From the NCBI GenBank assembly GCA_947625115.1, contig CANQND010000007.1:1-63697 (forward strand): a DNA stretch of 63,697 nt, given 5' to 3'. How positions within the stretch are numbered: position 1 is the stretch's first letter; the number at the start of each line of letters is the position of its first letter. The translations under genes and the position numbers were made by a program. This document shows, piece by piece, positions 1 through 63,697 of this stretch. This DNA comes from an uncultured Clostridia bacterium. GTDB lineage: Bacteria; Bacillota; Clostridia; Christensenellales; CAG-314. Below the pieces are notes generated by a model. The model ran no database searches, had not been told where the DNA came from, and saw only the letters and a list, made by a program, of their open reading frames with translations.

Positions 1-81
1 GAAGCCAAGCTCGGCATAGAGGATATGTGCGCTTCGCTGTGGAATTGGCAAACAAAAAATCCAAAGGGGTATCGTTCATAA
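1..81 (+). CDS. galE: UDP-glucose 4-epimerase, C-terminal end (partial)
   Basis: Only the last 26 codons are present; the gene begins before the window. The frame reads EAKLGIEDMCASLWNWQTKN and then PKGYRS before TAA at 79-81. The DMC..WNWQ..NP.GY ending is typical of the C-terminus of GalE, which interconverts UDP-glucose and UDP-galactose in the cytoplasm. Its stop codon overlaps the next start (TAATG), so it is co-transcribed and probably translationally coupled with the UDP-sugar pyrophosphorylase. Identification rests on this short tail and on the matching sugar-nucleotide neighbour. Confidence 0.8.
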   Translation, partial: EAKLGIEDMCASLWNWQTKNPKGYRS

Positions 82-1292
82 TGGAAGAAGTAAAAAAGAT
101 ACTTATCGAACACGGACAGCAACATTTGTTGTCCGTTTTGAACGGTTTGAGCGGCGACGAACTCGAACGTTTTGTCAGGCAAATACGCCAAATAGATTGG
201 AACACGGTAGATTTGTGGAAACACCCCGAGGATCTTAGCGGCAAAGGGCGCATACAGCCCATTTCGGGTTTGACTTTGCAGGATATTCACCGCGACAAAA
301 GCGCGTACGAAAACGTCGGCAAACAGACGGTCAAAGCGGGCAAGGTGGGCGCGGTGCTGCTTGCGGGCGGTCAGGGGACGAGGCTCGGTTCCGACGCTCC
401 CAAGGGCGCGTACGACATCGGTATAACCCGCCCCGTATACATTTTTGAGCGGCTTATCGCCAATTTGACGGACGTTTGCAGGCAATGTGATTGTTGGGTG
501 CCGTTGTTTGTTATGACCAGCGAAGCCAACGACAACGCCACCAAAAAGTTTTTGCGCGAACACGACTATTTCGGCTATCCCTCTCAATACGTGCGTTTCT
601 TTGTGCAGGATATGGCACCCGTAGTGGATTTCGAGGGCAAGTTGGTGTTGGAAAGTCGCTGTTCGATAGCCACCTCGCCCAACGGCAACGGCGGTTGGTA
701 CTCATCTATGAAAAAAGCCGACGTACTCCGAGATTTCCCCGCGATAGAGTGGTTGAACGTGTTCGCCGTGGACAACGTGTTGCAACGTATGGCGGATCCT
801 CTGTTCGTGGGCGCAACGGTTTTGAGCGGCTGTAACTGCGGAGCCAAGTTCGTACGCAAATGCGAACCCTACGAAAAGGTGGGCGTGCTTTGTTTGGAGG
901 ACGGCATTTCGTCGGTGATAGAGTACTACGAAATGACGGACGAAATGGCAAATCAACGCGCCGCCGACGGCAATCTCGCCTACTCTTTCGGCGTGATACT
1001 CAATTATCTGTTCAATTTGAAAAAGCTCGACGAAACGGTCGGGAAAAGGATCCCCGTCCACGTAGTCAAAAAGAAAGTGGCAACCTATCGCAACGGCGTT
1101 ACGGTAAAACCCGATCGCGAAAACGCTTACAAATTTGAAACGTTGATTTTGGATATGGTACGAATGATGGAAACCTGCCTGCCCTTTGAAGTGGTGCGCG
1201 AACGCGAATTTGCGCCCATTAAAAACAAAACGGGCGTGGATAGCGTCGAATCGGCTCGCGAACTGCTCAAACTCAACGGCGTAGAGCTTTAA
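81..1292 (+). CDS. UTP--sugar-1-phosphate uridylyltransferase (UDPGP family)
   Basis: A 403-residue UDPGP-family pyrophosphorylase that would make a UDP-sugar from UTP and a sugar 1-phosphate. The glycine-rich nucleotide loop LLAGGQGTRLG lies near residue 92, followed by a PKGAYDIG-type stretch. The later KVGVLCLEDGISSVIEY region resembles the UDP-N-acetylglucosamine pyrophosphorylase (AGX/UAP1) branch, so the substrate may be GlcNAc-1-P, Glc-1-P or Gal-1-P; I cannot choose from sequence. I start at 81 because AAAGGGG sits about 10 bases upstream and the ATG overlaps the galE stop; the frame is open further upstream but lacks a ribosome site. Together with galE it points to UDP-galactose or UDP-GalNAc supply. 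A terminator follows. Confidence 0.87.
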   Translation: MEEVKKILIEHGQQHLLSVLNGLSGDELERFVRQIRQIDWNTVDLWKHPEDLSGKGRIQPISGLTLQDIHRDKSAYENVGKQTVKAGKVGAVLLAGGQGTRLGSDAPKGAYDIGITRPVYIFERLIANLTDVCRQCDCWVPLFVMTSEANDNATKKFLREHDYFGYPSQYVRFFVQDMAPVVDFEGKLVLESRCSIATSPNGNGGWYSSMKKADVLRDFPAIEWLNVFAVDNVLQRMADPLFVGATVLSGCNCGAKFVRKCEPYEKVGVLCLEDGISSVIEYYEMTDEMANQRAADGNLAYSFGVILNYLFNLKKLDETVGKRIPVHVVKKKVATYRNGVTVKPDRENAYKFETLILDMVRMMETCLPFEVVREREFAPIKNKTGVDSVESARELLKLNGVEL

Positions 1293-1299
1293 CTTGATT

Positions 1300-1334
1300 T
1301 TCCGTCCGACTTACCGTCGCGGCGGAATTTTTTT
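1300..1334 (+). terminator. Intrinsic terminator after the pyrophosphorylase gene
   Basis: An imperfect hairpin (TTCCG..CGAC pairing with GTCG..CGGAA) is followed by seven T. It ends the galE-pyrophosphorylase unit before the promoter of the polymerase gene. Confidence 0.6.
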
Positions 1335-1390
1335 GCCTTTTCGGGGCAAAATCGTTTACGGGCAAAATTTTCTTTTGCTCTTTCGCGCTA

Positions 1391-1419
1391 TTGACATAAC
1401 GCGTAAAGTTTGATATAAT
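1391..1419 (+). promoter_or_regulatory. Consensus sigma-A promoter of the Y-family polymerase gene
   Basis: Perfect TTGACA (1391-1396) and TATAAT (1414-1419) with a 17-bp spacer, about 40 bases before the start codon. No obvious LexA-type dyad overlaps it, but I did not search formally. Confidence 0.85.
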
Positions 1420-1457
1420 AATTTTAGATTGTTTGTTCTATTTTGCGGGAGAAACAA

Positions 1458-2960
1458 ATGGCGGAAAAACAATACGTTTCGATAGACTTAAAGTCTTTTT
1501 ACGCTTCGGTAGAGTGTCGGGAGCGCGGTTTGGACCCCATTGTCACCAATTTGGTGGTGGCAGACGCTTCCCGTACGGAAAAAACCATTTGTTTGGCGGT
1601 TTCTCCCGCGCTGAAAGCGTACGGTGTGTCGGGGCGCGCCCGTTTGTTCGAGGTGGTGCAAAAGGTAAAGTCCATCAACGCCGCCCGTCAGGCGAAAGCT
1701 CCCAAACGCAAGTTGTGCGGCAGTTCCGTCAACGCGGCGGAATTGCGTTCCGACCCGTCGTTGGCGTTGGATTTTGTCATTGCGCCGCCGCGTATGGCTT
1801 TGTATATGCAGTACAGTACGCAAATCTACAAGATTTACACCAAGTATGTCGCTCCCGAGGACATTCACGTGTACTCGATAGACGAAGTTTTTATCGACCT
1901 GACATCTTATCTCAAAGTTTACGGGCTAACGGCGCGCGAACTTACCGTCAAGATGATAAAAGACGTTTTGGCAACCACGGGAATTACGGCAACCGCAGGT
2001 ATCGGAACAAATATGTACCTTGCCAAAGTGGCAATGGACGTAGAGGCAAAGCACGTCGAACCCGACGGCGACGGCGTGCGCATTGCGGAACTCGACGAAA
2101 TGAGTTACCGCCGCAGATTGTGGGTGCACACGCCTCTGACGGACTTTTGGCGAGTGGGCGCGGGCTATGCCGATAGATTGGAGCGTATCGGTTTGCGCAC
2201 AATGGGAGATATTGCCCGTTGCTCGTTGCAAAACGAGGGCGTGTTGTACAAGATTTTCGGTATAAACGCCGAATTGCTGATAGATCACGCTTGGGGTTAC
2301 GAACCCGTCACTATTGCCGACGTCAAAGCCTACAAGCCCGAAACCAACAGTTTGAGTACGGGACAGGTGTTGAGTTCGCCTTACAACTTTGAAAAAGGCA
2401 AACTTATCGTGCGCGAAATGACGGAACTGCTCGTATTGGATCTGGTAGACAAAGAACTCAAAACCGACCAAATGGTACTCACCGTCGGTTACGATACGGA
2501 GTGTATCTCCAACCCCGAAATACGCCGCAAGTACAAGGGCGAGGTACACGTAGACCATTGGGGGCGCAAAGTTCCCAAACACGCTCACGGCACCGTCAAT
2601 TTGGAGGGTTACACGTCCTCGACAAAACAAATTGCGGAAGCGGTCACGCGCCTCTACGACAGGATAGTAAATCGCGATTTGTTGGTGCGTCGAATGTACG
2701 TTGTTGCCAACCACGTACTCCCCAAGGACAAAGTTCCCTCGCGCGAGTACGAGCAAATGGACATTTTTACCGACTACGACAATGCCGACGAACAGCGCGC
2801 CAAGCGTCAGCGTGAGTTGGACAAAGAGGAAAGTTTGCAAAAAACGGTGCTTACCATACACAAAAAATTCGGCAAAAACGCCATAATAAAGGGAATGGAT
2901 CTGGAAGAGGGCGCGACGACGGTGGAGCGCAACGGGCAGATAGGCGGACACAAAAAGTAA
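1458..2960 (+). CDS. Y-family DNA polymerase (UmuC/UvrX-like)
   Basis: A 500-residue translesion DNA polymerase. The N-terminal palm motif is DLKSFYASVE (about residues 10-19), with the first metal-binding Asp. The catalytic SIDE acidic pair lies near residue 140 (YSIDEVFIDLT). The ADASRTEKTICLAVSPALKAYGV segment is typical of the UmuC/UvrX branch of Gram-positive bacteria rather than of DinB. It is longer than DinB (about 350-420) because of an extended little-finger and tail region. ATG 1458 is preferred to the in-frame TTG at 1443 because GGGAGA is correctly spaced. The YolD-like gene follows within about 30 bases, the pairing also seen around Bacillus uvrX. It likely copies past DNA lesions at the cost of accuracy. 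Confidence 0.9.
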   Translation: MAEKQYVSIDLKSFYASVECRERGLDPIVTNLVVADASRTEKTICLAVSPALKAYGVSGRARLFEVVQKVKSINAARQAKAPKRKLCGSSVNAAELRSDPSLALDFVIAPPRMALYMQYSTQIYKIYTKYVAPEDIHVYSIDEVFIDLTSYLKVYGLTARELTVKMIKDVLATTGITATAGIGTNMYLAKVAMDVEAKHVEPDGDGVRIAELDEMSYRRRLWVHTPLTDFWRVGAGYADRLERIGLRTMGDIARCSLQNEGVLYKIFGINAELLIDHAWGYEPVTIADVKAYKPETNSLSTGQVLSSPYNFEKGKLIVREMTELLVLDLVDKELKTDQMVLTVGYDTECISNPEIRRKYKGEVHVDHWGRKVPKHAHGTVNLEGYTSSTKQIAEAVTRLYDRIVNRDLLVRRMYVVANHVLPKDKVPSREYEQMDIFTDYDNADEQRAKRQRELDKEESLQKTVLTIHKKFGKNAIIKGMDLEEGATTVERNGQIGGHKK

Positions 2961-2991
2961 AAAGTTTTTTGGGCGGCAGAGAACAAAAATT

Positions 2992-3402
2992 ATGAAAGAA
3001 ACGGAAAGATACGACGATATTATAAATTTGCCTCATCACGTTTCCGCAAACAGAAACAGAATGAGCATTCACGACAGGGCGGCGCAGTTCAGCCCCTTTG
3101 CCGCGTTAAAGGGTTACGACGACGAAATAGACGAAGCGGCGCGTTTGACGGAAGAGCGTATCGAGTTGGAGGGCGCGCGCGTCGAAGAATTGAACGAAAA
3201 ACTTTTACTGCTTGCCGAGCAAAAGGGAGCCTTTCCCGCCGTCAGGATAACCTATTTTTGTCCCGACGACAAAAAGAGCGGCGGCAAATATCTCTCCGTA
3301 TTTGGCAGATTGAAAAAATTGGACGTCTACAATCGTACATTGACGTTGGAAAGCGGTTTGTGCGTGTCGTTCGACGACGTTTACGACATAGAATTGCATT
3401 GA
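2992..3402 (+). CDS. YolD-like family protein
   Basis: A 136-residue soluble protein. The N-terminal stretch DIINLPHHVS, then MSIHDRAAQFSPFAALKGYD, matches what I know of clostridial YolD-like proteins. A charged helical middle part and a C-terminal beta-rich half (VRITYFCPDDKKSGGKYLSV) follow. YolD-like proteins are commonly encoded beside UvrX/UmuC-type polymerases, and this gene is 31 bases after one, so the two are probably one operon. The biochemical role is not established; a polymerase-associated or DNA-damage role is inferred from context. The Shine-Dalgarno is weak (AGAGA). Confidence 0.75.
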   Translation: MKETERYDDIINLPHHVSANRNRMSIHDRAAQFSPFAALKGYDDEIDEAARLTEERIELEGARVEELNEKLLLLAEQKGAFPAVRITYFCPDDKKSGGKYLSVFGRLKKLDVYNRTLTLESGLCVSFDDVYDIELH

Positions 3403-3547
3403 TAAATGCGCTTTGAAAACGGTCGCGGCGGTGCGCCAAGCCGTTTTACGCATTCGGGCGGTGCGCACACGATGTGCAACTTCGTCCGCCGCAAAAGCCA
3501 TTGAAAAAAGGCGTTACTAAGTTCGGTTTGTAAGTAATGGCGTATCT

Positions 3548-3588
3548 AAAAAAACGGCTGTCGCAAGTAAAGGTCGCTTGCGACAGCC
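3548..3588 (-). terminator. Intrinsic terminator of the poly-Ser membrane protein gene
   Basis: A perfect 12-bp stem (GGCTGTCGCAAG with its complement, 3556-3567 and 3577-3588) and a 9-base loop. Read on the minus strand it is followed by seven U, so it ends the gene stopping at 3624. It may also stop plus-strand transcription from the YolD-like gene. Confidence 0.85.
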
Positions 3589-3623
3589 TGTTTGATTTGT
3601 AAGCCGATGTCGTTACTACGCTA

Positions 3624-4643
3624 TCAGGAAACGTCCTCGACGTTCAGTTCGGAGCTGTACGGACAATCTTTTGCCGCGTTTCTCCAAGCCCTTTCAACGT
3701 CTTTTGCCGCGTCGTTAAACTCTCTCGGGTGACGCTCGGCGTATTCGGGTTCATCTTTGCTCGTGTAGAAAACGTTGATTTTTACGTTAAGAGTAATGGT
3801 GTTTTCGTAGGTGCTTGCGTAGCAATCTATGTAAGTGTATTGGCTCGATACCGATTTAATTGCGGATTCCAATTTGCTTGCCCACGAGTAAACGGATTCC
3901 GATCCGTCGTCGTTGTAGGCTTCGCCGCTTGAAGAGGAACTTGACGAAGAAGAACTTGACGAGGGGTGTTCCCTGCGATATTCTTTCAAGCCGCCTACGA
4001 ACAAGCCGTACTTTTTTATGGAAATGATAAATCCCACAACGATTATCGCCATAAGTCCGATGTAAACGACGTAAGTTACCGTCGCGTTTTTAGCCAGCTG
4101 TATTATCAGCATAAGCAAAAAGCCGAGCAGAACGGGAAGTATCAACGAACCCAAAATCAAAATAAATTCCTTTATTCTGTTGGGTTTGAAGTTGTCTGTT
4201 TCTTCAAATCTGCCCACGATAAAGAAGTACACAAGCGGGTAAGTGATTAGCGGTGCAAAAGCCAACCCGTCGATAAAGGAATTTCCAACAGGTTTGTCCG
4301 CGCCGTTTTGCAAGGGCATAATGCACACGACAAGCAAAATAACCGCGTACAGCACCATAGAAGCAATCAACAACAAAGTTCTGAGCAACTTGGTAACCTT
4401 GAACCTGAGATTGTTGATTATGTCGCAGGCAAAGTACATAAGTATCACCGCGGGATAAACGCCTATGCAAGCCACAAAAGGCGCGCCGCCGTCGTTCATA
4501 TATTTATTTGCGGTAGTTTCGCCTATGATTGTTTCGTAGTTTGCCCCAAGAACCAACGTCAAGACGAGCATAATAACCGCAAAGCCTGCAAACAAACAGA
4601 GCCTGAACCACCATTTGCTCATTAGTTTAGCTAAATTATTCAT
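3624..4643 (-). CDS. Four- to six-helix membrane protein with poly-serine linker, unknown function
   Basis: A 339-residue protein I do not recognise. Strong hydrophobic segments lie at about residues 13-34, 57-75, 87-110, 125-145, 160-185 and 190-208, so the first 210 residues are a membrane domain. A linker then carries about 12 consecutive serines. The remaining 110 residues form a hydrophilic domain (SVYSWASKLESAIKSV..., alternating beta-like ITLNVKINVF, ending in ELNVEDVS). The serine run is encoded by two near-identical 15-bp units. AAGGAGGT lies just before the ATG. The promoter immediately upstream has ten G in its spacer, so expression is probably phase variable. It stands alone between a terminator and the repeat region. 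A surface or sensory role would fit but is inference only. Confidence 0.75.
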   Translation of the reverse strand: MNNLAKLMSKWWFRLCLFAGFAVIMLVLTLVLGANYETIIGETTANKYMNDGGAPFVACIGVYPAVILMYFACDIINNLRFKVTKLLRTLLLIASMVLYAVILLVVCIMPLQNGADKPVGNSFIDGLAFAPLITYPLVYFFIVGRFEETDNFKPNRIKEFILILGSLILPVLLGFLLMLIIQLAKNATVTYVVYIGLMAIIVVGFIISIKKYGLFVGGLKEYRREHPSSSSSSSSSSSSGEAYNDDGSESVYSWASKLESAIKSVSSQYTYIDCYASTYENTITLNVKINVFYTSKDEPEYAERHPREFNDAAKDVERAWRNAAKDCPYSSELNVEDVS

Positions 4644-4663
4644 TTTTATAACCTCCTTAGTCC

Positions 4664-4693
4664 ATTCTACCCCCCCCCCGAATTTTTTGTCAA
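4664..4693 (-). promoter_or_regulatory. Promoter with a ten-G spacer tract (predicted phase-variable)
   Basis: Read on the minus strand: TTGACA (4693-4688), an 18-bp spacer containing ten consecutive G (4679-4670), then TAGAAT (4669-4664), AAGGAGGT and the ATG at 4643. The leader is only about 14 bases. Slipped-strand change of the G tract would change the -35/-10 spacing; loss of one G would restore the optimal 17 bp. This is the classic layout of promoter-spacer phase variation known from homopolymer-controlled surface genes in other bacteria. Confidence 0.75.
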
Positions 4694-4916
4694 GGGGTTT
4701 TTCCTTTTTTTTATTATTTTATTTGACCCCATTAGTTAAAAATAACTTTTTGCAACGGTTTTTTGTAAAACCAAGCAATGGGGTTTCAAAACAATTCGAG
4801 CATTCGCCTCTCCGTTCCACTCCCCGACCGCTTGTCGCTCGGGCGTTCGCCCAAAAAAGGCTTCGCTTCGGTCGGCGCGTCCGCAACTGCCAAAATAACC
4901 GTCCCTGTCGTGCAAA

Positions 4917-5065
4917 ATGGGTCCCCGCGCAAGTACGCTAATACTTGCGTGGGAAGAGGAGCCGCCGACTGTTAGCGGTACCGAGCGCGTTTACGCGCTT
5001 GGTGCTAACCAAAGCCGTGCGGCGACGAGGGGAAGGGGGACCGTCGCAAGACGGTGGAAGAGGAA
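4917..5065. repeat. Cluster of extragenic palindromes
   Basis: Non-coding DNA made of successive inverted repeats: CGCAAGTA/TACTTGCG (about 4929-4951), an outer GTTAGC/GCTAAC enclosing AGCGCG-TTTA-CGCGCT (about 4972-5010), and CCGTC-GCAA-GACGG (5041-5055). These are flanked by purine-rich GGGAAGAGGAG and GGTGGAAGAGG strings. The purine-palindrome-purine pattern looks like a dispersed extragenic repeat family. Open frames of about 100 codons cross it but have no protein-like composition, so I do not call genes. Confidence 0.5.
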
Positions 5066-5075
5066 TACCCGAAAT

Positions 5076-5171
5076 AAATTCCCGCGCCACCCTCGTTGCA
5101 GATTATTTTTGGTCGAACACCCTCGCTCCCTGTGTTACAAGGTCCCCGACCGCCCACCCCTGTCCGCAGGT
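5076..5171. repeat. 95-bp direct repeat, copy 1
   Basis: Shares about 95% identity by eye with 5266-5361, offset by 190 bp. The core runs CCACCCTCGTTGCAGATTAT onward to CCCCTGTCCGCAGG. On the minus strand the inner part can fold through GGTCG..CGACC flanking arms. It is followed by a 10-bp perfect hairpin at 5196-5221. No gene is apparent. Probably a dispersed intergenic repeat or small non-autonomous element. Confidence 0.7.
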
Positions 5172-5195
5172 AATAGGTCTGCAACTGTGTCAAAG

Positions 5196-5221
5196 GCTTC
5201 TCTTGACGACGCAAGAGAAGC
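5196..5221. other. Hairpin after repeat copy 1
   Basis: A perfect 10-bp stem GCTTCTCTTG/CAAGAGAAGC with loop ACGACG. It lacks a clear T run on either side. A near copy with the reverse-complemented loop (CGTCGT) lies at 5443-5476. Confidence 0.55.
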
Positions 5222-5265
5222 TGTCACCGTTAGGTGACTGATGAGTTTCGACTACCGAAACAAGT

Positions 5266-5361
5266 TAAATTCCCTCGCCACCCTCGTTGCAGATTATTTT
5301 TGGTCGAACACCCTCGCTCCTTGTGTTACAATGTTCCCGACCGCCCACCCCTGTCCGCAGG
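5266..5361. repeat. 95-bp direct repeat, copy 2
   Basis: Second copy of the unit at 5076-5171. The two differ at a handful of positions, for example CTCCC versus CTCCT and GGTCCCC versus TGTTCCC on the plus strand. Several changes fall in the arms of the GGTCG..TGTTCGACC minus-strand hairpin, which stays able to pair. Confidence 0.7.
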
Positions 5362-5442
5362 GAGCAGGTCGGCTATTGTGTATAAAGTTATTTAATATTT
5401 TGACACGTTTTGTCCGTAGGTAACAAGTCGGGAGCAGTAATA

Positions 5443-5476
5443 AAAGGCTTCTCTTGCGTCGTCAAGAAAAGCCTTT
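5443..5476. terminator. Bidirectional terminator-like hairpin
   Basis: A stem AAAGGCTTCTCTTG/CAAGAAAAGCCTTT (14 bp, one mismatch) with loop CGTCGT. T-rich on the plus side (CTTTATTT) and, on the minus side, followed by TTTATTA. It could stop read-through on the minus strand downstream of the tmRNA gene. Confidence 0.5.
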
Positions 5477-5522
5477 ATTTCAGTTGCCTATTCACTTCCC
5501 GCACAAAGTAGTGTAAACAGTT

Positions 5523-5658
5523 CGGGCGTTTACGCCCGTCCTCAACTTGCGGCAGTGCCGCAAACTTCACACACCGCAAGGCGTACTTCACTGTGCGACA
5601 GCACAACTTCACTTTGCGCATAGCGCAAAACTTCACTGTTCTCGGGCGAACGCCCGAG
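5523..5658. repeat. Array of small hairpins joined by ACTTCAC linkers
   Basis: Six consecutive short inverted repeats with different arms: CGGGCG-TTTA-CGCCCG (5523-5538), TTGCGGC-AGT-GCCGCAA (5547-5563), a minimal CGC-AAG-GCG (5575-5583), TGTGC-GACA-GCACA (5592-5605), TTTGCGC-ATA-GCGCAAA (5613-5629) and CTCGGGCG-AA-CGCCCGAG (5641-5658). Four of the gaps carry a linker ACTTCAC or AACTTCACT, giving a period of about 22-24 bp. Arms vary while pairing is kept and linkers stay constant, which is the reverse of ordinary tandem-repeat decay. The array lies directly downstream of tmRNA on its strand. Confidence 0.75.
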
Positions 5659-5695
5659 CGACTAACTTGCGTTTGGTCGGAAACTTAGTGACAAA

Positions 5696-6069
5696 TGGTG
5701 GAGGTGACGGGAATTGCACCCGTGTACCGCCGCAAGACTACTTGACTTTCTTCGCGCACAGTTTACTTTCAACGTCGCAACGGCAAGGAAGCAAACCAAC
5801 TTGCAGTTGCCCGCACCGAAAAATTTTTCAAACCCAACCGTTTCGGTGTCACCGTTTGGGTTCTATTTGCGTAGTCTTGCGCAGGTCATTCGACGACGCA
5901 AAAACGTCAAAGCCTACGTGCCGAGTTTAACTAAGCGGCAAATGCCAATCTGTTAGATTGACGAGAAGTGCTATTATCAGCATTTAATTTTTTTTGCCTT
6001 TTAACGCAGTGGCACTGCGACGCGCTTATCAAATCTTCTTCAACGTCGGGCGAATCTAAAAACACCCCC
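5696..6069 (-). ncRNA. ssrA: Transfer-messenger RNA (tmRNA)
   Basis: Rescues stalled ribosomes and tags the unfinished protein for proteolysis. On the minus strand the 5' end GGGGGTG (6069-6063) pairs with CACCTCC before the encoded ACCA end (5696), giving the tRNA-like acceptor stem with a G-U pair at position 3, the alanyl-tRNA synthetase identity mark. The T arm ACGGG-TGCAATT-CCCGT precedes it, with G at the second loop position instead of the usual T. The 5' domain has AGATTCG. The tag frame ends SNRLAFAA and then TAG at about 5932, so the tag ends in AFAA rather than the usual ALAA. The resume codon is uncertain; the frame reads ...KKLNADNSTSRQSNRLAFAA. The length of 374 nt is normal. 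Confidence 0.93.
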
Positions 6070-6090
6070 AAGTAAGACGCAAGTAATGTA

Positions 6091-6119
6091 AGTATACACC
6101 AAAACTTTTCGGTTGTAAA
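6091..6119 (-). promoter_or_regulatory. Promoter of tmRNA
   Basis: Minus-strand TTTACA (6119-6114), 17-bp spacer and TATACT (6096-6091). The predicted start is about 15 bases before the mature tmRNA 5' end, consistent with RNase P trimming. Confidence 0.7.
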
Positions 6120-6203
6120 CTCAATTTGCCCACAAACGTTCAAAAGCCCGTCAAGCGTTTAACTTGACGGGCTTTGATAGCGGATCGAATTTACCTATCG
6201 ACG

Positions 6204-9200
6204 TTATTTGTTGTCGTCGCCGTTATTTGTATCTTCGGCGGGAGCGGGGTTGTTTTCTTCCGTTGTTTGTTCCGCATTTTCGGTTTGAACCGTTTCTTCG
6301 GCGGTTTCGGCGGGGGTTTCCTCTGCGGCGGGAGCGGGTTCTTCCTGTTGCGGTTGTTCCTGCGCTCTTGCGGCGGCGGCAAATCTTCCCTTTGCGGGTT
6401 TAACTTTGATGTAGCCCTCGTTTATCAACGTTTGAGTGGCTTTACGTCTGAGTTTGTAGTTGACGTTCTGTTCTTTGTCGCGTTCCACGCCCAGATTGCT
6501 CATTAACAAAGCTATCAATTGTTTAGCGTACAGCAACGAACGTTTGCCGGAGATTTTTACCAAAGTGGGTACGCTGCTGAAACGTGCCTTTTCCGAAACG
6601 TCCTTTGCGTGATACTTGGGCGCAAGGTCCGCCGCATTCAAGGCAATGTACATATTCAGTTTCTTTCCGCGAATTTGAAGAATGACGCATTTCTTTCTTC
6701 CTTTGTAGAAAGAGTCGAACTTCCAACTTACGCGAGAACGTATCTTCTTGTAGGAGAGCAACTCATTCTTGACGGCGGAGTAGAGTTCTTTGAGCGCGTC
6801 CTCAGCTTGCGACAATCTTGCCGTGAAACTTCTGTCGAGTACCGTACCCTCGGTAACGACAAAGGGAACAAGAGGTTCGTCTTGCTGTTGTTCGGGTTCG
6901 GCAACAACTTCCGTTTGCTCGGGCTGTTCTGTTTCGGTGGCGACAACTTCCTCTGCGGGAGTTTCCGTTTGTTCGTCTGCGGTTTGTTCAGCCTCTTTTC
7001 TGCGCAGGAGCAACAACAGAATTATGACGATGTTGAGGATAATTATTATCGCGAGCAGAAGCCATATCCACCAAGCGTCCGTTTCTTCCTCGCCCGCGCC
7101 GACAGCCGCATTGGACAGCAACGCAAAATCGGAGAAGTCGTTCACGGTAAAGGTGACTTTGCCGTTTGCTACGGTTGCGTCTACCAAAACGCGCTTGGAT
7201 TGGTGAATGTGAATGAGTATAATATCCGCTTGCGCAACGGAACCGAATTTGTCGTTATTGGTGAGCGTAACCTCAAACACACCGTTTACGGGAACTTCTT
7301 TGTCGCTTGCGTCGGTAAAGCGCAAAGACAAGATTTGAATTATCGCCGCGTTGACGTTTTTGTTGTTGCTACGCAACACGTCCTCGAAGTAACTGATACG
7401 GTAGTCGTTTGCGGGCGCGCCCGTAAGACGGTAGTTTTTGTTTACGGAACCGTTTACGTCCTTAACGGTAACGGTGGTGCCGTCTATCACAAGGGGATCG
7501 CCGTTTGCGTCTACCGCGGTAAACACTTTGCCTCTTTCACCGTTGGGATCTACGGGAACGTTGTCGGTAATTTCCCATGTCAATTCCGCAATGTTGAGAG
7601 CGTAGTTGGCGGCAAGAGTCGTATCCGTGATTTCCACTTTGGCTTTGTAGCTGCCCGCCGCGGTAGCGGTGTTGCCGCTTATCGTCCATTTGCCTACGCC
7701 CAACTCTCTGTTAAGAGTTTCTTTTGCCGTTTCGGTCAGGTCTACTTTCAATTCCCCGCCCGTGTAAGCAAGAGGAGAAGTGTATTCCCAAGCGTCCGTA
7801 ATTGTAACGATCTTTTTGTTTATCTCCACCGTGACGGTATCCGATGTGGCGGAGTGACCCGTTATTTCGGAGGTAACAACGCAGTAGTAGTCGCCGCTGT
7901 CGGCAACGTTTCCAAAGGAGTAACTGCTTTCGGTAGCTCCGTCGAGTGCTCTTTCGTTTTTGTACCATTGATAGGTGCAGTGACCGTCGTTGCCCTCTCC
8001 GCTGGTTATGTTGGCGGTAAGCACAACGTCGTTGCCGTTGTATTCTTTCACGTACTCGCCGTTTTCGCCCTCTATGCGGTCCACGCTCAAAACTGCGTCG
8101 AACTCCGTAACCGCGTAGTACGTTGTGTCGCCGTTTACTGTTTCGGCGGCGGTTGTTTTGTCAGCCGTCCAAGCGAGTATCGTTTTGCCGTCTTTGCCCT
8201 CGGTAGGAGCAAAACGCGAAACTTCCGTTCCGTTCAGCACCAAGCCCGTAACGCTTTCGTCGTTGTAGTGGTAGGTAACTTTGCCTACATTGGACAACTG
8301 CAAACCAAAGGACAGCGAAACGTCTTGATAGTTAATGTTTTCGTCTATCCAATTGATTATTTGATCTATTTTAACTTGGTCCACGCCCAGCAAACCGGAA
8401 AGGCGTCTGAACACTTTGCCCAACAGCGAGTCGAAGTTTTTGCCCTCGACATCTACGTTGCCGCTCCAAACGAGCCATTTGTTTTCAAACAGTTCGGTGG
8501 GAACGCAGTCCTTTATGTCCGCGGGAATTATGTCGTAGATCTCGTCCAAAACAGAAGACAGCGCATTGCGAACGGATTCTCCTCCTACTTGATTGAGTAC
8601 GTCCACGATAGCGGCGGTGCATTCTTCGCTTTTCAGGAAGTCTACGTATTCGCTTTGTTGCCACGTGTCGGCTTTCAATTCGTGCAGTTTATCGAGAACT
8701 TTGCCGAGAACGCTGTCCCATCTTGTCGAAAGGGAAATTCCGTAGCCTTTCAGCAACTCTTTGACTTCCGCAACGTTTTGTTTTTGCGCAATTTTCGTTA
8801 CGATGTCGTAAGAGCGTTCGACGATGAAGTTGACTACGCCGTTCTTGTGGTTAAGCACCGACTCGAATATTTTGTGATATTCGATTCCTTTCAAAGCCGT
8901 CATCATATCTTCGGTAGAGTAGCCGTCGATAACTTCTTTTATGCCGCTGATACTTTGAGAGCTTGCCTCGAAAATATCGTTGAGCAGGTCATCGGGCAAG
9001 TAGTTGAGAACGTTAAGTACGCCCTCGGGAACCTTTACGTTGACGGTCCACACTCCGTTTTCGTGAGAGAAATCAAAGTGTTCTTTGACGTAGTTGATAA
9101 CGCTTTGCAACGTGGAGTTGTCGTAGTTGGTTACTTGAAGAGTAAGTTGGAACTGAGCCGTACCGAAACCGAATACCGCTTCGACGTCAAAGTCGAAAAC

Positions 9201-10079
9201 AAATTCGTCGTCTATCGCTCTGAATTTGTCGAGCAGATCGAACAAAAGCCCTTTCACGCCCGATATATCCCAACCGCTTTCCTCGGTGAGAACGGTGTAG
9301 CCGTTTACTTTCAAAGATTCCAACGCGGACAAGATGTCGTCCACTCCCAAAGCAGGCGCGCCGTTTTCCACAATGTCGGTAACGGTATCTTGCAATTCTT
9401 CCTGCTTTTGTTGGCTTTTATTGTAGGTATCGGTGTAAGAACCGAGAGCAGATGTGTCGCCCGTTGCAAGTTGTTCCTTGACTTCGTTTTTGCGCTGTTC
9501 AAGCTCGTCGCCTGCAAGGTCGGGATCCTCGGCTTTGACGGCTTCTTCTACGATAACGTCCTCAACGATGGAGTTTACTTCATCCATCATTTTTTGTACC
9601 GTTTCGGAATCTACATCTTCATGCTCGTCCATATACTCTGCGACGGCTTGTTTTATCAGTAGATCGTATTCGCCGTTAATGTACTTGTCCAATTGACCTT
9701 CTTCGCGAAGTTTCTCTTTGAGTTTGTCCGCATAGCGACCCAAAACAGATTCCTCGCCCGCGTCAAGAGGTAACGTGTTGCTTATTGCGGATATGCCGAC
9801 AGCCTCGCTCGACATTATCTGCTCGACGACGATGTCTTTCAATTGCGAAATTATGTCGTCGCCCGCGCCTTTGACTTCTTCGCTCGTCAACTCGTCGAGC
9901 TTCGTCGCGTCAATGCTTACCGTCAGTTTGCGTGCGTTTGTTTCGACCGTGATCGGACCGTGTTGGGCGACAGTCGTCGTGTCCGCAACCGCAACGGAAG
10001 CAAACGTCACGCAAAGCACAGCCGTCAACGCAAGCAGTGCAAGCAGAACCGTTTTGAATTTTCCGTAGGTTCTTTTCAT
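6204..10079 (-). CDS. Large secreted, membrane-anchored protein with Ig-like domain and a cytoplasmic domain
   Basis: A 1,291-residue protein. ATG at about 10079 is chosen over an upstream in-frame start because AAAGGAGC precedes it and a clean signal peptide follows (MKRTYGKFKTVLLALLALTA, cleavage near AVA-DTT). Residues 35-600 are acidic, helical and repetitive. A YHYNDESVTGLVLNG-type strand region follows, then an Ig-like domain near 700-765 (CTYQWYKN...SGDYYCVV), an MBG-like beta domain and a further beta domain ending near 1010. A transmembrane segment (about 1020-1045) is followed by RRK. About 240 cytoplasmic residues remain: an acidic linker, a basic domain (RSFTARLSQAEDALKELYSA ... 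KFDSFYKGRKK) and an E/P/A-rich tail. An outside receptor joined to an inside domain suggests sensing or anchoring; the function is unknown. Confidence 0.85.
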   Translation of the reverse strand: MKRTYGKFKTVLLALLALTAVLCVTFASVAVADTTTVAQHGPITVETNARKLTVSIDATKLDELTSEEVKGAGDDIISQLKDIVVEQIMSSEAVGISAISNTLPLDAGEESVLGRYADKLKEKLREEGQLDKYINGEYDLLIKQAVAEYMDEHEDVDSETVQKMMDEVNSIVEDVIVEEAVKAEDPDLAGDELEQRKNEVKEQLATGDTSALGSYTDTYNKSQQKQEELQDTVTDIVENGAPALGVDDILSALESLKVNGYTVLTEESGWDISGVKGLLFDLLDKFRAIDDEFVFDFDVEAVFGFGTAQFQLTLQVTNYDNSTLQSVINYVKEHFDFSHENGVWTVNVKVPEGVLNVLNYLPDDLLNDIFEASSQSISGIKEVIDGYSTEDMMTALKGIEYHKIFESVLNHKNGVVNFIVERSYDIVTKIAQKQNVAEVKELLKGYGISLSTRWDSVLGKVLDKLHELKADTWQQSEYVDFLKSEECTAAIVDVLNQVGGESVRNALSSVLDEIYDIIPADIKDCVPTELFENKWLVWSGNVDVEGKNFDSLLGKVFRRLSGLLGVDQVKIDQIINWIDENINYQDVSLSFGLQLSNVGKVTYHYNDESVTGLVLNGTEVSRFAPTEGKDGKTILAWTADKTTAAETVNGDTTYYAVTEFDAVLSVDRIEGENGEYVKEYNGNDVVLTANITSGEGNDGHCTYQWYKNERALDGATESSYSFGNVADSGDYYCVVTSEITGHSATSDTVTVEINKKIVTITDAWEYTSPLAYTGGELKVDLTETAKETLNRELGVGKWTISGNTATAAGSYKAKVEITDTTLAANYALNIAELTWEITDNVPVDPNGERGKVFTAVDANGDPLVIDGTTVTVKDVNGSVNKNYRLTGAPANDYRISYFEDVLRSNNKNVNAAIIQILSLRFTDASDKEVPVNGVFEVTLTNNDKFGSVAQADIILIHIHQSKRVLVDATVANGKVTFTVNDFSDFALLSNAAVGAGEEETDAWWIWLLLAIIIILNIVIILLLLLRRKEAEQTADEQTETPAEEVVATETEQPEQTEVVAEPEQQQDEPLVPFVVTEGTVLDRSFTARLSQAEDALKELYSAVKNELLSYKKIRSRVSWKFDSFYKGRKKCVILQIRGKKLNMYIALNAADLAPKYHAKDVSEKARFSSVPTLVKISGKRSLLYAKQLIALLMSNLGVERDKEQNVNYKLRRKATQTLINEGYIKVKPAKGRFAAAARAQEQPQQEEPAPAAEETPAETAEETVQTENAEQTTEENNPAPAEDTNNGDDNK

Positions 10080-10145
10080 AAAAATGCTCCTTTGTTTTTT
10101 TTTGTGCGCGTATGCACGCGTGTGCGTACGCATAATCTAAATTAT

Positions 10146-10174
10146 ATTTTATTCTTTTAGACATCTATTGTCAA
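10146..10174 (-). promoter_or_regulatory. Promoter of the 1,291-residue surface protein gene
   Basis: Minus-strand TTGACA (10174-10169), 17-bp spacer, TAAAAT (10151-10146), about 67 bases before the start codon. Confidence 0.7.
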
Positions 10175-10182
10175 TAAAAAAA

Positions 10183-10214
10183 CGAAAAAAAACGCCCTGT
10201 CAATAGAGCGTTTT
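10183..10214 (-). terminator. Terminator between the two surface protein genes
   Basis: Arms 10189-10198 and 10205-10214 (AAAACGC.../...GCGTTTT); on the minus strand all ten positions pair, with one G-U, and a U-rich tract follows. The two large surface protein genes are therefore likely separate transcription units. Confidence 0.7.
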
Positions 10215-10282
10215 TTCGATATTTTTCGACTTTTTTCCGAAACGGGATGCGATTTTCGCCTTATCTTAAACTATGCTGAAAA

Positions 10283-13200
10283 TCACCGTGAGGAGTTGTC
10301 GCCGTTATTTGCGGCGTTATGAGCGGCAACTTTTTTGCGTTTTTTCACTATCGCAACAGGCAACGCTATCGCAAGCGCGATCAACGCCGCGCCGCCTATT
10401 GCGGCAAGAGAGATTGCCAACTTGACTTTTGCGGACATTTCGGAGCGAATTTCTTCCAATGGGGTGGCGATAAATACCGCATTGTACACCTCGTCGGCGG
10501 TTACGGCGGTTACTTGTTTGTCCCACCCGTCAAATTCGTAACTAAATTCGCCGTCGGGTGCCTTGAAAGGATTGACGGGCAATTCGGGGACTTCGCCGTA
10601 CTTGTAGGTGCGGGTACTTATCACTTTGCCCTCCGACTTGAAAGTGACGGTGTAGTAAACGTCCGTAAGTATGGCAAATAGCGTAACATCTCCCGAACCG
10701 ATAGTAAATCTATCTCCGACGATCTCCACTTCTTTGCCCGCGTCGTCGGTGGCTTTTAGCACCAAACGCTTGCCCGCAGGCACTTCGCCGTAGGTTATTG
10801 TTACCGTATCGTTGTGTTTGAGGTCGCTCGTCGCGCTTACCGTCAGGGAAATCTCGTTAGAGCTTGACAGGTACACGTTGTAGCGCGTTACGGTAAAGTA
10901 GCGAGTGTTCGTTTCCATTGCGAAAGTCGCTTTTCCGTCGGATAGTTGTATGCGTAACGGAGTTTCGGGGTCCGTTTCGCGGTGCAATCTGGTGTTGACT
11001 GCGTTCATTGCGTCAGAAACAGTTACGCGCGCTTGCACTGCGATGTCGGTTTGGCGCAGGTCGTTGTCGCAGAGTTCGAGAAAGTAGCGATATTCGCGGA
11101 AACCCGTTTGTTCGCGGTCGAAAGTGTAGTAGCGCGCTCCTGCTCGCGCCATTTCGTAGACGTCCGCCGCCGAAAAGTATATTGTCGTCGCACCGTTGTT
11201 GACGTTCAGCGAAATTGCGTAACCCTTTTCGTCGGCTATTTCCAACAACAAACCTATATCTACGTCGCGTTGGTTAGCCGTGTTGAATATCGCCGTGCAT
11301 ATTTTATCTTCGTAGCGAACGTACGCCCTGCCGCCGTCAACGGCAAGCACGGTTTTTGCTCCGAATCGCGCCTCGTATACCTCGTCGCTAACGGCGGGTA
11401 CAAGCGGCTTGTCCCATTCGTCGAAAACATACGCGTAAAAGCCTGACGGTTCTTTTTCGGGAGTGCCGTAGGGGTACGCTGGCGTATCGCCTTTCCAACA
11501 AGCCGTTACCGTTTTTTCGCCGTCGGTTATCCACGTTATCAAAAAGCTCGCCTCGAACAGGGCGGTGTAGCGCGCGGGTTCTTCCGTCATTTCGACAAGC
11601 GGTTTGTCCCAACCGACAAAGCGGTACGCTCTGCCGTCGGGGTCGTCGGCTTTTTGCGGAACGCCGTCGTACTGCGGAATTTCCCCGAAAGACGCGTTCT
11701 GCCTGTATTGAACTCCGTCAATTTCCCACACGACCTCGTACAGGTTGGGAGTTTTGGTAAATTTCGGATAGACGAACAGCTCCTCGCCGTCGGGAAGATT
11801 GTACCAATCCACGTACGAGCCGTCTTTGAAAACCCACCCGTCAAAAGTACAGGCGTAGCCTTTTTCCGAGCGGACGGGCAACTCTTGCGGCAGTTGTATC
11901 ATATCGCCGCGCTGTACGTCGGCATGGTAGTAGTAGTCGGTTGCTTCCGCGTCGTCGAAAAAGTAAACCGAAACGGTTTGCGCGTTACGGAAATATTTTT
12001 TTACCTGCGCAGACAGCGTTATTTCGGCGTTTTGAGTTATTTCTTCGCGAGGTTGCAACCCAGCGTCGAAAGAGCGTTGCAGTTTTTGTTCTTCTTCCGT
12101 CGGATTGAACGGTTCGGGTTCTGCCACGGGTTGAGGCTCAACGGGACGTTCTTGCCGTTCGGGAGCCTCGCTCGGTTCGGCAACTTGTTGCGGTGCAATG
12201 GGCAAAGGCGGTCTTTGCGGCGGTTTAGGCTCGGCAACTTCCGTTGGTTTCGAGGGTTCTACGGGCAAAAACGGCACGCCGTTTTCAAGAGGTTGCGCGT
12301 CGTCCGCGTCGTCCAGCACACAATCTCCGAGAATTTGCAACGGACTCGTCCCGCCGATGTTCCAATTTTCGTCAAAGTACGCTTCCGTTTTTTTGTTGGA
12401 CAAAAAAGCCTTTTCGTAGTTGCCTATTTTTTCGTCCGAAAGGGCGTTGGCAATCTCGTACAGTTGCGCCAACAAAATGCGGTACTGCATATCTTTGTTT
12501 TTGTTTTGTATCTGTTCGCGCACCATATCGCTGCGGTAGAAGTAGTCCAAACAGCGCAGTAAGTTGCAAAAATTGAGTTTTAGGTCGTCGTAGCAGGTAA
12601 CGTAAAAGGCGTACTTTTCTTCATCGGAAGAGCAAGCGTCGAGGTTGGACAAAAGGTTGCGCAGGTTGCGCGTGGCTTTGTCCGCCTTGTCTACGGCGTT
12701 TTTGTCTAAATTTGTCACCGCAAGAGCAAGTCGCAGATCCTCTTTGTGAGAAAGCACCAAAGTGACTGTATCGCCCGTTATCGCGCCGTAAAGCGAGCGA
12801 TTTTCGCATTTTGCGCGGATATATTCCAACGTGCGCAACTGTCCGCGATACTTTATCAAATCTTCCGAATTGAGTTTTTCGTTGTATTCGGCAAGCAGTT
12901 GCTCGTATATTTCCATTTCCACTTTGTACTGTTGGTAGCGCGACATCTCTTCGTCGTAGCGCGCCCTGTCGGCGGCTTCGTCGTAGTTGTCGTACGCTTC
13001 CTTTTCGGCAAGGTACTGTTCGTATTCGGCAAGATAGGCGTTATATGCGTCGTATTTGCGTTGCCATTCCGCAAGTTTTTGCAGGTAATTTTCGTACTCG
13101 GGTAGCAAGACGTTACGGTAGTGATCCTCTTCTTGCAAGTACAAGTTGTAGCTTTCCGTCTGTCTGTTGTGTTCTTTGAGCGCGTCCGATTGTGCCTTTG

Positions 13201-13699
13201 CGGCACGATAGTAGGCGTTGAGAATGGTGTTGGCAACGGTTTTGTCTATGCTCAAAACGCTTTCAAATTTCACCGATACGTAGTCGTTTTCGTCCGCGGG
13301 AACCGTAACCGTTCCTAAAAGCGGAACGCCGTTTACTTCCGTGGGCGACCACGTGACGGTTTGTCCGTTATCGGCGGCGTAGCCGTAGCTTTTTGCCGAA
13401 ACTTCAACGCTTTGCGACGCGCTGTCGAAAACCGCCGTCACAACGCTTGCGGGAATGTCGTCGTTGTACAAAACGTTCAGATCCGTCCGCGTGTCAAGGT
13501 AGTCGGTTTCCTCTTGCGACGGCGTAATGTTGAGGCTTTCTTGCAAAAAACGCGCGGCGGAAATGCTCTTCGGCGCGTAGCCTTTGCGGGAGTAGTCGGC
13601 AACGGAACGGGCGTTTGCAAACAGGCAAGGCAAAAAGAGTGCTATGCTCAAAGCAATGCACAAGGATATGAGTAGTGTTTTTTTGGAAGCAGTTGTCAT
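10283..13699 (-). CDS. Large secreted, membrane-anchored protein with coiled coil and InlB-type B repeats
   Basis: A 1,138-residue protein. A signal peptide is clear (LLISLCIALSIALFLPCLFA). Residues about 150-300 form a tyrosine- and glutamate-rich coiled coil (EYENYLQKLAEWQRKYDAYN). A Pro/Glu-rich hinge lies near 480-560. Then come at least four beta units of the InlB B-repeat / Listeria-Bacteroides type, recognisable by F.GW or FDEWDK followed by Y.A.F (for example YRFVGWDKPLVEMTEEPARY). A transmembrane helix (LAAIGGAALIALAIALPVAI) and KKRKK complete a type I topology. B repeats act as stalks or adhesion modules in other surface proteins, so an adhesin role is plausible. It shares its architecture, but no obvious homology, with the neighbouring 1,291-residue protein. 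Confidence 0.87.
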   Translation of the reverse strand: MTTASKKTLLISLCIALSIALFLPCLFANARSVADYSRKGYAPKSISAARFLQESLNITPSQEETDYLDTRTDLNVLYNDDIPASVVTAVFDSASQSVEVSAKSYGYAADNGQTVTWSPTEVNGVPLLGTVTVPADENDYVSVKFESVLSIDKTVANTILNAYYRAAKAQSDALKEHNRQTESYNLYLQEEDHYRNVLLPEYENYLQKLAEWQRKYDAYNAYLAEYEQYLAEKEAYDNYDEAADRARYDEEMSRYQQYKVEMEIYEQLLAEYNEKLNSEDLIKYRGQLRTLEYIRAKCENRSLYGAITGDTVTLVLSHKEDLRLALAVTNLDKNAVDKADKATRNLRNLLSNLDACSSDEEKYAFYVTCYDDLKLNFCNLLRCLDYFYRSDMVREQIQNKNKDMQYRILLAQLYEIANALSDEKIGNYEKAFLSNKKTEAYFDENWNIGGTSPLQILGDCVLDDADDAQPLENGVPFLPVEPSKPTEVAEPKPPQRPPLPIAPQQVAEPSEAPERQERPVEPQPVAEPEPFNPTEEEQKLQRSFDAGLQPREEITQNAEITLSAQVKKYFRNAQTVSVYFFDDAEATDYYYHADVQRGDMIQLPQELPVRSEKGYACTFDGWVFKDGSYVDWYNLPDGEELFVYPKFTKTPNLYEVVWEIDGVQYRQNASFGEIPQYDGVPQKADDPDGRAYRFVGWDKPLVEMTEEPARYTALFEASFLITWITDGEKTVTACWKGDTPAYPYGTPEKEPSGFYAYVFDEWDKPLVPAVSDEVYEARFGAKTVLAVDGGRAYVRYEDKICTAIFNTANQRDVDIGLLLEIADEKGYAISLNVNNGATTIYFSAADVYEMARAGARYYTFDREQTGFREYRYFLELCDNDLRQTDIAVQARVTVSDAMNAVNTRLHRETDPETPLRIQLSDGKATFAMETNTRYFTVTRYNVYLSSSNEISLTVSATSDLKHNDTVTITYGEVPAGKRLVLKATDDAGKEVEIVGDRFTIGSGDVTLFAILTDVYYTVTFKSEGKVISTRTYKYGEVPELPVNPFKAPDGEFSYEFDGWDKQVTAVTADEVYNAVFIATPLEEIRSEMSAKVKLAISLAAIGGAALIALAIALPVAIVKKRKKVAAHNAANNGDNSSR

Positions 13700-13737
13700 A
13701 TCTCACCCGTTTACCCGTTATTTGTTCGGTAAATATA

Positions 13738-13766
13738 AATATATCATAAGCGAAAGGAATGTGCAA
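13738..13766 (-). promoter_or_regulatory. Promoter of the B-repeat surface protein gene
   Basis: Minus-strand TTGCAC (13766-13761), 17-bp spacer, TATATT (13743-13738). Confidence 0.6.
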
Positions 13767-13831
13767 CAACAATTTTCGGTATAAGTCTTTTGAAACATTG
13801 CGTCAAGCGTACTTTTTTTCCTGCAAATTGC

Positions 13832-13860
13832 TTGTGTATTTCGTCAAAATATTGTAAAAT
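13832..13860 (+). promoter_or_regulatory. Promoter of ppdK
   Basis: TTGTGT (13832-13837), 17-bp spacer, TAAAAT (13855-13860). A small hairpin TGAGCG-TTCA-CGCTCA lies in the short leader just downstream. Confidence 0.6.
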
Positions 13861-13918
13861 AAATCCGTATGAGCGTTCACGCTCACAAACAGCAATTTAT
13901 TTTTTGGAGGAATAAAAA

Positions 13919-16570
13919 GTGGCTAAAAAATTTATCTATATGTTTAGCGAAGGCAACGCACAAATGCGTGAGATCCTCGGCGGTAAGGGCGCGAACCTTG
14001 CGGAAATGACCAATATCGGTTTGCCCGTACCCCAAGGTTTTACCATTTCCACCGAAGCATGTACGCAGTACTATGAGGACGGCAGACGTATCAACGACGA
14101 AATAAAAGCCGACATTCTCCGTTACATCAAAAAGTTGGAAAAACTCACCGGCAAAAAGTTCGGCGACAAGCAAAATCCTCTGCTTGTTTCCGTCCGTTCG
14201 GGCGCGCGCGCCTCTATGCCGGGTATGATGGACACGATCCTCAACCTCGGTTTGAACGACGAAGTGGTAGAAGTTCTCGCTCGGCAGAGCAACAATCCGC
14301 GTTGGGCGTGGGACTGTTACAGACGTTTCATTCAGATGTTCAGCGACGTAGTTATGGAAGTAGGCAAAAAGTACTTTGAAGAACTCATCGACAAAATGAA
14401 AGAAAAACGTCACATAACCTACGACGTGGAAATGACGGCGGAAGATCTCCAAGAACTTGTAAGACAGTTCAAAGGGGAGTATCAAGCCAAGATAGGCAAG
14501 CCTTTCCCGCAGGACGCAACCGAACAGTTGTTTGCGGCGGTGGAAGCGGTGTTCCGCAGTTGGGATAACCCTCGCGCCAACGTTTACCGTATGGATCACG
14601 ACATACCTTACAGTTGGGGTACGGCAGTGAACGTTCAGATGATGGCGTTCGGCAATATGGGCGACGATTGCGGCACGGGCGTTGCATTTACGCGTAACCC
14701 CGCCACGGGCGAGAAAGGTCTTATGGGCGAATTTCTAATGAACGCGCAGGGCGAAGACGTCGTTGCGGGCGTTCGTACGCCGATGCCCATTTCTCAAATG
14801 GCGGAAATTTTGCCAGACGTCTACGCACAATTCCTTCAAGTTTGCGAAACTTTGGAACACCATTACAGAGATATGCAGGATATGGAGTTTACCATCGAAC
14901 GCGGCAAGCTGTATATGCTCCAAACCCGTAACGGCAAGCGTACGGCTGCCGCCGCCATAAAGATCGCTTGCGACCTTATCGACGAGGGTATGATCACCGA
15001 ACAGGAAGCTCTTATGCAAATAGACGCCAAGTCGTTGGATATGTTGCTTCACCCCACGTTCGACAACGACGCGCTTAAAGACGCCGACAAGAACAACGTT
15101 GTGGGCAAAGGTATAGCGGCAAGCCCGGGAGCCGCCGCGGGAACGGTTGTGTTTACTCCCGAGGACGCGGTTGCGCTTGGAAAGCAAAAGAAAAAAGTTA
15201 TCCTTGTCCGCCTCGAAACCAGCCCCGAAGACATCGAGGGTATGAAGTACGCGCAAGGTATTCTCACCGTTCGCGGAGGACAAACTTCTCACGCCGCCGT
15301 CGTTGCACGCGGAATGGGTACTTGTTGCGTTTCCGGTTGCGGCGACATAAAGATGGACGAAGCCAACAAGCAATTTGAACTCGGCGGCAAAGTGTTCCAC
15401 GAGGGCGACCCCATAAGTTTGGACGGATCCACGGGTAAAATTTACGACATAGCCATAAAGACCGTTCCGGCAGATCCCAACAGCGGTTACTTCGGACGGA
15501 TAATGCGCCTCGCCGACAAGTACAAGGCATTGGAAGTTCGTACCAACGCCGACACTCCCGCCGACGCGCAACGCGCATTTGAATTGGGCGCGCAAGGTAT
15601 CGGTCTGTGCCGTACCGAGCATATGTTCTTCGGAGAGGGACGTATCGACAAGTTCCGCGAGATGATTGTTTCCGAAACAAAGGAAGAACGCGAACGCGCT
15701 CTTGCCAAGATCGAACCTTTGCAACAATCCGACTTCGAGGGTCTTATGGAGGCTTTGCACGGACAACCCGTTATCATTCGTTTCTTGGATCCTCCTCTTC
15801 ACGAATTTGTACCCACCGACGAACGCGATATAGAAGAACTTGCGCACGCGCAGGGCAAGACCGTCGCTCAGATAAAGCAGATTTGCAACTCTTTGCACGA
15901 GTTTAACCCAATGATGGGACACCGCGGTTGCCGTTTGGCTGTTACCTATCCCGAAATTGCCGAAATGCAAACTCGCGCGGTAATCAAGGCGGCTTTGAAC
16001 GTTCAAAAACGTCACCCCGATTGGAATGTCGTTCCCGAAATTATGATCCCGCTTGTGGGCGAAGTGAAAGAATTGGCATACGTCAAAAAGACAGTTGTCG
16101 CAACCGCCGACCAAGTGATAAAGGAAAGCGGTGCAACTCTCCGTTATCAAGTCGGCACAATGATCGAAATTCCTCGTGCCGCGCTTACTGCGGACGAAAT
16201 CGCCAAGGAAGCGGAGTTCTTCTCTTTCGGCACAAACGACCTCACTCAGATGACGTTCGGTTTCAGCCGTGACGACGCAAGCAAATTCCTCCCCAGCTAC
16301 TATTCAAGCAAGATCTACGAATCCGACCCGTTTGCCCGTTTGGACACGGTAGGCGTAGGCAAACTTATGAAGATGGCTGTCACTCTCGGACGTAGCACTC
16401 GTCCCGAACTTCAATGCGGTATCTGCGGCGAACACGGCGGCGATCCGAGCAGTATCGAATTTGCTCACAGCATAAATCTGACTTACGTATCCTGCTCGCC
16501 TTTCCGCGTACCCATTGCGCGCCTCGCAGCAGCCCAGGCTGCTATCAAACAAAGCAAGGAGAAGAAATAA
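13919..16570 (+). CDS. ppdK: Pyruvate, phosphate dikinase
   Basis: Catalyses the reversible conversion of pyruvate, ATP and phosphate to phosphoenolpyruvate, AMP and pyrophosphate, in glycolysis or gluconeogenesis of anaerobes. At 883 residues it has the full family length. Seen in order: the N-terminal ATP-grasp domain (GGKGANLAEM near residue 22), the swivelling phosphohistidine domain with GGQTSHAAVVARGMGTCC (His near 457), and the C-terminal TIM barrel with the PEP-site CGICGEHGGDP (Cys near 832). The start is GTG at 13919, eight bases after TTTTTGGAGG; no ATG nearby fits. Monocistronic with its own promoter. With fba and gap elsewhere in the window it completes a pyrophosphate-type lower glycolysis. 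Confidence 0.97.
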   Translation: MAKKFIYMFSEGNAQMREILGGKGANLAEMTNIGLPVPQGFTISTEACTQYYEDGRRINDEIKADILRYIKKLEKLTGKKFGDKQNPLLVSVRSGARASMPGMMDTILNLGLNDEVVEVLARQSNNPRWAWDCYRRFIQMFSDVVMEVGKKYFEELIDKMKEKRHITYDVEMTAEDLQELVRQFKGEYQAKIGKPFPQDATEQLFAAVEAVFRSWDNPRANVYRMDHDIPYSWGTAVNVQMMAFGNMGDDCGTGVAFTRNPATGEKGLMGEFLMNAQGEDVVAGVRTPMPISQMAEILPDVYAQFLQVCETLEHHYRDMQDMEFTIERGKLYMLQTRNGKRTAAAAIKIACDLIDEGMITEQEALMQIDAKSLDMLLHPTFDNDALKDADKNNVVGKGIAASPGAAAGTVVFTPEDAVALGKQKKKVILVRLETSPEDIEGMKYAQGILTVRGGQTSHAAVVARGMGTCCVSGCGDIKMDEANKQFELGGKVFHEGDPISLDGSTGKIYDIAIKTVPADPNSGYFGRIMRLADKYKALEVRTNADTPADAQRAFELGAQGIGLCRTEHMFFGEGRIDKFREMIVSETKEERERALAKIEPLQQSDFEGLMEALHGQPVIIRFLDPPLHEFVPTDERDIEELAHAQGKTVAQIKQICNSLHEFNPMMGHRGCRLAVTYPEIAEMQTRAVIKAALNVQKRHPDWNVVPEIMIPLVGEVKELAYVKKTVVATADQVIKESGATLRYQVGTMIEIPRAALTADEIAKEAEFFSFGTNDLTQMTFGFSRDDASKFLPSYYSSKIYESDPFARLDTVGVGKLMKMAVTLGRSTRPELQCGICGEHGGDPSSIEFAHSINLTYVSCSPFRVPIARLAAAQAAIKQSKEKK

Positions 16571-16574
16571 GCCG

Positions 16575-16688
16575 TTTTGGAGTTTCTCCATCAGCTTTGA
16601 AGAAGCCAAGCAGTTCCGCCGAGAGGTTTATAACGTTTTGACGCGCGAATCTCAATGGCAGGAGATTAACGTTGACGTGTACATTTAA
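16575..16688 (+). pseudogene. Gene remnant (C-terminal fragment) after ppdK
   Basis: Just after the ppdK stop, another plus frame reads a protein-like tail (SFEEAKQFRREVYNVLTRES, then QWQEINVDVYI) to TAA at 16686-16688. It has no start or ribosome site of its own. I do not recognise the family. It most likely marks a gene whose 5' part was lost when the island was inserted or rearranged. Confidence 0.35.
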
Positions 16689-17314
16689 CGCAAGACCACT
16701 GCGTTAAAAAGTGGTGGTCTTGCGCGAATGCAGTTCGACGGAAGATCGAATCTGGTGTTTAGTTGTATACTGTCCCTGTTTGGTAATATTTCCAATACTT
16801 TATGTCTTACAGGATCTGCAATAATACACTGAAATCTATCTCCCGCATTTCCCTTAAATTCATCTATACTGAATACTCTCGGAGATTTGTATATCTCCCT
16901 ACTGTACATATTCATTACTCTCATAACGGTATATGAACTTACTCCGAATCTTTGAGCAATGTTCTTGTATGAAACCAACTCTCTGCATTCCCTGAGTATA
17001 TGCATATATACTCTCTGCGTCATGTGGTGGTATCTTGGTAAGAAACCATACTTTTCACTAAACCTTTTCCCGCATTCACAACATACATATCTTCGCTTTC
17101 TTAATCTAATAATTATGCTTTTGCCATTATACGGAACGTCTTTAATATCTTGCAATCGGTAGTCGTGTACTCTCTTGGTGATATGCCCGCACTGCGGACA
17201 TACCACCTCCCTGCTTTCGGTACTTACATATACGACAATATTATTAGAATAATTTTCAACTTTTTCTACAAAAACGTTTCCCAAATCCAGAAACTTTGTG
17301 ATACAATTATCCAT
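16685..17314 (-). pseudogene. ISL3-family transposase, C-terminally truncated
   Basis: 209 codons remain of about 400. Visible parts are the N-terminal zinc-finger domain (VCPQCGHITKRVHDY ... CCECGKRF), the helix-turn-helix (SYKNIAQRFGVSSYTVMRVM) and the start of the DDE catalytic domain with its first acidic residue (FSIDEFKGNAG...CIIADP). After about LPNRDSI (near 16757) the frame leaves the family and reads unrelated sequence. The other catalytic acids are missing, so it cannot be active. AT-rich and unlike the flanking genes. Confidence 0.85.
16689..16724. other. Perfect inverted repeat at island boundary
   Basis: Arms CGCAAGACCAC and GTGGTCTTGCG pair over 11 bp with a 14-base loop. It sits at the boundary between ppdK-side DNA and the truncated transposase. 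It could act as a terminator for ppdK, though no T tract follows, or be part of an element end. Confidence 0.5.
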
Positions 17315-17425
17315 AGAGCAATCTCCCTTTTTCCTAGTGGTTTTTCCAATTCAATTATACACTGAAAAAGAGTCTTTGCTCTATCTTTTTTGCTTGCACC
17401 CCAACATTTATTATAGAACCAAATT
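17315..17425. mobile_element. Probable upstream end of the ISL3 remnant
   Basis: Non-coding AT-rich DNA before the transposase start. The string CACCCCAACATTTATTATAG, followed by AACC, resembles, from memory, the terminal segment of ISL3-type elements of Firmicutes. The matching inverted end was lost with the 3' half of the transposase, so the boundary cannot be confirmed here. Confidence 0.35.
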
Positions 17426-17505
17426 TTCTTTACAAAAAAGTACATAATTTTTTGCAAACGAGCCGTTAGGCATTGTACAATAAAATTTACGGGCAAGAAA
17501 GATTA

Positions 17506-18108
17506 CTATTTTACAAACCATTTGTAGACGGGATTCATTGCGGCGTATTTATGGTAAAACTCGCCGTAGTGGTTGAGCATACAATTCCACGGTTTATCAA
17601 TCGTATAGTGGACGATACGCGGTTGGGTGATTTGCATTATAGCGTCACGAACTTCCGGCATAAACTTTTCGGGGCAATCTAAATTATTCCATTGCATATT
17701 CCAAGACGGAGAAATAAGACCTATGTCGCCTCTGCAAACAAGGTTGAGTATGTCTTGATCTATATAGATGAATTTGCGCCGTTGCTTTATGATTTCTATT
17801 GCTTTATCAAGATAGTGTCTTTGATTGAATTGTTTGCTGTCAATTACCATAACACCGGCGTTAATATAGTTGAGGTAGGACAGTCCAAGTGACTGTATGT
17901 ATTCGGCATCATCGGCAGTGGAGTAGTTGAGCGCGCCATAAACCGAGCGAGAGTTATCGACTTCATTGAGAAGTTCACCGATGTCGCAGTTTACTACGAG
18001 ATCGACATCAAGATAAATAAACTTGTCAATGCCTATTTCTTCAAAGTATTTAGGCAGAAACAGACGATAATATGACTCTTTGGTATAGTGCGCCCAAGTG
18101 TAAACTTG
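17506..18108 (-). pseudogene. Glycosyltransferase family 8, 5'-truncated
   Basis: The minus-strand frame reads from WAHYTKESYYRLFLPKYFEE through IDKFIYLDVDLVVNCDIGEL (the DxD metal and UDP-sugar site) and INAGVMVIDSKQF to a C-terminal KPWNCMLNHYG motif. These are landmarks of GT8 glycosyltransferases used for LPS-like or wall glycans. The N-terminal nucleotide-binding strand is absent and an in-frame stop lies at 18109-18111, exactly where the oppositely oriented helicase fragment begins. An internal ATG at 17850 could start a 114-residue fragment, but it would lack the DxD site. Not functional. Confidence 0.85.
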
Positions 18109-18110
18109 TT

Positions 18111-19034
18111 ATAATGACAGATAGAAAAATAAATTGTCAACCTATGATGGTATACAGAACCGTTGCAGGTAATATGGCGAGAGGACATTACAATCAAAGA
18201 CAAATTGATGTAATTAAAAACGAGGTTATTCCTGAACAAAATTTGAATGTCGAGGACTCGTCAGTTGGAATAATTACTCCATATCGCGCACAAGCAAATT
18301 GTTTGCAAAAAGAATTCTGCAACACTACAATTAAAGCAGATACAGTAGATAAATTTCAAGGGCAAGAACGTAGCGTTATAATTTTGTCTACCGTTGACAA
18401 TCAAATCGGAGAATTTGTTTCAAATCCCAATCGCTTGAATGTAGCTATATCACGTGCCGTTGATAGATTTATTGTTGTTACAGATGGAAATGACAACGAC
18501 AAAATTTCTCCTGTTCATGAACTCATTGAGTACATACAATATCACAATCATGATATTATAAACAGCAAAATCAATTCTGTCTTTGATTGTTTATATGAAG
18601 TAAACGCTAAATCCAGAGAAATGATTTTACGCAAATACGGAAAGTTAAGTGAATATGACAGTGAAAACTTGATGTTTTCAATCATAAAAAATATTTTGGC
18701 TGAAAGACGTTTCTCGTGGTTTAACGTGGCTATGCATGTACCGTTTAGGTTATTACTTGGCGAACTGAGAGATTTAACACCTAGAGAAATGGAGTTTGCA
18801 AGTAACGATTGGACACATGTAGATTTTTTAATATTTTCAAAGCTGTCACATAATCCTATCCTCGTGATAGAAGTAGATGGATTCGCCTTTCACAATAACG
18901 AAAGGCAAAAAGAGCGTGATAGGCTGAAAGATTCGATACTCTGTAAATACGGTATTCCAATTTTAAGGTTAAGTACGGTAGGCAGTAATGAAAAAAATCG
19001 CATATGTGAGAAGCTGTCGGAATTAACCTTATAA
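18111..19034 (+). pseudogene. Superfamily 1 helicase / nuclease C-terminal fragment
   Basis: About 305 residues remain. The C-terminal helicase core is visible: VGIITPYRAQANCLQKEF, then VDKFQGQERSVIILSTV (motif V) and NRLNVAISRAVDRFIVV (motif VI). A PD-(D/E)XK-like nuclease domain follows (WTHVDFLIF...ILVIEVDGFAFH...RDRLKDSILCKYGIPILRLST). This is the tail of a large Dna2/UvrD-like AAA_12-DUF2726-type protein; Walker A and B are missing. The first usable ATGs (18072 or 18114) lie at the junction with the GT8 remnant, so this is a broken gene rather than a small helicase. AT-rich. Confidence 0.8.
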
Positions 19035-19047
19035 AATAATTGAATAA

Positions 19048-19214
19048 AAAATAAGATAGCCAATGGACATGGAAAACAAACAATTTTTCCTGATGGGACA
19101 AGAGTTGTTATGCGTTTATATTCTAAATCCGGTAGTCCGGCAGTTGAAATTCGCATTATAAAATCAGAAAAGATTAAATCACAAAAAATTCACTTTGAGG
19201 AGGAAAGAAAATGA
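19048..19214 (+). pseudogene. Polymorphic toxin C-terminal domain, 5'-truncated
   Basis: An in-frame stop is followed by a coherent frame IKNKIANGHGKQTIFPDGTR VVMRLYSKSGSPAVEIRI and onward to KIHFEEERK, then TGA at 19212-19214. The NGHGK..F.DGT...R....SG.PAVEI pattern resembles the ends of secreted nuclease toxin tips (phage-barnase/EndoU-like group). Its stop overlaps the next start (ATGA), the usual toxin-immunity coupling. There is no start codon or upstream toxin body, so it is an orphan C-terminal module. Confidence 0.55.
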
Positions 19215-19498
19215 CGAGATGGCAATTTGATGAAAATATGATACAAATGTTCAAAAGCATTGTTGGCAAGCAGTTTTTGTCTTTTGAAATGGATTCCTCT
19301 GTGGAAGGACAGTCCTATGGCATAGCGCGTTTAATTTTTGATAAAACTTCTATATTGCTTAAAAACGAAGAAGAAGAGATTGCCATGCTTGAAATGTTAT
19401 CTCCGTCCGCAATCATATGCTTTGGAACACCGTTCAAGGAAATGCGTGGAAATATCTTAGCCGTAGATTATCTCGCTTCGAGAAAGGTGGTGAGATAA
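19211..19498 (+). CDS. Putative immunity protein of the truncated toxin
   Basis: A 95-residue acidic soluble protein (MTRWQFDENMIQMFKSIVGK...), with no signal peptide or membrane segment. I do not recognise the family. The ATG overlaps the TGA of the toxin-tip fragment by four bases, and GAGGAGGAAAG is well placed. Its position immediately after a toxin C-terminal domain makes an immunity role likely by context only. Its stop overlaps the next start by one base (TAATG), so cassettes one and two are joined in one transcript. Confidence 0.6.
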   Translation: MTRWQFDENMIQMFKSIVGKQFLSFEMDSSVEGQSYGIARLIFDKTSILLKNEEEEIAMLEMLSPSAIICFGTPFKEMRGNILAVDYLASRKVVR

Positions 19499-19869
19499 TG
19501 GGCGGGCGCGGAACATTTGCAAGCGGAAAGAATGTGGCATACACATACGAAACCGTTGACAAAATTGAGGGTGTGAAAGTACTAAAAGGATTAGGAAAAA
19601 ATCATGATTTGCCACAAGAAGCCCATTCCAGCAAGGCTTATTTGGCTCTATATTCAGATGGCTCTTTTAAGCAATATCGTGAATTTAATCCCGATCACAC
19701 GGTTGCCTTTGATATTGACTATCATCCCGAACCCAAGTTGATTGGGAACAATATGCGGGTATATCATATCCATTTTTATAGAAATGGCGTTCGTGACAAA
19801 TTAGGTCGTCTTTTAAGCGACGAAGAATATGAAAAATACAAAAAATATTTTGGAGGACGAAAAGGGTGA
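19498..19869 (+). CDS. Small GGRG-type toxin-like protein
   Basis: A 123-residue protein beginning MGGRGTFASGKNVAYTY; the frame is open upstream but ATG 19498 overlaps the previous stop, so I start there. The MGGRG opening followed by a compact beta-rich domain with conserved-looking HIHFYRNG and YHPEP segments is a pattern I associate with small toxin-tip or phage-head-associated proteins in Firmicutes. The catalytic mechanism is not evident. GTGA overlap with the next gene supports a toxin-immunity pair. Confidence 0.5.
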   Translation: MGGRGTFASGKNVAYTYETVDKIEGVKVLKGLGKNHDLPQEAHSSKAYLALYSDGSFKQYREFNPDHTVAFDIDYHPEPKLIGNNMRVYHIHFYRNGVRDKLGRLLSDEEYEKYKKYFGGRKG

Positions 19870-20168
19870 ATAACCAAGAAATTACAGAGTTTAGAGAAAT
19901 GTTGTATTATGGAATGGACAATATCATTTTTAATATAGCTGGAACTGTATTTCAAATAAATTCCGGTTGGGAAAACGATGTTCATTCAATTTTGGTTTAC
20001 AGAATAATCAAAAAGTCATCGACAGAAGGGTCAGAGGTGTATGAAGAAATATTCGATTCCAACGATTCTCGTGCAGAGGAGAACATCAAACGATTTTTTG
20101 ACGAGCCCATCTTCGACGGCAAGACCTTTTGGGAAGTTGAGCAAGAAATAGAGTGGGTGGATGATTGA
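19866..20168 (+). CDS. Putative immunity protein of the GGRG-type protein
   Basis: A 100-residue acidic protein starting with GTG at 19866, overlapping the upstream stop by four bases. Its end, RFFDEPIFDGKTFWEVEQEI then EWVDD, resembles the acidic C-terminal F.G.T..E...EIE tails of small immunity proteins. No signal peptide or membrane helix. The role is assigned by layout; the family is not recognised. Followed by a terminator, which closes the two-cassette transcript. Confidence 0.55.
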   Translation: MNNQEITEFREMLYYGMDNIIFNIAGTVFQINSGWENDVHSILVYRIIKKSSTEGSEVYEEIFDSNDSRAEENIKRFFDEPIFDGKTFWEVEQEIEWVDD

Positions 20169-20425
20169 ATCCTACTATTTACTTTCGCTTATTGCAAGTA
20201 GTGTAGTGGCACAAGCGAAAATACGACATTCGAGGGCGGCTAAATAGCAGTCGTAAAAAAATAAAACACAATATATGTGGTTTGGGGCTTATTTCTTAAT
20301 GAAATAGCCCTTTTCTTGTGATTCCAAAAGGGTAAAAACGAAAAAAATATTTCTTTTCACGCAAATTACACTTGATTTGAAAATAAGAAATTGTATGACA
20401 AAAGAGTCCTAAGATTTATGAATAA
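20169..20425. other. Cassette-separating intergenic region
   Basis: AT-rich with no gene. It holds the terminator at 20284-20315 and the string GCAAGTAGTGTAGTGGCACA (near 20194), which partly matches TAAGTAGTACAGCAGCCCAA near 21318. This suggests that cassette ends share ancestry. Confidence 0.4.
20284..20315 (+). terminator. Terminator after toxin-immunity cassette 2
   Basis: Stem GGGCTTATTTC/GAAATAGCCC with loop TTAAT, followed by TTTTC. Its stem resembles that of the terminator at 21412-21446. Confidence 0.75.
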
Positions 20426-20605
20426 ATGCATTTTATAGATTTTGATAATAGCATGTTCAGATACTTGAAATATGTTGTTATAAAGGGTATAATAGTCTAC
20501 GGTCGGGCACCGAGCAAAATTTTCTGTTTGGCAAAACTTTGCGGAGTGGAAGTAATTGCTTTTGAAAGCGACTTCGGCTTATCTCACAAAAAGGAGGTAG
20601 GCTGA
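20426..20605 (+). CDS. Small ORF before the Ntox50 gene
   Basis: 59 codons: MHFIDFDNSMFRYLKYVVIK, a hydrophobic middle (GIIVYGRAPSKIFCLAKLCG) and VEVIAFESDFGLSHKKEVG. It ends at 20605, one base before the Ntox50 start, and its 3' end contains that gene's AGGAGGT site. It may be a leader peptide, a fragment of a longer upstream toxin or phage protein, or chance. There is no clear ribosome site of its own. Confidence 0.35.
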   Translation: MHFIDFDNSMFRYLKYVVIKGIIVYGRAPSKIFCLAKLCGVEVIAFESDFGLSHKKEVG

Positions 20606-20606
20606 T

Positions 20607-20948
20607 ATGGGCGCAGGATATAGCGGACATTTCAATGGCACAAAAGGCGGCAGAACAACTCTGCATATCGGTAGGCAGGGTAAACATATTGTCGGGAACA
20701 AAAACTATATACCCGGGAGAAGCATATTTTTAGGTACAATAGAAGAAGCTCAGCAACTAGTGCGTAAATTTTCGGGAACGGGAACACACTTGGGACCTAA
20801 TAAAGAACGTGTTGATTTTGGTAGAATTATAGGTTACTATATTGATCCAAATACCGGGGAGAAAGTACCGACAACGTGGGGTATCATTCATTACTCAAAA
20901 AATGGCGCACATATTGTGCCGAGTCAACCACAACATAAGGAGAATTAA
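20607..20948 (+). CDS. Polymorphic toxin type 50 domain protein (Ntox50)
   Basis: 113 residues beginning MGAGYSGHFNGTKGG, then the type 50 toxin signature: HIGRQGKHIVGNKNYIPGRS near residues 20-40, FSGTG, RVDFGRIIGYYIDPNTGEK near 75-93, TTWGIIHYSKNGAHIVPSQP at the end. Known Ntox50 domains are predicted RNase-like tips of secreted effectors. Here the domain stands alone with no secretion or trafficking module, so it is an orphan cassette. A strong AGGAGGT precedes the ATG. The next gene begins two bases after its stop and is the likely immunity gene. Confidence 0.8.
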   Translation: MGAGYSGHFNGTKGGRTTLHIGRQGKHIVGNKNYIPGRSIFLGTIEEAQQLVRKFSGTGTHLGPNKERVDFGRIIGYYIDPNTGEKVPTTWGIIHYSKNGAHIVPSQPQHKEN

Positions 20949-20950
20949 AG

Positions 20951-21244
20951 ATGATTTACGAAAAAGAACATAACGGGTTTTCAAAATTGATTGATTTTGT
21001 ACTCGAACATTGGTATGCACATACGGTTTACGATTTAGTATTCCGCTTTGTATATGACGACAAAGTAATCGAAGCGAAGTACGACACAATGTTTGAATCA
21101 GATAACGGCGAAGAATTGGACTCTCCCGAATATGATGAATATAATGCTATGGCTTTTGAAAATCTTGAAACACATGAACTCTTTGAAATCAATTACAAAA
21201 ATTTACCCAAAGAGCTTTATTGCAACGGCAAAAGAATTATCTAA
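20951..21244 (+). CDS. Putative immunity protein for the Ntox50 toxin
   Basis: A 97-residue acidic soluble protein (MIYEKEHNGFSKLIDFVLEH WYAHTVYDLVFRFVYDDKVI...). AAGGAGAA lies before the ATG. Its position two bases after an Ntox50 gene, small size and acidity fit an immunity protein that binds the basic toxin. The family is not recognised by me. A terminator at 21412 closes the unit. Confidence 0.6.
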   Translation: MIYEKEHNGFSKLIDFVLEHWYAHTVYDLVFRFVYDDKVIEAKYDTMFESDNGEELDSPEYDEYNAMAFENLETHELFEINYKNLPKELYCNGKRII

Positions 21245-21411
21245 AAAAGAATAGCGAACAAAGTTGGAGCATATGTTTGCCCGAAATAGAGAATAGGTAA
21301 CAGCACATCGCTCCTGTAAGTAGTACAGCAGCCCAAGCCAATATCAAAAACCCCCGCAAGTAAGGCAAATTCGCCATATGTGGTAGCAAAAATTTAATAA
21401 TTTGCAACAAC

Positions 21412-21446
21412 AAAGAGCTTATTTCGCACGGAAATAGGCTCTTTTG
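21412..21446 (+). terminator. Terminator after toxin-immunity cassette 3
   Basis: Stem AAAGAGCTTATTTC/GAAATAGGCTCTTT (14 bp with one G-U), five-base loop, then TTTTGTT. The CTTATTTC..GAAATAG core is shared with 20284-20315. Confidence 0.8.
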
Positions 21447-21531
21447 TTACGCCGATAAGAATATCGTGCGCGGTCGCTTGCGTTGTTGAAGAGATTTTTT
21501 GTTGTTTTTTGACGGAATATATGGTATAATT

Positions 21532-21540
21532 ACCCTATAT
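21532..21540 (+). promoter_or_regulatory. Extended -10 promoter of the plsC pseudogene
   Basis: TGGTATAAT (TG-N-TATAAT) directly before the acyltransferase remnant. No well-spaced -35 is seen. A relic of the gene's former promoter. Confidence 0.4.
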
Positions 21541-21945
21541 GCACGCGGAGCATACAGCGGAGAAGCACGTCAAATTCAGACATAAATTTTATTTCGCGTT
21601 GTTGCGCCCGATTGCGCGGCTTTTGGCGTGAAGATATAATTTCAAAACCAAAAGCGTAAAACTCGACAAAAAGCAGAACTATCTGATTTGTCCAATCATC
21701 AAGGTTTTCTCGATCCCGCTTTCGTCGCCATAACGATAAAACGCCCCATTTACTTTGTGGCAAGCGACATTCTTTGGTCGTGCAAGTGGGTATATTCGAC
21801 TGCTTTTGCACGATTTCGGTCCGATCGGAATGAGAAAGGGCGCGGTGGATATTTCCTGTATTCGTACGCTGTGTTCGGTTGTCAAGGAGGGCGGAACGGT
21901 CGCGCTCTTTCCCGAGGGCAACTGTCAATGGAACGTTAGTCAATA
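21538..21945 (+). pseudogene. 1-acyl-glycerol-3-phosphate acyltransferase (PlsC-like), frameshifted
   Basis: Fragments in more than one plus frame add up to a PlsC-like protein: KHVKFRHKFYFALLRPIARL; NHQGFLDPAFVAITIKRPIY with the HxxxxD catalytic motif (in NHQGFLD); HDFGPIGMRKGAVDISCIRT; VVKEGGTVALFPEGNCQWN with the substrate-binding FPEG motif. Stops and shifts separate the pieces, and the C-terminal third is missing. Codon use is like the host, so this is a decayed resident gene at the island's right edge rather than island cargo. An intact PlsC paralogue lies at 39445-40245. Confidence 0.8.
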
Positions 21946-22079
21946 GTAACGCGCAAGGATACATATCGGGGTGGCGAATAGACGAATTTTATTTACACGC
22001 CCGCTTCGCAAGCGTACGACAAGCGGGTCGCGGCAAAAAGTAACGGTTACGGCAATATAAATATATAAAGGTAATGATT

Positions 22080-24011
22080 ATGGCAAAAGAAGTAATTTTC
22101 GGAACGCCCTTTGAAACGGGCGCGATATTGGGCGAAACGGAGAAAGCCGACAGCTTGGAACATTGGCAAACGGAACAGGGCGAAAAACTTGTTTTCCGTT
22201 GTCCTTTGGCGGAAAACGACATTGTGTACGGACTCGGCGAACAGGTTCGCGGCATAGATAAACGCGGCGGCAGATACGTAAGTTACAACACCGACAACCC
22301 TAACCACACCGACGATATGCTGTCTATGTACGGTTCGCACAATTTGATAGTGGTGGACGGCGACAAGCATTTCGGCGCATTTTTCGACACCCCATCTCGC
22401 GTTTTGTTTGAAATAGATTGGCAAAACAGCGGCGAAATAACGGTAACTTGCGACGGAAACGTCAAGGTGATAGAGTTGACGGGCGAAAGTTCCTACGCCA
22501 TAGTAAAAGAGTTTTTGTCGCTTATCGGGCGCAGTTACATTCCGCCTTTGTGGGCGTTCGGTTTCGGTCAAAGCCGTTGGGGTTACAAGCGGCAAAAAGA
22601 TTTCGACGAAGTGGCTGACGGCTATCGCAACGCAAACATACCTCTCGATTGGATCTGTATGGATATAGACTATATGGATAGGTTCATCGATTTTACCGTA
22701 AACAAAAAGCGTTTTCCCGATTTGAAAGGTTATGCCGAAAGTTTACGAAAGCGCGGCATACGTCTTGTGCCTATCGTAGACGCGGGCGTCAAGATAGAAC
22801 CCGGTAACGACACCTACGACACGGGCGTGCAAAACAATTACTTTTGCACCAATCACGAGGGCGGTTTTTTCAAAGCCGCGGTATGGCCGGGAATGACGCA
22901 TTTTCCTGATTTCTTCCAACCCGCCGTACGTGAGTGGTTCGGCAACGAATACCGCAAACTGACCGATCTCGGGATAGAGGGCTTCTGGAACGATATGAAC
23001 GAACCCGCAATTTTTTACAGCGAATACACGGGCATATTTAACGCGCTTACCCCCGCACCCACTTTGGAAAGCGAAAAGGAATCAAACGCTTACAAAGATT
23101 ACCGCAATTTCTACCACAATATCAACGGGCAAAGAGTCCTGCACGAAAAGGTCCACAATTTGTACGGCGCGCTTATGACGCAGGCGGCTGGCGAACAGTT
23201 GGACAAGATTTTACCGAACAGATATTTGCTGTTCAGCCGCGCCTCGTACGTCGGAGCGCATCGCTACGGCGGTATATGGACGGGCGACAACGCTTCCGAA
23301 TGGGATCACCTTGTGAGAAACGTAAAAATGATGCCGTCGCTCAATATGGTGGGCTTTTTGTACAGCGGCGCAGATACGGGCGGTTTCGGCGGCAATTGCG
23401 GCAGAGAACTTATGTTGAGGTGGCTTGCCTTTTCGGTATTTACGCCGCTTATGCGCAATCACTCGGCGTTGCTCACAAAAAAGCAAGAGTGTTTCCGTTA
23501 CGCCGACAATGAAGATTTCGCGGGAGTAATATCGTTGCGCTACAAGTTGTTGCCCTACATATATTCCGAATTTGTCAAAGCCGCGCTGGGCGGAGATATG
23601 TACATAAAACCGCTTTCTTTCGAGTACGGCGACGAGCGTTCCCGCCGCGTCGAGGACCAACTGTTGGTGGGCGATAGCATAATGATCGCGCCGTTTGTGC
23701 AAAAGGGACGAAAGACAAGAGAGGTGTGGCTGCCCGAGGATATGACCGAAGTCAGATACGACGGCAAATCGTTCTCTTGCCAAAAGGCGGAAAGCGGCGA
23801 ACATACCGTAAGCGCGCAACTCAACGAAGTTGTGTTTTACATACGCAAGGGCAAGTGCGTCCCCGTAACAAGAGGCGCGCAGTGTACCGACGAGGTAAAC
23901 CTTGACGACGTGGTGTTGTTGGGCGACGGCAAAGAATACCGTCAGTACGTTGACGACGGTCTTACCAAGCGCGTTTCCGCCGACAACATAAGGTTACTGC
24001 GTAGAAAGTAA
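22080..24011 (+). CDS. Glycoside hydrolase family 31 (alpha-glucosidase or related)
   Basis: A 643-residue cytoplasmic GH31 enzyme that removes alpha-linked glucose (or a related sugar) from non-reducing ends. The nucleophile motif GFWNDMNEPAIF is near residue 305. The later GGIWTGDNASEWDHL holds the general acid, and SGADTGGFGGN is the conserved GH31 segment after it. An N-terminal beta-sandwich precedes the barrel (VYGLGEQVRGIDKRGGRYVS). I start at ATG 22080, eight bases after AAAGG, rather than at ATG 22074. There is no signal peptide, so it acts on imported oligosaccharides or internal glycogen products. It ends in a strong terminator and is separate from the glycogen operon, but functionally linked. 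Confidence 0.93.
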   Translation: MAKEVIFGTPFETGAILGETEKADSLEHWQTEQGEKLVFRCPLAENDIVYGLGEQVRGIDKRGGRYVSYNTDNPNHTDDMLSMYGSHNLIVVDGDKHFGAFFDTPSRVLFEIDWQNSGEITVTCDGNVKVIELTGESSYAIVKEFLSLIGRSYIPPLWAFGFGQSRWGYKRQKDFDEVADGYRNANIPLDWICMDIDYMDRFIDFTVNKKRFPDLKGYAESLRKRGIRLVPIVDAGVKIEPGNDTYDTGVQNNYFCTNHEGGFFKAAVWPGMTHFPDFFQPAVREWFGNEYRKLTDLGIEGFWNDMNEPAIFYSEYTGIFNALTPAPTLESEKESNAYKDYRNFYHNINGQRVLHEKVHNLYGALMTQAAGEQLDKILPNRYLLFSRASYVGAHRYGGIWTGDNASEWDHLVRNVKMMPSLNMVGFLYSGADTGGFGGNCGRELMLRWLAFSVFTPLMRNHSALLTKKQECFRYADNEDFAGVISLRYKLLPYIYSEFVKAALGGDMYIKPLSFEYGDERSRRVEDQLLVGDSIMIAPFVQKGRKTREVWLPEDMTEVRYDGKSFSCQKAESGEHTVSAQLNEVVFYIRKGKCVPVTRGAQCTDEVNLDDVVLLGDGKEYRQYVDDGLTKRVSADNIRLLRRK

Positions 24012-24035
24012 AAGTTTTTTGAAGTTGACAAACAA

Positions 24036-24074
24036 ACTGCCCTCTCGCCGATTGCGACAGGGCAGTATTTTTTG
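24036..24074 (+). terminator. Terminator after the GH31 gene
   Basis: Stem ACTGCCCT/AGGGCAGT with an inner CTCGC/GCGA pairing, then ATTTTTTT. Confidence 0.85.
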
Positions 24075-24099
24075 AAATTTGTCGTACGGTAAAATCGAA

Positions 24100-25095
24100 T
24101 TACCGTTCGTTGTCTTTCGGGTCCGTCCCCTCGTCGTTAAGGGCGGCGTCCGTTTCGGGGGTTTGAGCAGGCAACTCGTCACCGCGTTTGCGTTTCAGGC
24201 GCAGGTTGGGTACAAGTTCCACCAAAACGACGGCGCAAATAACCAACACTCCGCCGACAATTGTTTGCCACACAAAGTTTTCCAAGCCTATCGCCATTGA
24301 CAAAAACGCTCCTATCGGCGATTCGCAAGACATTATCAACGAGGTTTCGGAGGGACTCAAATGCAGTTGGGCAAACGTTTGCGCGTAGTAGGCGAACGTC
24401 GTTCCGCCGAACACGACAATGGCAAGCCGCCAACTCACCTTACCCATATCCAAAGACAGCGCGGCATAGCGGTTGCTCTCAAAAATAACCGTGTACAGAA
24501 CAAACAACGCCGCCGCAAAAGTCACTTGCCAAAAAGTCAATTGCACGTAGTCCGTCTTGTTCTTTTTCAAGATGTAGTCCGCCCACACGATCTGCAAAGC
24601 AAAGCACAATGCGCCCAAAAGCGTTATCATATCGCCTTTGACGGACGCGCCGCTTTCGTTTTTGCTGAAATTCAACACCACAAAACCAACTATCGCGACG
24701 GCGGCTCCCACAAAAATACTCCAATGCGGACGTTTGCGGTACGCTATCCAAGCTATGAACGGAACCAAAACTATGTAGGCGGCGGTAAAAAATCCGCTAT
24801 GCGACGGAGTGGTGTATTTTATCCCTATCAACTGTGTGGAAAAGCCGACAAAGAGCAACGCTCCTCCCACCAAACCGTAGAGGACGGAATGTTTTTCCAA
24901 CCGTATTTTTTTGTTGAAAATAACGGCAAGCAACAACGCCGACAGCCCGAAACGCATTGCGTTTATCAACTGAGGGGTGTCGGTAAAGCCGAGATTGAGC
25001 AGTTGAGCGTTGAGGATAAACCCCGCTCCCCAAAATACGGCTACCGCGCCGAGCATTATCAAACCGATAAGGTGTTGTCTTTGTTCTTTACTCAT
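24100..25095 (-). CDS. EamA/DMT-family transporter
   Basis: A 331-residue inner-membrane protein with ten predicted helices in two EamA repeats (LIGLIMLGAVAVFWGAGFIL... and WRLAIVVFGGTTFAYYAQTF... halves). The tail LKRKRGDELPAQTPETDA is charged and cytoplasmic. DMT proteins export or import small metabolites; the substrate cannot be read from sequence. The gene has its own perfect promoter and a 105-base leader containing an intrinsic terminator before the ATG, which implies ligand-dependent or other attenuation control (see the leader entry). The ribosome site is weak (AGAAG). Confidence 0.9.
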   Translation of the reverse strand: MSKEQRQHLIGLIMLGAVAVFWGAGFILNAQLLNLGFTDTPQLINAMRFGLSALLLAVIFNKKIRLEKHSVLYGLVGGALLFVGFSTQLIGIKYTTPSHSGFFTAAYIVLVPFIAWIAYRKRPHWSIFVGAAVAIVGFVVLNFSKNESGASVKGDMITLLGALCFALQIVWADYILKKNKTDYVQLTFWQVTFAAALFVLYTVIFESNRYAALSLDMGKVSWRLAIVVFGGTTFAYYAQTFAQLHLSPSETSLIMSCESPIGAFLSMAIGLENFVWQTIVGGVLVICAVVLVELVPNLRLKRKRGDELPAQTPETDAALNDEGTDPKDNER

Positions 25096-25201
25096 CTTCT
25101 AAAAATAAAACGGCAAACTAAAATATTAGTCTGTCGTTGAATTGCCGAGGCGAATGGACACGGGATTTCTCCCACATTTCCGTCGGATATTACCTTTTAT
25201 G
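25096..25201 (-). promoter_or_regulatory. Candidate attenuator/riboswitch leader of the EamA transporter
   Basis: Transcription from the promoter at 25208-25236 gives a leader of about 105 nt. It contains a GGGA-GAAA-TCCC hairpin (25173-25162), possible closing arms CCGA (25187-25184) and TCGG (25149-25146), and a terminator in which CGGCAA (25148-25143) pairs with TTGCCG (25116-25111), followed by TTTTATTTTT. TCGG belongs to both the closing stem and the terminator arm, so the two structures exclude each other. This is what an ON riboswitch would look like. I could not match it to TPP, purine, preQ1, SAM, fluoride, THF or guanidine-I patterns. Confidence 0.55.
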
Positions 25202-25207
25202 TGATAT

Positions 25208-25236
25208 ATTATATACCGATTTTGCGAAATTGTCAA
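25208..25236 (-). promoter_or_regulatory. Consensus promoter of the EamA leader RNA
   Basis: Minus-strand TTGACA (25236-25231), 17-bp spacer, TATAAT (25213-25208). Both hexamers are perfect. Confidence 0.85.
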
Positions 25237-25310
25237 CAAAACGAAGAAAAATGAATTTGCGCCAAATATATATTAAGCAAAAATTTTGCGCACGATATTA
25301 TTTCAAATAA

Positions 25311-25339
25311 TTGCTTTTAATTTGAAGTAATGTTAAAAT
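25311..25339 (+). promoter_or_regulatory. Promoter of the malQ-glgB-glgP-GH13 operon
   Basis: TTGCTT (25311-25316), 17-bp spacer, TAAAAT (25334-25339), in a very AT-rich stretch about 60 bases before malQ. Confidence 0.6.
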
Positions 25340-25397
25340 ATATTTTGCAGTTAAAATATTTATTGCAAAAATTTATACAAACTTTATTGAGGAAACT

Positions 25398-26870
25398 ATG
25401 AGATCAAGCGGAATTTTGTTGCATATCACCTCATTGCCGAGCGCGAGCGGAGTGGGAACTCTTGCCGAAACGGACAAATTTATCGAATTTTTAAGGGCGT
25501 CAAAACAGCGTTATTGGCAAATTCTGCCCATAACCCCCACCGATTTTGTCAATTCTCCCTATGCTTCGCCGTCGGCTTTTGCGGGAAACACTCTCGTTAT
25601 CGACGCAGAGGAACTTTGCCGTACGGGTTTGATAAGCGAAGAATCTTTGTCGGAAAGTCTGCGCGCCCGCGGCAACGACTACGGTTATGCAATCGAGTGC
25701 AAAGAAAAACTTTTGAGAGAGGCTTTTGCCAATTTTGTAAAAAACAATCCTCCCCAAGACTACGTTGAGTTTTGCGAACGCAACGACTATTGGCTGAAAG
25801 ATTACGCGTTGTTTTGCGCGGTAAAAAAATACTTTAACGGCAAATCTTGGTTGGAATGGGACGACGACGATATTCGTATGCGTAAGGAAGAGGCTATTGC
25901 AAAGTACTCGCAACTTCTTTCGGACGAAACGGACTTCGTCGTTTTTTGTCAGTATATTTTCGACAAACAGTGGAAAACTTTCCGTGCCAAACTTGCCAAG
26001 TCGGGCATAAAACTTATCGGGGACATACCTATCTATGTGGCGTACGATTCCGCAGACGTGTGGGCGCACCCCGAGCTGTTTGTTTTGACTCCCGATCGCC
26101 GACCCGATTGGGTTGCGGGCGTTCCTCCCGACTACTTCTCGGAGGACGGTCAGTTGTGGGGCAATCCGCTGTACGATTGGGAAGCGATGAAAAGACAAAA
26201 ATTTGATTGGTGGACGCGCCGCGTAGGCAAATGCGCCGAAATGATGGACGTGTTGCGCATAGATCATTTCCGCGCGTTCGACAGCTACTACGCGATAAAG
26301 TACGGCGAAAAGACGGCTCGTCACGGACATTGGCTGAAAGGTATCGGCTACGAATTTCTCAAACACATTATGGACGCGTTCCCCGAGCTTACGATAATTG
26401 CCGAAGATTTGGGCGACATTCCCAAGAGCGTGTTGGATCTGAGGGACAAATGCGGCTTGGCGGGAATGAAAATAGTGCAATTCGGTTGCGACGGCAATCC
26501 CGACAATCCTTTTTTGCCCGCAAACTTCAACGAACATTGCGTTGCCTACCTCGGTACTCACGACAACGACACCACGGTGGGTTGGTGGCAAAGTCTGGAA
26601 GAATGGCAACGTCAAAAGGCATTGGAAGTGACGGGGCTTGCCGACGGCGAACACATTGCGCGCAATTTGCTCGCGCTTCTTGCGCAAAGCCGCGCCGAAT
26701 TGGTAATTTACAGTATGCAGGATATTGCCGAGGACGATACGCGCGCCCGTATGAACACGCCGGGTACGCTGGGTTGTTGGAAATATATGGCAAAACGCGG
26801 CGATTTCTCGCAACGTAACGCAAATTGGCTCAAAAAACTTACGGTGGAAACGCACCGCACGGAGGATTGA
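25398..26870 (+). CDS. malQ: 4-alpha-glucanotransferase (amylomaltase)
   Basis: A 490-residue GH77 enzyme that transfers alpha-1,4-glucan chains between acceptors. N-terminal MRSSGILLHITSLPSASGVG and LPITPTDFVNSPYAS are hallmark GH77 segments. The nucleophile lies in DVLRIDHFRAF (Asp near 289), the acid in IIAEDLGDIP and the third acid in GTHDNDTTVGWW. First gene of a four-gene operon; GGAGGATTGAT at its end is the ribosome site of glgB, and only one base separates the two genes. It reshapes glucans for phosphorolysis by glgP. Length and motifs are complete. Confidence 0.96.
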   Translation: MRSSGILLHITSLPSASGVGTLAETDKFIEFLRASKQRYWQILPITPTDFVNSPYASPSAFAGNTLVIDAEELCRTGLISEESLSESLRARGNDYGYAIECKEKLLREAFANFVKNNPPQDYVEFCERNDYWLKDYALFCAVKKYFNGKSWLEWDDDDIRMRKEEAIAKYSQLLSDETDFVVFCQYIFDKQWKTFRAKLAKSGIKLIGDIPIYVAYDSADVWAHPELFVLTPDRRPDWVAGVPPDYFSEDGQLWGNPLYDWEAMKRQKFDWWTRRVGKCAEMMDVLRIDHFRAFDSYYAIKYGEKTARHGHWLKGIGYEFLKHIMDAFPELTIIAEDLGDIPKSVLDLRDKCGLAGMKIVQFGCDGNPDNPFLPANFNEHCVAYLGTHDNDTTVGWWQSLEEWQRQKALEVTGLADGEHIARNLLALLAQSRAELVIYSMQDIAEDDTRARMNTPGTLGCWKYMAKRGDFSQRNANWLKKLTVETHRTED

Positions 26871-26871
26871 T

Positions 26872-28764
26872 ATGGCAAACAGATTTACGAATTTTTACAA
26901 CGGCGACAGCGACAACGCCTACGAATTGTTGGGCTGTCACAGATTACGCAAAGGGCTTTACCACTTCGCGGTGTGGGCTCCCAACGCCAAGGACGTGTGC
27001 GTTGTAGGCGACTTCAACAATTGGCTGTTTGCGCACGACAAAATGACGCTTGTGGACGGTATCTGGCAAATAACGGTAGAGGCGCGCCACGGAGATTGCT
27101 ACAAATACGCAATCACAACTCAAAACGGCAGCATACTCTACAAGGCGGATCCCTACGCAACGTACTCGGAAGTTCGCCCCAAAACGGCGAGCATAGTCTA
27201 CGACCCCGATGAACCGTTCGTCTGGTCCGACGACAAGTGGATCGAGCGGCAAAAGAAAAAGGACATTTACAAAAGTCCCGTCAATATCTACGAGGTGCAT
27301 GCGGGCAGTTGGCGTCGTCATTACGACGGGCGTATGTACAGCTATCGCGATCTCGCCAAATATCTTGTACCCTATGTCAAAAAGATGGGCTACACTCACG
27401 TGGAATTTCTGCCCCTTTCCGAACACCCCTACGACGGCAGTTGGGGCTATCAGTCAACGGGATTTTACTCTCCCACCAGCCGTTACGGCACCCCCGACGA
27501 CCTCAAATATCTTATCAACAAATTCCACAAAGCGGGCATAGGCGTCATTTTGGATTGGGTCCCCGCTCATTTCTGCAAAGACGCGCACGGTTTGATAGAG
27601 TTTGACGGCACCTGCTGTTACGAAAGCGCGGACGAATTCAAAAAAGAACATAAAAATTGGGGTACGCGTATATTCGATTACTCCCGTTACGAAGTGCAAA
27701 GTTTTCTCATTTCCAACGCGGCGTATTGGCTGAAAGAATTTCACTTCGACGGTTTGCGCGTGGACGCAGTGGCAAGTATGCTCTATCTCGACTACGACAG
27801 GCGCGACGGCGAGTGGCGACCCAACAAGTGGGGCGGCAAAGAAAATCTCGAAGCTATCGACTTCTTGCGTAAGTTGAGTTGCAAAGTATTTGAGATATGC
27901 CCCTACGCGTTGTTCGTCGCGGAGGAATCGACGGCTTTCCCCAAAGTTACTCATCCCACTTACGTGGGCGGTTTGGGCTTCAACTACAAGTGGAATATGG
28001 GCTGGATGAACGACGTGCTGTCCTATATGAAAACGGACACGCTGTGGCGCGCGGAACACCACAATCAACTCACTTTCTCTATGTGCTACGCCTATTCCGA
28101 AAACTTTATTTTGCCGCTTTCTCACGACGAAGTGGTACATATGAAAGGCAGCCTCATAAACAAGATGTTCGGCGACTACGACAGCAAATTCGCCCAACTC
28201 AAAGCGTTGTTGGGGTTTCAGTACGCTCACCCCGGCAAAAAGCTCAACTTTATGGGCGTGGAACTTGCGCAGTGGAACGAGTGGAGCGAGAGCAGAGAAT
28301 TGGATTGGATGCTGTTGACCTATCCCAAACACGACAGTCACAAACTTTTCGTGCAGCAGCTCAACGACGTGTACAAAAAGTACAAACCGCTCTACCAAAA
28401 CGATTCCGATTGGCAAGGTTTCCGTTGGTTGCTTCCCGACGACAGCGCAAACAACGTGCTTGCCTTTGAACGTATCGACAAGCGCGGCAATATCGTGCTT
28501 GTGTTGATCAATTTCAGTATCTACGACTACCGCAAGTATGGGTTCTTTATGGACGCGGGCGACTACCGACTTATTCTCGACAGCGACGAATCGCGTTACG
28601 GCGGCAGAGGAGTGGATGTCGTTGCGGACGTGTCCACGACGCAAGAGGGCTACGCCGAGTTCACAATACCCGCGGCAAGCGTGTTGTACTACTACAAACC
28701 TGCCGCAACTCGCAAAAAAAGCGCGCAAAAACTTACAGATTCACACGGAGAAAAAAGTAGATGA
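26872..28764 (+). CDS. glgB: 1,4-alpha-glucan branching enzyme
   Basis: A 630-residue GH13 branching enzyme that introduces alpha-1,6 branches into glycogen. The N-terminal CBM48-like domain (FAVWAPNAKDVCVVGDFNNW) is followed by the barrel: EVHAGSWRRH, GVILDWVPAHF, nucleophile in GLRVDAVASMLYLDY (Asp near 297), acid in FVAEESTAFP, and LSHDEVVH. The C-terminal beta-domain ends SVLYYYKP with a basic tail. It overlaps glgP by four bases (ATGA), so the two are translationally coupled. glgC and glgA (glucan synthesis) are not in this window. Confidence 0.96.
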   Translation: MANRFTNFYNGDSDNAYELLGCHRLRKGLYHFAVWAPNAKDVCVVGDFNNWLFAHDKMTLVDGIWQITVEARHGDCYKYAITTQNGSILYKADPYATYSEVRPKTASIVYDPDEPFVWSDDKWIERQKKKDIYKSPVNIYEVHAGSWRRHYDGRMYSYRDLAKYLVPYVKKMGYTHVEFLPLSEHPYDGSWGYQSTGFYSPTSRYGTPDDLKYLINKFHKAGIGVILDWVPAHFCKDAHGLIEFDGTCCYESADEFKKEHKNWGTRIFDYSRYEVQSFLISNAAYWLKEFHFDGLRVDAVASMLYLDYDRRDGEWRPNKWGGKENLEAIDFLRKLSCKVFEICPYALFVAEESTAFPKVTHPTYVGGLGFNYKWNMGWMNDVLSYMKTDTLWRAEHHNQLTFSMCYAYSENFILPLSHDEVVHMKGSLINKMFGDYDSKFAQLKALLGFQYAHPGKKLNFMGVELAQWNEWSESRELDWMLLTYPKHDSHKLFVQQLNDVYKKYKPLYQNDSDWQGFRWLLPDDSANNVLAFERIDKRGNIVLVLINFSIYDYRKYGFFMDAGDYRLILDSDESRYGGRGVDVVADVSTTQEGYAEFTIPAASVLYYYKPAATRKKSAQKLTDSHGEKSR

Positions 28765-31181
28765 CGACAACAAATAACGGTTTGACCAAAGCACGGATAA
28801 AGGATATGATAGAAAGTGCCTCCAACAAGGCATACGGCATTTCGGCAAGCGAACTTACCAACGCGCAGTTGTACAAGTGCGTGGCAAGCGTGGTGCGCGA
28901 TATGCTTTTGGAAAAGCGCACGGCGTTCAACCGCCAGCACAAAGCGCGCGACAGAAAAAGAGTTCACTACCTTTCAATGGAATTTTTGATGGGGCGCAGT
29001 TTGAAAAACAATCTTTTCAATATGGAAATGGAAAGTTTGTTTGCCGATACTATCAAAAAATACTACTACGTTGACATCGAGGATCTTTACGACTGCGAAC
29101 CGGACGCAGGTTTGGGCAACGGCGGTTTGGGCAGACTTGCCGCCTGTTATCTCGATTGCCTTGCCAAGGAGAACTATCCCGTAATGGGACATTCGTTGCG
29201 TTTCGAATACGGATTTTTTCAACAAAAAATTGTGGACGGTTGGCAAACGGAACTGCCCGAAAATTGGTTGCCGGGCGGCGAAGTGTGGTTGAAAGAACGC
29301 GCCGACAAAACGCAGGTGGTGCGTTTCGGCGGTGAAGTGAAAGAAATCTGGACCGATCAGGGACCCGTTTACGAACAGGTAAACTGTCAGGAAGTAAAGG
29401 CTTTCCCCTACGATATGGTCGTAGAGGGCTACGGCGCGCCTGCCGTCGGCGTTTTGCGGTTGTGGGCGGCACGTCCCAACAAGCCTTTCGATTTCCGCAC
29501 GTTCGGTCAGGGCGAATATCTCCGCGCGTTGGAAGAACAATCTCAGGCGGAGATGATAACAAAAGTTCTGTACCCCAACGACGATCACGAAGAGGGCAAA
29601 ACTCTGCGTTTGAAACAGGAATACTTTTTGGTTTCCGCCGCAATGCAGAACATCGCCGCCGACCACTACAAGCGTTACGGCAACTTTGACAAATTCACCG
29701 ATTTGGTTGCGGTGCATATCAACGACACGCACCCCGCCCTTTGCGGTCCCGAGCTTATGCGTATATTCATAGACGAATATCATATGGATTGGGACAAGGC
29801 TTGGAATATGGTAAAATCGGTAACCGCCTACACAAATCACACGGTAATGGCGGAGGCTTTGGAGTGTTGGCCCGAATATATTTTCCAACGTCTTTTGCCG
29901 CGTATTTATCAGATAATCGTGGAAATAAACGAGCGCGCCTGCAAGGACTTTTTTGATAAAACTCAGGATTTCAAAAAGGTTTCCGACCTCGCCGTCATCG
30001 CTTACGGTCAGGTTCGTATGGCAAACTTGTCCATTATTTCTTCTCACAGCGTCAACGGCGTGTCCGAACTGCACAGCGACATTCTCAAAAAGAATTTGTT
30101 CAAAAATTTCTACGATCTGCAACCCGATTTGTTTACCAACGTCACCAACGGAATTGCACACCGCAGATGGTTGTGTCAAGCCAACAAGGGATTGACGGAT
30201 TTGATAAAGGAACTTATCGGCGACGGATTTGTTTCCGACGCAAGTCAGCTTACCAAGCTGAACGCGTTTTTGGACGACGCCAACGTTCACAAGCGTATGG
30301 CGAAGATAAAACTTGCCAACAAGGAGCGTTTCGCTCAACGCGCAATGCAAAAGCTCGGCGTAAGGATAGATCCCGAAACGCGTTTTGACGTGCAGATAAA
30401 ACGACTGCACGAGTACAAACGTCAGCTGTTAAACGTGCTGAAAATTGTTTCGCTTTACCACGATCTCAAAGAAAACCCCGATTTGGACGTAACTCCCCAA
30501 ACCTTTATTTTCGGCGCGAAAGCCGCTCCGAGCTACTACGCCGCAAAGGAAGTTATCAAACTTATTTGTTGCATACAAAAAGATTTGGAGGCTCACCCCG
30601 ATATTCGCAAAAAGTTGAACGTCGTATTTATGGAAAATTACTGCGTAACTATGGCGGAGGAACTTATTCCCGCGGCGGAAATTTCCGAACAAATTTCTTT
30701 GGCTGGCAAGGAAGCGAGCGGCACGAGCAATATGAAGTTTATGATCAACGGCGCAATCACCTTGGGAACAATGGACGGCGCAAACGTGGAAATTCACGAC
30801 AGCGTTGGCGACGACAACATATTTATCTTCGGTATGGACGCCCGCGAAGTGGAAGAACTGTGGGAAACGGGCTACAACAGCACTTCCTACTATTTCAAGA
30901 TACCCAAGTTGCGCGTAATAATAGAAGAACTCAACAATGGCTTTGCGGGAGAAACTTTTGAAAACATAAGCAACTATCTGTTGCGCAGTTATCCCGTTGC
31001 GGATCCCTATATGTGTTTTGCCGATTTCTCCGACTATATGGCAGTCTACGACAGGCTTGACGAAGCGTACAAAGATATTGACCGCTGGAACAAAATGTCT
31101 TTGAAAAATATTGCGGAATCGGGGCGTTTTGCCGCAGACAGAGCCGTCAAGGAATACGCCGAAAGAATTTGGAGAATGTAA
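28761..31181 (+). CDS. glgP: Glycogen/alpha-glucan phosphorylase
   Basis: An 806-residue GT35 phosphorylase that releases glucose 1-phosphate from glycogen or maltodextrins. N-terminal VHYLSMEFLMGR and the active-site GLGNGGLGRLAAC are present. The pyridoxal-phosphate site EASGTSNMKFMINGA carries the lysine near residue 658, followed by the glucose-site GTMDGANVEI. Full length for the family. It overlaps glgB at the start and the GH13 gene at the end (TAATG), so it is central to the operon. Its product feeds glycolysis after conversion to glucose 6-phosphate. Confidence 0.97.
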   Translation: MTTTNNGLTKARIKDMIESASNKAYGISASELTNAQLYKCVASVVRDMLLEKRTAFNRQHKARDRKRVHYLSMEFLMGRSLKNNLFNMEMESLFADTIKKYYYVDIEDLYDCEPDAGLGNGGLGRLAACYLDCLAKENYPVMGHSLRFEYGFFQQKIVDGWQTELPENWLPGGEVWLKERADKTQVVRFGGEVKEIWTDQGPVYEQVNCQEVKAFPYDMVVEGYGAPAVGVLRLWAARPNKPFDFRTFGQGEYLRALEEQSQAEMITKVLYPNDDHEEGKTLRLKQEYFLVSAAMQNIAADHYKRYGNFDKFTDLVAVHINDTHPALCGPELMRIFIDEYHMDWDKAWNMVKSVTAYTNHTVMAEALECWPEYIFQRLLPRIYQIIVEINERACKDFFDKTQDFKKVSDLAVIAYGQVRMANLSIISSHSVNGVSELHSDILKKNLFKNFYDLQPDLFTNVTNGIAHRRWLCQANKGLTDLIKELIGDGFVSDASQLTKLNAFLDDANVHKRMAKIKLANKERFAQRAMQKLGVRIDPETRFDVQIKRLHEYKRQLLNVLKIVSLYHDLKENPDLDVTPQTFIFGAKAAPSYYAAKEVIKLICCIQKDLEAHPDIRKKLNVVFMENYCVTMAEELIPAAEISEQISLAGKEASGTSNMKFMINGAITLGTMDGANVEIHDSVGDDNIFIFGMDAREVEELWETGYNSTSYYFKIPKLRVIIEELNNGFAGETFENISNYLLRSYPVADPYMCFADFSDYMAVYDRLDEAYKDIDRWNKMSLKNIAESGRFAADRAVKEYAERIWRM

Positions 31182-33028
31182 TGGACTACGTAAGATACAA
31201 TCCCACCGACGAATTTTACAAATCCATTGTCGGAGCCGTTGGCGAAAACGTTCGCTTCGGCATACGTATACAGATACACGAAGTCGTCAACCCGTCGCGC
31301 GTAACTCTCGTGGTGTACAGCGACGACAAATCGGTGCAAAACGAGTATATAATGTACAAAGACGTAAGCGGCGACGGCTACGACAACTATTTGGCGGATA
31401 TCCACCTCAAAAAGGGTCTGTATTGGTACTATTTCGTTATGGATGGCGTAACCTACGAGCGTTATGTCGGTATGGGCGACAACCGCCGCGCGCAGATGTT
31501 TTTTGAAAACGTCCGTCCTTATCAATTGTCGGTGTACAAAAAAATGTACGAAACGCCCGCTTGGCTCAACAAAGGCGTAATGTATCAGATAATGGTGGAC
31601 AGATTTTGCGCAACGGGCGAAACGGTGGCAACCGAGGACAAGGTTATGCGCCATTGGGGCGATCAACCTTTCTATCGCGAAGAGGACGGCGTAGTTCGCA
31701 ACAGAGATTTCTTCGGGGGCAATCTTCGCGGCGTAATTTCCAAGCTCGATTACCTCAAATCGCTCAACGTGACGACGCTGTACCTCAACCCGATATTCAA
31801 GGCGTACTCCAACCACAAGTACGACACCGAGGACTACGAACTCATCGATCCGATGTTCGGCACGGCGGAAGATTTTCGTCAACTGTGCGAAAAAGCCGAC
31901 AGTCTTGGTATGCGCGTTGTGTTGGACGGCGTTTTCAACCACGTCGGAAGCACTTCCAAGTACTTCAACCGCGGCAAAAAGTACGGCGAGGGCGGCGCGT
32001 ACAACGACCCCGATTCTCCCTGCCGCGATTGGTTTCACATCTACCCCGACGGCAGTTACGAGTGTTGGTGGAATTTTCAAAATCTGCCGCGCATAAACGC
32101 CGCAAGCAAGGGCGCGCAAAGATATTTCACTTCCAAAAACGGCATTGTTCCTCGTTGGTTGAGAGCGGGCGCGTCGGGCTGGCGTTTGGACGTCGTGGAC
32201 GAGATAGACGACTGTATGTTGGACAAGATCGTCGCCGCCGCCAAGAAAGAAAAGGCGGACGCGGTAATAATAGGCGAAGTGTGGGAGGACGCGTCCAACA
32301 AGGTGGACTACGGCGTACGCCGCCACTATCTTGACGGCACTCAGTTGGATAGCGTTATGAACTATCCGTTGATGAACGGCATTATCTCTTTTGTTCGCGA
32401 CGGCAACGAACAGGCGTTATCCGACGTTGTGTTCGACACCGTAAACAACTATCCGCGCTTTGTGCGCAACAATCTTATGAACGTTTTGGGTACGCACGAC
32501 ACAACGCGTATTCTCACAAATCTCGCGGGAACGCGTTTGGACAACGCTCCAAAGGAAACGATGGCGCGCACCAAACTCAACGATTTCCAATACAAGGAAG
32601 GGTGCAAACTGTTGAAGATTGCCGCCGTGTTGCAGTACACGATGTTCGGCTTCCCCTGCGTGTACTACGGCGACGAAGTTGCCTCGGAGGGGTACAAAGA
32701 TCCTTTCTGCCGCGCGTGTTATCCTTGGGGCGAAGAGAACAAACTTATGTTGGATTTCTACCGCAGGTTGGGTGAGTTGAGAAAGCTGTCGGTGTTCTCC
32801 GACGGCGACTTCCACGAGTTGGTTGCCGAACGGGGCGTGTACGCCTTTGAACGGGTGGATACCGAGAGCGATTCGCAAGCGATAGTGGCGGTAAATCGCG
32901 GCGAACCCTACAATCTCTATCTCGGTTCCGTCTACGAGGACGTTTTAACGGGGCGCAAGTATTCCGACAGTTGTCATTTACAGCACAACGGCTACGTGAT
33001 ACTCAAAAAATTGTCCGCGCAGTTTTGA
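31181..33028 (+). CDS. GH13 alpha-amylase family enzyme (neopullulanase/cyclomaltodextrinase-like)
   Basis: A 615-residue cytoplasmic GH13 hydrolase. An N-terminal domain of about 120 beta-rich residues resembles the starch-binding N domain of neopullulanases. The barrel then starts at VMYQIMVDRFCATGE, with VVLDGVFNHVG, nucleophile in GWRLDVVDEID (Asp near 337), acid in AVIIGEVWED and GTHDTTRIL. It likely cuts small maltodextrins or debranched products from glgP and malQ. I start at ATG 31181, which overlaps the glgP stop and follows GGAGA, instead of an in-frame ATG 12 bases upstream. Last gene of the glycogen operon. The exact specificity is unresolved. Confidence 0.92.
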   Translation: MDYVRYNPTDEFYKSIVGAVGENVRFGIRIQIHEVVNPSRVTLVVYSDDKSVQNEYIMYKDVSGDGYDNYLADIHLKKGLYWYYFVMDGVTYERYVGMGDNRRAQMFFENVRPYQLSVYKKMYETPAWLNKGVMYQIMVDRFCATGETVATEDKVMRHWGDQPFYREEDGVVRNRDFFGGNLRGVISKLDYLKSLNVTTLYLNPIFKAYSNHKYDTEDYELIDPMFGTAEDFRQLCEKADSLGMRVVLDGVFNHVGSTSKYFNRGKKYGEGGAYNDPDSPCRDWFHIYPDGSYECWWNFQNLPRINAASKGAQRYFTSKNGIVPRWLRAGASGWRLDVVDEIDDCMLDKIVAAAKKEKADAVIIGEVWEDASNKVDYGVRRHYLDGTQLDSVMNYPLMNGIISFVRDGNEQALSDVVFDTVNNYPRFVRNNLMNVLGTHDTTRILTNLAGTRLDNAPKETMARTKLNDFQYKEGCKLLKIAAVLQYTMFGFPCVYYGDEVASEGYKDPFCRACYPWGEENKLMLDFYRRLGELRKLSVFSDGDFHELVAERGVYAFERVDTESDSQAIVAVNRGEPYNLYLGSVYEDVLTGRKYSDSCHLQHNGYVILKKLSAQF

Positions 33029-33090
33029 CAAATTTTGTGCAAATTCCGTCAAATAATTGACAGAAATTTTACTAAGTACTATATTTATCT

Positions 33091-33132
33091 TAAAGAGATT
33101 TTGTATTATGGTAGAGTACGAAATCTCTTTTG
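33091..33132 (+). terminator. Terminator/attenuator hairpin between the glycogen operon and the YitT genes
   Basis: Arms AAAGAGATTT (33092-33101) and AAATCTCTTT (33121-33130), extendable by GTA/TAC, then TTGTT. It ends the glycogen operon or, because it lies only 20 bases before the next start, attenuates the YitT pair. Confidence 0.6.
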
Positions 33133-33150
33133 TTACGAGAGGAAAGCGTT

Positions 33151-34077
33151 TTGAAAAAACTTACGGCAAAATATTTTTTGACCAAACTTAAAGAATATTT
33201 CTGGTTGACGGTTGCGGGCGTGTTGAACGCCGTCACGCTATACGTTTTTCTCAACCCGTGCAAGCTCATTGCGGGCGGATTCAGCGGGTTGAGTTCGGCT
33301 CTTACCTACATATTCAGGCTGTTTGTACAAGGGATAAGCTACGATCAATTGATGTCTTTGGTGTACTTTATCATAAACATTCCGTTGCTTGTTTGCTCGG
33401 TTATTTTTCTGCGCGGAGATTTTACCGTAAAAACAATTTACGCCACTCTCGTATGCACGGGCGCGTTGGCTGTTTTCCCGTATATGCGCATACCTCAATT
33501 TACCGAATCTCCCACGATAGGCATTATTATCGCGGGAGTATGTATCGGTTTTGCAATGTACATCGCAAGCGAGTACAACGGTTCCAACGGCGGCACGGAA
33601 GTGCTTGCGCGCATTGTGTACAAGTTCCACCCCGAGATAGACCTTTCCAAAGTGATAATGATTGCCAATTTCATTATATCCGTTTTGGGTAGCGTCATCG
33701 TCATCTTGATAGAAAAGGAAAACCTTTCGGTGGTGTTTTACTCGTTGGTGTACGTCGTTCTCGGTTCTTCGTTTATGGGAATGTTCAAACGCGGTTTCAA
33801 TCACCCGCAAAAATTTATGATAGTCACTTCCGAATACGAACAGTTGACGCAGGACATAACCAACTATTTCAAGCGCGGTTGCAGTTGCGTTGACGTCAAA
33901 AAGAACAGAGAGGACGCGCCGGACAGGAAAATAATTATGGTTGTCGTTCAGTACAGACAGCGCGTGTATCTCAAACAATTGATAAAAGCGCGAGATCCCA
34001 AGGCGTTTGTCTTTGTAAAGGACGTCTACGACGTATTCAGCCGACCCACGTTTAACAGGAGCTACAAAACGAAATGA
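33151..34077 (+). CDS. YitT family membrane protein (first of a tandem pair)
   Basis: About 308 residues. Five to six hydrophobic helices (DUF161/YitT part, starting FLTKLKEYFWLTVAGVLNAVTLYVFLNPC, with the conserved GGFSG and NGGTEVLARI segments) are followed by a soluble DUF2179 domain of about 80 residues (KFMIVTSEYEQLTQDI...). YitT proteins are widespread in Firmicutes; their substrate is not established. The start is TTG at 33151, preceded by GAGAGGAAAG; an in-frame TTG at 33130 lies inside the hairpin and is less likely. It overlaps the second YitT gene by four bases (ATGA), so both subunits are coupled and may form a heteromer. Confidence 0.87.
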   Translation: MKKLTAKYFLTKLKEYFWLTVAGVLNAVTLYVFLNPCKLIAGGFSGLSSALTYIFRLFVQGISYDQLMSLVYFIINIPLLVCSVIFLRGDFTVKTIYATLVCTGALAVFPYMRIPQFTESPTIGIIIAGVCIGFAMYIASEYNGSNGGTEVLARIVYKFHPEIDLSKVIMIANFIISVLGSVIVILIEKENLSVVFYSLVYVVLGSSFMGMFKRGFNHPQKFMIVTSEYEQLTQDITNYFKRGCSCVDVKKNREDAPDRKIIMVVVQYRQRVYLKQLIKARDPKAFVFVKDVYDVFSRPTFNRSYKTK

Positions 34078-35072
34078 AAAGAAACTTTGTTTACCACCTC
34101 AGACAGTATCTGATAATATTTGCGGCAAGCCTTGCAACTGCGGTTGCGGTAGAGGTGTTTTTGCTCCCCACCAACACGATAGTGGGCGGCGTTTTGGGTA
34201 TTTCCTCGATTTTGGACCTTTTGCTTACGCAGCTTTCCGTCTCCAAATGGTATTTTTCGGCGGGAATTTGGCTGTTGACGTTGAATATTCCAATCGTTAT
34301 CTACTGCTTTTGCAAGTATCGCAAGCGTTTCGCGCTCAAAACGACGGTTTATCTGTTGTTGCTTGCAAGCGAATTGATTGTGTTCAGAGTGTGCAACGTC
34401 GCCAACCTCGTCAAGGGCATAATGGCTGACGAGAGCGGCACTCTCGATAACGTTTTGTACGTGTTGTTGGGCGGCGCGTTGCACGGCATTTCGTTGCCGT
34501 TGTTGCTTTCCGTCAACGCCTCCACGGGCGGCACCGATATAGTAGGGCTTATCGTACAGCGTTATTCCAAAAAGAGCAGCAGCGACGCGCTTCGCTTTAT
34601 CTTGTTGGCAAACGCCATTGTGATAAGCGTTGCCTCCGTTGTGTTCGGCGTAGTAAATCGCAATGTCGGCGAAGCTCTAAATATGTTTATCTATTCGATT
34701 GCGGCATTGTTTGTGTGTCAGATAGTACAGGAAGCCATTTTCAAAGGATTTTCCTCCGCAATAGAGTTGGAAATCACCACGGAAAAACCCGACGAAATGA
34801 CTCGCGCGCTTACGACCGAACTCAAACACGGGCTAACTTCCGTCAAAGTGGTGGGCGGGTACTCTCATCGCGAGAGGGAAATGATTTTGTGCGTAATTCA
34901 CAAAGCCCAACTCGTAAAGGCGCGGCGTATCATAAATCACGTAGACCCAAACGCCTTTGCCTATGTTGAAAACGTAAAGGAAGTTATCGGCAAGGGATTT
35001 GCCAACAAGGAGATAGAACTCGAACAGGACGACGACGCGGTAAAACCGCAAGATGACAACGATAACAACTGA
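34074..35072 (+). CDS. YitT family membrane protein (second of a tandem pair)
   Basis: 332 residues with the same plan as the preceding gene: a hydrophobic N-terminal two thirds (YLIIFAASLATAVAVEVFLL, with GGVLGISSIL and STGGTDIVGLI as the family's conserved loops) and a C-terminal DUF2179 domain (IELEITTEKPDEMTRALTTE), plus a very acidic tail (QDDDAVKPQDDND). The two paralogues are clearly diverged, so the duplication is old. A terminator follows at 35072-35104. Function unknown. Confidence 0.87.
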   Translation: MKRNFVYHLRQYLIIFAASLATAVAVEVFLLPTNTIVGGVLGISSILDLLLTQLSVSKWYFSAGIWLLTLNIPIVIYCFCKYRKRFALKTTVYLLLLASELIVFRVCNVANLVKGIMADESGTLDNVLYVLLGGALHGISLPLLLSVNASTGGTDIVGLIVQRYSKKSSSDALRFILLANAIVISVASVVFGVVNRNVGEALNMFIYSIAALFVCQIVQEAIFKGFSSAIELEITTEKPDEMTRALTTELKHGLTSVKVVGGYSHREREMILCVIHKAQLVKARRIINHVDPNAFAYVENVKEVIGKGFANKEIELEQDDDAVKPQDDNDNN

Positions 35073-35104
35073 AAGGACTGCCCGTTGCGGCAGCCCTTTT
35101 TTGT
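35072..35104 (+). terminator. Terminator after the YitT pair
   Basis: AGGACTGCC/GGCAGCCCT stem with one mismatch, four-base loop, then a run of T. Confidence 0.75.
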
Positions 35105-35137
35105 CATTTGCTATGTACAAGAGAGTCAAGTCAACAG

Positions 35138-35383
35138 TTATTTGCAGCCGTGACCGAGAGAAATTCCGCCCGTGCAGAACAAAAGAGCCGTAAGCAGAAT
35201 CAAGCAGCAGGGATTTACGTTAAGGCTGAAATTTTTGAGCTTTCCGCCGCAGCAGCACAAAAACAGGATAATGAGCAATATCCACGTGCAGTTGCAACCG
35301 CCGAAAGTCATACCGTTTCCGCAACCGCCTCCGCAGTTGCCGTTTCCGTCATAGCCGCCTTCGTTAAACATTCCGTTAAACAT
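35138..35383 (-). CDS. Small Gly/Cys-rich membrane protein
   Basis: 81 residues: MFNGMFNEGGYDGNGNCGGG, CGNGMTFGGCNCTW, a hydrophobic helix (ILLIILFLCCC), a short polar part, and a second hydrophobic helix (CCLILLTALLFCTGGISLG). I start at 35383 because GGAGGT lies six bases upstream; an in-frame start four codons earlier has none. Similar GGCGGG-CTWII-LFLCC proteins occur in Firmicutes and are sometimes annotated as chorion-like or YjcZ-like. No function is known. The cysteine richness suggests metal binding or disulfides at the membrane face. It stands alone on the minus strand. Confidence 0.7.
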   Translation of the reverse strand: MFNGMFNEGGYDGNGNCGGGCGNGMTFGGCNCTWILLIILFLCCCGGKLKNFSLNVNPCCLILLTALLFCTGGISLGHGCK

Positions 35384-35487
35384 TTTTACCTCCATTCGCC
35401 GAAAATTTCGACTTTCGTATTTGACCTATTCAGTCTGTTTCACAATATGGTTTTTTCAAAAAAAGTGTTACCGTCGCGCTTTTGCGT

Positions 35488-35516
35488 TTGACATTTAATT
35501 GAATATGATTTACTAT
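35488..35516 (+). promoter_or_regulatory. Promoter of the MATE transporter gene
   Basis: TTGACA (35488-35493), 17-bp spacer, TACTAT (35511-35516). Confidence 0.6.
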
Positions 35517-35601
35517 AACAACGAACGTTTTTCGTCGCAAAAGGCAGTTCGTTTTGCCGTATTGCGCCGTAAAACGATTTTGTAAACTTTGTTTTTCCGC
35601 T

Positions 35602-36951
35602 ATGAAAATTCAACTTTCCGACAACTTCACCTACGGCAAACTTATGCGTTTTTGTCTGGGTCCGATACTGATGATGGTGTTCACTTCCGTGTATTCGGTG
35701 GTGGACGGCATTTTTGTGTCCAATTTTGCGGGGGACGTTCCTTTCAAAGCGGTAAATTACATTTTCCCCGTGATAATGATCTTGGGTGCGGTTGGGTTTA
35801 TGTTCGGCGCGGGCGGCACCGCGGTAGTGTCCAAAACGCTGGGCGAGGGGGACAGGGAAAGCGCGAACAAATATTTCACGCTGATAGTAACCGTCACTTT
35901 TGCGGTGGGTACGGTGCTTGCCGCAGGCTTTTTCTTTTTACTGCGACCCATTGCGGGATTGATAGGAGCAACGGGCGACGTGTTGGTGGACGCCGTTGTC
36001 TACTCACGGATAATCATTGCGGCTTTGCCATTTTTTATGTTGCAGAACCTTTTCCAAAGTTTCTTTATGGCGGCGGAAAAACCTCATTTGGGATTTGTCT
36101 TTGCCGTTGTCAGCGGCATAACCAATATTGTGTTCGACGCGCTGTTTATCATAGGCTGTAAGATGGGCGTTGCGGGCGCGGCGTTAGGCACGGCTTTATC
36201 TCAGGCGGTGGGCGGTATCGCTCCCGTAATTTACTTTGCTTGTAAAAACAGAAGTTTGCTCCGTTTTGTAAAATTCCGCGTAAATTGGCGCGTGATAGGC
36301 AAGTCTTGCGTAAACGGCAGCAGCGAACTTTTGGGAAATATAGCTATGTCGTTGGTGTCTATCATCTACAATTGGCAGCTCACGCGCATTGTGGGAGCCG
36401 ACGGCGTTGCGGCGTTCGGCGTGATAATGTACGTGCAATTTGTGTTTGTGGCGATATTTATCGGCTATTGTCTGGGAGTTGCGCCGATAGTGGGCTTCAA
36501 TTACGGCGCAAAAAACAAAACGGAATTGCAAAACGTATTCAAAAAGTCAATGATCGTTCTCACCGTTACAAGCGTTGTTATGGCTGCCTCCGCGATAGCT
36601 TTGGCGGACGTCATCGCTTTGATATTCGTCAGTTACAGCAAAACGATCACGGAGATGACCGTTCGCGGAATGAGGCTGTACTCGATAAGTTTTTTATTCT
36701 GCGGGTACTGTATGTTCTGTTCGTCATTCTTCACGGCATTGAACAACGGTTTGATTTCCGCCGTGGTGTCATTCGGGCGAACGTTGGTGTTCCAATTGGT
36801 ATGTATTTTCGTTATGCCTTTGATTTGGGGCTTGGACGGTATCTGGCTTGCCACGCCCGTTGCGGAATTTGTTTCGGTACTGTTGAGCTTGCTAATGTTT
36901 GCGGTCAACAACAAACGTTACGGATACGTTGCAATCAAAGAGAAAAAGTAG
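35602..36951 (+). CDS. MATE family efflux transporter
   Basis: A 449-residue membrane protein with 12 predicted helices in two MatE halves (for example LGPILMMVFTSVYSVVDGIFVSNFAG and GSSELLGNIAMSLVSIIYNWQ). Cation-coupled antiporters of this type export drugs, dyes or metabolites. ATG 35602 starts the conserved region directly; a frame open to TTG 35554 adds a poor N-terminus. No good ribosome site is visible before either, so the start is uncertain. It is closest in character to the MepA-like branch. The promoter of the next operon lies in its last codons. Confidence 0.9.
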   Translation: MKIQLSDNFTYGKLMRFCLGPILMMVFTSVYSVVDGIFVSNFAGDVPFKAVNYIFPVIMILGAVGFMFGAGGTAVVSKTLGEGDRESANKYFTLIVTVTFAVGTVLAAGFFFLLRPIAGLIGATGDVLVDAVVYSRIIIAALPFFMLQNLFQSFFMAAEKPHLGFVFAVVSGITNIVFDALFIIGCKMGVAGAALGTALSQAVGGIAPVIYFACKNRSLLRFVKFRVNWRVIGKSCVNGSSELLGNIAMSLVSIIYNWQLTRIVGADGVAAFGVIMYVQFVFVAIFIGYCLGVAPIVGFNYGAKNKTELQNVFKKSMIVLTVTSVVMAASAIALADVIALIFVSYSKTITEMTVRGMRLYSISFLFCGYCMFCSSFFTALNNGLISAVVSFGRTLVFQLVCIFVMPLIWGLDGIWLATPVAEFVSVLLSLLMFAVNNKRYGYVAIKEKK

Positions 36952-36957
36952 TATAAT
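36929..36957 (+). promoter_or_regulatory. Promoter inside the MATE gene's 3' end
   Basis: TTGCAA (36929-36934), 17-bp spacer, TATAAT (36952-36957). It drives the glycosylase, HD hydrolase and probably pepT. Confidence 0.65.
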
Positions 36958-37042
36958 GTAGCCGTAACGTCGCGCAAGGCGCGTTTGCAAACTTTCTTTG
37001 CGCGGCAAAACGGAGGCGCGAACGTTTTCGCGTAGACGGCAA

Positions 37043-37504
37043 ATGAGTTTTTGTGTAGGTTTTTCGCCCATATTCGACGAACATAGCCGCGTGTTGATTC
37101 TCGGCAGTTTTCCGAGCGTCAAATCTCGCGAAACGTCTTTCTACTACGGCAACAAACAAAACCGCTTTTGGGCGGTGCTTGCAGAGGCTTTCGGCGCGCC
37201 GTTGCCCGTAACGGTAGAGCAAAAGAAAAATCTTTGTTTGCAAAACGGCGTTGCGTTGTGGGATATAGTGGCGAGTTGCAATATCGAGGGTTCAATGGAC
37301 GCCGATTTGCGCGACGTCACAACCGTAGACTTGCGCGTCGTGACGGACAACTGTCCCGTTTCCAAGATATTGTGTAACGGCGCGGTTGCCTACCGCCTAA
37401 CGGCAGAAAACTACAACGGCTCGTTGCCCGTTGTGCGATTGCCGTCCACCAGCTCGGCTAACGTGAGATTTGATAAGTCGAGTTGGCTGAAACAACTAAG
37501 ATAA
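37043..37504 (+). CDS. DNA-deoxyinosine glycosylase (uracil-DNA glycosylase superfamily)
   Basis: 153 residues. The superfamily motif A is LILGSFPSVKSRETSFYYGN with NRFW following (near residues 17-42), typical of the Mug/deoxyinosine glycosylase branch that removes hypoxanthine or mismatched uracil from DNA. The second motif near the C-terminus is VVRLPSTSSANVRF, matching the LPSTSPAN of this group. ATG 37043 is chosen, although the best ribosome-like GGAGG (37011) lies further up, in a frame that opens at TTG 36998; the start is therefore uncertain by up to 15 codons. It is 13 bases before the HD gene. Confidence 0.87.
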   Translation: MSFCVGFSPIFDEHSRVLILGSFPSVKSRETSFYYGNKQNRFWAVLAEAFGAPLPVTVEQKKNLCLQNGVALWDIVASCNIEGSMDADLRDVTTVDLRVVTDNCPVSKILCNGAVAYRLTAENYNGSLPVVRLPSTSSANVRFDKSSWLKQLR

Positions 37505-37517
37505 CAAGGAGAAAACT

Positions 37518-38108
37518 ATGGACATCAACGAAACCAAAGCGGAATTTCTCGAAGTGTACAACAAATATATTCGCCGAGAGGGCGCGGATAAACTTTTGGA
37601 ATATCTTCAAAACAACGACTTTTTCACAACGCCCGCGTCCGCGCGTTACCACCTTGCCGAGTACGGCGGCTTGTGTCAACATTCGCTCAACGTTTACAAA
37701 CGTCTAAAAGCGTTGGTGCGTCAGGAGTACGGCGACGACTACGCCAAGGTGTACAGCGACGAAACTATCGCCGTTTGCGGCTTGTTGCACGACGTGTGCA
37801 AGGTCAACTACTATGTGACGGAAATGCGCAACGTCAAGGAAAACGGCGGCTGGGTTCAAAAACCGTTTTTCAAGGTGGAAGAGAAATTCCCTTACGGTCA
37901 CGGCGAAAAGTCCGTTTTCATCGTGTCGCAGTACATAAAGCTCACTGCGGAAGAGGCTATGGCTATCAATTGGCATATGGGCGGTTTCGACGAACGAGTC
38001 AGGGGCGGCAGTTACGCGCTTAGCGAAGCTCTCGCCAAGTACAAGTTGGCGTTGCTGTTGCACGTTTCCGATTTGATCGCCACCTACCTCGACGAGGATC
38101 GCGCCTGA
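37518..38108 (+). CDS. HD-domain hydrolase
   Basis: 196 residues. The metal-binding set H...HD...H...D is visible: GLCQHSLNVYKRL (His near 55), CGLLHDVCKVNYY (HD near 94-95), GHGEKSVF and LLLHVSDLIATYLDED. HD proteins cut phosphoester bonds in nucleotides or RNA; this one resembles the clostridial YhaM-like stand-alone HD group, without an OB domain. AACAAGGAGAAAACT precedes the ATG. Between a base-excision glycosylase and pepT, the context gives no single pathway. Confidence 0.82.
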   Translation: MDINETKAEFLEVYNKYIRREGADKLLEYLQNNDFFTTPASARYHLAEYGGLCQHSLNVYKRLKALVRQEYGDDYAKVYSDETIAVCGLLHDVCKVNYYVTEMRNVKENGGWVQKPFFKVEEKFPYGHGEKSVFIVSQYIKLTAEEAMAINWHMGGFDERVRGGSYALSEALAKYKLALLLHVSDLIATYLDEDRA

Positions 38109-38200
38109 CGTTCGCGGCAAATTTTGCGCGGACAAATCGTTTCAAATTTCGGCGCGCGTTTACGTAAAATTACAAACTAAAATAGCGAGATGGACAGTAT

Positions 38201-39433
38201 ATGAACAAAAAACTTTTGGACAGATTTTTGAGATATGTTGCGATAGACACCGAGTCGGTACCCGACGCGGAAAGTTTTCCCAGCAGCGACAAGCAAAAAA
38301 GGCTACTCGGTATGTTGTGCGAGGAGTTGCAAGAGTTGGGAGTCAAAGCGTATATGGACGATTACGGTTACGTTTACGCAAGGTTGCCCGCAAACGTTAA
38401 GAGCAATTACTCTTTGGGGTTCATTGCGCACGCGGACACTTCTCCTGCCGTGAGCGGCAAGGACGTTTTTCCCATCGTTACCCCCGACTACGACGGCGGC
38501 GACATTCCTCTTGCGGAGGGCAGAAAACTCTCTCCCGAAAGTTTTCCCGATTTGCTTAGTCACATCGGTCAAACGGTTATCAGCTCCGACGGCAGAACGC
38601 TGTTGGGCGCGGACGACAAAGCGGGCGTAGCCGAGATAATGACTCTTGTCGAAACGCTTGTTTCCCACCCCGAGATAAAACACGGCGCGGTGCAAATCGC
38701 CTTTACTCCCGACGAAGAAGTGGGGCGCGGAACGGACTTTTTCGACGTAAAGCGTTTCGGCGCGGACGGAGCCTACACGGTGGACGGCGGCGGTTTGGGC
38801 GAGTTGGAATACGAAAATTTCAACGCGGCTACTGCGAAAGTACGCGTAAAGGGGCTGTCGGTACACCCGGGAAGTGCCAAGGACGTTATGCTTAACGCCA
38901 ATTTGATACTTATGGAATTGCAAAGTATGTTGCCCGTAGAGCAAAATCCCCGCTACACAAGCGGTTACGAGGGATTTTTCCACTTGGACAGTATGAACGG
39001 CAGTTGCGACGAGGCAACGGCAACTTACATAATACGCGATCACGATCGCGACAAATTTGAGCAAAAGAAAAAGCTGTTCGGGCAGATAGCGGAGTTTCTC
39101 AACGCCAAGTACGGCGCGCAAACCGTCACTGCGGAAATTTCCGACAGCTACTACAATATGAAAGACAAAATTTTACCGCACATTCACCTTGTGGAAAATG
39201 CCAAGTCGGCAATGGTGCGGGCGGGAGTAACTCCCAAAGTGGTACCCATTCGCGGCGGCACGGACGGCGCGCGTTTGAGTTACGAAGGGTTGCCTTGCCC
39301 CAATATTTTTACGGGCGGCTACAACTGTCACGGCAGATACGAATACGCAATAGGCGAAGAAATGGAAAAATGTCTGGAAGTACTGCTCAACATTGTGGAC
39401 GTCTACAAAGATTTTGACAAAAGTAAAAAATAA
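38201..39433 (+). CDS. pepT: Peptidase T (tripeptide aminopeptidase)
   Basis: A 410-residue M20-family zinc aminopeptidase that removes N-terminal residues from tripeptides in the cytoplasm. Family opening MNKKLLDRFLRYVAIDTESV; zinc ligands in FIAHADTSPA (His near 78) and LLGADDKAGVAEI (Asp near 141); the general base in TPDEEVGRGTDFF (Glu near 173); VDGGGLGELEYENFNAA and later VPIRGGTDGARLSYEGLPCP complete the set. Length is normal. The leader of about 90 bases upstream shows no clear promoter, so it may share the 36929 promoter. Confidence 0.96.
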   Translation: MNKKLLDRFLRYVAIDTESVPDAESFPSSDKQKRLLGMLCEELQELGVKAYMDDYGYVYARLPANVKSNYSLGFIAHADTSPAVSGKDVFPIVTPDYDGGDIPLAEGRKLSPESFPDLLSHIGQTVISSDGRTLLGADDKAGVAEIMTLVETLVSHPEIKHGAVQIAFTPDEEVGRGTDFFDVKRFGADGAYTVDGGGLGELEYENFNAATAKVRVKGLSVHPGSAKDVMLNANLILMELQSMLPVEQNPRYTSGYEGFFHLDSMNGSCDEATATYIIRDHDRDKFEQKKKLFGQIAEFLNAKYGAQTVTAEISDSYYNMKDKILPHIHLVENAKSAMVRAGVTPKVVPIRGGTDGARLSYEGLPCPNIFTGGYNCHGRYEYAIGEEMEKCLEVLLNIVDVYKDFDKSKK

Positions 39434-39444
39434 GGTAAAAAGAT

Positions 39445-40245
39445 TTATTCCGTTTCCTTTTGAACATATTCAACAAAACTAACGTTGTCGTCGCTTTCGA
39501 CAACGTTTTTTATCGCTTGGGTTGTTCTTTCGGCTAAGTCCTTTTTCCTATTCGCAACGGAAAGCGTTTTGTCGGCGTAGATCGGCTCCAAAATCGTTAT
39601 GTTTACTTTGGGTTTTTTCTTCATAGGTCTGCGTTTGGCGTATCGGTAAGTAACGGCGAACGGCACAACGGGTACGTCGGATTGAACGGCGTAGTGAAAA
39701 CACGCCGACGGAAAGGGTCGTAAAAAAGTAGAGTAGGGCCAAATGGCGGCTTCGGGGTAGACGGTTACGCAATTGCCCTTTTTCAACAGGGTATCTACCG
39801 CGTTGGAAAGATTTGCCAATCCCTTTATTTCGTCGGGTAGCGGAAGCGCGCCGAGAGCCTTGGTAAAAAATCTTCCGCCCACAACCTCGACGGCTTCTTT
39901 GTTTGCGATAAAGTAGTTTCTTTTGGGTAGCGCGACAAACGTCGAGGCAAACATACAGTCCAAAACGTGAGAGTGGTTACCCACCAAAATCGCGCCGCCG
40001 CGTATCTTTTTTATGTTTTCTTTTCCTTTGACCTTGACTGAGCAGGCTATCCTCGGATAAATTCGGCACACAGGCACGGCTATCAGATAGTAAAACAAAA
40101 ACTGCGCGCATCTGACAAAAATATTTCGCGGGATATATTTGTAGTCGTTGGGTATAGGAATTTCTTTTTTTATTTTGGTGTGCATAAAGCTATTCTCGTC
40201 AAGCGAAGAATAGTACTTTTTTTCACCCCATTTGACTTTTTTCAT
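39445..40245 (-). CDS. 1-acyl-sn-glycerol-3-phosphate acyltransferase (PlsC family)
   Basis: 266 residues. The catalytic HxxxxD is in VGNHSHVLDCMFA (His91, Asp96) and the substrate-binding acidic motif is VYPEAAIWP. One hydrophobic segment near residues 46-62 anchors it to the inner face of the membrane. It transfers a fatty acyl group to a lysophospholipid or related acceptor. It begins two bases after the stop of the GT4 gene, so the pair may build and acylate a glycolipid. The frameshifted relative at 21538-21945 is a separate, dead copy. Confidence 0.9.
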   Translation of the reverse strand: MKKVKWGEKKYYSSLDENSFMHTKIKKEIPIPNDYKYIPRNIFVRCAQFLFYYLIAVPVCRIYPRIACSVKVKGKENIKKIRGGAILVGNHSHVLDCMFASTFVALPKRNYFIANKEAVEVVGGRFFTKALGALPLPDEIKGLANLSNAVDTLLKKGNCVTVYPEAAIWPYSTFLRPFPSACFHYAVQSDVPVVPFAVTYRYAKRRPMKKKPKVNITILEPIYADKTLSVANRKKDLAERTTQAIKNVVESDDNVSFVEYVQKETE

Positions 40246-40247
40246 AT

Positions 40248-41393
40248 TTATTTTTCTGTCCGCGAGTTGTCGATTGCCTCTTGGAACATTTCCAGCATTT
40301 TGTCTATGCAGTTGCCTATTTCAAAACGCTTTGCGTATTCCTCGTAGCGCAAGCTCATTTGCGCTTTTTCCTCAGGGTGTTCTATCCAATAATCGATCTT
40401 TTTTGTAAGATCTTTGTAGTCGCTTTGTTTGAACAGGCTCCTTTCGTCTAACGCAAATGATTTTGTGGCGGACTTGGCGGAATTGTTTATGACGGGAACG
40501 ACGCCGCAGGACATCGCTTCGATACAAGCAATCGCCTCTATCTCCACGTCGCTGGGGTGTACGTACAAATCGCAGTAGTTTACCACCTTTGCAAGCTCGT
40601 CCTGCGTGAACAACTTCATAACGGGCGGATTTTTCAATCCTTGGGCGCACTTTCTCACTTTCTTTTCGTTGGGTCCGTTTCCTGCGAATATCAGTTGAAT
40701 ATCGTTGGCGTACTTACTGTTTTTGACGGCTTTTATCAGCAGATCGTGTCTTTTTTCTCTGCTGTATCTGCCCGTAAACAAAATGACGAATTTGTCTTGG
40801 AACTCTTGCGGTTTTTCCGTTCTTTCCTTGTGGTAAGTGGTGACGACGCCGTTGGAAATAACAAACTTTTTAGCTTTGTAGCGGTGTTTGTCCAATTCGT
40901 CGGCGATGAACTGCGACGGGCAGTGAATATATCCCACGTTTTTGTAAAACCGTCCGAAGCGCGCGTACAGGTATTCGTTGGCGAGTTTGGAGTCTTTCAG
41001 ACACAAGTGGCTCGTCACGTTTTCGGGTTGACAGTGGAAAGCGGAAGTACACGGCACGTTGAGTTCTTTGCATATTTTTAACGCGGCTTTGCCCATTTTG
41101 AACGGCAAACAAATGTGTACCACGTCGGAGCCTTGTATGGCTTCTTTCAATATCTTTTTGTCGGGTATACCGAAATCCGCTCCGTTTGCTTTGGAAATAT
41201 ATTTGTCGAATATGCCGAAATGTCTTTTGGCAACGGCGTAATACTTCGGATTGACGCTTTCGTCGTTTTTCAAAGGAGAAACAACTCTCACTTCGTGTCC
41301 TTTGGCGGCCAAGCCGTTAATAAGGCGTTTTATAGTTTTGACAGTCCCGTTGTTTTCAAGACCCAAAACATCTGCAACAATTGTAATTTTCAT
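40248..41393 (-). CDS. Glycosyltransferase family 4 (glycolipid-type)
   Basis: A 381-residue GT-B enzyme. The N-terminal domain opens MKITIVADVLGLENNGTVKT; the linker carries HCPSQFIADELDKHRY and FVISNGV; the donor-binding C-terminal domain has VILFTGRYSREKRHDLLIKA and the EX7E-like segment DVEIEAIACIEAMSCGVVPV. It resembles processive or single-step diacylglycerol glucosyltransferases of Firmicutes. Co-transcription with PlsC supports membrane glycolipid synthesis. The UDP-sugar pyrophosphorylase and galE at the window's start could supply a donor. Confidence 0.88.
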   Translation of the reverse strand: MKITIVADVLGLENNGTVKTIKRLINGLAAKGHEVRVVSPLKNDESVNPKYYAVAKRHFGIFDKYISKANGADFGIPDKKILKEAIQGSDVVHICLPFKMGKAALKICKELNVPCTSAFHCQPENVTSHLCLKDSKLANEYLYARFGRFYKNVGYIHCPSQFIADELDKHRYKAKKFVISNGVVTTYHKERTEKPQEFQDKFVILFTGRYSREKRHDLLIKAVKNSKYANDIQLIFAGNGPNEKKVRKCAQGLKNPPVMKLFTQDELAKVVNYCDLYVHPSDVEIEAIACIEAMSCGVVPVINNSAKSATKSFALDERSLFKQSDYKDLTKKIDYWIEHPEEKAQMSLRYEEYAKRFEIGNCIDKMLEMFQEAIDNSRTEK

Positions 41394-41425
41394 AATTTTC
41401 TCAAAATGCGAGTGTGGTAAAGATA

Positions 41426-41454
41426 ATTATAATAAAATTGCGTGCAAATGTAAA
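41426..41454 (-). promoter_or_regulatory. Promoter of the GT4-PlsC operon
   Basis: Minus-strand TTTACA (41454-41449), 17-bp spacer, TATAAT (41431-41426). Confidence 0.75.
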
Positions 41455-41589
41455 TACCTTGACCGCAAAAACAGCCTGTTTATTTTATTTTTCCCGTATT
41501 TTGGCATAATTGCGCGCCGCACCAACCGCGCAAAAACCTGTTCGTCTTTTCGGTCAAAGAGGATACTTGCGCAAAATAAACGTTTTTTG

Positions 41590-41619
41590 TTGACTTTTGG
41601 AGCGTTGCTCGTATATAAT
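41590..41619 (+). promoter_or_regulatory. Promoter of the zinc-ribbon membrane protein gene
   Basis: TTGACT (41590-41595), 18-bp spacer, TATAAT (41614-41619). Confidence 0.65.
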
Positions 41620-41662
41620 TTATATAGTAAATATTTCGTCGAAACGACGGTAAGGAGAAACT

Positions 41663-42028
41663 ATGAAATATTGCGCGCATTGCGGAAAGGAAATGGACGA
41701 TAACGCCGTTATCTGTTTGAATTGCGGTTGCCGTGCGGAAACCCACAACGCCACAGCCGCCGCAGACCAAAAAGATTTGAGTCTTGCGGTAAAGATATTT
41801 ATGATCATAGGCACCGTGATAAGCGGAATTGCCTTTTTGCTCCCTCTTGCGTGGACTATCCCGATGACGGTGTCGATCCGCCGCCGTTTGGACAAAAACC
41901 AACCGATAGGGATCGGCTTCAAGATCTGCGTGTTGCTTTTTGTAAGTACGGTTGCGGGCATACTGCTCTTTTTTGTCAAAACAGACGGCGTTGCGCAAGA
42001 CAATAACGAATCCTCAAAAAATGCTTAA
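41663..42028 (+). CDS. Zinc-ribbon membrane protein, unknown function
   Basis: 121 residues. An N-terminal zinc ribbon (MKYCAHCGKEMDDNAVICLN then CGCR) carries the paired CxxC motifs. Two membrane helices follow (KIFMIIGTVISGIAFLLPLAW and IGFKICVLLFVSTVAGILLFF) around a short basic loop (RRRLDKNQP). The tail is polar. Zinc-ribbon plus membrane-helix proteins are common in Clostridia and mostly unstudied. TAAGGAGAAACT precedes the ATG. It shares a terminator with the oppositely oriented fba. Confidence 0.75.
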   Translation: MKYCAHCGKEMDDNAVICLNCGCRAETHNATAAADQKDLSLAVKIFMIIGTVISGIAFLLPLAWTIPMTVSIRRRLDKNQPIGIGFKICVLLFVSTVAGILLFFVKTDGVAQDNNESSKNA

Positions 42029-42035
42029 CATTCAA

Positions 42036-42069
42036 AAAACCCCGACTTCGTAAACAAAGTCGGGGTTTT
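42036..42069. terminator. Bidirectional terminator between the zinc-ribbon gene and fba
   Basis: Perfect 13-bp stem AAAACCCCGACTT/AAGTCGGGGTTTT with an eight-base loop. Its A/T ends give U tracts on both strands, so it serves both converging genes. Confidence 0.9.
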
Positions 42070-42083
42070 GTGTTGTAACGATT

Positions 42084-43019
42084 TCAGGCTTTTCCCGCGC
42101 TGCCCAGCACGTCGGTGATTTTGTGTTTTACCATTTCTTTCATCATTGCGCGGGCGTCGCCGAGGTATTGTCTTGGGTCGAAGTGAGAGGGGTTTTCCGC
42201 AAAGTGTTTTCTCACGGCGGCGGTAAAGGCAACGCGCAAATCGCTGTCGATATTTATTTTGCAAACAGCCATTTTGGCGGCTTTGCGCAGTTCGCTTTCG
42301 GGGATACCTATCGCATTGGGCATATCTCCGCCGTATTGGTTGACTATCGCGACCTTATCTTGCGGAACGCTGCTTGCTCCGTGCAACACAATGGGAAATC
42401 CGGGCAAACGCTTGCCGATTTCTTCCAGAATGTCCAAGCGGAGCTTGGGGTCTTGCCCGGGTTTGAATTTGTACGCGCCGTGGCTTGTGCCGATAGCGAT
42501 GGCAAGGCTGTCTATGCCCGTTCTCGCAGTAAATTCTTCCACCTCATCGGGGCTGGTGAACAGCGCGTCCTTTGCTTCGACGTGTACGTCGTCCTCCACT
42601 CCGGCAAGTTTTCCGAGTTCCGCCTCTACAACAACGCCGTGCGCGTGAGCGTACTCAACGACTTTGCGCGTCAAAGCGATGTTTTCTTCCCAAGGTTTGG
42701 AGCTTGCGTCAATCATAACCGACGTAAATCCGCCGTCGATACTTGCTTTGCATATGTCGAAATCCGCGCCGTGATCGAGGTGCATTGCAATGGGAATATC
42801 CGTCGTTTCCACGGCGGCTTCCACAAGATGTTTCAGATACACGGGATTGGCGTACTTGCGCGCGCCTGCCGACACCTGCAATATCACGGGAGAGCGACAT
42901 TCGTTGGCGGCTTCTACGATAGCTTGGACCATTTCCATATCGTTTACGTTAAACGCGCCTACGGCATAGCCGCCTTTGTAGGCTTTTTCAAACATTTCTT
43001 TGGTTGTTACGAGTGGCAT
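42084..43019 (-). CDS. fba: Class II fructose-bisphosphate aldolase
   Basis: 311 residues. A zinc-dependent glycolytic aldolase that splits fructose 1,6-bisphosphate into two triose phosphates. Motifs: IPIAMHLDHGADFDIC (catalytic and zinc-binding region near 80), EAELGKLAGVEDD, SLAIAIGTSHGAYKF (zinc His), PIVLHGASSVPQ (zinc His) and CKINIDSDLR. I start at ATG 43019, six bases after GGAGGA; an in-frame ATG 13 codons upstream has no ribosome site. It is divergent from gap, so two glycolytic steps share one control region of about 225 bp. Confidence 0.97.
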   Translation of the reverse strand: MPLVTTKEMFEKAYKGGYAVGAFNVNDMEMVQAIVEAANECRSPVILQVSAGARKYANPVYLKHLVEAAVETTDIPIAMHLDHGADFDICKASIDGGFTSVMIDASSKPWEENIALTRKVVEYAHAHGVVVEAELGKLAGVEDDVHVEAKDALFTSPDEVEEFTARTGIDSLAIAIGTSHGAYKFKPGQDPKLRLDILEEIGKRLPGFPIVLHGASSVPQDKVAIVNQYGGDMPNAIGIPESELRKAAKMAVCKINIDSDLRVAFTAAVRKHFAENPSHFDPRQYLGDARAMMKEMVKHKITDVLGSAGKA

Positions 43020-43093
43020 TGTGATTCCTCCGACATAAATAGTTTTTATATAAGGCAAAATTGAATTTTATATCAATTTTTTATTGTTAGATA

Positions 43094-43122
43094 TTGTCAA
43101 ACTTTTCGCCTTGTGGTATAAT
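43094..43122 (+). promoter_or_regulatory. Promoter of gap
   Basis: TTGTCA (43094-43099), 17-bp spacer, TATAAT (43117-43122) with an extended TG. The 115-base leader after it carries a small GAGTC-ATT-CGACTC hairpin near 43150. Confidence 0.75.
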
Positions 43123-43244
43123 CAAAAATGGTAGATTTGGACACCACGGAGTCATTCGACTCTATGGATATTGTACCACAATACGTATTTTTAGTAAAGA
43201 AGTATTGCAAAACCAACTAAAAATTTTTTGGAGGTATTCTCACA

Positions 43245-44312
43245 ATGGCACAGAAAAAAGTAAGAGTTGCAATCAATGGCTTTGGACGTATCGGACGTCT
43301 TGCGTTCCGTCAGATGTTCGGCGCAAAGGGTTATGAAATCGTTGCTATCAACGATCTTACCAGCCCCAAGATGTTGGCACACCTCTTGAAGTACGACACG
43401 GCTCAAAAGCGTTACGAGCTTGCAAGCACAGTCAGCAGTACCGAACCCGTTTTGTCCGAGGACGGCAAAAAGGTAGTTACTCCCGGTACGCTCACCGTAA
43501 ACGGCAAAACCATCAACATTTACGCCGAACCCAAGGCGGAAAAACTTCCTTGGAAGAGGCTCAGAGTAGACGTGGTGTTGGAATGTACGGGAATTTACAC
43601 AACCAAAGCGAAAGCTCAGGCTCACATTGACGCGGGCGCAAAGAGAGTTATCATTTCCGCTCCCGCAGGCAACGATCTGCCCACAATTGTTTACGGCGTA
43701 AACGAAGGCACGTTGAAGCCCACCGATACAATCATTTCCGCGGCAAGCTGCACAACAAACTGCCTTGCTCCTATGGCGAAAGCTCTCAACGACTATGCGC
43801 CCATTCTTTCCGGTATTATGACAACGGTTCACGCCTACACGGGCGACCAAATGGTGCTTGACGGACCTCACCGCAAGGGCGACCTCCGTCGTGCGCGCGC
43901 GGCGGCTTGCAACATCGTTCCCAACTCCACGGGAGCGGCGAAAGCTATCGGACTCGTTATCCCCGAATTGGACAAGAAACTTATCGGCAGCGCGCAACGC
44001 GTTCCCGTTTGCACGGGTAGCACAACGATCCTCGTTGCGGTTGTCAAGGGTCACGACATCACCAAGGAAAGCATAAACGCCTATATGAAGAGCGTACAAA
44101 GCGAAAGCTACGGCTACAACGAAGACCCCATCGTTTCCAGCGACGTTATCGGCGAAACTCACGGTTCCATTTTCGACGCAACGCAAACAATGGTGCAGAA
44201 GTTGGACGACGACACCTATCAAGTGCAGGTTGTGGCTTGGTACGACAACGAAAACAGCTACACAACGCAAATGGTGCGCACAATCAAGTACTTTGCGGAA
44301 CTCTGCGAGTAA
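43245..44312 (+). CDS. gap: Glyceraldehyde-3-phosphate dehydrogenase, type I
   Basis: 355 residues. Oxidises glyceraldehyde 3-phosphate with NAD and phosphate. The Rossmann start is [18 protein letters not shown]; the catalytic cysteine is in [16 protein letters not shown] (near 169), followed by [11 protein letters not shown] and the phosphate-site [35 protein letters not shown] closes it. It is about 20 residues longer than the common 335 because of a longer N-terminal half loop ([19 protein letters not shown]). TTTTGGAGGT lies before the ATG. Strong leader, promoter and terminator suggest high expression. Confidence 0.97.
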
Positions 44313-44356
44313 TTTTCGATTGCTACCGTCGGTAACGCGGTGAATAGTTCAGACTG

Positions 44357-44387
44357 AAACCAACCTCCTTTGCGAGGTTGGTTTTTG
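44357..44387 (+). terminator. Terminator after gap
   Basis: Perfect 11-bp stem AAACCAACCTC/GAGGTTGGTTT with a six-base loop, then TT. Confidence 0.9.
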
Positions 44388-44480
44388 CACAGCCGCAAGT
44401 TGTCGTCTTTTGCTTGCGTCAGTCTGTCTGTTTTTGCGCAATGGCAAAGAAAGTCGCAGTAAAATTTTTTACAAATAGAA

Positions 44481-44510
44481 TTGACAATGCTGTGCGAATT
44501 TTGTTATAAT
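44481..44510 (+). promoter_or_regulatory. Promoter of the leucine-rich-repeat protein gene
   Basis: TTGACA (44481-44486), 18-bp spacer, TATAAT (44505-44510). The start codon is only about 10 bases after the predicted transcript start. Confidence 0.75.
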
Positions 44511-44526
44511 AATGAGGCGAGGGAAA

Positions 44527-45057
44527 ATGGATATACAAAAAGAATTTGACGCTATTTTTGAAAAATCCGCCGATTTTTACTTCGCGGACGGTAAAAACGG
44601 ACCTGTTGCGATAAAATTGATTCAACAGAACGTTCAGTACGTTGCTACGCCAAGCAACACCGCGTCGATATGCAACAACTGTTTCGGCAATTCCGAAGTC
44701 AAGTGCGTGTTGCTCAACAGCGGTTTGCAAAGTATCGGGGCAAAGGCTTTTGTCAATTGCGCTTCTCTTAAAAAAGTATGGATACCCAAAACGGTTACCG
44801 AGATAGAAGAGGACGCATTTGTGGGTTGCGTGAACGTCGAAATTTTTTGTGAGGGCGAACCCGTAGAGGGTTGGGTGGACAAAGAGTACGACGAGCAAAC
44901 TTACGCGCCCGATCCGTATAATTTTCACCGCGGCGGTGGTGACGATTCCTACATAATCGTTATCAAACACATCGTAAAAAACTACAATCCCCTGCGCCGT
45001 CCGTTGTACACGAACGTTTCGGCGGAAGATTTTCTCAAAAGGGTGCAACTCGGCTGA
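44527..45057 (+). CDS. Leucine-rich-repeat (BspA-type) cytoplasmic protein
   Basis: 176 residues. The central 90 carry short BspA-like repeats with the pattern I-A-F-C-SLK-V-IP..V..I...AF.GC (SIGAKAFVNCASLKKVWIPK, then TVTEIEEDAFVGCVNVEIFC). No signal peptide, so unlike surface BspA proteins it stays inside. The rest (PDPYNFHRGGGDDSYIIVIK onward) is not recognised. I start at ATG 44527 after GAGGCGAGGG; ATG 44512 would leave a leader of almost no length. Function unknown, perhaps protein binding. Confidence 0.72.
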   Translation: MDIQKEFDAIFEKSADFYFADGKNGPVAIKLIQQNVQYVATPSNTASICNNCFGNSEVKCVLLNSGLQSIGAKAFVNCASLKKVWIPKTVTEIEEDAFVGCVNVEIFCEGEPVEGWVDKEYDEQTYAPDPYNFHRGGGDDSYIIVIKHIVKNYNPLRRPLYTNVSAEDFLKRVQLG

Positions 45058-45146
45058 AATTTGTCGCGCCCGTGAAATTTTTTCTCGGGTGTAGTCAATA
45101 AATATTGGTACACAATAAAATACATAGGAGAAAACGGAGATACATT

Positions 45147-46412
45147 ATGAACTATTTTGTTTTGGGTATGATAGTAATTACCGTTTTGCCTATCCTGATA
45201 GGCATAATTATGGGACTTATCCGCGGAATAAAGCGTTCCGTTGCGCGCATTGTGACTATTGTCGTGTGCGCGGTCATAGCGGGGCTTCTTTGCGGAGTTG
45301 TGGGCAACGCCGTTGTAAAAATCGAAATCGAAGAGGGCGTAACGGTGTTGCAGTATATGTGCGATATGGTTACGGAGGCAATGCAAGGAGTTGACCTTAG
45401 TCAAATACTTGTGCCTTTCGTACAGGGCATAGTAAACGTGATCGTGTTTGTTCTGCTGTTTGCCGCATTGCTGTTTCTCACTTGGATCATTGTCGCGCCA
45501 ATCTGCAACGCAATTATACGCCGCGGAGAAAAGCGCAAGGTAAAACCCGTCAAGAAACACAGATTGATAGGCAGTCTTTTAGGTGCCGTGCAAGGCTTTG
45601 CGGTGGCGATAGTTGTTTGTATGGCGTTATCGGGACTGTTGACGAATTTGGGCAAATTGTCCGCATTGGCGAGCGACGTTAGCGGAACCGTTCCCGAAAC
45701 GGCTGCCGTGCAAAGCGAGTCCGCTCCGTCCGAGGAAGAACCTGCCCCGTCCGAGGAGGGCGCATTGCAAATTCTCGATATGCTTGCCGAGTACGGAGAA
45801 AGCGGCGTAGCCAAGTTCTACAACGGATTGACTTCCAAACCTTTCCAATGGCTGACCACCGTTACCACGGAGGAGGGCGAAAAGACCAACCTGCCCGATT
45901 TGGTAGACGGCTTGTGCGGCGCGTCTGAAATGGCTAAGGAAATGATAAAGTTGGGCGATTTCGACTTCGAGGAGTTGTTGCGCACGGGTGAATTTGACGA
46001 ACTCGACGAGATTTTTGCAAGACTTGACGAAATAAAAAACGGAATGTCCGATGGCTCGCTGAAAACGCTGGACATTTTGTTGAATTCTTTGAGCGACGCG
46101 TTTGATCTGCCCGTCGATTTGGCTTCGCTGGATATAGGTTCCGTCGAATTTATCAAAGAGGGCGAAGTAATTCACGATTTGTACTACTACACCACACAGA
46201 ACTCGTTGACGGTAGCGGACGCGGAAAATATAGTAAAAAAAGTAGGCGAAAGTCAATTGATACTTCCCGTTGTGGAAAGCGTTGGTTCCGTCGTTGCGGA
46301 CAGCCTGACAGACGAGCAGAGTGCTTTGATACAGTCGGCGTTGGAAAACATCGAACAACAGCAAACCCTTTCGCCCGACAAAATCGAATCTCTTCACAGA
46401 ATTTTCGGTTAA
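45147..46412 (+). CDS. CvpA-like membrane protein with long extracytoplasmic helical region
   Basis: 421 residues. The first 170 contain four hydrophobic helices spaced as in CvpA-family proteins (MNYFVLGMIVITVLPILIGI, RGIKRSVARIVTIVVCAVIA, IVNVIVFVLLFAALLFLTWI, IGSLLGAVQGFAVAIVVCMA). A low-complexity SEEEPAPSEEG linker follows, then about 230 mostly helical acidic residues. CvpA relatives affect peptidoglycan and envelope homeostasis in other bacteria; the long tail is unusual. ATG 45147 follows ACGGAGATACATT. Two terminators come after it. Confidence 0.7.
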   Translation: MNYFVLGMIVITVLPILIGIIMGLIRGIKRSVARIVTIVVCAVIAGLLCGVVGNAVVKIEIEEGVTVLQYMCDMVTEAMQGVDLSQILVPFVQGIVNVIVFVLLFAALLFLTWIIVAPICNAIIRRGEKRKVKPVKKHRLIGSLLGAVQGFAVAIVVCMALSGLLTNLGKLSALASDVSGTVPETAAVQSESAPSEEEPAPSEEGALQILDMLAEYGESGVAKFYNGLTSKPFQWLTTVTTEEGEKTNLPDLVDGLCGASEMAKEMIKLGDFDFEELLRTGEFDELDEIFARLDEIKNGMSDGSLKTLDILLNSLSDAFDLPVDLASLDIGSVEFIKEGEVIHDLYYYTTQNSLTVADAENIVKKVGESQLILPVVESVGSVVADSLTDEQSALIQSALENIEQQQTLSPDKIESLHRIFG

Positions 46413-46424
46413 ATATTTTGAATA

Positions 46425-46456
46425 AAAGCGCGTTCCGTGTTCGGGACGCGCTTTGT
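46425..46456 (+). terminator. Terminator 1 after the CvpA-like gene
   Basis: AAAGCGCGT/ACGCGCTTT stem (with inner TCC/GGG pairs); the T tract is short. Confidence 0.65.
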
Positions 46457-46552
46457 CGTTGCGCTTACAGACAGTAACGTTGTTAAAAACGATTTTGCAC
46501 ACAACGGTTTTTGTTTGCGGTTTGACGACGGTTTTCTGTTTTAACAAACTCG

Positions 46553-46580
46553 CCGTCCGTTCACATACGGGCGGTTTTTT
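46553..46580 (+). terminator. Terminator 2 before the nucleoside phosphorylase gene
   Basis: CCGTCCGT/ACGGGCGG stem (one G-U), loop TCACAT, then six T. The 96 bases between the two terminators hold no gene that I can see. Confidence 0.75.
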
Positions 46581-46601
46581 CTATAAAATTTTCCGTTGCT
46601 A

Positions 46602-46630
46602 TTGAACGAATACAAAATATATGCTATAAT
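46602..46630 (+). promoter_or_regulatory. Promoter of the pyrimidine nucleoside phosphorylase gene
   Basis: TTGAAC (46602-46607), 17-bp spacer, TATAAT (46625-46630). Confidence 0.7.
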
Positions 46631-46696
46631 ATAAAATAAATCGACGCCGTTTTGCCAAAGCGGGCGGCGCAAACTTAAACGCACAAGGAGCATATA

Positions 46697-48013
46697 ATGA
46701 CGGTAATAGACATTATCGAAAAGAAAAAAATCGGAAAAGAACTTACCAAAGAGGAAATATACTTTTTCGTAAACGGTTTTACCTACGGAACAATCCCCGA
46801 CTACCAGATGTCCGCGCTTTTGATGGCTATTTTGCTTAACGGAATGACGGACAGAGAAACGTTCGATATGACGGAAGCTATGTTGCGAAGCGGCGACGTG
46901 GTGGATATGTCCGCGTTGGGCGGAACGGTGGTGGACAAACATTCCACGGGCGGCATAGGCGACAGCACGACGCTCGCGCTTGCTCCGATACTTGCCTGTT
47001 GCGGTGTTTACGTCGCAAAGATGAGCGGCAGAGGCTTGGGCTTTACGGGCGGAACGATAGACAAATTGGAAAGTATTCCCGGCTTCGATACGGCGTTGTC
47101 CGAAAGCGAGTTCTTCGACGTGGTAAAACGCGTCGGTTGCGCGGTTATCGGTCAAACGGCAAATCTTGCCCCCGCCGACAAAAAAATCTACGCCCTTCGC
47201 GACGTCACGGGTACGGTAAACTCCATTCCGTTGATATGCGCAAGCATAATGAGCAAAAAATTGGCAAGCGGTTCGGATACTATTTTGTTGGACGTCAAGT
47301 ACGGAAGCGGCGCGTTTATGCCCGACCCGCAAAGCGCGTTGGAACTTGCTTCCAAAATGGTTGCCATAGGAACGATTGCGGGCAAACGTATAGGCGCGCT
47401 TATCACCGATATGCAACAGCCTTTGAGCGATCACGTGGGCAACAGTCTGGAAATCATCGGCATAGTGGACGTTCTTCGCGGCAAAAAGAACCGTTTGTAC
47501 TACGAAATACGAGAAGTCGCTTTGCGTTTGTTGGCTTTGACGGGCAAGTACACCCTCGCCACGGCGGAAGAGGCTTTCCAAAACGCCATTGACAGCGGCA
47601 AGGCCCTTGCCAAATTTGCGGAAATGGTCGAGGCGCAACACGGCGATCCCGATTACATTTTGCACCCCGAACTTTTTGAAATAGGCGCGCAAGAACTCGT
47701 CGTCGCCGAAAAAGACGGTTACGTAACGGCTATGGTCGCGGCGGATATAGGCAGAGCGGTAACGTATTTGGGCGGCGGACGTATGACAAAGAGCGACGTT
47801 ATCGATTTCTCCGTGGGAGTGATTATGCACGTGGCGATAGGCGACAAAGTGCGCAAGGGCGACGTTTTGTGCGAGGTTTTCCACAACGACGGCAGAGGTC
47901 TGCAAGAAGCGAAAAGGCTTATTCGCAACGCGATAACCTTGGGCGACGAAAAGCCCGCCGAACACAAGATCGCCTACGCCTACGTTGGCAAAGACGGAGT
48001 GGAACTGTACTGA
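46697..48013 (+). CDS. pdp: Pyrimidine-nucleoside phosphorylase
   Basis: 438 residues. Splits thymidine, uridine or deoxyuridine with phosphate, for salvage. The N-terminal helical domain (IDIIEKKKIGKELTKEEIYF) leads to the phosphate-binding VDKHSTGGIGDSTTLALAP (near 80-98), then the family signature MSGRGLGFTGGTIDKLESIPG. LDVKYGSGAFM and the C-terminal GGGR..K.D pattern complete it. ACAAGGAGCATATA precedes the ATG. Bacillus-type Pdp and DeoA differ mainly in base preference, which I cannot determine. Its TGA overlaps the next ATG by one base. Confidence 0.93.
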   Translation: MTVIDIIEKKKIGKELTKEEIYFFVNGFTYGTIPDYQMSALLMAILLNGMTDRETFDMTEAMLRSGDVVDMSALGGTVVDKHSTGGIGDSTTLALAPILACCGVYVAKMSGRGLGFTGGTIDKLESIPGFDTALSESEFFDVVKRVGCAVIGQTANLAPADKKIYALRDVTGTVNSIPLICASIMSKKLASGSDTILLDVKYGSGAFMPDPQSALELASKMVAIGTIAGKRIGALITDMQQPLSDHVGNSLEIIGIVDVLRGKKNRLYYEIREVALRLLALTGKYTLATAEEAFQNAIDSGKALAKFAEMVEAQHGDPDYILHPELFEIGAQELVVAEKDGYVTAMVAADIGRAVTYLGGGRMTKSDVIDFSVGVIMHVAIGDKVRKGDVLCEVFHNDGRGLQEAKRLIRNAITLGDEKPAEHKIAYAYVGKDGVELY

Positions 48014-48666
48014 TGGCGCAGACGAATATCCTTATCAACTACTACAATTTCGACGGCGAATGGGCGCGCCCACATCTCGAAAAATTACTGAAAAATCGAC
48101 CCCGTGTGTTGATTTTGCCCCTTGCCTATCGTGAAAAGCAGGCGTGGGACAACGAAAGTTGGCTGTGTATCTACGGCAAACACGGCGAAAAATACGGTAA
48201 CGTTATTCGCCCGTTTTTGGCGTACGGCTACGGCGAGGAAGAGCTTGATTGGCTTAACCCCTACTCCGATAGCGATTTTCTTTCGCAGGTGGAGCAAGCG
48301 CAAATGCTTTTCTTTACGGGCGGTATGCCCGAAAAAGCCATTGCCCGTTTGGCGGATTTGGGCTTGACAAAGGCGGTGGAAAATTTTGACGGGATCGTTG
48401 CGGGCGCGTCGGCAGGCGCGATGTTGCAACTTGACCGCTATCACATAACTCCCGACGACGACTACGACGAGTACGGCATTTGGCGCGGCTTGGGATTGGT
48501 GAAAGGTTTCGACCTCGAAGTTCACTATCTCGCCTCTCCTTTGCAAGAAGAATGTGCCTCTCGCGCTCATCGCGAACACGGTTTGCCCGTCTACAAAATG
48601 TGGCACGAGGGCGGTTTGTTGGTACAAAACGGCGTCGTTACGGTTATGGGCAAGGTGGAGCGTTAG
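48013..48666 (+). CDS. Peptidase S51-like protein (peptidase E / cyanophycinase family)
   Basis: 217 residues with the class I glutamine amidotransferase-like fold of S51 serine peptidases. The nucleophile elbow is IVAGASAGAML (Ser near 133), preceded by LFFTGGMPEKAIARL. DLEVHYLASPLQEECASRAH resembles the family's histidine segment. Family members cut Asp-X dipeptides or cyanophycin products. The start at ATG 48013 overlaps the preceding stop (TGATG), so it is coupled with nucleoside phosphorylase. The substrate is undetermined. Confidence 0.75.
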   Translation: MAQTNILINYYNFDGEWARPHLEKLLKNRPRVLILPLAYREKQAWDNESWLCIYGKHGEKYGNVIRPFLAYGYGEEELDWLNPYSDSDFLSQVEQAQMLFFTGGMPEKAIARLADLGLTKAVENFDGIVAGASAGAMLQLDRYHITPDDDYDEYGIWRGLGLVKGFDLEVHYLASPLQEECASRAHREHGLPVYKMWHEGGLLVQNGVVTVMGKVER

Positions 48667-48765
48667 CGGCAAAATCGCCTTTTTACAAAAGTTAAAAAAT
48701 TTTACGTAATAAAACGCTTTTTAATTTTGTGTCGAAAAAAATCTGAAAAGTGTTTTATTCTTTTA

Positions 48766-48794
48766 TTTACAATTATTGTTTTGTATGATATACT
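48766..48794 (+). promoter_or_regulatory. Promoter of the rnf operon
   Basis: TTTACA (48766-48771), 17-bp spacer, TATACT (48789-48794). Confidence 0.75.
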
Positions 48795-48846
48795 GTTTTG
48801 CGTATGGTGCAAATGCGCCAAAAAAATCCTATCAAAGGAGTAAGTA

Positions 48847-50220
48847 GTGTATATGAAAACTTTCAAAGGCGGTTTTCATGTGCCGGACAGAAAGGACCTG
48901 ACGGCGGGAGTGAGCATCGAAGATATGCCCGTTGTTACCGATTACTTCGTTTCGGTGTCACAGCACATAGGAAAACCAGCGCAACCCGTTGTAAAGGCGG
49001 GAGATGAAGTTGTCGAAGGACAGTTGATTGCCGAGGCAAACGGCTTGATTTCGGCAAATATTCATTCGCCCGTCTGCGGCGAGGTTGTGGAAATAGTCAA
49101 GCGCAAAAACGCGCAGGGCGCGCTTGTCGATTGTATTCACATAAAGTCCAACGGCAAGCAAGACAAGTTTACGTTGCCTCCTTTGGCGGCGTTCTCCGCG
49201 GTAAAAACGGACGGCGACGTTTCGTACGAAAGCGTCACTTCCGAACAGATCGTGGAGCGTATTCGCGAGGCGGGTATCGTCGGTATGGGCGGAGCGGGTT
49301 TTCCCACGGCGGTAAAATTGCAGCCGAAAGACCCCGTTGACAGTCTTATCATAAACGCCGCCGAATGTGAACCGTATCTCAACTGCGACAATCGTCTGTT
49401 GATTGAGCGTACGGCAGAGTTCCTTGCGGGCGTACGTCTGCTTGCCAAGGCGATAGGCGTTACCAACGTCTACATAGGCATAGAGGCAAACAAGCAGGAA
49501 GCCTACAACAAACTTCTGGAACAATCGGGCGTTATTGCCGACTCCAAAGAAGCGTTGCAAAACCGCAAAGAGGGCGACATAGTAGTCGTTCTGCTCAAAG
49601 CAAAATATCCGCAAGGCGCGGAAAAAACGCTAATCAAGGCTTGCCTCAACCGCGAGGTACCCGTAGGCGGTCTGCCCGCCGCAGTGGGTTGTATCGTGGA
49701 CAACGTAGGCACGGCTTACGCCGTGTGGGACGCTGTGGTAAACGGTGTAACGCTTCACAAACGTCTTATGACGGTAAGCGGCGACGGCATTGCAAATCCC
49801 AAAAACCTCGAAGTTGCAATCGGTACTCCGTTGTCGGCTGTGGTGGAACTTTGCGGCGGGCTGCGCGAAAACACCGTAAAACTTATCAGCGGCGGTCCGA
49901 TGATGGGGTTCAGCCTTATGGATTTGGACGTTTCCGTTTCCAAGACGGATAGCGGCTTTTTGGCGTTGACGGATAAAGAAGCGAGTTCTTTGTTGCCCAC
50001 GCCCTGTATCAATTGCGGACGTTGCGCGGCGGTATGCCCGATGAAACTTATGCCGATGTACATCGACTTTTACACGACCGTCGGCGACACCGAAAATGCC
50101 GTCAAGTACGGCGCGCTCAACTGCTTCGAGTGCGGCACGTGCGCCTATGTGTGTCCTGCCAAACGCCCGATAGTGCAGAGCGTTCGACTTACCAAAATCA
50201 AAGCAAAGGAGAAAAAATAG
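48847..50220 (+). CDS. rnfC: Rnf electron transport complex subunit C
   Basis: 457 residues. RnfC is the NADH-binding iron-sulfur subunit of the sodium- or proton-pumping ferredoxin:NAD oxidoreductase. Opening KTFKGGFHVPDRKD; NADH/FMN-type glycine loop GIVGMGGAGFPTAVKLQPKD; two 4Fe-4S clusters in TPCINCGRCAAVCPMKL and NCFECGTCAYVCPAKRP near residues 385-435. GTG 48847 is six bases after AAAGGAG; ATG 48853 is the alternative, two codons later. First gene of a six-gene operon in the order CDGEAB, typical of Clostridia. Confidence 0.96.
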   Translation: MYMKTFKGGFHVPDRKDLTAGVSIEDMPVVTDYFVSVSQHIGKPAQPVVKAGDEVVEGQLIAEANGLISANIHSPVCGEVVEIVKRKNAQGALVDCIHIKSNGKQDKFTLPPLAAFSAVKTDGDVSYESVTSEQIVERIREAGIVGMGGAGFPTAVKLQPKDPVDSLIINAAECEPYLNCDNRLLIERTAEFLAGVRLLAKAIGVTNVYIGIEANKQEAYNKLLEQSGVIADSKEALQNRKEGDIVVVLLKAKYPQGAEKTLIKACLNREVPVGGLPAAVGCIVDNVGTAYAVWDAVVNGVTLHKRLMTVSGDGIANPKNLEVAIGTPLSAVVELCGGLRENTVKLISGGPMMGFSLMDLDVSVSKTDSGFLALTDKEASSLLPTPCINCGRCAAVCPMKLMPMYIDFYTTVGDTENAVKYGALNCFECGTCAYVCPAKRPIVQSVRLTKIKAKEKK

Positions 50221-50221
50221 T

Positions 50222-51400
50222 ATGGCTAACTACATATATTCGAGTTCTCCGCAAATAAAATCTCCGCGTACCACTCGTCGGATAATGATCGACGTTTGCA
50301 TTGCGTTGCTTCCCGCGTGCATTGCAGGCTGTATCCTTATGGGAACCGCCAACTTGGCTTACGCTTCGCTCGGCGCGCTGTCCTTTATGCACCTTGCCAT
50401 TTGTTGCATAACGTCCGTTGCGTCCGAGTGGATATTCTTGCTGTGCTGCAAAAAGCCCTTTAAGCAGATACTCAAAGAATTTGACTTTACCTCTCTTGTT
50501 ACGGGTATGCTTATCGGAATGAATTTGTATCCCACTTCCAAGTGGTACGTAGGCATTTTTGCAAGCATATTTGCCATAGTGGTGGTAAAAATGCTGTTCG
50601 GCGGTACGGGCAAAAACCTTGTGAACCCCGCCATCGCGGGCAGAGTTTTCGCGTTTATCGCATTCGGAGCGGCGTTCGGCGGCGTTATGCACTACGCCAA
50701 CCCCAATTTGCTCGGCAATCCCGTTGAGATAACTTCCGCCATTTCGCACGGAAAGGTCACCGCGGGCGCAACGCCTTTGCAAGTACTGCTGGGCGGAACA
50801 AGCGTGCAGAACGCAACGAGTACTTTGACCAATCTCGATTTGTTCCTCGGAACGGGCGTTGCGGGTTGCATAGGCGAAACGTGCAAACTCGCGCTCATCG
50901 CGGGCGGTGTTTACCTCGTTATTCGCGGCGTGCTTAACTTCCGTTGGCCCATTGTGTACATCGCAACGACGGGGTTGGTAACGGTGCTTATCACTTGGAT
51001 AGAAAGCGGCTTCAACTCCGACGGCAAATTTATTCCGTCATTGCTTGGTGACGCAAGCAGATTTGCAGACGCGTGGAGCGTGTTCCTGCCGAGCATTTTG
51101 AGCGGCGGACTTATTCTCGGCGCGATATTTATGGCTACGGACTACGTTACAACTCCCAATACCAAATTAGGCAACTACATCTATTTCGCGTTTTTGGGCG
51201 TTTTGACGGCGGTTTTGCGCAAGGCGATCAAGGGAGAAGCGGTGTCCTTTGCAATTTTGCTCGGCAACCTGCTCGTTCCCCTGTTTGATTTGTACATTCG
51301 TCGCAAGCCTTTCGGCTACGTAAAGCCCGAAAGAAAACCTCGCAAAAAGGTTGTCAAACAACCCGCGTCGGACGAAACCGTAGTAAAGGAGGGTGAGTGA
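50222..51400 (+). CDS. rnfD: Rnf electron transport complex subunit D
   Basis: 392 residues, eight to ten membrane helices. The covalent FMN site is in VTAGATPLQVLLGG (Thr of the GAT motif). It passes electrons across the membrane between RnfC/B and RnfG. Family segments: SPQIKSPRTTRRIMIDVCIA at the start, GGTGKNLVNPAIAGRVFAFI, FIPSLLGDASRFADAW and ATDYVTTPNT. It begins one base after rnfC. The tail is basic and cytoplasmic. Confidence 0.96.
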   Translation: MANYIYSSSPQIKSPRTTRRIMIDVCIALLPACIAGCILMGTANLAYASLGALSFMHLAICCITSVASEWIFLLCCKKPFKQILKEFDFTSLVTGMLIGMNLYPTSKWYVGIFASIFAIVVVKMLFGGTGKNLVNPAIAGRVFAFIAFGAAFGGVMHYANPNLLGNPVEITSAISHGKVTAGATPLQVLLGGTSVQNATSTLTNLDLFLGTGVAGCIGETCKLALIAGGVYLVIRGVLNFRWPIVYIATTGLVTVLITWIESGFNSDGKFIPSLLGDASRFADAWSVFLPSILSGGLILGAIFMATDYVTTPNTKLGNYIYFAFLGVLTAVLRKAIKGEAVSFAILLGNLLVPLFDLYIRRKPFGYVKPERKPRKKVVKQPASDETVVKEGE

Positions 51401-51401
51401 T

Positions 51402-52712
51402 ATGTCGGAAAAGACCAAAAAACCTGCTAATCCCGCGCTTATCGCCGCCGTAAAAGCGGTAGCCGTGTTGGTGTGCATATGCGTGGTTTGCGTGGCGTTG
51501 CTCGCCGTATTAAACGAAGTTCTGTACATTAGCGACGACGAACGGCTTGCGCGCGCAATGAGCAAAATTTACCCCGACTACGAACTCGATACCGAGTTCA
51601 GCGCAGATTTGAATAACACAAACGCGCCTGACGGACAAATAAAAAATGTTTATAGATCTCGCGACGGAGCGTACATAATCGAAGCTTTGGGAAAAGGCGG
51701 TTATCAAAACGGTTCCGTTACTCTTTACGTTGTCGTCAAGAGCGACGCAACGATATTCGGTTGGGCTGTAAAGGAAAACGACAAGCAGTCCTATATCGAC
51801 CGCGTACCCGCCACTGCCGGCAAGACTTGGTACGTCGGCAGACGAGTGGACGAAGATCTCCAATTGGATATGACGGGCGCAACGGTGGCAATGACTTCCA
51901 CGGCAATCTACAACGCGGTCAAAACGGCGGCTTGGTATTGCCTCAACACCGAAAGCGTCAAAAACGAACTTGGCTTGATAGACAAAGTTGCTCTCGCGAC
52001 AGACGTCGTTAAGCAACTGTTGGGCGAAGAATATGCCGACTACAAGTTCTCCACTGCAAATATTCACCAAAACGCAACGGTGGCGGCAGATGATCCCGCG
52101 GAGCAACCCGTTAAATTTATGGATCTGATCTCTCCCGCGGACTATCCGTTGGCTTACTTGCTTGTCGGAGAAAAAGCGGACAGCGATAACGGCATTATGG
52201 CTTACGTGTACGGCAACGAAGACGCTTACGAGGCGGTCGCCGTCAAAGAGAACGGAACTGTCGTTTCGACAAGCGGTATGGAGGAAAAAGCCGAACTGTT
52301 GCAAAGCATAACCGACCACAGGGTAATTGCCGTTAAGATAGGCAATCAAATGCGCTATGCCGTTATTCACTCCTACGTGGAAGATGGCGACAACGTTAAG
52401 TACACCGTTTCCGGTTTGAAGTTCGCCTCATATCCGAACTCCTATATACTCGAAGTGGTGGTAAAGGGCGTCGATTCAAAAGGCACTGTTCAATCGGTAA
52501 CGGCGACGGTGAGCGGCTTTGTGAGCGGTATGCCGAGCGAAAGCAATGCGAACGTGCTGTTAACTCAACTTAACGGCGCAACTGCCGACACGGTGTTGGA
52601 ACTGTACACTTCCCACAAGGCAAGCGGCGCAACCAACTCTTCGGATATAATTGCGGCTGCCGTTTTGGCGGTACTCAACGACTTCGACGCAAAACTTGCG
52701 TCGGGAAATTAA
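51402..52712 (+). CDS. rnfG: Rnf electron transport complex subunit G (extended)
   Basis: 436 residues. One N-terminal membrane helix (AVAVLVCICVVCVALLAVL) anchors an extracytoplasmic FMN domain whose attachment motif is LDMTGATVAMTSTAIYNAV (flavin on the last Thr of TGAT). Usual RnfG is about 190-220 residues; here about 230 extra residues follow the first FMN domain. The extra part includes a second domain that looks related (YAVIHSYVEDGDNVKYTVSG ... VKGVDSKGTVQSVTATVSGF) but lacks a clear TGAT. ATG 51402 follows AGGAGGGTGAGTG. The start is close to the rnfD stop. Confidence 0.9.
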   Translation: MSEKTKKPANPALIAAVKAVAVLVCICVVCVALLAVLNEVLYISDDERLARAMSKIYPDYELDTEFSADLNNTNAPDGQIKNVYRSRDGAYIIEALGKGGYQNGSVTLYVVVKSDATIFGWAVKENDKQSYIDRVPATAGKTWYVGRRVDEDLQLDMTGATVAMTSTAIYNAVKTAAWYCLNTESVKNELGLIDKVALATDVVKQLLGEEYADYKFSTANIHQNATVAADDPAEQPVKFMDLISPADYPLAYLLVGEKADSDNGIMAYVYGNEDAYEAVAVKENGTVVSTSGMEEKAELLQSITDHRVIAVKIGNQMRYAVIHSYVEDGDNVKYTVSGLKFASYPNSYILEVVVKGVDSKGTVQSVTATVSGFVSGMPSESNANVLLTQLNGATADTVLELYTSHKASGATNSSDIIAAAVLAVLNDFDAKLASGN

Positions 52713-52725
52713 GGAGGACGCAAAT

Positions 52726-53397
52726 ATGAAATTACAAAGATTTAAGGAAATTGCTCTTGACGGAACCGTCCGTCAAAACCCCACTCTCCGTCTTGTTCTC
52801 GGCACATGTCCTACGCTCGCCCTTACAACGGCGGCTATGGACTGCCTCGGAATGGGCGCGGCGGTAATATTTGTGTTGGTGTTCAGCAACCTGATAATTT
52901 CGTTGTTGCGCAACGTCATTCCCGACAAAGTGCGTATCCCCTGCTTTATCGTTATCATAGCGACGTTTGTTACCGTGGTATCGATGTTCATCGAGGCGTT
53001 TTTGCCCTCGCTGTACGAAAGTTTGGGTATGTACCTTGCGTTGATAGTAGTCAATTGCATAATTTTGGGACGTGCGGAGAGTTTTGCAAGCCACAATCCC
53101 GTGTTGGATTCCGTCTGCGACGGCTTGTTTATGGGAATTGGCTTTACTCTTTCCATAACTCTTATGGGAATTGTCCGCGAAGTACTCGGCAAAGGAACTC
53201 TTTTCGGAGCGACGCTTTGGAACTTCAAAATCGAATTTTTTGCCAAACCCGCAGGCGCGTTCCTCACTTACGCTTTGTTTATTGCCATCTTCAACGTGTG
53301 CTATAACGCGGTGGAGCGCAAGCTCAAACACAAAGCGGGCGAACAAAAACACAAGGCGGAAGTCGCCGCGGAAAATACAGCGGCTAAGGAGGCATAA
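52726..53397 (+). CDS. rnfE: Rnf electron transport complex subunit E
   Basis: 223 residues with six membrane helices. RnfE and RnfA are paralogous core channel subunits that hold an iron-sulfur centre between them. NPTLRLVLGTCPTLALTT carries the conserved Cys; VVNCIILGRAESFASHNPVL carries the second. A basic, Ala-rich tail (KHKAGEQKHKAEVAAEN) extends it. TAAGGAGGACGCAAAT precedes the ATG. Two bases separate it from rnfA. Confidence 0.96.
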   Translation: MKLQRFKEIALDGTVRQNPTLRLVLGTCPTLALTTAAMDCLGMGAAVIFVLVFSNLIISLLRNVIPDKVRIPCFIVIIATFVTVVSMFIEAFLPSLYESLGMYLALIVVNCIILGRAESFASHNPVLDSVCDGLFMGIGFTLSITLMGIVREVLGKGTLFGATLWNFKIEFFAKPAGAFLTYALFIAIFNVCYNAVERKLKHKAGEQKHKAEVAAENTAAKEA

Positions 53398-53399
53398 CT

Positions 53400-54041
53400 A
53401 TGGACGTATTCGGAATTATTGTAGCTGCGCTTTTTGCAGATAACTTTGTTCTCTCACAGTTTTTGGGAATATGCCCTTTCCTCGGTGTTTCCAAAAAGAT
53501 CAGCTCGGCGGCGGGAATGGGTCTTGCCGTTACCGCGGTTATGGTCATCACCTGCGCGATCACTTACCCCATCTACACGTTCTTGCTTGCTCCTATGGGG
53601 TTGGAATATCTGAGCATTTTGGTGTTCATCTTGTTGATTGCCTCTTTGGTACAGATACTTGAAATGGTGCTGAAACGTTTCAGCCCGGGGCTGTACTCCG
53701 CAATGGGAATTTACCTCCCCTTGGTAACTACCAACTGCGCGATACTCGGTATCGCCAAGATAGTTACCGCAACGGTAACCTCTGCCGAAGAAGCGGGTTA
53801 TTCGTTCGGCGAGGTGTTCTTCGGTCATTACGTAAAAGTAAATATGGCACTCGGCTACGGCGAGGCGGTTTTGAGCGGACTGTTCTACGGGTTGGGATTT
53901 ACTCTTGCAATAGTTTTGCTTGCAGGTCTGCGCCAAAAGGCGGACAAACTGCACGTGGCAAAGGCTTTGAAAGGTTTCCCGATAACGATGCTTGTCGCTT
54001 GCTTTATGGCAATGGCATTCTATGTGTTCACGTTGATTTAA
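53400..54041 (+). CDS. rnfA: Rnf electron transport complex subunit A
   Basis: 213 residues with six membrane helices. Typical segments are DNFVLSQFLGICPFLGVSKK (conserved Cys) and LPLVTTNCAILGIAKI (second conserved Cys), mirroring RnfE in opposite topology. Partner of RnfE in the transmembrane electron path. GCTAAGGAGGCATAACT precedes the ATG. Confidence 0.97.
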   Translation: MDVFGIIVAALFADNFVLSQFLGICPFLGVSKKISSAAGMGLAVTAVMVITCAITYPIYTFLLAPMGLEYLSILVFILLIASLVQILEMVLKRFSPGLYSAMGIYLPLVTTNCAILGIAKIVTATVTSAEEAGYSFGEVFFGHYVKVNMALGYGEAVLSGLFYGLGFTLAIVLLAGLRQKADKLHVAKALKGFPITMLVACFMAMAFYVFTLI

Positions 54042-54051
54042 GGAGGTTGTA

Positions 54052-54927
54052 ATGACAAACTTGATTCTTGCAGTAGGACGCGAATTTCAGTGGACAACCG
54101 TGCTTGTTGCATTGGCGATAGCATTTGGGTTTTCTCTCGTGTTGGGAATACTGATTTTGCTCATCAACAAGTTTACGCAAGTTAAGGAAGATCCGCGCAT
54201 AAAGGAAGTGGAAAAATGTCTTGCGGGCGCAAATTGCGGCGCGTGCGGTTATCCCGGTTGCGCAGGTTTCGCCAAAGCGTTGGTGGAGGGCAAAGCCAAT
54301 CTCGATAGTTGCGGACAAACCCCCACAGACAAACGTATCGAAATAAGCAATATCTTGGGTATAGAAGTTAGCGGCAATGCCGAACCGACGATCGCCGTTG
54401 TAGGCTGCTCTGGCGGCGTTAAATGCCAAGACAAGTACGAATATCAAGGCTACGGAGATTGCGTCAGTCAGAATTTGCTTGCGGGCGGCAGAAAAGCCTG
54501 CGAAGTGGGTTGTATGGGCGCGGGAAGTTGCGTTGACGCTTGTCCCTACCACGCAATCGAATGTCGCGAGGGTTATGCGCACGTCGATCCCGAACTGTGT
54601 CGCAGTTGCGGACTGTGTATCCAAACCTGTCCCAAGAGCCTCATCAAGCGCGTACCCGTTTCCGCAAAGGTGTATGTGGCATGCTCCACGCAGTGTCGCG
54701 GCAAGGACGTTATGTCCAAGTGTCAGGCGGGTTGCATTGCTTGCGGCAAATGCGAGCGTAACTGCCCCGTCGGCGCGATACATCTTGTCAACAACGTACC
54801 AATCATCGATTACAGCAAGTGTATCCATTGCTACAAATGTTTGGAGGGTTGCCCCCGTCATTGCATAAAATACGTGTATCCCGAGGACGTGCCAAACAGC
54901 AGCGAAACCGCCGAACAGGCAAAATAA
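54052..54927 (+). CDS. rnfB: Rnf electron transport complex subunit B (ferredoxin-type)
   Basis: 291 residues. One N-terminal helix, then the NCGACGYPGCAGFAKAL cluster domain (near 63-80), followed by four ferredoxin-like 4Fe-4S motifs (CMGAGSCVDACPYHAIEC, CRSCGLCIQTCP, CIACGKCERNCP, CIHCYKCLEGCP). RnfB accepts electrons from reduced ferredoxin and is the entry point of the complex. This matches clostridial RnfB with extra clusters. Ends the operon; the terminator lies at 54941. Confidence 0.96.
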   Translation: MTNLILAVGREFQWTTVLVALAIAFGFSLVLGILILLINKFTQVKEDPRIKEVEKCLAGANCGACGYPGCAGFAKALVEGKANLDSCGQTPTDKRIEISNILGIEVSGNAEPTIAVVGCSGGVKCQDKYEYQGYGDCVSQNLLAGGRKACEVGCMGAGSCVDACPYHAIECREGYAHVDPELCRSCGLCIQTCPKSLIKRVPVSAKVYVACSTQCRGKDVMSKCQAGCIACGKCERNCPVGAIHLVNNVPIIDYSKCIHCYKCLEGCPRHCIKYVYPEDVPNSSETAEQAK

Positions 54928-54940
54928 CACTCAAAAAAAC

Positions 54941-54971
54941 AAAGCAGCCGCCTTTTGCGTGGCTGCTTTTT
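54941..54971 (+). terminator. Terminator of the rnf operon
   Basis: AAAGCAGCC/GGCTGCTTT perfect 9-bp stem, 11-base loop, then further T. Confidence 0.87.
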
Positions 54972-54972
54972 G

Positions 54973-55001
54973 TTGTTATTTGGCAAATTATGTGCTAAAA
55001 T
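54973..55001 (+). promoter_or_regulatory. Promoter of the yfbR-like/ABC/S41 operon
   Basis: TTGTTA (54973-54978), 17-bp spacer, TAAAAT (54996-55001), starting in the rnf terminator's T run. It gives a long leader of about 178 bases with several G+C-rich arms (for example GTTTGTTTCGT/ACGAACAAC near 55028 and 55050) and no gene. Confidence 0.55.
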
Positions 55002-55185
55002 TATATAAATCGGTTGTACGTCGGGTTTGTTTCGTTGCGCAAAGACGGTGACGAACAACGCGTCAAAGCCGTCGTTTCGGCGTATGCCGTCGCTTTTAAG
55101 AGTAACAACTCGTGCTGACGGCGGTTTCCACGAGGCGAACCGCGCAGTTGCGTAAACGGCTTTTGCACAAACAAAAGGAGCTATT

Positions 55186-55761
55186 ATGTATAAATTTTTC
55201 GCTTATCTCAACAGAATGAAGTATATCAACCGCTGGGGGCTTATGCACTCCAATATGACGGAAAACATAATGGAACACAGTCAGCAGGTAGCGGTTGTGG
55301 CGCACGCTTTGGCAACCATATCCAACGTGTATTTCGGCGGAAATCTCAATGCGGACAAAATTGCCGTCAAAGCGTTGTTTCACGAAACGAGCGAGGTTTT
55401 GACGGGCGATTTGCCTACGCCCATAAAATATTTCAACCCCGAAATTCGCGACGCTTACAAAAGTTTGGAGCATTACAGCAACGAGCGGTTGCTTACTCAT
55501 TTGCCGAAAGAACTTGCCGATAGCTATGCCGAGATAATCAACGACGCCGACAGCGTAGAACATCGATTTGTTAAGTACGCGGACAAGATTTGCGCGTATA
55601 TCAAATGTCTTGACGAACTCAAAATGTCCAATTCGGAGTTCTCCAAGGCGGAAAAGACCATTCTCGAAGAAATTCGCGCCTACAACAGCCCCGAAGTAGA
55701 TTACTTTTTGGATAACTTTATCGAGGCGTACAAGCTCACTTTGGACGAATTGGAAGAATGA
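55186..55761 (+). CDS. 5'-deoxynucleotidase, YfbR-like HD protein
   Basis: 191 residues. YfbR-type HD phosphohydrolases convert dNMPs to deoxynucleosides. The family set is clear: MEHSQQVAVVAHALA (His), ALFHETSEVLTGDLPTPIKY and NDADSVEHRFVKYADKICAY. The second motif reads His-Glu where the E. coli enzyme has His-Asp; a Glu ligand may be normal in Clostridia or may alter metal preference. AAAAGGAGCTATT precedes the ATG. It overlaps the ABC gene by four bases, a firm sign of joint translation. Confidence 0.87.
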   Translation: MYKFFAYLNRMKYINRWGLMHSNMTENIMEHSQQVAVVAHALATISNVYFGGNLNADKIAVKALFHETSEVLTGDLPTPIKYFNPEIRDAYKSLEHYSNERLLTHLPKELADSYAEIINDADSVEHRFVKYADKICAYIKCLDELKMSNSEFSKAEKTILEEIRAYNSPEVDYFLDNFIEAYKLTLDELEE

Positions 55762-56435
55762 TAGAGTTCAAAGACGTGCATTTGCAATATCCCTACGACG
55801 AGTTTGAACTGCTCAAAGGCGTAAGTTTTACGTTTACCGACGGCATAAACGTTTTGCTTGCCGATACGCAAAGCGGCAAAACGTCAATTTGCAGGCTTTT
55901 GCTCAAAGAGGTATCGGCTACAAGCGGTCGGATATATGTGGACGGCAAAGAAATAAGCAGTATTACAAATGCCAACTTGGATATACTTTATTTGCCGAAC
56001 AACCCCGTTTTTTTCGAGAAACGCAGCATATTGTATAATATTGCGTATCCCCTCAAAGTACGCAAGGCAGACAAACGCCAACGCCTTGCAATCGCTTTGC
56101 AAAGGGCGGAAAGGTTCGGGTTTGACGTAAAGGAACGGGTGAACAAACTGTCTTTGGAACGGCGCAAAATTCTCGCTATCGCCCGCGGGACGACGGTAGA
56201 GCGCAAAATCGTTATTTGGGACGATTTTTTTGAGGGGTGTTCGCCTGATTCGGTAAGAAAGGCGTTTTCGTTATTTAACGCTACGCATATTTGCGTAACG
56301 TCGGATCCGAAATTGGCTATGGGTAACGCAGTGGTGTTGGACGGCGGAAAAACGGTGTTTCAGGGAAACGCCGAAACCGCCCGTCAAAAGGTGCAAGCTC
56401 TGCAATGGCTTGCAGACAGTTTAAGGAGTAATTGA
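55758..56435 (+). CDS. Degenerate ABC-type ATPase
   Basis: 225 residues with the layout of an ABC ATP-binding subunit but altered key motifs. Walker A reads LLADTQSGKTSI, keeping GKT but with Ala where the first Gly is usual. The Q-loop region is LPNNPVFFEKRSI. The signature LSGGQ is replaced by LSLERRKI. Walker B is IVIWDDFFEG with Asp in place of the catalytic Glu. The H-loop position reads CVTSDP without His. So ATP binding seems likely but hydrolysis weak or absent. No permease is nearby; it sits between a nucleotidase and an S41 protease, overlapping both. A regulatory or structural ATPase is the best guess. Confidence 0.75.
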   Translation: MIEFKDVHLQYPYDEFELLKGVSFTFTDGINVLLADTQSGKTSICRLLLKEVSATSGRIYVDGKEISSITNANLDILYLPNNPVFFEKRSILYNIAYPLKVRKADKRQRLAIALQRAERFGFDVKERVNKLSLERRKILAIARGTTVERKIVIWDDFFEGCSPDSVRKAFSLFNATHICVTSDPKLAMGNAVVLDGGKTVFQGNAETARQKVQALQWLADSLRSN

Positions 56436-58021
56436 TGGCACAGGATTTTTTTGACGAAGAATACGAAAAAAAGCAAAAAGAACAACAAAGTCAGCAGCCG
56501 CAGGGATCGCCCGACGATTGGTACAGCCGTCCCGCGCCCGAACGCGCCAAGTCGAGCAAAAGACCGCTTTATATCGTACTTTTGTGCGTAGCGTTGATAG
56601 CGTGTTTTGCTTTGGGTTGGTTGCTCTGTTCGGTATTTCAATCCATATCGCACAGCACCGCGGACGACGCGGACGACATTCTCGATTCCGTCGTGCAGTA
56701 TCTCAAAAACAACTACTATCGCGACATAAGCGAAGAGAAATGGGTCAATGCGGTTGAGGCTTCGGGAACCGCGCTTATGCAATATGCGGGGGATCGTTTT
56801 TGTCAACTTATGTCCCCGCAAACGTACTACGATTTTTGTAATCCCACGGCAACTGCCGTCAACGAGATTTTCGGAGCGTCTTTCTTGGTAGAAGAGAATA
56901 TGGGTTTGTACGTGTCCTCCGTTACCGCCGACACTCCCGCCTACGGCGTATTGCAAAGCGGCGACATAATTTTGAAATTGAGCGATATGCGCACAAAGGC
57001 GGGCGCGCCTCCCGTTGTGGACGGAGAAACTTTTGACGAAATCGTGTTTTCCGAGTGGTCGTACACTGCGATAAAACAGATTATGGAAAGAACCTATTCC
57101 GCAACGTTCTGTTTTTTGCGTAAAAACGAAACTTCCCCTGCCGACTACGAAATTTTGTCTGCGCCGATAAGGCGCGCGGCGTTGCCCGTTCTCAACAGCA
57201 ACTACCAATACAATTTTATCGAGTTCTATTTCGGCAGAAATTACACAAACATTTCTACCGAAACCAACAAACCCGTCGGAGCGACGGTAACTACCGAGCA
57301 ACTGCGATGCCTGACGGAATTGCCTCCCGATACGGGATATATACGCATAAATGAATTTATGGATTACGTCAACGAGGAGGACGAAAAGGTTTCGTCGAGC
57401 AGCGAATTTGCCGAAGTTATGCGTTTGTTCAAGACTCTCGGGTTAAAACATCTGGTGCTTGATCTGAAAGGCAACCCGGGCGGAAACGTAGAGTACGTAA
57501 GCGAAATCGCCTCGATGTTGATAACGGACGCTCATCTGACGGACGCTCAAAAGGCGCAATTGAAAAATTCCGACGGGGAGTTGCTCATCACCTATCTCGA
57601 TATGCCCAAGCCCGCCCATATGCGACAGAACGAGTACAGGGCAAGCAGTTATGCGTACTACTTCGACGCACCCTCCGCAGAAATTTGCGACATAGCGGTG
57701 TGGACGGACGGCAACAGCGCAAGCGCGAGCGAGTTGCTCACGGGTTGTCTGCGCGACTACAAGACGGCGGTGCAAATGGGCGTGACGACCTACGGCAAGG
57801 GCATTGCTCAAACGTGGGCGGAACTTCCTTTCGAGGGCAACGTGACGGACATTCACAACAACGTTATTTCGTTCCCGTGGGCGGTGTACTACACTTGCGC
57901 AAGTTATTATTCGCCTTTGGGAATAAATATTCACGGCAAGGGTTACACGCCCGAAAGCAAGTACAACCGCCTTGAAAGTTACGAACAGCTAATGAACGCC
58001 GTAAACGAGTATTGGGGATAA
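56435..58021 (+). CDS. S41 family peptidase (C-terminal processing protease-like)
   Basis: 528 residues. A cytoplasmic acidic, Gln-rich N-terminus (about 40) leads to one membrane helix (LYIVLLCVALIACFALGWLL), so the rest is outside. A PDZ-like region follows (VTADTPAYGVLQSGDIILKL). The catalytic domain holds LVLDLKGNPGGNVEYVSEIA, the nucleophile in DGNSASASELLTG (Ser near 427) and the lysine in TYGKGIAQTW (near 455). It cuts proteins at the outer face of the membrane. ATG 56435 overlaps the ABC stop by one base; TTG 56432 is an alternative. A terminator follows. Confidence 0.9.
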   Translation: MAQDFFDEEYEKKQKEQQSQQPQGSPDDWYSRPAPERAKSSKRPLYIVLLCVALIACFALGWLLCSVFQSISHSTADDADDILDSVVQYLKNNYYRDISEEKWVNAVEASGTALMQYAGDRFCQLMSPQTYYDFCNPTATAVNEIFGASFLVEENMGLYVSSVTADTPAYGVLQSGDIILKLSDMRTKAGAPPVVDGETFDEIVFSEWSYTAIKQIMERTYSATFCFLRKNETSPADYEILSAPIRRAALPVLNSNYQYNFIEFYFGRNYTNISTETNKPVGATVTTEQLRCLTELPPDTGYIRINEFMDYVNEEDEKVSSSSEFAEVMRLFKTLGLKHLVLDLKGNPGGNVEYVSEIASMLITDAHLTDAQKAQLKNSDGELLITYLDMPKPAHMRQNEYRASSYAYYFDAPSAEICDIAVWTDGNSASASELLTGCLRDYKTAVQMGVTTYGKGIAQTWAELPFEGNVTDIHNNVISFPWAVYYTCASYYSPLGINIHGKGYTPESKYNRLESYEQLMNAVNEYWG

Positions 58022-58039
58022 ACCCCGTCAGTAAACAAC

Positions 58040-58068
58040 AAGCCGACTTCTTGGCGGAAGTCGGCTTT
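58040..58068 (+). terminator. Terminator after the S41 peptidase gene
   Basis: Perfect 11-bp stem AAGCCGACTTC/GAAGTCGGCTT with a six-base loop; the T tract is short, continuing TTTCGCTTT. Confidence 0.8.
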
Positions 58069-58097
58069 CGCTTTGTTCTGTTACCGTTAAAACTTTT

Positions 58098-58538
58098 TTA
58101 TTGTTTGTTGTACCAATTGTCGTAAAACCAATAGAGTTTGTGTTTTACTTCCGCGTCGGCAATGTTGTCTATCGGACGGAAAAATTCCTGCGAAGCGGAC
58201 GACGGAGTTTCAAATTTGTAACCCTCGTCGTTTGTTTGCGCGTTTTCGCTTTGCGGCGCGTTTGCCGAGCCGTCGGGAGCAGCCGCTTTGCCGAAGAGGT
58301 TGCTTGCGAGGTTCATAACGGCGGGGTTGGACATTATCTCAAAAATTGCCCCCGCCCTGTCTTGTTGCGTACAGGAACTGTCCGACAGTTTTTGCGCGTT
58401 ATGTATTATGTTTTTCACGTCGTCGGATAAAATATCCGTCAAACCTATTTGCGGGGGAGCGGCGCGCGGTTGCGAGTCGTTATCTTTGCCGAGCAGTTGC
58501 CACGCTAACAGGATCAACGCCACTGTGGACAAATTCAT
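58098..58538 (-). CDS. Hypothetical protein with N-terminal membrane segment
   Basis: 146 residues. A short hydrophobic N-terminus (MNLSTVALILLAWQLLG) may anchor it or serve as a signal. The rest is polar and helical (DDVKNIIHNAQKLSD, AIFEIMSNPAVMNLASNLFG), with an Asn/Gln/Ser-rich linker and an aromatic tail (KLYWFYDNWYNKQ). I recognise no family. The start lacks a convincing ribosome site (AAAAAGGGGG about nine bases upstream is the best). Oppositely oriented to its neighbours; no operon partner. Confidence 0.6.
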   Translation of the reverse strand: MNLSTVALILLAWQLLGKDNDSQPRAAPPQIGLTDILSDDVKNIIHNAQKLSDSSCTQQDRAGAIFEIMSNPAVMNLASNLFGKAAAPDGSANAPQSENAQTNDEGYKFETPSSASQEFFRPIDNIADAEVKHKLYWFYDNWYNKQ

Positions 58539-58625
58539 ACGCGCAAAACCCCCTTTTTGTAATCATTACATTATATGCCGACATATAATTTATAGTAACA
58601 ACTAAATTACAAGGAGTTTTTTACT

Positions 58626-58982
58626 ATGTCCTACAACAAAGACGATCCGCGCAATATATTTGTCAACCAACGCAACGGTTACAGCGAAACGCCCAAACGA
58701 TCCGATCAACGTACGGAAAACGAACCGCAACGCAACGAGCAAAACAAACCCGACGACTACCAAAGCAAGGTGGAGGAAATGAAGCGTCTTGCCGCCAAGT
58801 ACGAGCGCGAGGGTGAGGGACAATTGGTGCGCGACATCGTAAACAACGTTATCGAACAAAAGGCTCGCGGACAACTTTCCAACGAGCAGTTGATAGCGTT
58901 TGCAAACAGAATACGTCCGTTGCTCAATGCCGAACAGCGTACTCGTTTGGAAGCTCTTTTGAAAGAATTGTTGCAGCTTTGA
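58626..58982 (+). CDS. Hypothetical charged protein
   Basis: 118 residues, soluble. The first 50 are disordered and rich in Asn, Gln, Arg and Glu. The remainder is helical (YQSKVEEMKRLAAKYEREGE ... LIAFANRIRPLLNAEQRTRL), possibly one helical hairpin. A good AAGGAGTTTTTTACT precedes the ATG. Divergent from the preceding hypothetical gene across about 90 AT-rich bases. Family not recognised. Confidence 0.65.
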   Translation: MSYNKDDPRNIFVNQRNGYSETPKRSDQRTENEPQRNEQNKPDDYQSKVEEMKRLAAKYEREGEGQLVRDIVNNVIEQKARGQLSNEQLIAFANRIRPLLNAEQRTRLEALLKELLQL

Positions 58983-58986
58983 CGCA

Positions 58987-59196
58987 TTACCCCATATCGA
59001 ACAAATCGTTTGGCGTTATGTCGAACAGATTGCACAAAAATATGATTTTGTCGTAGTCGAGCTGTATCAAGCCTCTTTCGTATTCGCTGTAATCGGATTG
59101 ATATTTGTGCATTGACTCGGCAACTTTTTGTTGAGTCATACCTTTCGCTTTTCGAGCCGTTCTCAAATTTTCTCCCACTTGTTGAGCTACCGTCAT
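58987..59196 (-). CDS. XRE-family helix-turn-helix regulator
   Basis: 69 residues consisting of one HTH_XRE domain: VGENLRTARKAKGMTQQKVA ESMHKYQSDYSEYERGLIQL, then DYDKIIFLCNLFDITPNDLF. The recognition helix is around QSDYSEYERG. AAAGGAGAAACAC precedes the ATG. A perfect palindrome TTTACATGTAAA lies 31 bases before the start and is a candidate operator. The gene is downstream of the Asp23-like gene on the same strand but separated by a terminator. Confidence 0.85.
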   Translation of the reverse strand: MTVAQQVGENLRTARKAKGMTQQKVAESMHKYQSDYSEYERGLIQLDYDKIIFLCNLFDITPNDLFDMG

Positions 59197-59227
59197 TTTG
59201 TGTTTCTCCTTTGGATTAGAATGTGCA

Positions 59228-59239
59228 TTTACATGTAAA
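59228..59239 (-). promoter_or_regulatory. Palindrome upstream of the XRE gene (candidate operator)
   Basis: TTTACATGTAAA, a perfect 12-bp dyad in an AT-rich leader. Autoregulation by the XRE protein is an inference from position. Confidence 0.45.
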
Positions 59240-59247
59240 ATTTATAC

Positions 59248-59276
59248 AAAAAAAAGAAGCGCGCCCGCGCTTCTTT
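59248..59276 (-). terminator. Terminator of the Asp23-like gene
   Basis: Perfect 11-bp stem AAAGAAGCGCG/CGCGCTTCTTT with a two-base core loop; on the minus strand it is followed by U-rich sequence. Confidence 0.85.
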
Positions 59277-59292
59277 CCATTGTAACGTTAGC

Positions 59293-60012
59293 TTATTCGT
59301 TTGTTTGCACGTCGGATTCTTCTCCTGCGGCAATATCTTCCTGTTTGTGATCGTCCGCCGTTTCCGTAGCTTCCGCCGTATCGGTCGTTTCCGTTTGTTC
59401 CGTCGCGGGTTGCTCGGCAACGGCTTCCTCCTCAACGGGAGCAGCCTCTTGTGCGGGCGTTTGGTTGGCGGCTTCCACAAGGGTATCTGCGGGGGTGAAT
59501 TTCTTTGAAAGTTTTGTAACTTCAAAGTTGATTGCGTTGAATTTGAGTCCTATCGCTTCGGAAAAACTTTGTTCAAGCAAATTTCTGAGTTTGGGAACGT
59601 AAATAGCAATATCTTCCGCAACAAGCGATTCGAGATAGATATTAGCCACCAAGCCCATTTTGTCGTCCACGCGGAAAGTAGTGCGTTTTATTTTAAGTTG
59701 GGGAAATTCTTTCGCGCAGCCGTACACAATGTTGTTTACTACTTTGTAGCTTGCCCGAGTGGTGGTATTTGCGTCGTAAAACAACACTATGCGCTTTACG
59801 TTTATCACTTCGGAGAAGTTGACGATGAGCAAATATACCGACAATCCCACAAACAACACCGACAACACGGAGAGAACAACGATCGCTACGCTGTTATTTT
59901 CCACTTCTATTTGCGGAATTACGTTTGTGGCGTACAAAACAGCCAACAGTACAAATACAAAACTAATGCAAATAAGAGCGACAATTGCTACTTTTTCTGC
60001 CAATTTTTTCAT
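59293..60012 (-). CDS. Asp23/AmaP-like membrane protein
   Basis: 239 residues. Two N-terminal helices (VAIVALICISFVFVLLAVLY and SVAIVVLSVLSVLFVGLSVY) are followed by a cytoplasmic alkaline-shock-like domain (KVVNNIVYGCAKEFPQLKIK ... VANIYLESLVAEDIAIYVPK ... QSFSEAIGLKFNAINFEVTK). An acidic, Thr/Glu/Ala-rich tail of about 65 residues ends it. This is the layout of AmaP, the membrane anchor of the Asp23/Gls24 stress proteins of Firmicutes. I start at ATG 60012 after AAAAGGAGC; the frame is open seven codons further. The long tail resembles that of the 1,291-residue surface protein in composition. Confidence 0.78.
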   Translation of the reverse strand: MKKLAEKVAIVALICISFVFVLLAVLYATNVIPQIEVENNSVAIVVLSVLSVLFVGLSVYLLIVNFSEVINVKRIVLFYDANTTTRASYKVVNNIVYGCAKEFPQLKIKRTTFRVDDKMGLVANIYLESLVAEDIAIYVPKLRNLLEQSFSEAIGLKFNAINFEVTKLSKKFTPADTLVEAANQTPAQEAAPVEEEAVAEQPATEQTETTDTAEATETADDHKQEDIAAGEESDVQTNE

Positions 60013-60053
60013 AAATATGCTCCTTTTGCCCAATCTTTCGGGCGTCTTTTACT

Positions 60054-60082
60054 ATTATACTACTTTGCTTTGCAGTCGTCAA
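60054..60082 (-). promoter_or_regulatory. Promoter of the Asp23-like gene
   Basis: Minus-strand TTGACG (60082-60077), 17-bp spacer, TATAAT (60059-60054). Confidence 0.75.
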
Positions 60083-60128
60083 TAACTTGCTCTTTTCTTT
60101 TGTTTCGTTTATTTTTTTGTAAAATTGC

Positions 60129-60157
60129 TTGACATTGTTGTTTTTCCGTTGTAAAAT
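60129..60157 (+). promoter_or_regulatory. Promoter of the TetR-ABC exporter operon
   Basis: TTGACA (60129-60134), 17-bp spacer, TAAAAT (60152-60157). The -10 overlaps the first operator palindrome. Confidence 0.75.
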
Positions 60158-60186
60158 AACAATTGTTATCAATAACATACGTTATT
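60156..60186 (+). promoter_or_regulatory. Tandem palindromic operators for the TetR regulator
   Basis: ATAACAATTGTTAT (60156-60169, perfect dyad) and AATAAC-ATAC-GTTATT (60171-60186). Both share ATAAC/GTTAT half-sites, adjoin the -10 and lie 15 bases before the tetR start. The layout implies autorepression released by an exporter substrate. Confidence 0.7.
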
Positions 60187-60200
60187 TATTGGGTGGCTAT

Positions 60201-60785
60201 ATGGCAAAAAAGCAAATTACAAAAGAGCAGATAGTTCAAGCGGCTACGGCGTTGGTGGCGGAGAGGGGAATGGAATTTTTCAACGCCCGAAACGTTGCGG
60301 AGCGGTGCGGTTGCTCCACACAGCCGATATATTTGTGTTTCGACAATATGCGGCAACTCGAAGAACGCGTTGCGGAGCAAATGCAGGCGTGTTACGACAA
60401 GTATATCGCGGAGGAAATCGCGTCGGGCAAATATCCCGAGTACAAGGCAAGCGGTATGGGCTACATTCGCTTTGCAAAGGAACAGCCTAACTTTTTCAAA
60501 TATCTGTTTATGCGCGACCGTTCCGAAGAAACGGACGACGCACAGGCGTATCAATTCAAACGAGAGGCGAAGCGCGTGCAGAACTACGGTTTTGACGAAA
60601 ACGCGGCGTTGAGAATGCACACTCATATGTGGGTGTATGTTCACGGCATAGCGGCAATGTACGCCACGGGCTATCTTAATTGGGCGTGGAACGACGTCAG
60701 CGAATTGTTGACGGAAGAATTTTTCGCGCTTAAAGACAAACTTTTCGGAGGCAACGATGACAGCGGGAACAAATCAAAACAGTAA
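60201..60785 (+). CDS. TetR family transcriptional regulator
   Basis: 194 residues. The N-terminal HTH is KKQITKEQIVQAATALVAER to STQPIYLCFDNMRQLEERVA. A C-terminal WHG-type ligand domain follows (FFKYLFMRDRSEETDDAQAY ... HTHMWVYVHGIAAMYATGYL). I start at ATG 60201 after TTGGGTGGCTAT; a longer frame to 60129 would overlap the promoter. Its 3' end overlaps the exporter ATPase by 29 bases, so the regulator controls and is translated with the ABC genes. Inducer unknown, probably the exported compound. Confidence 0.87.
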   Translation: MAKKQITKEQIVQAATALVAERGMEFFNARNVAERCGCSTQPIYLCFDNMRQLEERVAEQMQACYDKYIAEEIASGKYPEYKASGMGYIRFAKEQPNFFKYLFMRDRSEETDDAQAYQFKREAKRVQNYGFDENAALRMHTHMWVYVHGIAAMYATGYLNWAWNDVSELLTEEFFALKDKLFGGNDDSGNKSKQ

Positions 60786-61713
60786 CGACAGAACAGACGC
60801 ACCGTTTATTAAAATAACCGATTTGCACAAGTCTTTCAAAGGAGTCAAAGCGGTGGACGGGCTTTCCTTTACGGTAAAAAAGGGCGAACTGTTTGCCTTT
60901 TTGGGCGTAAACGGCGCGGGTAAATCAACGACTATCAATATCATCAGCGGAATTTTACCCAAAGACGGCGGAACGGTAATCGTGTGCGGCGCAGACCCCG
61001 ACGTCAAAGCCGAAAGCGTCAAATCCAAGATAGGCATTGTGTTTCAGTCGTCCGTGTTGGACAAACATTTATCCGTCTACGACAATCTGAAATACCGCGC
61101 CGCGTTGTACGGGATAATAGGCGAACAATTCAAACGCCGTCTTGACGAATTGGACCAACTGTTGGATTTGAAAGAAATTCTTAAACGTCCGCTTTGCAAG
61201 TTGAGCGGAGGGCAACGCAGGCGCGCGGACATCGCTCGCGCATTGGTGCATAATCCCGAACTGCTCGTTTTGGACGAGCCGACAACGGGCTTGGACCCTC
61301 AAACGCGTCAAGCCGTTTGGAACGTGATAGAAAATTTGCGCGCAACGCGCGGACTAACGGTGTTTTTGACCACTCACTATATGGAAGAGGCGGCAAACGC
61401 CGACTATGTTTTGATACTCGACTCGGGCAAAAAAGTCGCCGAGGGAACGCCTCACGAACTCAAAACGGCATATGCGACCGATACCGTAAGAATTTATTCT
61501 CACATAGAGGAAGCTGTCGCGTTGTTCTCCTCGCTAGGCTATGTCGTCAAGAGAGAGCGCGACTACGCGGATATAGAAGTAAGCGATATGTTTGCGGCAA
61601 CGCAGCTTATTTTGCGCTATCCCGAATTGTTTGACGATTACGAGGTGTTAAAGGGCAATATGGACAGCGTTTTCCTGCGAGTAACGGGCAATAAAATTAT
61701 GGAGGTGCGCTGA
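60757..61713 (+). CDS. ABC transporter ATP-binding protein (DrrA/ABC-2 exporter type)
   Basis: 318 residues. Walker A FLGVNGAGKSTTINIISG, Q-loop VFQSSVLDKHLSVYDNL, signature KLSGGQRRRADIARALVHNP, Walker B LLVLDEPTTGLDPQTRQ and H-loop FLTTHYMEEA are all intact. The C-terminal extension (VRIYSHIEEAVALFSSLGYV...) is typical of daunorubicin-resistance-like exporters. TCGGAGGCAACG precedes the ATG. With the permease one base downstream it forms an exporter for drugs, lipids or antimicrobial peptides under TetR control. Confidence 0.94.
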   Translation: MTAGTNQNSNDRTDAPFIKITDLHKSFKGVKAVDGLSFTVKKGELFAFLGVNGAGKSTTINIISGILPKDGGTVIVCGADPDVKAESVKSKIGIVFQSSVLDKHLSVYDNLKYRAALYGIIGEQFKRRLDELDQLLDLKEILKRPLCKLSGGQRRRADIARALVHNPELLVLDEPTTGLDPQTRQAVWNVIENLRATRGLTVFLTTHYMEEAANADYVLILDSGKKVAEGTPHELKTAYATDTVRIYSHIEEAVALFSSLGYVVKRERDYADIEVSDMFAATQLILRYPELFDDYEVLKGNMDSVFLRVTGNKIMEVR

Positions 61714-61714
61714 T

Positions 61715-62635
61715 ATGGAGGGCAAAAAATTGTACGCGCTAACTGTGCGCAATATCAAGTGCTATTTCAAAGACAAATTTTTGTTTTTCGTGTCGTTGAT
61801 CACGCCGATGACACTTTTGGTGCTGTTCGTTACCTTTTTGAGGTCGGTGTACATAGACAGTTTTAACGGCATATTCGAGTCGTTCGGCTTTTATGCGGAA
61901 GAAAGGTTGGTAAACGGGCTTGCGGGCAGTTGGTTGCTTTCGAGCGTGGTGTCCGTGTGTGCTGTAACGGTAGCGGTGTGTTCCAATGCCGTAATGATAC
62001 AGGACAAAATCGACGGTTCCGTCAACGACATAAAAATCTCTCCCGTAAAGGGGACAACATTGTCGCTAAGCTACTTTATCGCCAATTTCGCCGTAACGTT
62101 AATCGTCATCTTGGCTGTTTTGGTTGTCGGGTTTGCGTATCTTGCAATCGTGGGGTGGTACATTCCCTTTACCGACGTTTTGCTTATCGTTGCCGATACC
62201 CTTTGTTGCGTACTGTTCGGCGCGTTGGTTGCGGGCGTGATAGAAAGTTTTATTTCCACGCAGGGTGCGTTGTCGGCGGTTTCGACGCTCGTATCGGGAA
62301 TGTACGGTTTTATTTGCGGCGCGTATATGCCTATGTCGCAGTTTCCCGATGGTATGCGCAATTTTCTGTGCGTTCTGCCGGGGACGTACGGCGTAGGAAT
62401 GTTGCGCAAACACTTTATGCAAGGCTACGTACAGGAGTTGGGTAGGCTCGGATTGAGCGAACAGGGACAAAAAGCGTTGCAGGATAGCTTTGACGGCAAT
62501 ATATACGTAGGCAAAACGCAAATGCCTCTTTGGTCGATGTATGTGATTTTGCTCGGCACGTGCGCGGTGCTTCTCGCCGTGTATATAGCGATAGTGGTGT
62601 TGAAAAACAAAAAACATATCCCCAAAAAGCAGTGA
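61715..62635 (+). CDS. ABC-2 type permease
   Basis: 306 residues with six membrane helices (FVSLITPMTLLVLFVTFL; LLSSVVSVCAVTVAVCSNAV; YFIANFAVTLIVILAVLVVG; DVLLIVADTLCCVLFGALVA; STLVSGMYGFICGAYMPMSQ; YVILLGTCAVLLAVYIAIVV). The large loop before the last helix (KTQMPLWS preceding) is extracytoplasmic. ABC-2 family membrane partner of the preceding ATPase. ATTATGGAGGTGCGCTGAT gives a strong ribosome site. The substrate is unknown. Confidence 0.92.
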   Translation: MEGKKLYALTVRNIKCYFKDKFLFFVSLITPMTLLVLFVTFLRSVYIDSFNGIFESFGFYAEERLVNGLAGSWLLSSVVSVCAVTVAVCSNAVMIQDKIDGSVNDIKISPVKGTTLSLSYFIANFAVTLIVILAVLVVGFAYLAIVGWYIPFTDVLLIVADTLCCVLFGALVAGVIESFISTQGALSAVSTLVSGMYGFICGAYMPMSQFPDGMRNFLCVLPGTYGVGMLRKHFMQGYVQELGRLGLSEQGQKALQDSFDGNIYVGKTQMPLWSMYVILLGTCAVLLAVYIAIVVLKNKKHIPKKQ

Positions 62636-62724
62636 TCGGGCTTGGAATTTATGCCTGCAAATGCCGCATAGCGGCGACGAAATCGCCTTTTGCAATATCT
62701 TTGTGGCAAAATCGACCTATATTA

Positions 62725-62753
62725 TTGCAATTTGTTCGGCGATTTGGTATACT
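62725..62753 (+). promoter_or_regulatory. Promoter of the YhhN-like gene
   Basis: TTGCAA (62725-62730), 17-bp spacer, TATACT (62748-62753). Confidence 0.7.
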
Positions 62754-62782
62754 GAAAAAAACTCTCGAAATTTGAGGTAATT

Positions 62783-63493
62783 ATGAACATACTCTCTTTT
62801 GCTTCGCCTTTTGCAAAAACGGGCAGCGGCTTTGAAACGGGCTTTTGGATATTTATATCCTTGTTTGCCGCGGTATCCGTCGTACACCTTGTGTTTTGCT
62901 TTTTAATGATACCGTTTTGGCGCAAACTAACAAAGCCCTTTTGCCTCGTATTGTTGGGCGCGGCGATGGCGTTTTTGGTTCCAGACTATCCGATGGTGTA
63001 CATCTCCTGTTGGATTTCGGCAGTAGGCGACGTTTTGTTGATAAACAACAAAGTCCCCAAGTACTTCCTTACGGGCGCGGCAGTATTTGCCGTTGCGCAC
63101 ACATTGAACGCCGTCAATCAAACGACGCTTTTGAGCTATTCTTTCCCTTGGTACGGTTGGCTGATTTTGGCTATCGTAGTGATAGGCGCGGGAGCGGTAG
63201 GCTACTTTACTCGCGGCAAGAGCGACGTGGCGATAGCAACCGTAAGCCCGGCGTACGCGTGTTTTCATTTTATCAACATTGCCTTGGCGATTATGGTTAT
63301 TGCCGACGGTAAATTTGTCGGTTACGAACTTATGATTTTGTTGGGCTACCTTATCTATGTGGTAAGCGACCTGATAGTAAACTACGTAACAAACAAGCGT
63401 GATATCAATCGCCGTGATTTTTATATTATGCTTACCTATCTGTGCGGACAGACTTTGATATACCTCGGTCTGGCATTGACTTTGATAGGATAG
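62783..63493 (+). CDS. YhhN/TMEM86-like membrane protein
   Basis: 236 residues with about eight membrane helices. The family pattern KPFCLVLLGAAMA...ISAVGDVLLINNK...FLTGAAVFAVAHTLN fits YhhN, whose animal relative TMEM86B hydrolyses lysoplasmalogens. Plasmalogens occur in anaerobic Clostridia, so a lipid role is reasonable but unproven. TTTGAGGTAATT precedes the ATG. Monocistronic. Confidence 0.7.
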   Translation: MNILSFASPFAKTGSGFETGFWIFISLFAAVSVVHLVFCFLMIPFWRKLTKPFCLVLLGAAMAFLVPDYPMVYISCWISAVGDVLLINNKVPKYFLTGAAVFAVAHTLNAVNQTTLLSYSFPWYGWLILAIVVIGAGAVGYFTRGKSDVAIATVSPAYACFHFINIALAIMVIADGKFVGYELMILLGYLIYVVSDLIVNYVTNKRDINRRDFYIMLTYLCGQTLIYLGLALTLIG

Positions 63494-63511
63494 AGTTTTA
63501 CGACAGAAACA

Positions 63512-63537
63512 GGGGCGCGCAAACGTCGCGCTCCTTT
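63512..63537 (+). terminator. Terminator after the YhhN-like gene
   Basis: GGGGCGCG/CGCGCTCC stem (one G-U), seven-base loop, then TTT. Confidence 0.6.
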
Positions 63538-63574
63538 ATGTTGTAAAAACCTGTTGTAAAATGGTAAATATTCT

Positions 63575-63603
63575 TTGACAACTTCCGATTTTTTTGCTAT
63601 ACT
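63575..63603 (+). promoter_or_regulatory. Promoter of tRNA-Thr
   Basis: TTGACA (63575-63580), 17-bp spacer, TATACT (63598-63603). Confidence 0.75.
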
Positions 63604-63621
63604 ATGTTAGCAATTGAAAAT

Positions 63622-63697
63622 GCTGGTGTGGCTCAGTCGGTAGAGCGAGTGATTCGTAATCACTAGGTCGGGGGTCCGATTCCCTCCACCAGCACCA
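63622..63697 (+). tRNA. tRNA-Thr (anticodon CGT)
   Basis: A 76-base cloverleaf with encoded CCA. The acceptor GCTGGTG pairs with CACCAGC; the anticodon stem AGTGA/TCACT holds loop TTCGTAA (anticodon CGT, reading ACG); the T arm GGGGG-TCCGATT-CCCTC is canonical (one G-U). It ends exactly at the window edge, so further tRNAs may follow. Confidence 0.95.

Follow-up and report, generated by a model that had tools for sequence, protein, structure and literature searches.

In Gram-negative pathogens and in treponemes, individual genes are known whose transcription is switched by length changes in a promoter spacer. The porA promoter of Neisseria meningitidis carries a poly-G tract in the spacer between -35 and -10 (van der Ende 1995, as cited in PMC7864442 and PMC5320596). 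For tp0126 of Treponema pallidum, coding for an OmpW homolog, a poly-G tract between -35 and -10 was reported, total spacing being optimal at 17 nt, and the genome of this organism contains several poly-G tracts of at least 8 nt, most of them variable (PMC7864442). The tpr promoters of T. pallidum differ, as the tract of tprL overlaps the -10 and provides no spacing switch (PMC7864442). In one gonococcal strain three genes vary in phase at the level of transcription; among them, fetA possesses a poly-C tract in the spacer (PMC5320596). For Campylobacter, Helicobacter and Bordetella, phase variation by slippage of G/C homopolymers was described (PMC8355987, PMC2823697, PMC1891110). An earlier note on the DNA studied here had stated that slippage of spacer tracts occurs in phase-variable surface genes of other bacteria.

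The window, i.e. the whole stretch of DNA that was analysed (63,697 nucleotides, contig C7), is part of a host genome of 1.57 Mb with 93% completeness that belongs to an uncultured gut-type Clostridia lineage. The following features were assigned on its minus strand:

4688..4693, minus strand: -35 hexamer TTGACA (basis: sequence; kept in the G005 ortholog)
4680..4687, minus strand: portion of the spacer without the G tract, AAAAATTC (basis: sequence)
4670..4679, minus strand: ten-G tract, proposed slippage site (basis: sequence and run counts)
4664..4669, minus strand: -10 hexamer TAGAAT (basis: sequence; kept in the G005 ortholog)
4651..4658, minus strand: Shine-Dalgarno AAGGAGGT (basis: sequence; kept in the G005 ortholog)
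3624..4643, minus strand: 339-aa open reading frame with start ATG at 4643 (basis: 339 codons)
3551..3593, minus strand: terminator-like hairpin 3' of the open reading frame, followed by T7 on the minus strand

Read on this strand, the order is TTGACA-AAAAATTC-GGGGGGGGGG-TAGAAT-GGACT-AAGGAGGT-TATAAAA-ATG. The claim of the earlier note that 18 bp separate TTGACA and TAGAAT, ten of them Gs (4664-4693), was exact in coordinates and strand. The AAGGAGGT and the ATG of the 339-residue membrane protein, described there as following at once, are present as well, with the ATG at 4643. Among the G/C runs of the window, 157 have a length of 4 and 23 a length of 5; none has a length of 6-9 and one a length of 10. 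The G10 run is a strong outlier and indeed the sole long G/C homopolymer of the window, no other G/C run exceeding five. TTGAC-N7-16-GGGG-TANNNT matched once in the window, compared with 0.02 matches expected from dinucleotide shuffles. As far as can be judged from the sequence, the anatomy of the promoter matches the porA/fetA/tp0126 type. The homopolymer lies strictly between recognisable hexamers, its length differs between related genomes or promoter copies while the hexamers are kept, and the targets of the promoter family described below are envelope-biased, the window gene itself coding for a predicted membrane protein.

An inverton was rejected for this locus, as no inverted-repeat pair of at least 14 nt lies tightly around 4664-4693 and the arms of the bracketing pairs (I3, I4) are more than 1000 nt apart. 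Upstream of the window gene a 116-nt direct repeat (91%) was observed at 5075-5190 and 5266-5381. It is apparently dispersed, with related sequence at another locus (L014), where a G9 run lies outside any promoter.

The host genome contains 15 separate runs of at least nine Gs. Nine of these, the window tract included, are spacer tracts of sigma-A-type promoters and lie between TTGAC[A/T] and TANNNT with spacings of 16-19, and a tenth host promoter was found with eight Gs. For the genus, the flanks of sites with at least eight Gs followed by TANNNT were sampled from 25 genomes; these sites were chosen for TANNNT after the tract, not for a -35. Of the 164 sampled tracts (at least eight Gs), 119 fitted a promoter spacer. 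When the flanks were shuffled, 2.6 fitted on average, and in the complementary C-strand control one of 164 did. The -35 was TTGACA in 101/119 fitting promoters, although this hexamer was not used for sample selection. At least one poly-G spacer promoter was present in 18/25 genomes of the genus. The window promoter is one of about ten poly-G spacer promoters in the host and part of a genus-wide family whose recurrence is non-random. The strict motif was detected in 16/23 sampled genomes of the genus and in 28/373 others of the order, mainly of families f15, f28 and f32. Elsewhere in the phylum it was found in 1/397 sampled genomes, and the reversed motif gave 0 matches in every genome of the genus, order and phylum scans.

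The fitting promoters are narrow in tract length, with 8 (n=6), 9 (n=70), 10 (n=40) or 11 (n=3) Gs. In the 25 genus genomes the G runs preceding a -10 are bimodal: they comprise either 3-4 Gs, as chance gives, or 8-11, with almost none between. Total spacing ranges from 14 to 21, mostly 16-19 with peaks at 18 and 19. The earlier note had pointed out that loss of one G leads to the 17-bp optimum; this is arithmetic only, and the ON length of these bacteria may be another, the commonest spacers of the family being 18 and 19. The tract adjoins the -10 in 103/119 promoters. In the other 16/119 the -10 is displaced by 3-11 nt and the tract is closer to the -35, with total spacing still within range. 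Three C9/C10 tracts were found in otherwise perfect promoters with spacers of 16-20 (counted from the sequences). Thus, a homopolymer in the spacer is the common feature. Tract length varied among genomes (Kruskal-Wallis p=2e-5), with a mean of ten Gs for G006 and G014 and of nine for most others, whereas mean total spacing showed no difference (p=0.45). Hence, total spacing seems to be under constraint, and the values suggest a genome-wide setting of tract length that is offset by the remainder of the spacer. Some of the genomes in which pure tracts are rare or lacking (G007, G015, G010 and G023) contain interrupted tracts such as GGGGGAGGGGG at the same position, which would resist slippage.

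Length polymorphism was observed among related promoters. The single ortholog of the window gene (genome G005, 73% identity) has kept TTGACA, TAGAAT and the Shine-Dalgarno sequence with a nearly identical leader, but its promoter contains G9 in a 16-bp spacer instead of G10 in 18 bp. An invariant tract length in relatives, named beforehand as refutation of a switch, was therefore not found. Among 27 reciprocal-best ortholog pairs, which are not independent of each other, the number of Gs was equal in 12, differed by one in 14 and by two in one. Near-identical paralogous promoters differed by one G as well (L192/L196 with 10 and 9, L022/L315 with 9 and 8, L312/L313 with 9 and 10 at 98% identity over 150 bp), and both ends of contig C39 of G006 carry the same flank with at least 11 and with 10 Gs, the one hint of different lengths side by side in a clonal population. 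All genomes are MAG consensus sequences, and the homopolymer lengths compared here may carry assembly error.

The most extreme length was found in G019 (L296, contig C4, position ~8,170) with TTGACA-AATCGTC-G18-TATCAT ahead of a large secreted protein. With a spacer of 25 this promoter is presumably silent. The C-terminal domain of MutL (MutL_C) was detected in 24/25 genus genomes, G019 being the one in which it was not found; the co-occurrence with the 18-G tract is a single coincidence and suggestive only. A general mismatch-repair defect as cause of the tracts was rejected, since the domain in 24/25 genomes leaves them unexplained by such a defect.

The targets of the family are biased to lipoproteins, secreted and other envelope proteins. 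A lipobox was present in 43% of the genes behind fitting tracts compared with 13% of background genes from the same stretches (p=2e-8); for an N-terminal hydrophobic segment the shares were 71% and 28% (p=1.5e-12). In the host genome, Pfam identified Big_2, Flg_new/InlB-type repeats and zinc ribbons among the targets. Class II aldolase-like and sugar-isomerase-like genes (named by eye) are non-envelope targets with conserved G9 promoters.

Taken together, the genus-wide set, the length polymorphism of orthologs and paralogs and the envelope bias point to contingency promoters, and the prediction of a phase-variable gene is supported. Within its sigma-A-type promoter, the G10 tract is probably a contingency element prone to slippage, by which the gene of the 339-aa membrane protein would be switched. 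Slipped-strand mispairing would add or remove Gs in the tract. The distance between -35 and -10 would change and with it the strength of transcription of this gene, so that each cell lineage would switch stochastically and reversibly. Replication slippage within the population, spacing-dependent transcription in the host and envelope diversity in the gut as adaptive use are what we infer from these data. Across the genus, the promoter set would mainly drive genes of the envelope, among them those of lipoproteins and of secreted repeat proteins. A wider reading, which we hold somewhat less firmly but still favour, is a transcriptional phasome that spans the genome. Some ten sigma-A promoters per genome with a common architecture (T-rich upstream sequence, TTGACAAWWCSNNAC, G9-10, TATAMT) would be toggled independently by poly-G slippage, and with them lipoproteins, zinc-ribbon membrane proteins and secreted proteins with repeats. 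The population would hold many envelope states, and the device would recur in other families of the order.

Some of the data count against switching. The G number was the same in 12/27 ortholog pairs, and G9 is strongly preferred. Furthermore, the commonest (N9) class shows T-rich sequence upstream and an extra spacer consensus, TTGACAAWWCSNNAC-G9-TATAMT, in which 52/58 promoters have the A and 47/58 the C just before the tract. Such conservation exceeds the need of pure spacing control, and the spacer may have a further role that depends on its sequence. The tract could also be regarded as a fixed component of the promoter, structural or regulatory, e.g. a rigid spacer or a regulator site. 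Its length would then be kept by selection, and the envelope genes behind it would form a set that is either constitutive or regulated. Besides the consensus and the pairs of equal length, this is consistent with the tight lengths (9 in 70/119, 10 in 40/119) and with C tracts being far fewer than G tracts. We consider it unlikely, as the position of the tract ranges from right after the -35 to adjoining the -10, lengths range from 8 to 18 and total spacing from 14 to 21, C tracts serve as substitutes, a single G distinguishes paralogs whose flanks are nearly the same, and the intragenic tracts of the genus vary and shift the frame. Alternatively, slippage may be real, but the tracts may be neutral products of mutation that hardly affect expression. 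The orphan character of the window protein would fit to this; the absence of further G/C runs of 6-9 in the window, the concentration of long runs between consensus hexamers ahead of envelope genes, and a mean spacer alike between genomes (p=0.45) with unlike mean tract length (p=2e-5) make it very improbable. An artefact of sequencing or assembly (two-colour poly-G, collapsed homopolymers) would be in line with the MAG origin of the nameable sources and with a few contigs starting or stopping at a tract (L243, L270, L314). It has a negligible probability and is already refuted for the presence of the tracts, which are contig-internal with conserved flanks, recur in 18/25 species genomes and have a single orientation relative to the promoter (1/164 on the other strand).

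The reading as contingency promoters can be compared with the known systems. In porA, an envelope gene, tract length sets the -35/-10 distance and transcription; the window gene is likewise preceded by a spacer poly-G, the length of which would act in this way. In contrast, porA is a single gene of a Gram-negative pathogen, and each genome of the Clostridia genus has some ten promoters of this type, whose hexamers (TTGACA and TATAMT) are close to consensus. With tp0126 the promoters share the poly-G between -35 and -10 and the occurrence of several long tracts in one genome. Organism and target are unrelated, and the effect on transcription was measured in Treponema and is predicted for the Clostridia promoters. 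In Neisseria gonorrhoeae, the homopolymer in the spacer of fetA alters promoter spacing and strength, and the three C-tract promoters of the genus are comparable; the three transcriptionally phase-variable genes listed for one gonococcal strain contrast with at least nine or ten candidates per genome here. The homopolymer tracts of Campylobacter, Helicobacter and Bordetella are similar in length to those of the Clostridia genus. In Campylobacter and Helicobacter, phase variation by homopolymers is largely a translational frameshift, while in this genus it would mostly concern promoter spacing, with a few intragenic tracts (methyltransferase, MBOAT). No published description of such promoters in this genus was found in the open-access literature. 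The novelty lies in lineage and scale, with long G tracts dominantly in this form in a gut-type Clostridia genus and about ten promoters per genome. If the promoters switch, the surface heterogeneity of uncultured gut bacteria could be counted as Gs in existing metagenome reads, without cultivation, and the counts could be tested against host, diet or phage pressure.

Intragenic tracts are an independent sign of putative slippage in the genus. Genes of DNA methyltransferases and of O-acyltransferases are among the classic cases of phase variation. An N6/N4 DNA methyltransferase contains a tract of G9 in frame in G003 and of G8 out of frame in G017, and the halves on either side of the tract both match PF01555. 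It is a candidate for a phase-variable gene. For an MBOAT O-acyltransferase the halves are in different frames around G9, making it a candidate for translational phase variation. The tracts are located as follows:

G003:C8, ~293,170, minus strand: methyltransferase tract (L184), G9
G017:C17, ~16,195, plus strand: methyltransferase tract (L216), G8
G001:C40, tract at 391, minus strand: MBOAT O-acyltransferase (L199), halves in different frames around G9

For the 339-aa window protein, six TM helices, a Ser-rich linker and a C-terminal alpha-beta domain are predicted. The loops are K/R-rich, consistent with a predicted N-in/C-in topology, and the tail is probably cytoplasmic. It is no obvious surface antigen. 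No Pfam match, no PDB sequence match and no sequence family were obtained. The structure model reached a mean pLDDT of 54, with about 80 for the C-terminal alpha-beta domain and poor values for the remainder. Foldseek with this model yielded a best E of 0.017 and none at E<=0.001. An identity as cation diffusion facilitator (CDF) was rejected with regard to the missing Pfam match and the lack of a significant fold match (Foldseek best E 0.017). The C-terminal alpha-beta fold alone may resemble the tails of MamM-type CDF proteins, a weak similarity serving as a lead only. Within the order, the G005 protein is the sole convincing homolog; four other matches are marginal with E near 1e-3.

In the contigs of GTDB r220 at least 118 stretches with the motif were found, compared with about 3 predicted from uniform composition. 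Among the matches listed are many MAGs of gut Clostridia and Bacilli, furthermore Saccharibacteria, Streptobacillus, Streptococcus, Treponema and Helicobacter. A contig of uncultured Bacilli (L119, CANRKS010000004.1) shows tandem paralogs with near-identical 5' ends and poly-G promoters of G10 and G9, i.e. the same poly-G device in an unrelated rabbit-gut lineage. Every near match of these contigs to the genomes analysed here was the same assembly. A GenBank MAG titled 'Corallococcus sp.' (JAMPAB010000032.1; L064 and L197) is identical to G001, a genome of this Clostridia genus, and its title looks wrong.
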